Below are positions 1-29,407 of a DNA stretch of 29,407 bases, piece after piece. Origin of the DNA: a bacterium. Lineage in GTDB: Bacteria; CSSED10-310; JAJRTK01. A program made the translations under genes and the position numbers. Position 1 is the stretch's first letter. Each line of letters begins with the position of its first letter. The stretch is from NCBI GenBank assembly GCA_024278345.1, contig JAJRTK010000456.1, positions 1 to 29,407 of the forward strand, in the 5' to 3' direction. The notes below the pieces were generated by a model. It saw nothing but the letters and a program-made list of their open reading frames with translations, searched no databases and had not been told where the DNA came from.

Positions 1-693
1 GGCAGGGACAATCTGCTCGAGTTCCTCATTTACGGCCAAGCGTAGACTCTGGAAAACACGAGTTGCCGGGTGGATTCTCCACCGGCCCTTCTTCCTGGGC
101 ACGACCCTGGCTACGAGCGCGGCGAGGTCCAGTGTGCGTCGAAGAGGGGAGCTTTTTCGCCGGCGGACGATGGCCGCTGCGATCCTGCGAGAATATCGTT
201 CCTCGCCGTACTTCCAAAAAATCTCGGCCAACTGCTTTTCCGAGAGATTTTCCAGCAACTCCGCCGCCATCTTTGGGGCATCAGGACCCATTCTCATGTC
301 CAGCGGCCCATCCTGATGAAATGAAAACCCCCGCTCCGGACGATCCAACTGCATGGATGAAACCCCGAAATCCAACAGCACCCCGTCGAGCCACTCCCAA
401 TCCATCCCATGGAGAAACGCGGCCAAATCCCCCATTGGGCACTGTGCCAGCTTCACCCTGCACGAGGCCTCCGCCAATCTGGAGCGGGCAATGCTCAAGG
501 CCTCTGGGTCCCGGTCCAAGCCCAGCAACAGACCGCCGTGCCCCAACGCCTTCCCCAAGACCTTGGCATGCCCGCCAAGCCCCACGGTGCAATCCAACAG
601 CACTCCGCCATGAAGGACCGGTGCCAACAGTTCCTCCACCTCCCGCACCATCACCGGGCGATGAAAATCCCCATCTGTACGGTCGGTAACCAC
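1..693 (-). CDS. rsmH: 16S rRNA (cytosine(1402)-N4)-methyltransferase RsmH, 3' end cut by window edge
   Basis: RsmH methylates N4 of C1402 in the decoding centre of 16S rRNA, using SAM, in the cytoplasm. The visible 231 codons carry the SAM-binding motif DCTVGLGGHA, then LLLGLDRD, the family signature VLLDFGVSSMQLDRPERGF followed by DGPLDMRM, and HPATRVFQSLRLAVNEEL near the window edge. The last part of the protein lies outside. It directly follows mraZ, as in most bacterial division clusters. I chose GTG at 693 because GGAAGGA sits 6-7 bases upstream and the protein then begins like known RsmH (DFHRPVMVREV). The frame is open further up to an ATG at 780 that overlaps the mraZ stop as TAATG; that start would add 29 residues resembling a signal peptide, which is odd for a cytosolic rRNA enzyme. 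Identity is near certain; only the start is open. Confidence 0.95.
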   Translation of the reverse strand, partial: MVTDRTDGDFHRPVMVREVEELLAPVLHGGVLLDCTVGLGGHAKVLGKALGHGGLLLGLDRDPEALSIARSRLAEASCRVKLAQCPMGDLAAFLHGMDWEWLDGVLLDFGVSSMQLDRPERGFSFHQDGPLDMRMGPDAPKMAAELLENLSEKQLAEIFWKYGEERYSRRIAAAIVRRRKSSPLRRTLDLAALVARVVPRKKGRWRIHPATRVFQSLRLAVNEELEQIVPA

Positions 694-779
694 GGCCAAT
701 CCTTCCGCCCCGGCGACGTCAACGGGCACCGCGAGCAGCAATAGCTTCAAGACGAAAAGAAGGCTCGCAAATACCATCA

Positions 780-1226
780 TTAAAACCCGACCCGCGCCGC
801 GGCAAGCGCAAGATCCCGCGCCATGGCATCGTTCTGTTTGGCCTTGCTCCACGCCTTCTCTCGATCCCAAACCTGAATGTAGTTGAGCTTCCCAATGAGG
901 GTCACCTGTTCCTTGAGCTCTACCCGGTCCCGCAACATCTGAGGGATCAAGACTCTGCCAGAACCGTCCATGTTGCATTCATGCCCGTAAAACGACGCTT
1001 GGTAGACCAAGGCATTGTAAAAAACATCGTGAGAAGGGAGTTCCGCCAGCTTTGCCTCTACCTGCTCCCAACTCTTGAGCGGGTAAATCCGAAGATTATC
1101 CCGCTCGATACTCGACGTCAGGAACAAATGTCCGTCATAGTTCTTGATGAGGATCTCGCGGTACCTCGAAGGAAGTGACAGGCGCCCCTTCTCATCCACT
1201 CGATGATCGTACCTGCCACGGAACAT
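780..1226 (-). CDS. mraZ: Transcriptional regulator MraZ
   Basis: MraZ is a DNA-binding protein with two AbrB/SpoVT-like half-domains. It binds TGGGA-type repeats upstream of its own operon and tunes the division and cell-wall (dcw) cluster. The 148-residue length is typical. Both half-domain motifs are visible: FRGRYDHRVDEKGRLSLPSR at the N-terminus and NMDGSGRVLIPQMLRD about residues 85-100. The stop codon shares a base with a possible rsmH ATG (TAATG), so the two genes are one transcript. Autoregulation is supported by a TGGGA-N5-TGGGA pair on its own coding strand at 1283-1297, just downstream of the predicted -10. The start is ATG, with GGGG about 7 bases upstream and a purine-rich stretch further back. 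Confidence 0.97.
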   Translation of the reverse strand: MFRGRYDHRVDEKGRLSLPSRYREILIKNYDGHLFLTSSIERDNLRIYPLKSWEQVEAKLAELPSHDVFYNALVYQASFYGHECNMDGSGRVLIPQMLRDRVELKEQVTLIGKLNYIQVWDREKAWSKAKQNDAMARDLALAAARVGF

Positions 1227-1282
1227 GCGCTTGCCCCATCTCTTCCCTCAAAGCCTACCAAACTCTCTCCCGAGAAATAGCC

Positions 1283-1297
1283 TCCCACTTCATCCCA
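1283..1297 (-). promoter_or_regulatory. MraZ operator (two TGGGA repeats, 10-bp period)
   Basis: On the mraZ coding strand this reads TGGGATGAAGTGGGA, two direct TGGGA repeats spaced 10 bp. This matches the known MraZ recognition pattern TGGGN-N5-TGGGN. It lies 15 bp downstream of the predicted -10 hexamer, so binding there would be expected to block initiation. Only two repeats are perfect; I do not see a third in register. Confidence 0.8.
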
Positions 1298-1311
1298 CCA
1301 ACCCGAATCAA

Positions 1312-1341
1312 GCTATAACCCACCTTCTAAGGAGAAGTCAA
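1312..1341 (-). promoter_or_regulatory. Predicted sigma70-type promoter of mraZ-rsmH
   Basis: On the minus strand a -35 TTGACT (1341-1336) is separated by 18 bp from TATAGC (1317-1312). Five of six and four of six positions match consensus. The start site would fall near 1305, just ahead of the MraZ box and about 80 bp before the mraZ ATG. Confidence 0.6.
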
Positions 1342-1463
1342 GAAACACCCTAAAAAATAAAAGACATCCACCCTATCCACTAATTATAGAGAGACAGGCA
1401 CGCCCAGAAACACGATGACGAAAAACTCCATAACTCACTAATAGCAAAGCTTTTTTCATGAAG

Positions 1464-1478
1464 TGGGAGAAAGTGGGA
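1464..1478 (+). promoter_or_regulatory. Second MraZ-type box pair, opposite orientation
   Basis: On the plus strand this reads TGGGAGAAAGTGGGA, two TGGGA repeats at 10-bp spacing. The AAAG spacer is closer to described MraZ boxes than the promoter-proximal site. Its flank shares the 12-mer ATGAAGTGGGAG with the first site in inverted orientation, so the two form a long-range inverted pair about 170 bp apart. No convincing plus-strand promoter or gene start lies directly after it. It may be an upstream auxiliary site for looping or a remnant. Confidence 0.55.
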
Positions 1479-1879
1479 TAGTGTTCCCAAAAAACATCCT
1501 CCACCGCGATCCACTTCCCCTCCATTCACTTCCCGATCACGACATGAGAACCACTCCAGATTTGGGAGAAATGGCAAGAGAGTGGGTCGATGAAAGGCGG
1601 ATGGCAGTCGGCCGGATGGCCGCTGACAGGAGCGGACCTCAACCCCAAGGAGACAAAAACTTTCACAGTTTTCGAATCATTGGACGTTCCATCCGTCCGC
1701 CAAAGCGATGGGTGGTTCTCGCCAAAGAAGTAGAGCCCCCCTCCGAAGGGCGTAAAATTGGCGGGATGGGAGTGGTGCAAGCCTGGATTCGAGCCGCTCC
1801 ACGGGATTCACCGGGACACCGACAGGACCAAGGCCACGGAGGGTCAGGCCGGGAATTTCTGAACTCGCCCTTTGAAACA
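1479..1879. other. Gene-free spacer between mraZ control region and the FHA operon promoter
   Basis: About 400 bp between the second MraZ-type box and the promoter at 1880. Several frames are open on both strands, but their translations show no domain, no ribosome site of note and rich Arg/Pro/Gly composition typical of shadow frames in GC-rich DNA. I see no tRNA-like cloverleaf, terminator or strong repeat here. Confidence 0.5.
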
Positions 1880-1909
1880 TTGACAGGCCGGGCAATTCGA
1901 GGGTAGAAT
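1880..1909 (+). promoter_or_regulatory. Strong sigma70-type promoter for the FHA-SAM hydrolase-TPR operon
   Basis: TTGACA at 1880-1885, an 18-bp spacer, and TAGAAT at 1904-1909. This is a perfect -35 and a five-of-six -10, the best promoter match I found in the window. Transcription would start near 1916 and read into the rightward operon, leaving a 5' leader of 60 to 170 bases depending on the first gene's start. Confidence 0.7.
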
Positions 1910-2089
1910 GGGCCGCTACAGCCCTTTGGTGAAGCTTTTTCGCCCTCAATCCACCCTCCCCACAACCAAGAAGAAGCGATGCATCACCGTAGCCGGCGAG
2001 TCTCGGCAAGTCCTGTCCATCGGAAGATTTCCGTGCCCCAAGGCCAGGTTGGTCCACGGCTCGCGCTTCCCTCTGAACGAGAGGTCGGT

Positions 2090-3199
2090 GTGTCCCGTGG
2101 CATCGCAAGAGTCGCGGTCTATGGCTTTCTTCTGGTGTGGAGTTCGTTTCTTTCCGCGCAAGTTTCCGCCGCCCCCAACGTCGAGCGGATTACGTTCCTG
2201 ACCGATGGCCGCGTTGCAGCCCTTATCGATCCAGACGGGCTACAACTTTCCGCCGAAGCCATCGAGCTCTACCACGACGGCGAGCCCGTCACGCTCTTTC
2301 GTTTGGAGGCCGACGAATCAGGCCGTTATCGCCTTGCCTATCGAGCTCCCATTGTCTTGGGGTCTGGCATCCACCATGAACTCGTCATGAGCGGGGGCGG
2401 CTTGGAGGCCACCCAATCTTTGACGGTGGAATTCATCGAGGGTCGAGAGATTCAACCGTTTGGCCTGGACTCCCAGGGGCAATTGGTTTTCGAGGCATCT
2501 TTCGTTTACCGCTACTTCCCGATCCTCCTCACGGTGGTGGGCTTGATTCTCATCGCCGCGGCCCTCCGTCTATGGCAGCACGGTCGCGAAAAGCCCCTGG
2601 TGCGCTGCAACGTGTGTGGTGAAACACTGGAGCCGGGATTCGACCTGTGCGTTTACTGCACCAACCCTGGCGAACGCGGCAAAAAAGGGTTCAAAAGTGT
2701 CAAGCGGGTCCATGTTGAACATGGTGCCTTTGGCGCATCGACCGACCCCCTTCTCAGCCAGGGCTCCTCGCGTCCCCGCAGGCCGTCATCAGCCTCCCCG
2801 CCAAAGGGAAGAAGACAGCCTTCTCCTCCGCTCCCCAGCAAACCGGATTTCCAACCCTATGAAACCGATCCAGAGCTCCTGGGACTCCAACAGACGATGC
2901 TCCTTGAGCGTGCGCCATCCCTTCAAATCGTTGATGGCCCCGGGGCAGGCCGGCGCTTTGCAATCCGTGCGGACGAAATCACGCTGGGTAGCGGTCGCGA
3001 CGGAGATATAATCCTACTCGACCCTCGGGTCGCCCCACGGCATGCAAGGATCCTCTGCAAGGGTCCTCATTACGAAGTGGAAGACATGAGCCGCGGCAAA
3101 GGGCTCAAGCTCAACGGAAAACGCGTGCGCAGCGGTCGGCTCAACTTCAGTGATCGCATCACGCTGGGGAGCACCACGTTGCTCTTCCTCCCAGAATAA
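2090..3199 (+). CDS. Membrane-anchored FHA-domain protein with zinc ribbon
   Basis: With the GTG start at 2090 the protein has 369 residues: a Sec signal peptide (SRGIAR, a hydrophobic stretch, then QVSA), an extracytoplasmic beta-rich domain to about residue 140, a transmembrane helix (YFPILLTVVGLILIAAALRLW region), a zinc ribbon CNVCGETLEPGFDLCVYC, a Ser/Pro/Arg-rich linker, and a C-terminal FHA domain. The FHA core shows GSGRDGDIILLDPRVAPRHA and NGKRV; FHA domains bind phosphothreonine peptides. The layout suggests a sensor coupling an external domain to a cytosolic phosphopeptide reader; the ligand is unknown. GTG 2090 is preferred because GAGAGG precedes it and a clean signal peptide follows; an in-frame ATG at 1979 would add 37 Arg-rich residues. 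It leads an operon whose next gene starts 10 bp after its stop. Confidence 0.8.
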   Translation: MSRGIARVAVYGFLLVWSSFLSAQVSAAPNVERITFLTDGRVAALIDPDGLQLSAEAIELYHDGEPVTLFRLEADESGRYRLAYRAPIVLGSGIHHELVMSGGGLEATQSLTVEFIEGREIQPFGLDSQGQLVFEASFVYRYFPILLTVVGLILIAAALRLWQHGREKPLVRCNVCGETLEPGFDLCVYCTNPGERGKKGFKSVKRVHVEHGAFGASTDPLLSQGSSRPRRPSSASPPKGRRQPSPPLPSKPDFQPYETDPELLGLQQTMLLERAPSLQIVDGPGAGRRFAIRADEITLGSGRDGDIILLDPRVAPRHARILCKGPHYEVEDMSRGKGLKLNGKRVRSGRLNFSDRITLGSTTLLFLPE

Positions 3200-3209
3200 C
3201 GAGGATCCC

Positions 3210-4013
3210 ATGGCCAGGCGTAGTATTTCGCTGTTGACGGATTTCGGCTATCAAAGCCCTTACGTGGGCATCATGAAGGGCGTCATCTTCAACATCAACC
3301 CCGAGGCGACAATCATCGATCTCTGCCACGATGTATCGGCCCACAGCATTATCGAGGCGGCCTTCATCCTGGAACATAGCTACCGTTACTTTCCCTTGCG
3401 GACGATCCATCTTGTGGTGGTGGATCCGGGAGTGGGCACGGCGCGAAAGGCTATTCTGGCGGTGGGGGAACGAGCCTTCTACATTGCACCAGACAACGGC
3501 GTGCTATCTCTCGTCATCGCTAGCGACAACGTGCAGAACGTCTATGAAATATCCGAAGAACACTACTGGCTCACGCCCGTATCCGACACGTTTCATGGGC
3601 GCGACATCTTGGCGCCGGCAGCCGCCTGGCTCTCCAAGGGCCTCGACAGCAATAGCCTTGGGGATCGCATTGAAAGCCCGGTAAGCATCGATATCCCGGC
3701 GCCGCGGCCAGTGGGGAGTACGATCATTGGCGAAGTCATGCTGGTTGATCGCTTTGGAAACCTCATCACGAACATTCCGAAACGGGTCGTGGAACACATC
3801 ATGGAGAAGTACAAGATCTCCAGGTTCACCGTTAAAATCGGCAATGCGACCTCAACGCAGCACGTCACACACTTCGCCCAGGCGGTTCCGGGCAATCTTG
3901 CCAGCCTCTGGGGAAGCACCGAGAATCTCGAGATCACGGTCAGGGAAGAGCGAGCAGACACCCTTGCTGAAGCGGCCCCCGGTAGCGAGGTTGTTGTTCA
4001 ATTTCATCGCTAA
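3210..4013 (+). CDS. SAM hydroxide adenosyltransferase (DUF62 / SAM hydrolase family)
   Basis: This family cleaves S-adenosylmethionine with water or hydroxide to adenosine and methionine and is related to fluorinase and chlorinase. The 267 residues match the family from end to end. They begin SLLTDFGYQSPYVG, carry VVVDPGVGTARKA, and continue with DTFHGRDILAPAAAW and VDRFGNLITNI. The Asp-Arg-His triad associated with the hydroxide-using members is present as D72, R79 and H129, which argues for hydrolase rather than halogenase activity. ATG at 3210 follows GAGGATCCC, 10 bp after the FHA gene, so both are on one transcript. The physiological reason for degrading SAM beside an FHA sensor is not known. 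Confidence in the family is high; substrate is inferred. Confidence 0.92.
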   Translation: MARRSISLLTDFGYQSPYVGIMKGVIFNINPEATIIDLCHDVSAHSIIEAAFILEHSYRYFPLRTIHLVVVDPGVGTARKAILAVGERAFYIAPDNGVLSLVIASDNVQNVYEISEEHYWLTPVSDTFHGRDILAPAAAWLSKGLDSNSLGDRIESPVSIDIPAPRPVGSTIIGEVMLVDRFGNLITNIPKRVVEHIMEKYKISRFTVKIGNATSTQHVTHFAQAVPGNLASLWGSTENLEITVREERADTLAEAAPGSEVVVQFHR

Positions 4014-4088
4014 TCCGTCCGCAATCTTGTGGCTTCTTGTCAAGACTGGCTCGAATCTCGCTCGGCCCAGTTGGAAGGAGATGCTCCC

Positions 4089-4868
4089 TTGTTTCTTCGC
4101 AAGCTTTCGATGACCGGCCCCTTTTTGGCGTTTGGCCTCGTTGTGATCTTCACCGCCATCGGCTGCAGCGTTGGGAGCAAAAGGAACTTTCAGCAAGCGA
4201 GCATTCACCGGCGCCTTGGCGAAGCCTATCTTGGCCAGAATAACCCCGGCAAAGCCATGGCCGAGTTCCAAAAAGGTCTACGCCTCCTCCCCAAAGACCC
4301 GAACTTGCACCATGACATGGGCTTGGCATTCCTCTTCACAAAACAGTTTGACAAAGCGGAATACTACCTTCTCCAGACCCTCAAGCTCTCCGATTCCATC
4401 CCCGAAGCATACAACCACCTCGCTGTCGTCTACCTGAACCAGCATCGACCCAAAGAGGCTATCGAACAGCTCGAAAAAGCTCTCAAACGCCCTCGGTTCA
4501 CGGCAGTGAACAAGGCCTATCTGAATCTGGCAAGAGCCTACCTCGACCTTGGGCAACAAGAAAAAGCCATCGAGGCCTACGAGACATCCATCGAAAGAAA
4601 TCCGAATGATATCCGCGCCTATCTCCAGCTTTCCGATCTACGCCTCAAGCGCCAAGAATTTGCCAAGGCCGGACTCCTTGCCCAGCAAGCTTTGACGTTC
4701 TATCCGAAAAGCTATTTTGCGTGGTTTCGCGTGGGAAAAGCTATGATGGGACAGAATAAACCCCGGCAAGCGATGGAAGCCTTTCGGAATACTAGAGAGC
4801 TGGCTCCGTCAGACAGCGAGGAAACCAAGACGGCGACCTACTACCTAAGACTTCTGGGGCGTCGTTAG
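4089..4868 (+). CDS. TPR-repeat lipoprotein, Tgl/PilF-like
   Basis: With a TTG start at 4089, eight bases after GGAAGGAG, the protein has 259 residues. It opens with a basic n-region (FLRK), a hydrophobic stretch and a lipobox-like AIGC, so it is probably a lipoprotein. The mature part is a string of tetratricopeptide repeats, for example AYLGQNNPGKAMAEFQKGL and AYLDLGQQEKAIEAYETSI, with about six units. Tgl/PilF/PilW lipoproteins of similar size and architecture help assemble the type IV pilus secretin. The pilin-like genes that follow make that a reasonable role, but TPR lipoproteins serve many complexes and the assignment is by analogy. An upstream in-frame GTG at 4029 would add 20 residues before the signal and is less likely. 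It ends the rightward operon, 75 bp after the SAM hydrolase, and converges on the pseudopilin gene. Confidence 0.75.
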   Translation: MFLRKLSMTGPFLAFGLVVIFTAIGCSVGSKRNFQQASIHRRLGEAYLGQNNPGKAMAEFQKGLRLLPKDPNLHHDMGLAFLFTKQFDKAEYYLLQTLKLSDSIPEAYNHLAVVYLNQHRPKEAIEQLEKALKRPRFTAVNKAYLNLARAYLDLGQQEKAIEAYETSIERNPNDIRAYLQLSDLRLKRQEFAKAGLLAQQALTFYPKSYFAWFRVGKAMMGQNKPRQAMEAFRNTRELAPSDSEETKTATYYLRLLGRR

Positions 4869-4879
4869 AGACGGGAATC

Positions 4880-5473
4880 TCATGACGAGGATGCCGTGGC
4901 ACCTCCATCGGCAGGCGGCCCTTTGACGGAATTCACGGGGGGGAAAACGCTACGATCCGCGCCGAAAACTCCAGGTTCGGGTGAGACAGGGACGGCCTGA
5001 AAACTACGCCTCGCTGAAAACAGTCCATGGAAAAGCAGAGGCTCATGCAAGGTGCCATCCCAGGGCTGGGCTTCGGAAAAATCGGGACTTCCCGTGTAGT
5101 AGTCCCGGCGCATGGCCACACCTTGCGTGGGAGCCGTGTAGGTTCCCAACCAACCATCGTCAGGTCCAATAGAAACCTTGCCCTGTCCGCAGTCGATCTC
5201 CATGATCCAGGCGCCGGCTTCTGTCAAAGCTCCGAATCGAGCGCGATCCAAGAAGGACAAAAGGCGAGCCCGGTCCCCTCGGAGATCTGCCAAGCGGCCT
5301 CCCATCATCGAGGTTCCGACGACTGTAACAGCGGCCAAGATCGCCAAAATCGCCACCGCAATGAGAAGCTCGAGCAGCGCAAACCCCGCTCTCCTCCATG
5401 GAGGGGAGATCCCCTTGAGGAGGCACATGAGCGGGCTCACACGCTGAGTGGAATACTGCTGAAAACTCCGCAT
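4880..5473 (-). CDS. Pseudopilin with prepilin N-terminal methylation motif (GspH/FimT-like)
   Basis: The 197-residue product has a 30-residue basic leader ending in Arg-Arg-Ala-Gly, then FALLELLIAVAILAILAA. Gly at the cleavage site, Phe at +1 and Glu at +5 are the prepilin peptidase and methylation signature, followed by the hydrophobic helix. The C-terminal domain is moderately long and ends in a Pro/Ala/Ser-rich tail. It would be processed by a PilD-type peptidase and join a type IV pilus or type II secretion pseudopilus as a minor subunit. The ATG overlaps the stop of the upstream PATAN-type gene (TGATG), which implies translational coupling. It runs tail to tail with the TPR lipoprotein. 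A more exact subunit name is not justified by sequence alone. Confidence 0.82.
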   Translation of the reverse strand: MRSFQQYSTQRVSPLMCLLKGISPPWRRAGFALLELLIAVAILAILAAVTVVGTSMMGGRLADLRGDRARLLSFLDRARFGALTEAGAWIMEIDCGQGKVSIGPDDGWLGTYTAPTQGVAMRRDYYTGSPDFSEAQPWDGTLHEPLLFHGLFSARRSFQAVPVSPEPGVFGADRSVFPPVNSVKGPPADGGATASSS

Positions 5474-7932
5474 CAAAACTCCACTCCGAGCTTCTGTTCG
5501 GCGGCACGCTGCCGCCTCCACTGCTCTGGTGTCCAGTCGTAGTCTTCTAGCTGCACTTCGCCACCTTCCACCACCATGCTGGAAGGAGCAGCCGTTATCG
5601 GTTTTGACTCGTCTTCATCCTCCCCTCCGTCGTAATCGTCCTCACCCCAACTTTCCTCTGCCGCGGAGTTGGCTTCCAGATCAACGAAATCATCCGGCGC
5701 CCCTGACAAGCTGCCATCCGCCCTATCCGCCTCAGTCAGTGTGGGCTTCCCCGCACCCGCAGTGGCTTGGGTGAGAGGCTTGGCGCCTTTCGGCACGACC
5801 TTCCTCCCAAACAGGGAAAGAGTATTCCACAGCAACGGCAGAAGCAAAACGGCCACAAGAATCCCCACACCCACGAGGATTTTTCGACGCTGGTACCAGC
5901 TCTCCGCCTCTTCCTCCATCTGGACATTGAAGTCCTCGATCACCGACATTGACCCACTCTGAGTAACCACAACCCCGGCTCGGTGAGTCTGCTTGTAAGA
6001 CTCGAGGCTGATGCCTCGATCCCGTGGCTCGGCCTCCTTTTCGCCGCCGCCATGAAACGGCGCAAGCCCGCTTGGGGCAAGCGAAGCCCCTGGTTCTTCG
6101 TGCGACGGGTCAGCAGCCAGGGCGCCAGACTTTCTTGGAGCTTCGCCGCTAGAAGGATCCCGACCGCCGTTGCACAAGATGCCCATGTCATGGGCCGAGA
6201 CAACGGCTTTGGCTCCGGCAGGCCGGGAAGCTTCGTCATCCCTAGCCACGGAAGCCCTATCCGCTGAACTCCGCCATTGGCAAGAAAGAGTCGATACTCC
6301 ATCCAACAGGGCCACCATGAGTTGGCTCCAAACCTTGTCGCGCCCCAAAGCCAACTTGACCGCCCGAGCCATGGCTTGTTCCGCCTCTTGCCGCTCTCCG
6401 CGGGAATGGAGGTCCCTGGCCCGCCCGTAGCAGGAGGCGACCTCTTTTTCGATGTCGCTCCCGCCAAAGAGATCCTTTGCAGCAATTCCACCAGCCTTCG
6501 GTGTCCCAGCCTTCGGTGTCCCAGCCTTAGAGTCGTCCCGCAATCGAGACATGGCCAAGACCTTTGCCCCACTCCCGGGACGCCTCTTTTTCTCCCCGGT
6601 CTTCCGAACTTGGACTCGCCCCCCGCCAGTTGAGATAGCAAGACTGGCCCGCCGCTCCACCGCGGCGGTGCGGTAAGAGCTCGCCTCTAGTTGACGCCGA
6701 TCCCGGAACGCCACGTATCCCTGCTCGATCAAACGCTCCAGGATTACATGGATCTTGGCTTCCGTCATTCCGGTGACCTCAAGGAGCTTTCCCACAGAGC
6801 TCTTTCCATCGATCTGGCTAATCACGTACAGATCATCCATCAACAGTCCACCGATGGATATCTGCTCCAATCGGGTCCCCGCGGTGACCACAGGCACTCC
6901 ATCAAGCAGAGAATTGTTTTTCGATGGCTCCCGTGCCTCTCCGATTTCCTCGAAACCGTCCTCGGCCGGAGAAGAAGGCCCCGCCATTCCCTCCTTGCCC
7001 CCATCTGGGTTAGCCCTCTTGGCAATCGCCTCGCCAAGATCGGCTTCGCACTTGCCGGGCTGCCCGGCCAGCGCGGCAACTTCCCCAGGCAGATCGACAG
7101 CCTCCGTGAATTCCCTCCCGCCAGGCAGTTTTTCTGAAGAACCCACGCCCTCCGATTCGTCTGGGGAAGCCACCTGCTCTGCTTCATCGACGGCAACGCC
7201 AAACTGGCTGCCAAGAGAACTTTGCCCCCCGGCGATTTCCACTAGGCCTGTTTCTAGAAAGCGCTCCACAAGGATCATCAAGTCAAGGCGGTTCTTTCGG
7301 CCCTCGAAGAGTCGGGAAAGCCGTGTCGGCTTTTGCAGCAAACGCAGTAACCGCCGTTCCCTGGATCTCAGGGTCAAATAAGCAGGATTCAGGCGAGCCT
7401 TCCCGGAAGTGCGGAGCTCGATCTCTCGATTCCGAAACTTCTCGTAGACCCGAGGCCAGATTTCCCGGTGCTTCAGGAGCCGGGCAAACAACTCCTCATC
7501 GACCCAAAGAACCGCAGCGTCCATCACCTCGGGCTGGGTAGGGCGAAAGATAATCTTCCCTCCCTCTTCATCCACGATGGAATCAATGAGCTCCTCGGTC
7601 CGCTGATAGAGCAAATCCTTGAGTTCATTGTAATCGATAACACCGGTCTCAGCCAGATAGGCGTGGAAATAGAGGCCGTAGTTCTTGGCCTCTTCCACGG
7701 CTTGCTCGACACTTTCTTTTTCGAGCACTCCTCGGCGAGCCAAAAACTCACCCAGCCGTTCCCCAGGTCCATTGGAGGTCGCGTAGAGAAGCCGGCCTCG
7801 ATGAAACAGGAATTCGAGCCGGCGCTCAGAGTCGGCCCTCCTCTCGTAGACAAGAGTCCCCGACAGCCGCTTACCACTTAGAGCAGCGAGCATGGTCAAG
7901 AAACTCTGTCTCTTGCATTCCTTCTGGTTCAT
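5473..7932 (-). CDS. PATAN/DUF4388-type regulator with C-terminal transmembrane helix
   Basis: The 819-residue protein begins with a domain resembling DUF4388/PATAN: SFLTMLAALSGKRLSGTL, then LEFLFHRGRLLYATS and LGEFLARRGVLEKE at residues 10-80. A winged-helix-like stretch (DDLYVISQIDGKSSVGKLLE) occurs near residue 360. Long low-complexity linkers rich in Gly, Ala, Glu and Lys follow, with a triple KAGTP repeat near residue 475. One transmembrane helix (LVGVGILVAVLLLPLLW) lies near residues 680-705 and a very acidic tail follows. PATAN proteins are known in gliding and pilus-linked signalling, and this one is coupled by TGATG to a pseudopilin, so a regulatory or scaffolding role in pilus function is plausible. 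ATG 7932 is chosen for its GGGAGGAG six bases upstream. The middle 400 residues are unassigned. Confidence 0.7.
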   Translation of the reverse strand: MNQKECKRQSFLTMLAALSGKRLSGTLVYERRADSERRLEFLFHRGRLLYATSNGPGERLGEFLARRGVLEKESVEQAVEEAKNYGLYFHAYLAETGVIDYNELKDLLYQRTEELIDSIVDEEGGKIIFRPTQPEVMDAAVLWVDEELFARLLKHREIWPRVYEKFRNREIELRTSGKARLNPAYLTLRSRERRLLRLLQKPTRLSRLFEGRKNRLDLMILVERFLETGLVEIAGGQSSLGSQFGVAVDEAEQVASPDESEGVGSSEKLPGGREFTEAVDLPGEVAALAGQPGKCEADLGEAIAKRANPDGGKEGMAGPSSPAEDGFEEIGEAREPSKNNSLLDGVPVVTAGTRLEQISIGGLLMDDLYVISQIDGKSSVGKLLEVTGMTEAKIHVILERLIEQGYVAFRDRRQLEASSYRTAAVERRASLAISTGGGRVQVRKTGEKKRRPGSGAKVLAMSRLRDDSKAGTPKAGTPKAGGIAAKDLFGGSDIEKEVASCYGRARDLHSRGERQEAEQAMARAVKLALGRDKVWSQLMVALLDGVSTLSCQWRSSADRASVARDDEASRPAGAKAVVSAHDMGILCNGGRDPSSGEAPRKSGALAADPSHEEPGASLAPSGLAPFHGGGEKEAEPRDRGISLESYKQTHRAGVVVTQSGSMSVIEDFNVQMEEEAESWYQRRKILVGVGILVAVLLLPLLWNTLSLFGRKVVPKGAKPLTQATAGAGKPTLTEADRADGSLSGAPDDFVDLEANSAAEESWGEDDYDGGEDEDESKPITAAPSSMVVEGGEVQLEDYDWTPEQWRRQRAAEQKLGVEF
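6491..6530. repeat. 15-bp tandem repeat inside the PATAN-type gene
   Basis: The unit CCAGCCTTCGGTGTC occurs twice in perfect tandem (6491-6505, 6506-6520), and a third partial copy follows to about 6529. It encodes repeated Lys-Ala-Gly-Thr-Pro in the linker. Because the unit is a multiple of three, copy-number change would alter linker length without a frameshift. Confidence 0.85.
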
Positions 7933-8050
7933 CACGCGCTCCTCCCACAAAACATAGCTACCCCACGGTCAAATTCTGCCGACGGCAGCCCACAATCGGT
8001 CATCACCGGCGAATTCTGGTCGTGCTCTTCTTTTAGGGCGGAGTTGTCGG

Positions 8051-8126
8051 CAAACCCTTTGTTTTCTTCGTGTTGCGTCCCGCTCACATCGGCGGCAGTC
8101 CGTCCGCCGCTGTTCGCCATCATCGC
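8051..8126 (+). repeat. Dispersed palindromic intergenic element, copy A
   Basis: Reading on the plus strand, a T-rich arm (CCCTTTGTTTTCTTCG) is followed by TTGCGTCCCGCTC. Then comes the palindrome CGGCGG (8090-8095), an 8-base loop and CCGCCG (8104-8109), and finally a TCGCC-containing tail. Copies B (20911-20970), C (19206-19270, inverted) and D (29187-29260, inverted) share the arm and the palindrome position. It lies upstream of the PATAN-type gene. Confidence 0.75.
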
Positions 8127-8373
8127 CGCTCTCACTCTCCACTGCCCTAAGGCCGAAGCACCACCCGAATTCTAGCGGTGTGCCCCTTTGCTTATGGGAC
8201 ATTGCTTCAGGTCAACGCTTTTTGGGGAGGTTGAGCTCCGCTCCCGGCGGCATCACCCACGCCTTCGGCGCGAGTTCCCCCCGTCCGACGCCCCTCGCCT
8301 TTCGGCCTTGCTGAATAGAGTAGCAAGCTGACCTGTGACGCTCCAAGGTATAGGCTCCAACTCCAGGACTCCA
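8127..8373. other. Gene-free spacer downstream of the PilX-like gene
   Basis: About 250 bp after the PilX-like stop. I find no supported gene or clear terminator; short frames here are Arg/Ser/Pro-rich and overlap the repeat element. Closer to the PATAN-type gene there is a perfect 13-bp palindrome, CTGCCGACGGCAG at 7976-7988, 44 bp before the ATG. It could be an operator, but its partner is unknown. Confidence 0.4.
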
Positions 8374-10575
8374 TCAAGGTCCTCCAAGATCAACCGGCGT
8401 CGGTGTAGCGATGGGAACGAGAGCCGTCTCTTCGTCGGTTTCGACGTAGGAAAGAGCCCGGGTGCCATTGAGTGGGACAGGAAAATGAGGCGGGGGATAA
8501 CGGGTAATGTCGGGATCATACTCGTAGCGACGAGTGGCTCGAGTTCCTCCGCCATTGACGGTGGAATGGTTCCCGAGGGCCGAATAACATCCGGCGCTAC
8601 TGTAGGCGTATTCCTTGCCTTTCGATGCGTCGGGAGACGATATCTTGGGGCCTCGGATCACCAGGAAGAAAGTATTGCCATCCACTTCGTGCTCGTTCCA
8701 GCCAAAGTCATCGAGAATAGGCTTGCCATCTGTATCGGTTCCCCCTTCGATGAAGCCACTATCATCCACATCGTAGACCCCTATCTCCAGAACCCCCGTC
8801 GACCCATATTTTCCGCCAATGATCGCGCTGCCGCCAGAACTATAGCCGCCGAGAGCGGTATCAGGATCGCCGGAATCCGTACCTAGGATCTGGTCTTTAT
8901 CCTCTTTGCAGACCGTCAACCAGCCGTCAAGGCCATAGCCCACCTCGCTGAGCCGAGACCAATTGCGATCAGTCCACCATCCGCCGCCAAGCGATGCGAT
9001 GGCGGCATTGATGTGAAGAACCCGGCGGGTGTTGAGGGCAATGCGCACCTGATCTCCACCGACGAGGCCAACGTTGACCGGCTTGCCATCCGCCGTGGTG
9101 CCAGTGTAGATGTCCCCGGTCACGTAAAGCCGGTTCTGCGCCACCAACGTCAAGCTCTTTCCTTCCAAACGCCCCTCAACAGAGATATTGCCACCGGAGT
9201 AAATGACACCGTTAAATTTGGGGTGAAGCGAATCGCCGTCGTATGTGGCGGGGGAAACACTAAAATCAAAGAGGCCAAGATCAATGGTCAAAGAACCCGA
9301 AGAGTAAATACCAGCCTTTTGCGCCAAGGTTTTTTGCTCACTGAGATCTTCCGCTTTGGGCAAAACAACCGGCTCCGCCCCAACTTGGAACCCCTGCTCA
9401 AAGATGGCCCGAGGCCCCGACGCCGTGTAGAGCGTGCCCGGCTCATGAGGAGGATCGACGCTCTGATCCCAATAAAGATCCGTATTGCTTGGATAGGAAT
9501 CGCAGATCCCCGACGACGAGCTCCATCCACACCAAATCGCAAGCTTTTCGACGACCCGGACAAACTTCTTGAACCGGATTGGCCCCTGAGCTGGATCAGC
9601 CGCGGACAAACTTAGATTCTTACCCGCATAAACGAGCCCCTTGACCACGCCATTGGAGTTCCAGCCGGGGTTTCCCGTATCGAACGTCGCGTATTTCAAA
9701 AGCGACTCCCGCTCTACCTCCAAGCGGATGTTATAACGCTGCGTCCCCACCAATCCGCTGGCGGTCACGTGATAAAAGTCCGTGCCGAATGCCTTCGTCC
9801 CTTTGGGCTCATAGAGTTTGAGGATATCATAGAGCATCGTTTCGTTGGACTTCCCCACCTCGCCCAAGGTCATGGTCTGGATCGTGGTCTTGGGTTTGCC
9901 ATCTTCGACTCCCGGCAACTCGGGAAATTCCCCCAACTTGTGCTTATCGGACCCCAGTCCGGAATCGGGAAAAGGTTCGCCCACTTTCATGTAGAGGTTG
10001 AGCTCGTCATGCTCCGCTGCATCCTTGACTACGCGTTCAACCTTGGCTGTAACAAAGTAGTTGTCATGGACATCCGGATCGATGCTTCCAGTGATCCTGA
10101 TTTGTGGTTCCTCTCCGGGCACAGCCGTGACAAGGACGTTTCCAAGCTCAGATCCATCGGGGGCATCCTCGGTTAGGATGACCTGAAACCGGGTCCAGTC
10201 GTCGGGGCCTTTGAGCTTGAAGTAAAGGTCTTGCTCGTTGGAATAGGTCCCCTCGATGGTGAAAGCATAGGTGCCGTGAGGGGTCTCCACCTGCTCGGCA
10301 TAGTGGGCCGGATCCACTGAATCGATAGCGCCATCGCCATTGGTGTCAAGGCGATCGTCAAGGCTGCGCACGATGAGCAACGCCTCTTCCGACGCCGTCT
10401 CCGCAAGCTCCCTGGCAGCATCTTCTTCGCCGCGAATCCGCATGGCCGTACTCTGCACCGCACTCATGGTCAACTGCACGGTCCCCACCGCTGTCAACAA
10501 CAGCAAAATGAGCACCGTCAGCCAAATAAAAACTTGCCCCGACTCCTTGCAAAGCCAGCTCGTCAAAACCTTCAT
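8374..10575 (-). CDS. Large PilX-like pilus assembly protein with calcium-loop motifs
   Basis: The 733-residue protein opens with KESGQVFIWLTVLILLLL and continues into an amphipathic helix. This single N-terminal membrane segment without a cleavable prepilin glycine-Glu5 pattern resembles PilX/GspK-type N-termini. Residues 76-84 read DTNGDGAID and a second loop DVDDSGFIEGG occurs near residue 620; both fit EF-hand or dockerin-like calcium loops. The middle contains IYSGGNISVEGRLEGKSLT, typical of the repetitive beta region seen in PilX-like and DUF4900 proteins. It is far longer than a classical PilX of roughly 150-200 residues, so the C-terminal 500 residues may be a surface-exposed module. 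GGGAGG precedes the ATG. It follows the PilV-like gene by 46 bp in the same operon. Exact role is inferred from neighbours and the N-terminus. Confidence 0.7.
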   Translation of the reverse strand: MKVLTSWLCKESGQVFIWLTVLILLLLTAVGTVQLTMSAVQSTAMRIRGEEDAARELAETASEEALLIVRSLDDRLDTNGDGAIDSVDPAHYAEQVETPHGTYAFTIEGTYSNEQDLYFKLKGPDDWTRFQVILTEDAPDGSELGNVLVTAVPGEEPQIRITGSIDPDVHDNYFVTAKVERVVKDAAEHDELNLYMKVGEPFPDSGLGSDKHKLGEFPELPGVEDGKPKTTIQTMTLGEVGKSNETMLYDILKLYEPKGTKAFGTDFYHVTASGLVGTQRYNIRLEVERESLLKYATFDTGNPGWNSNGVVKGLVYAGKNLSLSAADPAQGPIRFKKFVRVVEKLAIWCGWSSSSGICDSYPSNTDLYWDQSVDPPHEPGTLYTASGPRAIFEQGFQVGAEPVVLPKAEDLSEQKTLAQKAGIYSSGSLTIDLGLFDFSVSPATYDGDSLHPKFNGVIYSGGNISVEGRLEGKSLTLVAQNRLYVTGDIYTGTTADGKPVNVGLVGGDQVRIALNTRRVLHINAAIASLGGGWWTDRNWSRLSEVGYGLDGWLTVCKEDKDQILGTDSGDPDTALGGYSSGGSAIIGGKYGSTGVLEIGVYDVDDSGFIEGGTDTDGKPILDDFGWNEHEVDGNTFFLVIRGPKISSPDASKGKEYAYSSAGCYSALGNHSTVNGGGTRATRRYEYDPDITRYPPPHFPVPLNGTRALSYVETDEETALVPIATPTPVDLGGP

Positions 10576-10621
10576 GGCGCCTCCCTAAAAGGTTCTCCCT
10601 TTTCCCCTATGATCCCATCCG

Positions 10622-11137
10622 TCAGGTCGTCCGCATCCGAAGTTTCACCGACTCGACGCGCCCCACAAACTGCTTCAGGCTCCGCCACTCCACCACCACC
10701 GTGACTCGCCGGAGATAGTAATCCAGCTCCTCTCCACTTTCCCACGTCGTATCGTCGTCCCCCTGATCCACATCGAAGGAGACGAAAAACACCTGGCCGC
10801 CAGTGGATACGATCCGCGTCTTGAAGTTCCCCGGAACCAGCTCCTCAAAAGCCGTTCCATCAATCTCTTCCGCCTCGGAGACCAACACCTGGTACGCAAG
10901 CTCCTTGTCTTCCTGGATCCGAACCTGGATCGTCGCCACCAGGAACATTTGCAAAACGCCCATCATCCCCACGGCGAAAATGGTCATGGCAACCAACACT
11001 TCCACCAAGCTCAGGCCTGCTTCGCCTTGCTCAACGAAATCCACCCCCTTGGGAGAGCCCGCCAATCCGGGCAACCATCCAGAATGACTGCCCAAAAAGC
11101 ACCAACGGCCCACACTCTTCAAAAAAACAAGGTTCAT
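10622..11137 (-). CDS. PilV-like minor prepilin
   Basis: This 171-residue protein has the type IV prepilin signature GLSLVEVLVAMTIFAVG, with Gly before the cleavage site, Leu at +1 and Glu at +5. The LSLVEVLVAM form is typical of PilV, which together with PilW, PilX and FimU/FimT primes pilus assembly. The predicted leader is about 41 residues, longer than usual, so a downstream start such as the GTG at VDFVEQGEAG is possible; neither start has a strong ribosome site. After the helix the protein has an acidic globular part (DVDQGDDDTTWESGEELDYY). It is the first gene of a PilV-PilX-like pair. I do not find PilW or PilY1 here, so the set is incomplete or scattered. Confidence 0.82.
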   Translation of the reverse strand: MNLVFLKSVGRWCFLGSHSGWLPGLAGSPKGVDFVEQGEAGLSLVEVLVAMTIFAVGMMGVLQMFLVATIQVRIQEDKELAYQVLVSEAEEIDGTAFEELVPGNFKTRIVSTGGQVFFVSFDVDQGDDDTTWESGEELDYYLRRVTVVVEWRSLKQFVGRVESVKLRMRTT

Positions 11138-11167
11138 GGCATGACCCCAAGTCCCAAAATAGGTACT

Positions 11168-11196
11168 AGTTTAGCCCGATCTGGGTATCCACGCAA
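11168..11196 (-). promoter_or_regulatory. Weak candidate promoter for the prepilin pair
   Basis: On the minus strand TTGCGT (11196-11191) is followed after 17 bp by TAAACT (11173-11168), giving three of six and four of six consensus matches. It sits 30 bp ahead of the PilV-like ATG and downstream of the hairpin cluster. The match alone is weak; position is the main support. Confidence 0.3.
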
Positions 11197-11267
11197 GGCG
11201 GGACATTCCCGGGACTATGGAATCGAAAGCGTCCGGGCAACGCCTCGCTGTTGCTTGGCGGTCGTCC

Positions 11268-11350
11268 GGGGATTCCATCCCCTGGCAGGGCTTCGCCCTG
11301 CACCCACCAGGGAGTTACCTCAACTTCCCGTTGCAACGAAGGGCAACGGG
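11268..11350. repeat. Cluster of three perfect hairpins in an intergenic region
   Basis: Three stem-loops follow one another: GGGGAT/ATCCCC with a 3-base loop (11268-11282), GCAGGGC/GCCCTGC with loop TTC (11285-11301), and CCCGTTGC/GCAACGGG with an 8-base loop (11327-11350). None is followed by a T-run in either direction, so they are not classic intrinsic terminators. The region 11138-11516 holds no gene I can support, only this cluster and the weak promoter. The sequence 11370-11420 has a faint resemblance to the arm of the dispersed element. Confidence 0.75.
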
Positions 11351-11516
11351 AGCCCAGCCCGCGTTTTTGTACGCTCCGCGTCTTTTTTGGGTCTTGTTGC
11401 GTGTGCCGGCATAGGTGGATGCCCGCCCGATCTCATGAATCATTCAAATTTGGACTTTCAGACGCGTACCGATACAAACCAGTTTTTCGCCGCTCCTGCC
11501 GGGCCAAGGTTCTTCC

Positions 11517-13646
11517 TCAAGCCTGTGTGAAGAAACGTCGCCCCCTTACCATGAGGAAAGCAACTCCCCCGGCCACCCAAAACCAGAGGCCAAGGGTTAT
11601 GCCGACGCCGCCGTAACCGGGCCTTGGAGACTCGCTCAGCCGATCCAGCGGGCGCAGGGATACGTAGGGCCGATAACCCTTGAGCCGGGCACGGGAATAA
11701 ACGTAGCCAACGTTCTGGGGCTGCCGGGCATAATCCACGGTAAAGACAGGAAATCCCGCGTCGAGGTAGTTCTGCATCTGCGCCTCGTACCATTGACGAG
11801 AATAGCCAATCCCGGTTTCCGGCACGGGATGATCCCCGGCGTCCTTATCCTGCCATGCGGTATCCGCGTTTCCGTCAAAATAGATCTGCTCCTGCGCCAA
11901 CGCGTCGATGACCGCAAAATAATCATCGGGACTAGCAATGTTTTCCGAGATCTCCGAAGCATTCTGCGCAACGACCAGGAAATCGGGGTTCCGAGTGCGG
12001 GCATGATCCCCAATGGAACGGATGAAATCGACCATCTCCTGAGCCGGATCGAGTCCCTGGGCCAAGGCCTCCGCGGCAACCGTGGGATCGGAATAGGCCT
12101 CGACCCAGTCCATGTAAATGCCGTCGAATCCGTCATCGACGACTTGATCCAAGGCGCTCCGCGGGTTTCCGGAGCCTCCGTCGATCATGATGGCTCGCCA
12201 CGCTGGCGACCAAAATGCCACCGGATAGTTGCCGCTCCATCCATCGGGATCGACGGCCAAAAGAAAATCGGGATAGGGGTTGGGCGCAGGTGGTGGCACC
12301 CAGTCCGGTTGCCAGTACCACCGCCAATCTTCGGCCTCCCCGATATCGATGTAGGCCAGAACTAGCTTCCGCTGGAGCACCGTTCCACCGGTGGCGTGGA
12401 GCCTTGCCACCATACCGGCGGTATCAAATGTCGCGTTCTCTCGATCACTGCGCGTGGGCTCCAGCACCAAGAGGTCGTAGGCGGACTCCGCAAGGAGGTC
12501 GATGGCGCCCGGCTGCTCTATACTCTGGATCTGGTAACCCCAGTAGGCGACTTTTTTTAGCGCATCTCGTGGCGGAAGCGGCGTGGAGGTCGGTCGCGGT
12601 GTGTAGGTGGGAATCGCTGTCGCCGTAGGCGGCGGCGGGCCGGTTGCCGCGGGGGTCGCCGTTGAAGGAGGCGGGTGGGTTGCCGTGGGTGTTGCGGTGG
12701 AAACGGGGCAGGTGGGCTCGTGCCCTGGGTTGATCGTCAATCGATCCAGATCGCGAACCGATGCGTAAGGCACGAAACCTTCAGCTTGCGCCGTGGAATA
12801 AAAATCGTCAATGAGCCCGGATTGCGTCACGTAGTCAATGCTCAAGACGACGCCTCCGGCGTCCCCAAACATCCGGAGCAACGGAAGTGTCCAAGCCGTT
12901 TGGTTCGGATCTTGGGCGTTGTTGTCGTTGTACCAAGTGTCTTCCGCCCCGATGCCTGAGACTAGATCGAGGTAGCCTGGCTGCGTGGCCAAATCGGCGC
13001 CATTCTGGGGAAAAACGTAAAAGCCTGAATTCACTCCGCGGGCATAACTGGCGATCTTCTGGACGAAAGAAACCATGTCACCAGCCGCCTGGGGCCGCTC
13101 TCCAAGATCCCGCCAGTACTGGAAAGCGTCGATGATATCCAAATAGACACCATCGAATCCCGCGGCCTGGATTCGTTCCACATAGGAATTTCCCGCCGGC
13201 AAACCGGGGGGCACGATGATCTGCTGCCACTGGGGTTCCCAGAAGCGAACCTTGTAGTTGCCCGGCCAGTCGGGATTGACGGATCCCAGCCAGGAAGGGG
13301 GAGTCGTCGCCCATGCCGGATCCCAATAGAATCTGTAGTCCTCGGCTTCCCCGATGCTCATGTACGCGAGGACGACCCGACGCCCACAAGGACCGTTTTT
13401 TAGAGCCACTACCTGCCCAGCCGTGAACGGGACGCCATCAGTGTCCGCGTAGTCGATGACCAGGAGATCGAAAGCGGAGTTCTCAAGGGCAGCCCGGGCG
13501 GCGGCATCCACTTGGAGCAGATAGGCCCAATGGCGCACGGTAAGCGCCCCGCCACTTGCCTTCCTTGGGGGGCCAATCCCGGCAAACAAGGCCATGGCGA
13601 CAATCGGAACGACCCTTGAAAAACAAGTTTTTCCTTTACGCTGCAA
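11517..13646 (-). CDS. Secreted protein with two tandem GH114-like (endo-alpha-1,4-polygalactosaminidase family) domains and C-terminal membrane anchor
   Basis: A 709-residue protein with a Sec signal peptide, two related TIM-barrel domains of the GH114/TM1410 type, a Thr/Pro linker between them (about residues 325-365) and a C-terminal hydrophobic helix followed by RGRRFF. Domain 1 shows FDLLVIDYADTDG, VLAYMSIGEAEDYRFYW, AGFDGVYLDIIDAF and VLSIDYVT. Domain 2 repeats the order with YDLLVLEPTRSD, VLAYIDIGEAEDWRWYW, DGFDGIYMDWVEAY and VFTVDYARQ. Members of this clan, including the hydrolase part of PelA, cleave galactosamine-containing exopolysaccharides, so matrix processing near the pilus genes is a sensible guess. 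The usual protein has one barrel. I chose TTG 13646, six bases after GGAGGAGG; another TTG at 13670 is possible. The charged residues differ between the barrels, so they may not share a substrate. Confidence 0.82.
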   Translation of the reverse strand: MQRKGKTCFSRVVPIVAMALFAGIGPPRKASGGALTVRHWAYLLQVDAAARAALENSAFDLLVIDYADTDGVPFTAGQVVALKNGPCGRRVVLAYMSIGEAEDYRFYWDPAWATTPPSWLGSVNPDWPGNYKVRFWEPQWQQIIVPPGLPAGNSYVERIQAAGFDGVYLDIIDAFQYWRDLGERPQAAGDMVSFVQKIASYARGVNSGFYVFPQNGADLATQPGYLDLVSGIGAEDTWYNDNNAQDPNQTAWTLPLLRMFGDAGGVVLSIDYVTQSGLIDDFYSTAQAEGFVPYASVRDLDRLTINPGHEPTCPVSTATPTATHPPPSTATPAATGPPPPTATAIPTYTPRPTSTPLPPRDALKKVAYWGYQIQSIEQPGAIDLLAESAYDLLVLEPTRSDRENATFDTAGMVARLHATGGTVLQRKLVLAYIDIGEAEDWRWYWQPDWVPPPAPNPYPDFLLAVDPDGWSGNYPVAFWSPAWRAIMIDGGSGNPRSALDQVVDDGFDGIYMDWVEAYSDPTVAAEALAQGLDPAQEMVDFIRSIGDHARTRNPDFLVVAQNASEISENIASPDDYFAVIDALAQEQIYFDGNADTAWQDKDAGDHPVPETGIGYSRQWYEAQMQNYLDAGFPVFTVDYARQPQNVGYVYSRARLKGYRPYVSLRPLDRLSESPRPGYGGVGITLGLWFWVAGGVAFLMVRGRRFFTQA

Positions 13647-13763
13647 AAGTATCCCTCCTCCCTTGCCCAAGCTCCGGGTCTTGCCGTTCTGTTTTTTTGC
13701 CGGCTATCCTTCTCACTGGTTCTACTGTGGCACCTCACTGACAAAAACAAAAGGAGTTAACAG

Positions 13764-14321
13764 GTGAAACGCCCTCAACTCTTTGCCATGACCGCCATTG
13801 TTGCTCTCTGCGGTTCCTGCTACGTCAGCTCGAAAAATCCGCTCTCAAGCCCCGACACCGCAACCATTGACTCGCAATTGCTAGGGCGATGGAAGAGCCT
13901 TCAGGAAAACGACGACGAGATCCTGAGCTTCGCGCCCAAGGACAAACACTGGGTGGAGGTCCGCTCTAGCGAGGTCTCTGAACCGCTTCGGGCCTTCACC
14001 ACGCGTTTGGGAAAAGAAAGCTACCTCAATGTCCACGGAACTGAGCCGGACGCCTTTATCATCGTTCGGTACCGCATCGACGAAGCGGACCGGCTCCAGA
14101 TTTCGCTCCTTGACCAAAAAGCCGTCGAAAAAGCCATCGAGAACGGTGAGGTCCAAAAGAGCAGTCAGCCTCAGGACGACGACTCGACGATCCTGACGGC
14201 CCCTCCGGCAAAGCTCAGGGCCTTCCTCCAACGACATGCCTCGGCTGAGCTCTTCCCCGAAACCAGCAACTACGACCGCCTGCCATCCCCAAAGAAGAAG
14301 ATCACTTCGAAGAAGGAATAG
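13764..14321 (+). CDS. Small predicted lipoprotein of unknown function
   Basis: This 185-residue product has a KRPQ basic start, a hydrophobic run and a lipobox-like CGSC that would place Cys19 at the lipidation site; the residue at -3 is Cys rather than the usual Leu. The mature part contains LLGRWKSLQENDDEILSFAPKD, reminiscent of small beta-barrel lipocalin-like or META-type outer-membrane lipoproteins. It ends in a Lys/Ser-rich tail. I do not recognise a specific family. GTG start with AAAGGAG nine bases upstream. It is divergent from the GH114-like gene, with a 117-bp spacer. Its last 20 bases overlap the end of the convergent ATP-grasp gene. Confidence 0.72.
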   Translation: MKRPQLFAMTAIVALCGSCYVSSKNPLSSPDTATIDSQLLGRWKSLQENDDEILSFAPKDKHWVEVRSSEVSEPLRAFTTRLGKESYLNVHGTEPDAFIIVRYRIDEADRLQISLLDQKAVEKAIENGEVQKSSQPQDDDSTILTAPPAKLRAFLQRHASAELFPETSNYDRLPSPKKKITSKKE

Positions 14322-17300
14322 TGGGTAACAAGCCCTGGCCGATGACCGAAGCCGCGACTTCCGACTTGAGGATGGTCCCGCGGGAACGAGTCCCATCCAG
14401 AATCACGACGAGCGGCTGATCGAACCTCAGGTGGCGGACTTCCCGGCCATCGTGGAGGGCAGATTGCCGTTGGAGCCACTGGCGATCCAGGGTCTCGCTC
14501 CCCTGGGCCGGGCTCACGCCAGAATAGGTTCCCACGCAGAGGTAACCCACGTCCAGCGACATGAGGTTATGGAAGAAGTGAGATCCCTGGGAGGGTTCTA
14601 AGGCACGATGGTGAAAGGGCGTCTCGACGATGACTCGGGCACCCGAGATCTGCGGCCAATCCACCGGGATTCCCAGCGACGGATCGGACGAACCCCAGCG
14701 GCCGGCTCCAAGCAGGATATAGCCTCGCCCTTCCTCTAGGAGCTTGGCATTCATTTCATGGAGCTCAGCAATGATTGCTGGCATTTCCGGCGCCTCTAGA
14801 TTGTCGCGCACCACGTAAACCAGGTCGAAAATATCTTCGATCAAACCGTGCCCCAACGCCTTGGAGCTCGCGGCAAGAATGGCGTCGGGGGAAAAACTCT
14901 CCACCTCCAAGGGGATCGTATGATCCGCTTCGATGAGCGGTCGAATCTGCAGCAGATGCAAACAGGGTTTCCGCCCTTTTTCCTTGGCAATCTCCTTTCG
15001 GTCCCAGTCCCCGAGGTCCACCGCAAACTCGATCTCCACGGGGCAGCCCATGGCACGGCGGAACAAGGAAAGAAGCTCGTCGAGAGCTTCGGCAAGGGGA
15101 ATGTCACTCCAACGCAAGATATTGCGAAAGTTCAGGACCCTTGGCCCGGGCAAAGCGAAGGAATCCCGAAGCACGTCGTCGTCGGGGGAATAGACACAGG
15201 CTAGTGACCCCAACACGCCATCGGCCTCGGCCTGAGCAAGAGGATATCGGCGGAGCGAGGACTCGGAGCCCGCCAAGAAATCAACCCTAGGATTGGATAC
15301 ATCCAAAGCGTAGAACTCAGACTGGGAGTACTCCAGTATTTCCTTGGTGGAACGGTACTGGGGGAGAATTTGAGGCATCTTCGGCGAAAAGCGCAACACA
15401 TCGCCGCCTCGGACGATATGGGCCCCGAGGCCCAGCGCCAACATGACGATGCCATCCTCCGCTTTCTGCTTCCCGGCCGGATAGAAATTGTAGGACAAAG
15501 CCACACCGGACATGTGAGGGTAAAAGCGCTGGCCATGAAACTGTCCTACCAGCTCCTGGATCACCACGGCCATTTTCTCTTCTTCGACCCAAAAGGGTGT
15601 TTTGGCCATGTACGCCCTGGCCGATTCGGCAAAGGTCGAAGCGTAGACGGCCTGGATCGCCCGGCACAGCTCCGCGAAGCGGACCTCACGATCAGGATGG
15701 TTGTTGGGAAGCATATAGGTGGAATAGACGCCCGCGCAGGACTGCTGCTGGGAATCTTCCAACAGGCTTGAGGATCGGATCGCCAGCGGGCGCCGAATCT
15801 CCTGGGCGACCTTCCGGAGCTCAAGGGCAACCCGAGGCGGCAGCCTGGCATCCAAGAAACGAGGAAACAGGCTGACATCTTTCATATTTCCCGACTGGCT
15901 CTCCGCCAGAGAGGCATGCTCTACGAACTCGTCGAACTCGTCGGTTCCAATGGCCACGGTTTGAGGGATCTTGATCTGTAGGGGCAGAAACTTGTCCTGA
16001 AGTTCCTTGCGGGCCAACACTGAATGAATGAAGGCGATCCCTCGGCCCTTGCCTCCGATGGAGCCACCACCAAGGCGCAAGAAAAGGTTCTGATGCCCGG
16101 CCATCCGTGCGGAAAAATCGGCTATGACCCCTGTCCGTTCCCGCTCGGCAGCCCGGTGCAAAACGCGAATCAAAAAGTGGCGTAGCTCTTCGACGGTAGC
16201 GAAATCAGTCGCCTGGATGCTTCGTATTCTCCCCGCCAACTGGAACATGCTCCGGGCACGCAGCCAAACATTAATATGGTTGTTGCTGGCATGATAGTAG
16301 AGCGACTCAGCAGGAACATCGGCCAGAACTCGCTCCATCTCGAACATGTCCCGTGCCCGAGCCACCTTGGCTCCACTGGGCAAACGGAAAATGAAATCGC
16401 CGAAACCCAGGGTCTCTTTGAGGAATCCACGAATCCGGCGCAAGAGGCGCGGCGAGTTCTTGTCGGCAAAATGGACGTTGAGCTCTCTTGCCCTGGCGAC
16501 ATTTTCCGCGTCGGCCGACTGCAACAGGATTGGCATGTTCGGATTCTCCCCCCGGATAAACTCCACCAGCTCGAATCCCGCCGTGGGATGACGTTTGCCG
16601 TCGCGAGGAAACCGGACATCGCTGATGACGCCAAAAACGTTGTCCTGGTACAGCCGAAAATAGCGGGTCGCCTCTTCAAAGCTCGTGGCCAGGAGCACCT
16701 TGGGCCTGGTCCGCATCCGCATCAACTTGTGGAGGGCGTTGACTCCTTCAGCGATGAGGGACTGGGACTGGGTCATGAGCTCGGTGTAAAGGAGCGCCAG
16801 GAAGGTGGAATAGCGGCGGACCGAATCCTCTACTACCAAGATGACTTGCACCCCGGCAGCCTCTGTATCGGACGCAACATTTAGAGTATCCTCGAACTGC
16901 TTGATCATGGCCAACAGAATTCGAGTATCTCCGGTCCAGAAAAAAACCCGGGTCGGTCCCCCCAGGGAGGAAACCCAGGACAACCGTCGCAGGTCCCTCT
17001 CGTTGAAGGTCAAGATCCCAAGAGGTAGATTCGGATAGCGTTTCCGGAGTTCCTGGCAAAACTCCGGCATGGTGGGTCCCTGAAGGCGAACCGTGGAGAG
17101 CACCAGATCAAAACGCCGCTTTTCCAGAAGCTCCAAAGCCCCTTTGGCCGTTGTCACCTGGCGGATTCGCGGAGCCCAATGCAGGTTGAGTTCGGAGTAC
17201 TCCAAGAAAAGCCGCTCGCTGAGGCGGCCATCTTCCTCCAAGACAAAGGCATCATAGGCAGAGGAGACCAGCAAGATATTGCGTACGCGAAAAGGCATCA

Positions 17301-17367
17301 GGTCATGGAAGCTCTGCATCCACGGTTCTCCCAGCGCCAATTGCAAGACGCGTTCTTTTGCTGACAT
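14302..17367 (-). CDS. Two receiver-like domains fused to a PEP-synthase/PPDK-type ATP-grasp domain
   Basis: The 1021-residue protein has three parts. Residues 30-150 look like a degenerate receiver: the acidic pair is replaced by Ser-Ser (LLVSSAYDA) and the phosphoacceptor position by Ser (LVLSTVRLQG). Residues 175-310 form a receiver with all key residues: E180-D181, D250 in GVISDVRFP, S284 and K303. From about residue 430 there is a pyruvate phosphate dikinase N-terminal domain: GGGSIGGKGRGIAF with K440, LAIRSSSLLEDS with R531, EIEFAVDLG and LHLLQIRPL. The phosphohistidine swivel domain and the PEP/pyruvate barrel of true PEP synthase are absent. A phosphorylation-controlled kinase or ligase acting on another partner is therefore more likely than gluconeogenic PEP synthesis. 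GAGG lies seven bases before the ATG. It sits downstream of gdhA across a terminator-like hairpin. Substrate is unknown. Confidence 0.85.
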   Translation of the reverse strand: MSAKERVLQLALGEPWMQSFHDLMPFRVRNILLVSSAYDAFVLEEDGRLSERLFLEYSELNLHWAPRIRQVTTAKGALELLEKRRFDLVLSTVRLQGPTMPEFCQELRKRYPNLPLGILTFNERDLRRLSWVSSLGGPTRVFFWTGDTRILLAMIKQFEDTLNVASDTEAAGVQVILVVEDSVRRYSTFLALLYTELMTQSQSLIAEGVNALHKLMRMRTRPKVLLATSFEEATRYFRLYQDNVFGVISDVRFPRDGKRHPTAGFELVEFIRGENPNMPILLQSADAENVARARELNVHFADKNSPRLLRRIRGFLKETLGFGDFIFRLPSGAKVARARDMFEMERVLADVPAESLYYHASNNHINVWLRARSMFQLAGRIRSIQATDFATVEELRHFLIRVLHRAAERERTGVIADFSARMAGHQNLFLRLGGGSIGGKGRGIAFIHSVLARKELQDKFLPLQIKIPQTVAIGTDEFDEFVEHASLAESQSGNMKDVSLFPRFLDARLPPRVALELRKVAQEIRRPLAIRSSSLLEDSQQQSCAGVYSTYMLPNNHPDREVRFAELCRAIQAVYASTFAESARAYMAKTPFWVEEEKMAVVIQELVGQFHGQRFYPHMSGVALSYNFYPAGKQKAEDGIVMLALGLGAHIVRGGDVLRFSPKMPQILPQYRSTKEILEYSQSEFYALDVSNPRVDFLAGSESSLRRYPLAQAEADGVLGSLACVYSPDDDVLRDSFALPGPRVLNFRNILRWSDIPLAEALDELLSLFRRAMGCPVEIEFAVDLGDWDRKEIAKEKGRKPCLHLLQIRPLIEADHTIPLEVESFSPDAILAASSKALGHGLIEDIFDLVYVVRDNLEAPEMPAIIAELHEMNAKLLEEGRGYILLGAGRWGSSDPSLGIPVDWPQISGARVIVETPFHHRALEPSQGSHFFHNLMSLDVGYLCVGTYSGVSPAQGSETLDRQWLQRQSALHDGREVRHLRFDQPLVVILDGTRSRGTILKSEVAASVIGQGLLPTIPSSK

Positions 17368-17402
17368 CGGTCATCCTCGTTTCGGCATCGCCGCCAATTT
17401 CA

Positions 17403-17447
17403 GAAAAAAAGCCACGAGCTGCCGGCTATCCGTGTCGGATAGCCGGC
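17403..17447 (-). terminator. Hairpin with T-run downstream of gdhA
   Basis: A perfect 12-bp stem, GCCGGCTATCCG / CGGATAGCCGGC with a TGT loop at 17421-17447, is followed on the minus strand ten bases later by seven Ts (17410-17404). It lies 31 bp after the gdhA stop. The gap between stem and T-run is longer than in an ideal intrinsic terminator, so it may be leaky and let some transcription reach the ATP-grasp gene. Confidence 0.65.
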
Positions 17448-17477
17448 CAACAAATCGGGGCCCCGGCTGAGTTCCCC

Positions 17478-18818
17478 TTAGACGACACCCTGATCGAGCA
17501 TCGCGTCGGCAACCTTCCTGAACCCGGCGACATTGGCGCCCATGACGTAATTGACCCAGTCACCTTGGGTGCCGTGCTCCACACATGTCTCGTGAATCGA
17601 GCGCATGATGATGGAAAGGCGACTGTCCACCTCTTCCCGGGTCCACTTGAGGTGCTGCGCATTTTGGCTCATTTCGAGGCCCGAAGTGGCAACACCACCG
17701 GCGTTGGAGGCTTTGCCCGGTGCATAGAGGATCTTGGCGTTCTGGAAGATATCGACTCCCTTGGGAACCGTGGGCATGTTGGCGGCCTCGGAAACACAAA
17801 TACAGCCGTTGGAAACCAGCGTCTTGGCATCTTCCTCGCTGATCTCGTTCTGCGTGGCCGCCGGCATGGCGATGTCGCAAGGCACCGACCAGGGCCGCTG
17901 CCCCTCCATATAGACCGATCCGGAAAATTCGTCAGCGTATTCCCTGATCCGGCCACGGCGGACGTTCTTGAGAGCCATGATCCACGCTAGCTTCTCGGCA
18001 TCGATCCCCTCTTCGTCCAGAATGGTTCCGTTGGAATCGGACATGGTGAGGACCTTCCCCCCAAGCTGTATGACCTTCTCCGCGGCATATTGAGCGGCAT
18101 TTCCGGCCCCGGAAACGAGCACTCGCTTACCCTCGACGGAATCGCCTTTGGTCTTCAACATCTCTTCGGCAAAATAGACCGTGCCATAGCCCGTCGCTTC
18201 GGGACGAATAAAGGAGCCACCCCAATTCACGGCCTTGCCCGTGAGCGTTCCGGTGAATTCATTCTTGAGCCTCTTGTACTGCCCGAACAGGTAACCGATC
18301 TCCCTGCCGCCGACACCGATATCTCCTGCTGGCACGTCGGTACAGGGACCAATGTGGCGGAACAATTCGCTCATAAAGGCCTGGCAGAAACGCATCACCT
18401 CGAAATCCCCCTTGCCCCTGGGATCGAAGTCCGAGCCTCCCTTGCCCCCACCCATAGGCAAGGTTGTCAGGGCGTTCTTGAACACCTGCTCGAAGGCCAG
18501 GAACTTCAAGATCCCGACGTTGACACTGGGATGGAACCGGAGCCCCCCCTTGTAGGGACCAATGGCGCTGTTCATTTCCACTCGCCAGCCGCGGTTGACC
18601 TGCACTTGCCCTTGGTCATCCACCCAAGTGACCCGGAACCGGATCAGCCGCTCGGGCTCGACCATGCGCTCGAGGATCTTCATGTGCCGGTAGGCCGGCG
18701 TCGATTCGACGATGGGCATTACAGATTCCGCGACTTCGTGAACAGCCTGATGAAAAGCCGCTTCACCGGGATTCTTCGCAACGACCTGCGCCATGAACGA
18801 ATCCAAACTAGTACTCAT
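17478..18818 (-). CDS. gdhA: NADP-type glutamate dehydrogenase
   Basis: GdhA interconverts 2-oxoglutarate plus ammonia and glutamate with NAD(P)H. It is a cytosolic hexamer. The 446-residue length equals that of enterobacterial GdhA. Visible motifs are YKGGLRFHPSVN, the active-site lysine region LPMGGGKGGSDFDPRGKG, DVPAGDIGVGGREIGYLFGQY, the nucleotide-binding VLVSGAGNAAQYAAEK, and GVATSGLEMSQNA near the end. NADP preference is inferred from overall similarity to the small hexameric class, not from a decisive residue. ATG 18818 follows GGGGAAAG and gives the standard N-terminus; the frame remains open further upstream without support. It is divergent from the orphan ATP-grasp gene, with a 609-bp control region between them. 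The nearest minus-strand promoter-like element I see is TTGACT near 19085 with a poor -10. Confidence 0.97.
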   Translation of the reverse strand: MSTSLDSFMAQVVAKNPGEAAFHQAVHEVAESVMPIVESTPAYRHMKILERMVEPERLIRFRVTWVDDQGQVQVNRGWRVEMNSAIGPYKGGLRFHPSVNVGILKFLAFEQVFKNALTTLPMGGGKGGSDFDPRGKGDFEVMRFCQAFMSELFRHIGPCTDVPAGDIGVGGREIGYLFGQYKRLKNEFTGTLTGKAVNWGGSFIRPEATGYGTVYFAEEMLKTKGDSVEGKRVLVSGAGNAAQYAAEKVIQLGGKVLTMSDSNGTILDEEGIDAEKLAWIMALKNVRRGRIREYADEFSGSVYMEGQRPWSVPCDIAMPAATQNEISEEDAKTLVSNGCICVSEAANMPTVPKGVDIFQNAKILYAPGKASNAGGVATSGLEMSQNAQHLKWTREEVDSRLSIIMRSIHETCVEHGTQGDWVNYVMGANVAGFRKVADAMLDQGVV

Positions 18819-19205
18819 AACTTTCCCCAATTGGTGAGGAGCCCTGCCGGAGACATGGGGCTCGGTTTGCGCCACAAACCCACGGACTGCGCGGGCCAGC
18901 GCTTCAGGTACTTCGACCGATCTGTTCTGAAAGGCAGCTTCGGGAAGCGGCGGGTATCTTCGAGCCCAGGAAAGGCAAATGCACCGGCACAACAGGCACG
19001 GCTAGGCCATCACAAGAACTCGGGCATTCGGAAACCGCAAATTCCACTCTTCTCTGCTAAACTCTGGCGAGGCACTTGGCAAGTCAAGGACACAACTTTT
19101 TCCGAAGATTCTCCCACCCAATCTCCGGAATCGCGCCCTTTCCGGAACTCACGAATCGCCACAAAAAAAACTTAGCCGGACAACGGCAAAGCTCCGGCGG
19201 CAAAG

Positions 19206-19270
19206 CAGGCGAGGAACGGGAGCGGCCGCGAGCGGTCCGAGCGGAACACAACTCCCCAAAAAATAACTCC
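19206..19270 (-). repeat. Dispersed palindromic intergenic element, copy C
   Basis: Read on the minus strand it has a T-rich arm (TTATTTTTTGGGGAGTTG), then TGTTCCGCTCGG, then a diverged GC palindrome including GCGGCCGC, then CTCGCC. The arm matches copy B closely, and the palindrome is the most altered of the four copies. It lies ahead of the promoter of the ATP-grasp gene. Confidence 0.6.
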
Positions 19271-19309
19271 ATCACACATCCCTTTCCTCAATCTCTCCTC
19301 CCCCTTGGG

Positions 19310-19338
19310 TTGACGATGGTTCCTCTGGCCGCTAAACC
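19310..19338 (+). promoter_or_regulatory. Candidate promoter for the ATP-grasp gene
   Basis: TTGACG (19310-19315) with a 17-bp spacer and TAAACC (19333-19338). The -35 matches five of six and the -10 three of six. It is about 90 bp ahead of the TTG start. Confidence 0.4.
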
Positions 19339-19427
19339 AGTGCAGATCGAGCCAGCACGGCGAAGCCCGTCCCAAACCCAATGGAAGGGTCTCCAAGCCC
19401 GCCTCAAACCCAGCAGGAGGACTCATC

Positions 19428-20858
19428 TTGACCGAGCCCATCACCAAGAAGATCGCCCTCATGGCATCCCACGACTGGCACCTCCGGGCCGCCATGGCCG
19501 AGTTCCTGAAATACATCGACCCCACTGTTCGCTGGAAGGGGAAAGACTACAAGCTCGAGCTCACTCGGATCATCGCACGCCCCCTCAGAGCCGGCGAAAA
19601 CTTGAATCAGGAAGCCGACCTCATCGTCGATCGCACCACCCACTGGAACACCTACTACCGCTCTTGGGCTCACCAGGCAGCCAACTCCCTGGCCCGCTTC
19701 GTCAACCATCCCTTCACTTTCTTCGTCTACGACAAACACGCGACCTTCGACCTTCTGGCCCGGGCCATGCACCCGGAGGACCGCTTTCCCAAGACAGTCC
19801 TTCTTCCAGAGTTTCAACCCTGGACCCACGATCAGATCCAGCAATCCTGGTGGGCCTACGAACAGAGCCTCGTCACGAAGAACACTGAATTGGGATTCGA
19901 TGAAAGCCGCCGCAAGACCGACTGGGGCGAAGTGAAAAAGAGCCTCCGGCGAGCCCGCGCCATGGAGGAACGTTCCCAGATGGTCCGCCGGGACTTCTAC
20001 GCCGGTGGCAACTACCTCCAAGAGGTTGTGGAAAACGTGTTCGACAACAGATTTCCTCTCTACCTCAAGAAGGCTTATGGCGGCGGCGGAGGCCAAGTCT
20101 ACCGAATCAAGGACATGGACGAGCTCTACTACCGATACGACCGAACGGGAGAACAGGCCTTCCATCTTCAGGAAGCCATCGAGCCTTACGACGTTTTCTA
20201 TCGAGCCATGGGCATCGGACCCATCATCTTCCCCATGTTCTTTCAGCCCGATCACCCGCATCACCAGCACTACAGCGAAAAGAAACCGGTCATGGACCCC
20301 GAAATCCACCACCGGCTCGAAAGCTACGTCTTGTTCGTGAACTCCTACCACCGGTGGACCTACAACTCTTTCGAGACCTTGATGAAGGACGGGATCCTCC
20401 ACCCCATCGACTTCGCCAACGCCTGCCCCGACAGCCACTTCACATCCCTCCACGTCCACTTCCCCCTCCTGCTCTGCTCGTTGGTCAAATGGCTCTCCTT
20501 CTGCGCCATCAACGAACAGGACATGGGGATCGACATGGAGATGACCCGCTATCTCAGGATCCTCAACGACCCGAAGATCACCGCGCAAGAGAAGTTCGAC
20601 TTCTGTCGGGCGGCATCAGAGAAATACTTCTCCCTGGATGAGTTCGCGGAGTTTTGCCGGGAAAACTTCGCCGACATCGAAGAGCAAATGGTGGGCTTCT
20701 ACCACCACAAGTTCGACGAGATCATACGATTTTCCATCCAGTTTAGTGACTTCCCCGAGTCGGAGCACGAAAAGTTCTACAGCTATTACAAGGAGATGAT
20801 GGAGGATCTCTGGCTCCCCAACGCCGAGCGTTACCTCACGCCGGCCGTTTTCGAATAG
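19428..20858 (+). CDS. Orphan ATP-grasp-type protein of unknown substrate
   Basis: The 476-residue product carries an ATP-grasp-like core at residues 205-255: LYLKKAYGGGGGQVYRI, then FHLQEAIEPYDVFYRA. This pairs an ATP-binding lysine and a glycine-rich loop with a Gln-Glu hinge. Farther on, HPIDFANACPDSHFTS contains Asp and Asn residues suited to binding the metal-ATP. ATP-grasp enzymes join a carboxylate to an amine or thiol through an acyl phosphate. The N-terminal 200 residues and the His-rich QPDHPHHQHY segment match nothing I can name. There is no signal peptide or transmembrane helix. TTG 19428 is the start, seven bases after AGGAGG. It stands alone, divergent from gdhA and convergent with the scramblase gene, so the neighbours do not reveal its substrate. 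Confidence 0.72.
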   Translation: MTEPITKKIALMASHDWHLRAAMAEFLKYIDPTVRWKGKDYKLELTRIIARPLRAGENLNQEADLIVDRTTHWNTYYRSWAHQAANSLARFVNHPFTFFVYDKHATFDLLARAMHPEDRFPKTVLLPEFQPWTHDQIQQSWWAYEQSLVTKNTELGFDESRRKTDWGEVKKSLRRARAMEERSQMVRRDFYAGGNYLQEVVENVFDNRFPLYLKKAYGGGGGQVYRIKDMDELYYRYDRTGEQAFHLQEAIEPYDVFYRAMGIGPIIFPMFFQPDHPHHQHYSEKKPVMDPEIHHRLESYVLFVNSYHRWTYNSFETLMKDGILHPIDFANACPDSHFTSLHVHFPLLLCSLVKWLSFCAINEQDMGIDMEMTRYLRILNDPKITAQEKFDFCRAASEKYFSLDEFAEFCRENFADIEEQMVGFYHHKFDEIIRFSIQFSDFPESEHEKFYSYYKEMMEDLWLPNAERYLTPAVFE

Positions 20859-20910
20859 GCACCACCGCAAGCGGAAACTCGGCTCCGAGAAGATCGTGCA
20901 AAGCAGCAGG

Positions 20911-20970
20911 ATCTCTTTTGGGGTTGCGTTCCGCTCGCGTCGCGGGGCGGCCGCCCAGCGCCACTCGCCC
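20911..20970 (+). repeat. Dispersed palindromic intergenic element, copy B
   Basis: It has the arm CTCTTTTGGGGTTGCG, then TTCCGCTCGCGTCG, the 12-bp palindrome GGGCGG/CCGCCC without loop (20945-20956), and CCACTCGCC. It fills the 207-bp gap between two convergent genes (ATP-grasp and scramblase), which otherwise contains no gene or clear terminator. Confidence 0.75.
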
Positions 20971-21065
20971 CGAGAGCAGGGCAGCCACCGGGATACGACT
21001 CCCATAAAACTGGGACGCCGCCACGCGGATAGTGTCTCCCGAGGCAGGCACCGGACAGCCTATAG

Positions 21066-22055
21066 CTAGTTCCTGAACAATGATCCCAGTCCGCCTCGCG
21101 AATAGCTTCCTCGCCGGCGGTTCTGACTGTTGTCCTCGAAATGGATGAAATCAATGAGGAAAACCGCTCCCAGAAGAAGCTTCCTCTGCAACAGGGTCAA
21201 TCCCTCGGAAAACTCCACGCGAAAGTTGTCGGCATCGGTGAAGCTCTCTTTGAGATAGCCACTCCACTTCTTCTGGATGAGCCCTATCTGCCGCTCCCCT
21301 ATAAGAGCCCTGAAGGTCCACGGCCGCCAGATGGGTCCCACAATCCGCAAGACCTCCCGACCCGTGTCGTCCTTGATCAAGTAGAGGCGCCGGAGAAGAC
21401 TGAACTCTCGATGAACCGTTCCGATCTTGAACCCATCGCCATCCCAGACCTCCAGCTCGTGGAGGTAAAAGCGGAACGGACGCTCCAAGGTCAGAAACGG
21501 AATGCCGCCGGCGGTTTTCACGCTCATATTGAAGGGCCGGGCAGACCGCAAGAAGTTCCGGGAAAGCATGGCTCCGACGTTTCCCCCTTCCTCGGCGACG
21601 TGGAACATGACCCTGCCAAGGCCGCGGACCACGTAGTGATTCCGGGTTTCAACGCCCACCCAAAACTCCGCGGACTCATACTGTTGCTTGACTTTGAGCA
21701 CCTTGACCCTGGCGAAGTCCTGTTCCAGTTGGCCCCGGACATAGCTGGCCGGATCGTAGGCCTCTTCACTCCCCGCCGCATGACCGTTGAGCGCCCCTCC
21801 ACGGGAGGCCACGGCCGAAGGCCATTCCCCACCTCCCGGCACCGGAGCGGCGAAACGCCCCTCACCCGGTGAGCCTGGCACAGGCGGCAGCGCACCTCCA
21901 GGCCGGGGATCGGAGGAACTGCTCACGCCTTTGCGCCGGGCCTCCCACTGGGCGCGGCGCTTCTTCCAGGCTTCGTATTTAGAAAAGATCAGACCGCAGC
22001 CCAGACATTCAGCTCTTCCGTCCGGCTGTTGGAGCTTGCATTTTGGGCACTCCAT
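21066..22055 (-). CDS. Zinc-ribbon protein with phospholipid scramblase (LURP-one-related) domain
   Basis: The 329-residue protein begins with a zinc ribbon, CPKCKLQQPDGRAECLGC, and a basic helix (YEAWKKRRAQWEARRKG). A Pro/Gly/Ser-rich linker follows, and a scramblase-family domain occupies about residues 145-310. Diagnostic stretches are PFLTLERPFRFYLHELEVWD, GTVHREFSLLRRLYLIKD, IVGPIWRPWTFRAL, IGLIQKKWSGYLKESFTDAD and the terminal hydrophobic LLLGAVFLIDFIHFE. Eukaryotic members are linked to calcium-stimulated lipid scrambling, while LURP-one-like proteins may simply bind membranes or ligands; bacterial function is unsettled. ATG 22055 follows AAGGGA and lies 11 bp after the malic enzyme stop, so the two are co-transcribed. 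The zinc ribbon fusion suggests cytosolic regulation or protein contact. Confidence 0.85.
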   Translation of the reverse strand: MECPKCKLQQPDGRAECLGCGLIFSKYEAWKKRRAQWEARRKGVSSSSDPRPGGALPPVPGSPGEGRFAAPVPGGGEWPSAVASRGGALNGHAAGSEEAYDPASYVRGQLEQDFARVKVLKVKQQYESAEFWVGVETRNHYVVRGLGRVMFHVAEEGGNVGAMLSRNFLRSARPFNMSVKTAGGIPFLTLERPFRFYLHELEVWDGDGFKIGTVHREFSLLRRLYLIKDDTGREVLRIVGPIWRPWTFRALIGERQIGLIQKKWSGYLKESFTDADNFRVEFSEGLTLLQRKLLLGAVFLIDFIHFEDNSQNRRRGSYSRGGLGSLFRN

Positions 22056-22066
22056 GGGATGTTCCC

Positions 22067-23779
22067 TTACCGTTCGTATCGAATTTGCAGGTACTCCGGG
22101 GTCCACATGGCCGCCCGGAGCTTGGTCTCCAGCGATTCGGTGGGGGGATTGTCGGCCAGGCCCTCGACCATGGCCCGCTGTACCGTCGCGAGGGCCACGG
22201 CCAAGGAACAGTCCCGGATCCTCCGAATATCCGGCACTAACGCACATTCATCGAGGTCTTCCCGGGTCACTTGTCCGGCCAACGCCTTGGCGGCATCCAG
22301 AAACATCCCGTCTGTCATGCGCCGAGCGCGGCAGAAGGTCACGCCGAGGCCAACGCCCGGAAAGATGAAGGCATTATTGCCCTGTCCGATCCGATAGCGC
22401 TTCCCTTGGTAATCCACGGGATCAAAAGGACTGCCGGTCACCACAAGAGCACGCCCGTTGGACCAACGGATCACCTGTTCCGCCGTGCATTCAGCTCGGG
22501 ACGTGGGGTTGGAAATAGGGAAGACCATGGGTCTTTCGGAGTGGCTCGCCATGAGCTCCACCACCTCCCGCGTGAACCTCCCCGTGGCTCCGGAGCTCCC
22601 GATGAGGATCGTCGGCCGGACATTGGCGATGGCCTCTTCCAGAGAGACTCTGGAGCGGTCCGCGCACTGGAATCCGGCGAGCTCTTCGAGGTCCCTGGCA
22701 TAGGTCGCCTTGAATGGTTCCAAGCGGATCCTGGCGCCAGTGATCAGGCCCTTGGTATCCACCATCCAAACCCTTCGGCGCGCCTCGGTCTTCGTGAGGC
22801 CGTCCTCCATCAGGGCGGCGACGAAGAGGTCGGCGATCCCCTTGGCTGAGGCGCCACCACCCAGGAGCACCGCCCGCTGATCCCGCATCCGGCCGCCTGT
22901 CACCCGAAGCCCCGAGTAGATGGCGGCCAAAATCACGGCTCCCGTCCCCTGGATATCGTCATTGAAGGTGCAAAGGCGATCCCGAAAGCGATCGAGCTGG
23001 TGGATGGCGTTGGCTTTCAGGAAATCTTCCCACTGGAGAAGGACGTTGGGAAACCGCTTCTGAACCGCGGTGACAAATTGGTCGATAAACTCCTGGTAAG
23101 CGTCACCGCGGATGCGCGGTTGGCGGAGCCCCAGATAGAGCGGATCCTCGATCCGCTCCTGATTGTCCGTCCCCACGTCGAGCATGATGGGGAGCGTACC
23201 GTAAGGTGAAATGCCTCCGCACAACGTATAGAGCGCCAGTTTCCCGATGGCGATCCCCATGCCACCGGCTCCCTGATCACCCAAGCCAAGAATCCTCTCG
23301 CCATCGGTCACAACAATGACCGATGGTGTCTGGCAGTGGAAGTTCGACAAGATCTTGTCCATGAGGTGGCGCTGGTCATGAGCGATGTAAAGCCCGCGGC
23401 TCTTGCGATAAATCAAGGAAAACTTCTGGCACGCCTCGCCCACCGTGGGCGTGTAGACAATGGGCATCATCTCCTGGAGATTCTCGTAGACCATCCGATA
23501 GAAGAGCACCTCGTTTCGGTCTTGCAGACTGGCCAAGAAGATGTATTTGTCCAGATCCGTCGGCTGCGATTGGAAATTCCGGTAGTTGCGCTGCAACTGC
23601 TGGTCAATGCTGGAGATGACCGGTGGCAGCAGCCCATGGAGATCCAAATCGTCCCGCTCCCCCATGCTGAACGCACTCGCCTTGTTGGTCAAGGGGTTCA
23701 TGAGGAGCATTCGGCCCTTGTACCTCGCGGCAAGATAATGCTGCCATGTCCCGGGATCTAACTTGATGGAGAAGTCCAT
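22067..23779 (-). CDS. maeA: NAD-type malic enzyme (malate dehydrogenase, oxaloacetate-decarboxylating)
   Basis: Malic enzyme converts malate to pyruvate and CO2 with reduction of NAD(P). The 570 residues fit the large class typified by E. coli MaeA/SfcA. Motifs in order: MPIVYTPTVGEACQKFS, VIVVTDGERILGLGDQG, GIAIGKLALYTLCGGISP, TFNDDIQGTGAVILAA, VLLGGGASAKGIADLF and PISNPTSRAECTAEQ. The full catalytic and metal-binding segments are intact. Cofactor preference is inferred from class only. ATG 23779 follows GAAAGGA. It is 84 bp from the end of the upstream protease gene and 11 bp from the scramblase homologue, with which it forms an operon. With gdhA in the same window it links TCA-cycle intermediates to pyruvate and glutamate. 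Confidence 0.95.
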   Translation of the reverse strand: MDFSIKLDPGTWQHYLAARYKGRMLLMNPLTNKASAFSMGERDDLDLHGLLPPVISSIDQQLQRNYRNFQSQPTDLDKYIFLASLQDRNEVLFYRMVYENLQEMMPIVYTPTVGEACQKFSLIYRKSRGLYIAHDQRHLMDKILSNFHCQTPSVIVVTDGERILGLGDQGAGGMGIAIGKLALYTLCGGISPYGTLPIMLDVGTDNQERIEDPLYLGLRQPRIRGDAYQEFIDQFVTAVQKRFPNVLLQWEDFLKANAIHQLDRFRDRLCTFNDDIQGTGAVILAAIYSGLRVTGGRMRDQRAVLLGGGASAKGIADLFVAALMEDGLTKTEARRRVWMVDTKGLITGARIRLEPFKATYARDLEELAGFQCADRSRVSLEEAIANVRPTILIGSSGATGRFTREVVELMASHSERPMVFPISNPTSRAECTAEQVIRWSNGRALVVTGSPFDPVDYQGKRYRIGQGNNAFIFPGVGLGVTFCRARRMTDGMFLDAAKALAGQVTREDLDECALVPDIRRIRDCSLAVALATVQRAMVEGLADNPPTESLETKLRAAMWTPEYLQIRYER

Positions 23780-23863
23780 GTCGGTTCCTTTCTACCCAAT
23801 CCGTGGCGAAGCTCCTTCTCAGGCCCATGCCCTGGGGAAGCTCCCACCCCGAGCTGGCCAGGA

Positions 23864-26800
23864 TCATTCACGCCTCCTGAAAACCCCATGAGTGGCCAGA
23901 AGGGAAAAGAGAAGCAGGACAAGAAGCATCGCCAGAACCCGCGGAGCCTCAACCATGGTGGCGGGGACTGCCTTTACCGGGACCACGACGCTTGTCTGGT
24001 TCGACGTGACATTGACCAAGTAGAGCTGTTCATCCCGCACCAAGGCTCGAGTCATGATGGTCCCTTCCCCCAGAGTGTTCGACACCCCTATTCCCAGCTG
24101 CGTCGCTCGAGAAGTTGTATAAAGCTCCATCCAGCTATCCTGGGGAAAAGCGTTTGTGAATTGGACCTCGCTCTGGCCTTCGACAATTGGCTCCACAAGC
24201 GAAGGTAGAGAGGGCGAGGGCGAAGGAGTCGGTGTCGGCGTAGCCGTGAAGATCGCCGGCGCCGTTGGGGTCGGTGTAGAGGTGGACGAAGGAGTAGGAG
24301 TCGAGGTTCGGGTAAGGGTAGGAGTTTGTGTCGATGTCGATGTTGGTGTTGCCGTGAACGTAGACGTACTCGAGGGTGAAGGTATGGATGTCTGCGTGAG
24401 CGTCGCCGTGGCTGTGGCAGTGGGAGTCGAGGTTGGTATCGGCGTGGGCGTGCGGGTCACGGTGGAAGTCGCGGTGGGTGTGGAACTTGGCGTCGCCGTA
24501 AACGTTGCCGTTGCTGTCGGCGTTGCCGTCGCGGGGGTCGCTTCGGTAGAGCATATCGTCAAGCTCCACGCCGCAAGCTGTCCACTGTCTCCCGAGGCGG
24601 AATCGGTAATCACAAGTGTCCAGATTCCCTGCTGATCTTCGCCGTCGAAGATGGAGAGCGGGTTGCTCGGCTGGTAAGCTCCTCCGCCCACCGGTGGGCA
24701 GGGAAAAGGCCCAGACGCCTCATCATCGAGCGTGAGGTCGAAGTTTTGAGTGCTGCTACACGAAGAGACATCAAGAATCGTGGATGAAATTGTGGTGGGA
24801 CTCTGGAGATCGAAAAGCAGGTCTCCCATCCAGGTGTGGGTACCTTGAAGAGTCACATCGACATCGATAATTGCCCCGGAAATAGGCACCGGAAGAGTCG
24901 AAGTCGTCGTTCCACTGGTTCCGGTGCTGGGAATGGGTAGAGGAACGTTCGTGCTTGAATACTGAACGCAGGAGATCACGGCCGTCGTAAACGAGAAGGT
25001 GGTGGAAACCTGCGTCCCACAGGCATTCTGAGGGGTCACCCTCCAGTAGTGGAGGCTGTTTTGCGCCAACGGTGTCGTCACGGCGTAGCTCGGCCCCGAC
25101 ACCGTGGCGGTTTGGACAATCGTCGTGAAATTGGGGTCGGTGGCCAGGTCGATGGTGTAGCTCATGGCGTCCGCCACGGCGGACCAGGTGAACGTGGGAA
25201 GAAGGGAGACTCCCAAGGCTCCATCGACCGGAGATAGAAGTGTGGGCGCCGCCGGTGGCGACTTGGCCAGAAAAAACTCCACCGAATCGCTCTTCAGCAC
25301 ATGAGTCGGGTCCGAATCTCCCGCGATCTGAATCGTGTAAGAACCAGCGGATCCGGCCGCCGTATTGCCGATGGTCATTCCAGTGGAGGCGGGGGGCGTC
25401 AGCGGGTTCACATTGAACGTCACCATCGTGCCCGCGGGCTGCCCCGTAGCCGCAAGAGTCACAGGCTCGGCAAACCCGTTCACCGAGGTCAAGGCCACCG
25501 TGAAATTCCCTGGATTCGGGGCACAGACACCGAGGATCTTGGGAGTTGCATCAAGCTTGTAGCTGGAATAAGGAAGGCAGACGTCCGGCAACGGCCATAC
25601 GAGGTCGATCCGACCGTACCCGAAGGTGTTGTTGGGAATCTGCGACCCTGGAATCCCCCCGCAGGTCTGTGTGGAAGTCTTGGGAACGGCGGTCTGGATG
25701 ATGCACTGCTCCACGGCATTGACGTTTCCGGCTAGGGCCGGTTCGGCGGAGATGAGGAGAGCCGTTTGCCCTGCCACGTGAGGCCCAGCCATGCTCGTGC
25801 CGCTCAACGATGTGTAGCCACCTCCCCGCAACGCCGAACGGACACCGACTCCCGGCGCGGAAATATCAGGTTTGAGCCGGTTGCTTCCATCCACCGTCAC
25901 TGGCCCGCGACTGGAAAATCCGGCGATGGAATCGCTGGAATCGGTGGCGCCCACGGAAAAGCTGGCATCATAGATCGCCGCTGGATCGCTCACGGTGCTG
26001 CAAGAGGAACCGGAGTTTCCGGCTGAAACGACGACGACAATCCCAGCCGCGCGAGCATTCTCCACGACGGTCAAGAGGACATTCGGATCGGTGCATCCCT
26101 CGCTGGGCGGACAACCCCAAGAATTATTGATCACGTGGGGGGCCTTTGTGGGGTCGGCATTCTGGTCATTGAGATCCGTCGGCGCCACAAACCATTGGAA
26201 GCACTCGCTATAAGTCGTTGGTGTCCCCGCTCCCACATCCATGTTGCGACAGCCTATCCAGGTGGAACCCGGGGCCATGCCAACCTGGTTCCCGGCCCCG
26301 TCATCCCCCACCATCGTGCCCATGGTGTGGGTGCCATGGCCATGGTCGTCACAGGGAACCGGAGAATCAAGGCCACAGCTCCCTCCGTTCCCGGTGTGGA
26401 TGGCGTCGTGCCAGTTGTAATTGTGGTCGGCCACGGCCCCGTCCCAGCCTCGATACTGGCCCTGGATCGCAGCGTGGGCCCACTCATAGCCTGTATCTTG
26501 ACCGGCGACGACGACATTCTGTCCCGTCACCCCCGCCGCCCAGAAACCGGGCGCCCGCACTTTCGAGATATTCCACTCAATCGCTGATGGCTTCGCCATG
26601 CCCGGCGAAGGAGATGGTAGATCCGGAAGTCGCACTTTGGGATTGGCATACAGATGGGCCACATCGCCCCTTGACGCCAACTCCTTGACCAGCCTCCGGT
26701 CACCCCGGACCCAAATCATATTGGCGATCCAGTAGGCGCGGTGGGAAACACCTTTCCGCTCCAATGCCTGGAGCAATAAGGGCTGCGTCCGCGCCGCGAC

Positions 26801-27121
26801 AGCCGTAAGACGCTGGAAAACATAGCGGCCCTTCTGTTCCTTTAAAGGCAGCAGGGCGGCTTCCCTCAAGTCCGCCTGTTCCGCCAAGAAAACAAGAAAC
26901 TCTGTTTCGGAAGAGCCTTCGCTGGTCTCCAGGACCCAGGGGTCCACCTTGGCACGCCATTCTGGTCCCGTGGCATGGGCAACACTGGCAATCACCGACG
27001 TAGACAAACCCAAATAGAAATAGAAGGCGAACGCCAAGGGGGAATGGGCTAGAGAAGGATCCCGGCTGGAAGCACGAAGCCCCATTGGGAGGCGAAATGA
27101 AAAAGGTTGAACACAAAGCAT
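23864..27121 (-). CDS. Secreted S8 (subtilisin-type) protease with P-domain, Thr/Pro-rich linker and C-terminal anchor
   Basis: A 1085-residue protein. In order: a long signal peptide ending near residue 50; an I9-like propeptide (about 70-165); the S8 catalytic domain with D209 (AGQDTGY), H262 ([11 protein letters not shown]), oxyanion N369 (SAGNSG) and S443 ([13 protein letters not shown]); a beta-sandwich region; a fibronectin-like segment ([19 protein letters not shown]); a proprotein-convertase P-domain ([16 protein letters not shown], then [18 protein letters not shown]); a Thr/Pro/Ser-rich stretch of about 110 residues; and a short terminal domain ending in a hydrophobic helix and FRRRE. 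The triad is complete, so the enzyme should be active and cell-surface held. ATG 27121 is chosen because GGAAAGG lies six bases upstream; a GTG at 27145 is the alternative. No neighbour suggests a substrate. Confidence 0.93.
24205..24545. repeat. Low-complexity Thr/Pro/Ser repeat region in the protease gene
   Basis: The DNA is a degenerate run of short units coding for TPT, TAT, TST and SPS motifs on the minus strand. It gives about 110 residues of flexible, probably exposed linker between P-domain and C-terminus. A shorter relative occurs between the two barrels of the GH114-like protein near 12570-12710. Confidence 0.85.
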
Positions 27122-27207
27122 GAGATACCTTTCCAAAGACTGCACCCTGATCCGCCGTTGACCGTGGGTGAGAAAGCCACGGGTCCGCGATTCTCCCAGT
27201 CTATCTT

Positions 27208-28365
27208 TTATTCGAGCTGAAGACTCATGAGATCGGGAGGATCATAAGCGATGAGAATGAGATCGTCGCCTGCCTCGAAACGGCGAAACTTGTCATTCTT
27301 GACTCCTCGCTTGACCTGCCTGGGGTTGAGAACGAGCTTTCCGTCACGACCGCGGCGGAGACCCACCAGGATGACCGGATTCTCCGCGTCTCTGTGAGCG
27401 TTCAACATTTCCGCGACCTCGGAAAATGTTTTACCAAGAAATAGGTTCTCAGGATAATTGCCGGATTTGACGACATAAATCTCGTTGGTGTCGCCCGAGT
27501 AGGTGAGCATGTGATCGTAGACTTCGGAAAGACGCTGGTAAAGGGCACTTTGGGCCAGGATACCCAGCCCGTAATCAGCAGCGCAAACCACTTCTTCAAC
27601 GCCGGCGTCCCGAAGGTGTTGGGTCTTGCGGTGGTCCGAGGCTTCGGCAACGATGTGCGGCTTGGCCTGAGACACGCACAGACTCTGGATCGCCAAAGCG
27701 ATGAGCACTGAAGTCGCATCCGGATCGGAGCTCTCGTGGTCCGCCAACAAGATGACGCTCTTGGCCCGATGGACTCTGGCCCGCCGGAGTACCTCGTGAA
27801 GAGTGGGGTCGTTCCTGACAAAAAAGACCTTCTCGTACTCAGGATTTTTGCGCAGCTCCGCTTCGTTGGGATCCTTGGGGGTAATCACGACAATATCCGT
27901 CTCTGGCTCCGCCTGCTTGGAATGGAGTTCGCGGATAATCCGGTCACCTCCGGAATTCCAGTGACAAATGGCAATATGATCTTCCAGGTGATCGGGCATC
28001 TCTTTCTCCTTAAGTCTTCTCTGGACAAAGATTGAAGCGATGAATCCCGTGACGACAACCATGAATGCAGCGCCGAGCACGAAGGCCAGGAGTGAAACAG
28101 CCTTGCCAAGGGTGGTTACAGGCCCGAAGTCCTCAAATCCGCTCAGAAAAAAGACAACGGTGAGCCATAGGGCATCGAAGTAGGTGCGGCAGCGTGGGTT
28201 GACCTGAACCTCGGCCAAGTAGAGTACAAGCCCACTCAGCAAGAAGACCGCGCCGAAAAGCATCGCCATCTTGGCGTAGGTCCAAACCTGCTTGATCTGC
28301 TCCTTGCCTATTCCACTCACCCACGCCAACAGCGCCCCTCCAGCATCGAAAGAAATCCTCTCCAT
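27208..28365 (-). CDS. Two-TM ion channel with RCK (TrkA-N) domain and atypical selectivity filter
   Basis: The 385-residue protein has TM1 about residues 32-52, a pore helix and filter (ALWLTVVFFLSGFEDFGP) and TM2 about 88-112. A cytosolic RCK region begins at HIAICHWNSGGDRIIREL and a TrkA-C-like end closes the protein. The layout is that of MthK/GsuK-type ligand-gated potassium channels. However, where the signature TVGYGD should stand the sequence reads SGFEDFG, so potassium selectivity is doubtful. The RCK part, including LLADHESSDPDATSVLIALA, looks intact. ATG 28365 is preferred because further upstream the frame enters the perfect hairpin at 28406-28433; a GTG at 28374 is also possible. 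It lies between the protease and hemerythrin genes in the same direction. Confidence 0.85.
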   Translation of the reverse strand: MERISFDAGGALLAWVSGIGKEQIKQVWTYAKMAMLFGAVFLLSGLVLYLAEVQVNPRCRTYFDALWLTVVFFLSGFEDFGPVTTLGKAVSLLAFVLGAAFMVVVTGFIASIFVQRRLKEKEMPDHLEDHIAICHWNSGGDRIIRELHSKQAEPETDIVVITPKDPNEAELRKNPEYEKVFFVRNDPTLHEVLRRARVHRAKSVILLADHESSDPDATSVLIALAIQSLCVSQAKPHIVAEASDHRKTQHLRDAGVEEVVCAADYGLGILAQSALYQRLSEVYDHMLTYSGDTNEIYVVKSGNYPENLFLGKTFSEVAEMLNAHRDAENPVILVGLRRGRDGKLVLNPRQVKRGVKNDKFRRFEAGDDLILIAYDPPDLMSLQLE

Positions 28366-28405
28366 TTCTCTCACGGAACTTCCGACACTTGCAGCAAAAC
28401 ACGAA

Positions 28406-28433
28406 GTAGGGGTGGTTCGCAAACCACCCCTAC
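28406..28433. repeat. Perfect 12-bp inverted repeat (intergenic hairpin)
   Basis: GTAGGGGTGGTT at 28406-28417, loop CGCA, and AACCACCCCTAC at 28422-28433. This lies between the channel and hemerythrin genes. On the minus strand it is followed by TTCGTGTTTTG, a weak T-rich tail, so it could act as a poor terminator for the hemerythrin gene. Its form is that of dispersed palindromic repeats. Confidence 0.85.
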
Positions 28434-28484
28434 CCTTTTCACACCAAGTCCCATGCTAGCTGGCACAACTCTTTGTCGACTCGC

Positions 28485-29045
28485 CTAGCCCGCCGCGGCG
28501 AATTTTTCCTGGAGCCGCACGGCAAAGTTCTCGAACTCCGCCTTTACACCTGCCCCAAGCTCCACATTGTCCGCGTTGTCAAACAAGACCGCCAATTTGC
28601 TCTGCTCAGATTCAGTCAACGCCTGCTCCGCCATGGAAAAAAGACAGTGATCCTCCTTTTGGATGTGCTGCCGCAAAAGAGCCGAAAATTTCCTGGCATT
28701 CTCCACGTACGCCGCCACAGCAGCCGCATCGCCTTCGGCGGCTCCGTCGATGGCGGAGGCCATCCGCCCTACCAGCTCGCGGCCCTGGGTATGTTCGATC
28801 CTCATGACGGCCGTGGGTCCCGCGCTGGGTGAAAAACCACGGCTCTCCATCATGGGAAAGAGCTTGTCCTCTTCCTTGGCATGGTGGCATTTGTCAGCGT
28901 AACCCTGGAAAAAAGATACGACATCCTGGGCCGTCTCAGCATCGAGAGACTTCTCCCGCTCGCAGGCAGCGGCCATCTGGTCCAGACAATCGAGAACCTT
29001 CTCGATGACCCGGTGTTCATCCTTCAAAACTTGAATCGGTCGCAT
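28485..29045 (-). CDS. Hemerythrin-like (HHE cation-binding) protein
   Basis: The 186 residues form a four-helix bundle of the HHE type, which holds a non-haem di-iron centre able to bind O2, NO or act in iron or redox sensing. Candidate ligands are H11 (KDEHRVIE), H54/H55 and E58/E59 (KCHHAKEEDKLFP), H85 (RIEHTQGRELV) and H127 with E131 (RQHIQKEDHCLF). The pattern matches cytosolic members of the DUF438/HHE type that protect against nitric oxide or oxygen. There is no signal or transmembrane segment. ATG 29045 follows AGAGG at a usual spacing. An inverted repeat upstream (29071-29099) may be its operator. The gene stands as the first of the leftward channel-protease run, or is separated from it by the hairpin at 28406. 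Confidence 0.92.
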   Translation of the reverse strand: MRPIQVLKDEHRVIEKVLDCLDQMAAACEREKSLDAETAQDVVSFFQGYADKCHHAKEEDKLFPMMESRGFSPSAGPTAVMRIEHTQGRELVGRMASAIDGAAEGDAAAVAAYVENARKFSALLRQHIQKEDHCLFSMAEQALTESEQSKLAVLFDNADNVELGAGVKAEFENFAVRLQEKFAAAG

Positions 29046-29070
29046 GGTGAAACCTCTATTGATCAGTGGT

Positions 29071-29099
29071 TAAAAGTTAGGCTCTAATTAAGACTTTTA
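29071..29099. promoter_or_regulatory. Inverted repeat upstream of the hemerythrin gene
   Basis: TAAAAGT (29071-29077) and ACTTTTA (29093-29099) form a 7-bp inverted repeat with a 15-base AT-rich spacer, 26 bp ahead of the ATG. AT-rich dyads in this position often bind redox or NO regulators, but the sequence matches no operator I know and no clear -35/-10 pair accompanies it. Confidence 0.4.
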
Positions 29100-29186
29100 C
29101 CTCCATAAATCAACCCCTCTCAAAATCTGATGGCCGGGACGATTCCTGGTCGTAAGAGGCTTTCAGGGCATGGAGAAAGGATCAAG

Positions 29187-29260
29187 GGCGATGATAGGCG
29201 AGTGGCGGCGGACGGACTGCCGCCGACGCGAGCGGAAGTCAAGGCAAAGGAAAACAAGGG
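29187..29260 (-). repeat. Dispersed palindromic intergenic element, copy D
   Basis: On the minus strand the arm CCCTTGTTTTCCTTTGCC is followed by TTGACTTCCGCTCGCGTC. Then comes CGGCGG, the same 8-base loop as copy A, CCGCCG (29206-29225), and GCCACTCGCC. Copies A and D share the whole palindrome including the loop CAGTCCGT. The region 29100-29407 contains no other supported gene; frames here that seem to encode peptides are read through this element. Confidence 0.75.
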
Positions 29261-29345
29261 ATTTCGAGGACCTATCAGATCCGGTTGACAAGTCCACGCA
29301 CGAAAGGAACCCACCGTTCAATTCCGTGAATCCCGTCCAGCCCGC

Positions 29346-29364
29346 CACCGGCAAGATGCCGGTG
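29346..29364. repeat. Intergenic hairpin near the right edge
   Basis: CACCGGC (29346-29352), loop AAGAT, GCCGGTG (29358-29364), set in GC-rich flanks. No T-run follows. It is unrelated in sequence to the four-copy element next to it. Confidence 0.7.
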
Positions 29365-29407
29365 CCACCAGGGCGGCGCCGCGGAGTGTAAAGCAAAAAC
29401 GCGGGGA

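Follow-up and report, generated by a model that had tools for sequence, protein, structure and literature searches.

The window, the whole stretch of 29,407 nucleotides that was analyzed, is contig C397 of an assembly of 6.06 Mb in 550 contigs that is 87.9% complete. It contains six copies of a dispersed repeat, which were identified with R1, a covariance model derived from 97 aligned copies (Table 1). Four of them, A to D, had been proposed in a sequence-only reading of the window, and the model confirmed all four, with 50–83 bits, at approximately the positions given there. Each was placed between genes by a simple dicodon gene finder written for this analysis, whose gene calls are approximate. 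The two others are a copy at 1581–1661, which is likewise intergenic according to the gene calls (the flanking genes end at 1199 and start at 2090), and a long-loop copy at 8212–8314, about 80 bases from copy A. No Rfam match was obtained within the window.

Table 1. Copies of the repeat family in the window. The REP strand is the strand bearing the GTRG-type tag.
Copy	Position	Hairpin core	REP strand	Strand of model match	Score (bits)	E value
A	8054..8133	8078-8118	-	+	82.1	1.3e-19
B	20905..20984	20929-20969	-	+	59.2	9.9e-14
C	19193..19270	19208-19246	+	-	50.2	2e-11
D	29182..29261	29197-29237	+	-	83.0	7.5e-20
Additional copy	1581..1661	~1596-1637	+	-	50.8	1.5e-11
Additional long-loop copy	8212..8314	8236-8299	-	+	25.4	4.8e-5

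As first described, copies A and D have a common palindrome and loop (GGCGGC-AGTCCGT-CCGCCG), copy B has a distinct palindrome (GGGCGGCCGCCC) and copy C is diverged. The latter belongs to a subfamily in which the stem is broken by a second mismatch (TC/TC as read, GA/AG on the REP strand) and which also includes copies in the sampled stretches L042, L072 and L089. In the copy at 8212–8314, a nested hairpin (ACCCACGCCTTCGGCGCGAGTTCCCC) replaces the loop, and this variant recurs in further copies (in L048, L056, L061, L073, L092, L131, L133, L136 and L141). All six exact matches of GGCACGAGTT in the sample lie within long-loop copies or beside one. A suspected fifth, eroded relative at 11370–11420 scored 2.1 bits (E 0.65) with all filters off and was rejected as a copy; this intergenic stretch carries another dispersed repeat. 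A dispersed repeat characterized by GGGTATCCACGCAAGGCGGGACA and CCCTGGCAGGGCTTCGCCCTGCACCCACCAGGGA, with 14-mers among the commonest of the sample, was also seen at about 11180–11320. Copy D is adjoined, at about 29267–29340, by a second dispersed repeat (GGACCTATCAGATCCGGTTGACAA...), which has 19 core matches in a 682-kb sample, several of them next to copies of the family described here (also in L015 and L093). Several families of palindromic repeats appear to be present in the genome.

Abundance and placement of the family

An exact pattern of the unit (TTCCGCTCGN{10,40}CTCGCC) had 83 matches genome-wide, whereas the same pattern reversed as a control had 25, and one architecture of 38–42 nt was common to nearly all of the 83; the abundance of the family therefore far exceeds chance. 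The four copies of the sequence-only reading are only a small part of it, since a genome search with R1 returned at least 150 matches, every one with at least 67 bits. For an estimate of the copy number we used an unbiased sample of 40 contigs (318 kb) picked by number only, in which 40 copies reached the threshold of 30 bits. Extrapolated to the genome, this corresponds to about 760 copies (95% interval 545–1038) or one per about 8 kb, where the sampled contigs may under-represent copies located at assembly breaks.

By the approximate gene calls, 162 of 192 copies (84%) were wholly intergenic, compared to 15% of random positions. Copies occurred between tandem, convergent and divergent genes alike and without a fixed orientation, the REP strand being sense in 60 cases and antisense in 47 relative to the nearest gene upstream (p = 0.25). 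They were mostly single: among the 192 copies there were six neighboring pairs less than 300 nt apart, in mixed orientation. The covariance model did not detect the family in 59 other genomes, including seven of the same phylum. The exact pattern gave three isolated matches across the contigs of 84,980 species, which is about the estimated chance level, and viral contigs gave two weak matches (16.8 bits).

Structure of the unit and the strand that folds

The conserved unit comprises about 77 nt. On the strand as read it consists of a T-rich arm, GTTGnG, TTCCGCTCGC, the stem-loop and CTCGCC; on the REP strand the order is GGCGA-GTRG-stem-loop-stem-AYGC-GAGC-GGAACGCAACCCAAAGAAAAG. Strong conservation extends about 25 nt upstream and about 11 nt downstream of the core. 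The tag directly before the palindrome reads GTRG in 66 and GYRG in 82 of the 97 aligned copies, and in the predicted folding its third base pairs with the 3′ side (G-C or A-T) in 92 of the 97 and in all 40 held-out copies. On the REP strand, a tandem GA/AG mismatch (TC/TC on the strand as read) interrupts the stem in 96 of the 97 aligned copies; in the remaining one it is altered on one side. Among 160 copies there are 118 distinct inner sequences, including those of the second-mismatch subfamily of copy C and of the long-loop variant. On the REP strand the hairpin is followed by an A-rich tail and not by a T-run and is therefore not an intrinsic terminator.

Since RNAalifold found no structure in the mixed alignment, the paired positions were assigned manually and then tested by controls and with held-out copies. 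In the 97 aligned copies, 89.4% of the cells of the ten named pairs were standard pairs, and 88 cells showed two-sided changes compared to 31 in shuffles and 8–33 in slid controls. In the 40 held-out copies, whose alignment was fitted to the model and is to that extent biased towards it, 84.5% were standard pairs and 52 cells were changed on both sides, compared to 17.8 ± 3.6 in shuffles; these changes touched all ten pairs. Changes are inherited between copies within the family, and the cell counts overstate the number of independent events. The covariation supports the proposal of the sequence-only reading that structure rather than sequence is under selection.

One-sided departures from standard pairing were informative about the strand. 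On the strand as read, 32 A.C and one G.T cells were found in the 97 copies and 15 and none in the held-out copies; on the REP strand, both sets together correspond to 47 G.T cells and one A.C cell. Counted as site-by-type classes, which allows for shared descent, the ratio was 11 to 1 (sign test, p = 0.006). By genomic context, the ratio of G.T to A.C was 20:0 where the REP strand is sense to the gene upstream, 10:1 where it is antisense and 12:0 between divergent genes. The REP strand formed the more stable fold in 97 of 97 copies with RNA parameters and in 96 of 97 with DNA parameters. These results suggest that it is the folded REP strand that is constrained, whether or not it is transcribed, the simplest reading being single-stranded DNA rather than RNA, because the G.T bias persists antisense to and outside of neighboring transcripts.

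A structured RNA would be one alternative: the REP strand would be co-transcribed with its neighbors, and a hairpin selected in the 3′-UTR, e.g., for mRNA stability, attenuation or protein binding, would keep the stems paired. The median distance of 73 nt from a copy to the nearest stop codon agrees with this, and an RNA would permit G.T pairs on one strand; from G.T pairs and location, Di Nocera et al. (PMC3733652) took hints of an RNA function of REPs. We nevertheless consider this explanation unlikely here, as gene orientation is unbiased, the G.T bias is also present in antisense copies and between divergent genes, and the A-rich tail does not fit a terminator. The strand-specific variation fits recognition by a transposase acting on single-stranded DNA better than an RNA role, and its independence of orientation argues for DNA, unlike the earlier RNA-leaning readings of REPs. 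Asking whether wobble pairs are confined to one strand regardless of neighboring transcription is a simple test that can be applied to any REP family and separates recognition of single-stranded DNA from RNA function.

Two further alternatives were considered. Template switching during replication could correct one palindrome arm to match the other and thus create covariation without structural selection, and the great rarity of one-sided intermediates as well as the large number of distinct, almost always well-paired inner sequences speak for it. Such self-correction predicts neither that the leftover mispairs are G.T on a single strand (47:1) nor that the GA/AG mismatch is kept in 96 of 97 rows, and it was already disfavored on these grounds; we regard it as very unlikely. 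The unit might also be part of a MITE about 130 nt long, bounded by inverted RGGGC...GCCCY ends and mobilized by a DDE transposase. Copy A indeed has imperfect outer inverted arms, and 30 of 37 copies with RGGGC upstream have GCCCY downstream (odds ratio 4, p = 0.002). However, strong conservation ends close to the core, and in 109 copies the complementarity of a copy's own flanks (mean 16.5) was no better than that between flanks of different copies (16.6), so that long terminal inverted repeats, convincing at copy A, were rejected for the family and a MITE is highly improbable. Of the initial description as a REP- or MITE-like element, the REP part is borne out, as the genome search returned far more than the four copies and stem covariation also occurs in held-out ones, whereas the MITE part is not supported by the flanks.

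A RAYT-like gene and a proposed mode of propagation

A check for an associated transposase revealed a RAYT gene with a member of the family over its stop codon. It is the sole RAYT-like gene detected in the 87.9% complete assembly (L031:1012–1737), with a better start at the ATG at L094:5523. The encoded protein matched the profile of REP-associated tyrosine transposases (NF047646) with an E value of 1.4e-18, which is under the curated cut-off. Its only PDB match, a weak one (E 0.0021), is TnpA-REP of E. coli (4er8), with which the HUH motif (MPDHVHGII) and the tyrosine motif (EYIENNP) align. The stop codon is overlapped by a diverged family member of 38.2 bits in which ten of ten pairs are standard and whose REP strand is sense. 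Since copies span eight of 655 gene ends in the sample (RAYT included, three of the eight in sense), the probability of such an overlap by chance is about 1%. RAYT genes are classically flanked by two REPs in inverted orientation; on the 5′ side of this gene there is no copy within about 600 nt, and the nearest good copy lies about 1.25 kb away in inverted orientation.

Within an insert, the RAYT gene harbors a different kind of REP in two copies (GTAGGGGCGGGTTC), which could be the real partner of this RAYT. These two in-frame GTAG repeats (GTAGGGGCGGGTTCCGAACCCGCC) at L094:5806–5923 encode GSEPAPT repeats and are located between the HUH motif and the tyrosine. A TATCARATC... repeat near the gene was rejected as its REP, because the stretch lies within a downstream reading frame. 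None of the RAYT loci in seven genomes of the same phylum carries the family described here; all seven (G001–G007) have matches to the RAYT profile, up to 12 in G001. The sub-cut-off profile match, the presence of a copy on the 3′ side only and the other REPs within the gene stand against the assignment, and this RAYT is regarded as the likely partner of the family at about even odds.

Taken together, the data make it likely that the repeats form a GTAG-type REP family of about 760 copies in the genome of one uncultured bacterium, whose folded REP strand is presumably moved by a RAYT-type transposase. According to this model, the REP strand, when single-stranded during replication or repair, would fold into one imperfect hairpin, with the tag, the tandem G.A mismatch and the 3′ tail as recognition marks. 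The enzyme that binds, nicks and copies the hairpin would be an HUH/Y1 transposase of the RAYT (TnpA-REP) type, perhaps the RAYT at G000:C390 (about 22522–23235). Propagation would be limited to copies that still fold on the REP strand, and for this reason the pairing of the stems would be preserved despite drift in their sequence. Most of the copies are probably tolerated intergenic passengers.

In the guide model proposed for IS200/IS605 and TnpA-REP, the tag and the cleavage site are cross-complementary. The family described here shows the same kind of cross-complementarity: GTGG copies have CC or AC just 3′ of the hairpin and GTAG copies AT or CT. The paired tag might accordingly be functional, with the natural copies recording the co-evolution of guide and cleavage site and a single REP being cut at its own foot, a reading that we regard as rather doubtful. 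If it were true, each unit would be a single REP sufficient by itself and not a REPIN.

Comparison with known REP systems

Set against the open-access literature, the family is new and lineage-specific and has some unusual architecture. REPINs consist of two inverted REPs, are derived from REPs and are tied to RAYTs (Bertels and Rainey, 2011; PMC3116915). The present repeats are likewise dispersed REP-type sequences with a plausible tie to a RAYT, but they do not form units of two inverted REPs, as is evident from the few close pairs and their mixed orientation.

In published REPs, a GC-rich palindrome is preceded by a GT(A/G)G head, copies number in the hundreds and one REP is often found at the stop codon of the rayt gene (PMC2817692); the 24 GTAG families described so far include variants of the tag, e.g., GYRG, and stems with compensatory changes (PMC3733652). 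In common with these, the family has a GTRG tag immediately ahead of a GC-rich palindrome, intergenic copies in the hundreds, subfamilies with compensated stems and, in some copies, long self-complementary loops. Among the features that define GTAG-type REPs, the tag, more than 100 copies per genome, the extragenic location and compensatory changes in the palindrome were found, but not an unpaired tag: in the predicted folding, the tag is paired, its third base covarying with the 3′ side, within a hairpin that is extended by a basal stem. We therefore count the family as a variant among the GTAG-type REPs. It differs from them further by a conserved unit of about 77 nt instead of 20–40, the near-invariant tandem G.A/A.G mismatch, the conserved A-rich tail and the mostly single copies.

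The E. coli REPs (PU) with TnpA-REP are also among the closest known systems. TnpA-REP binds and acts on the tagged strand only, as single-stranded DNA, and requires a mismatch in the REP stem for activity (PMC8266576). Both systems have an imperfect palindrome whose stem carries a conserved tandem mismatch, and both are strand-specific in character, whereas in E. coli the mismatch is AA-GC in mid-stem, the tag GTAG is reported to lie ahead of the palindrome and to make contact with the protein, and the REPs form BIMEs. The present family offers two concrete candidates for recognition elements, its covarying tag and its tandem G.A mismatch, and it adds a very large family from a little-sampled phylum to the known REPs.
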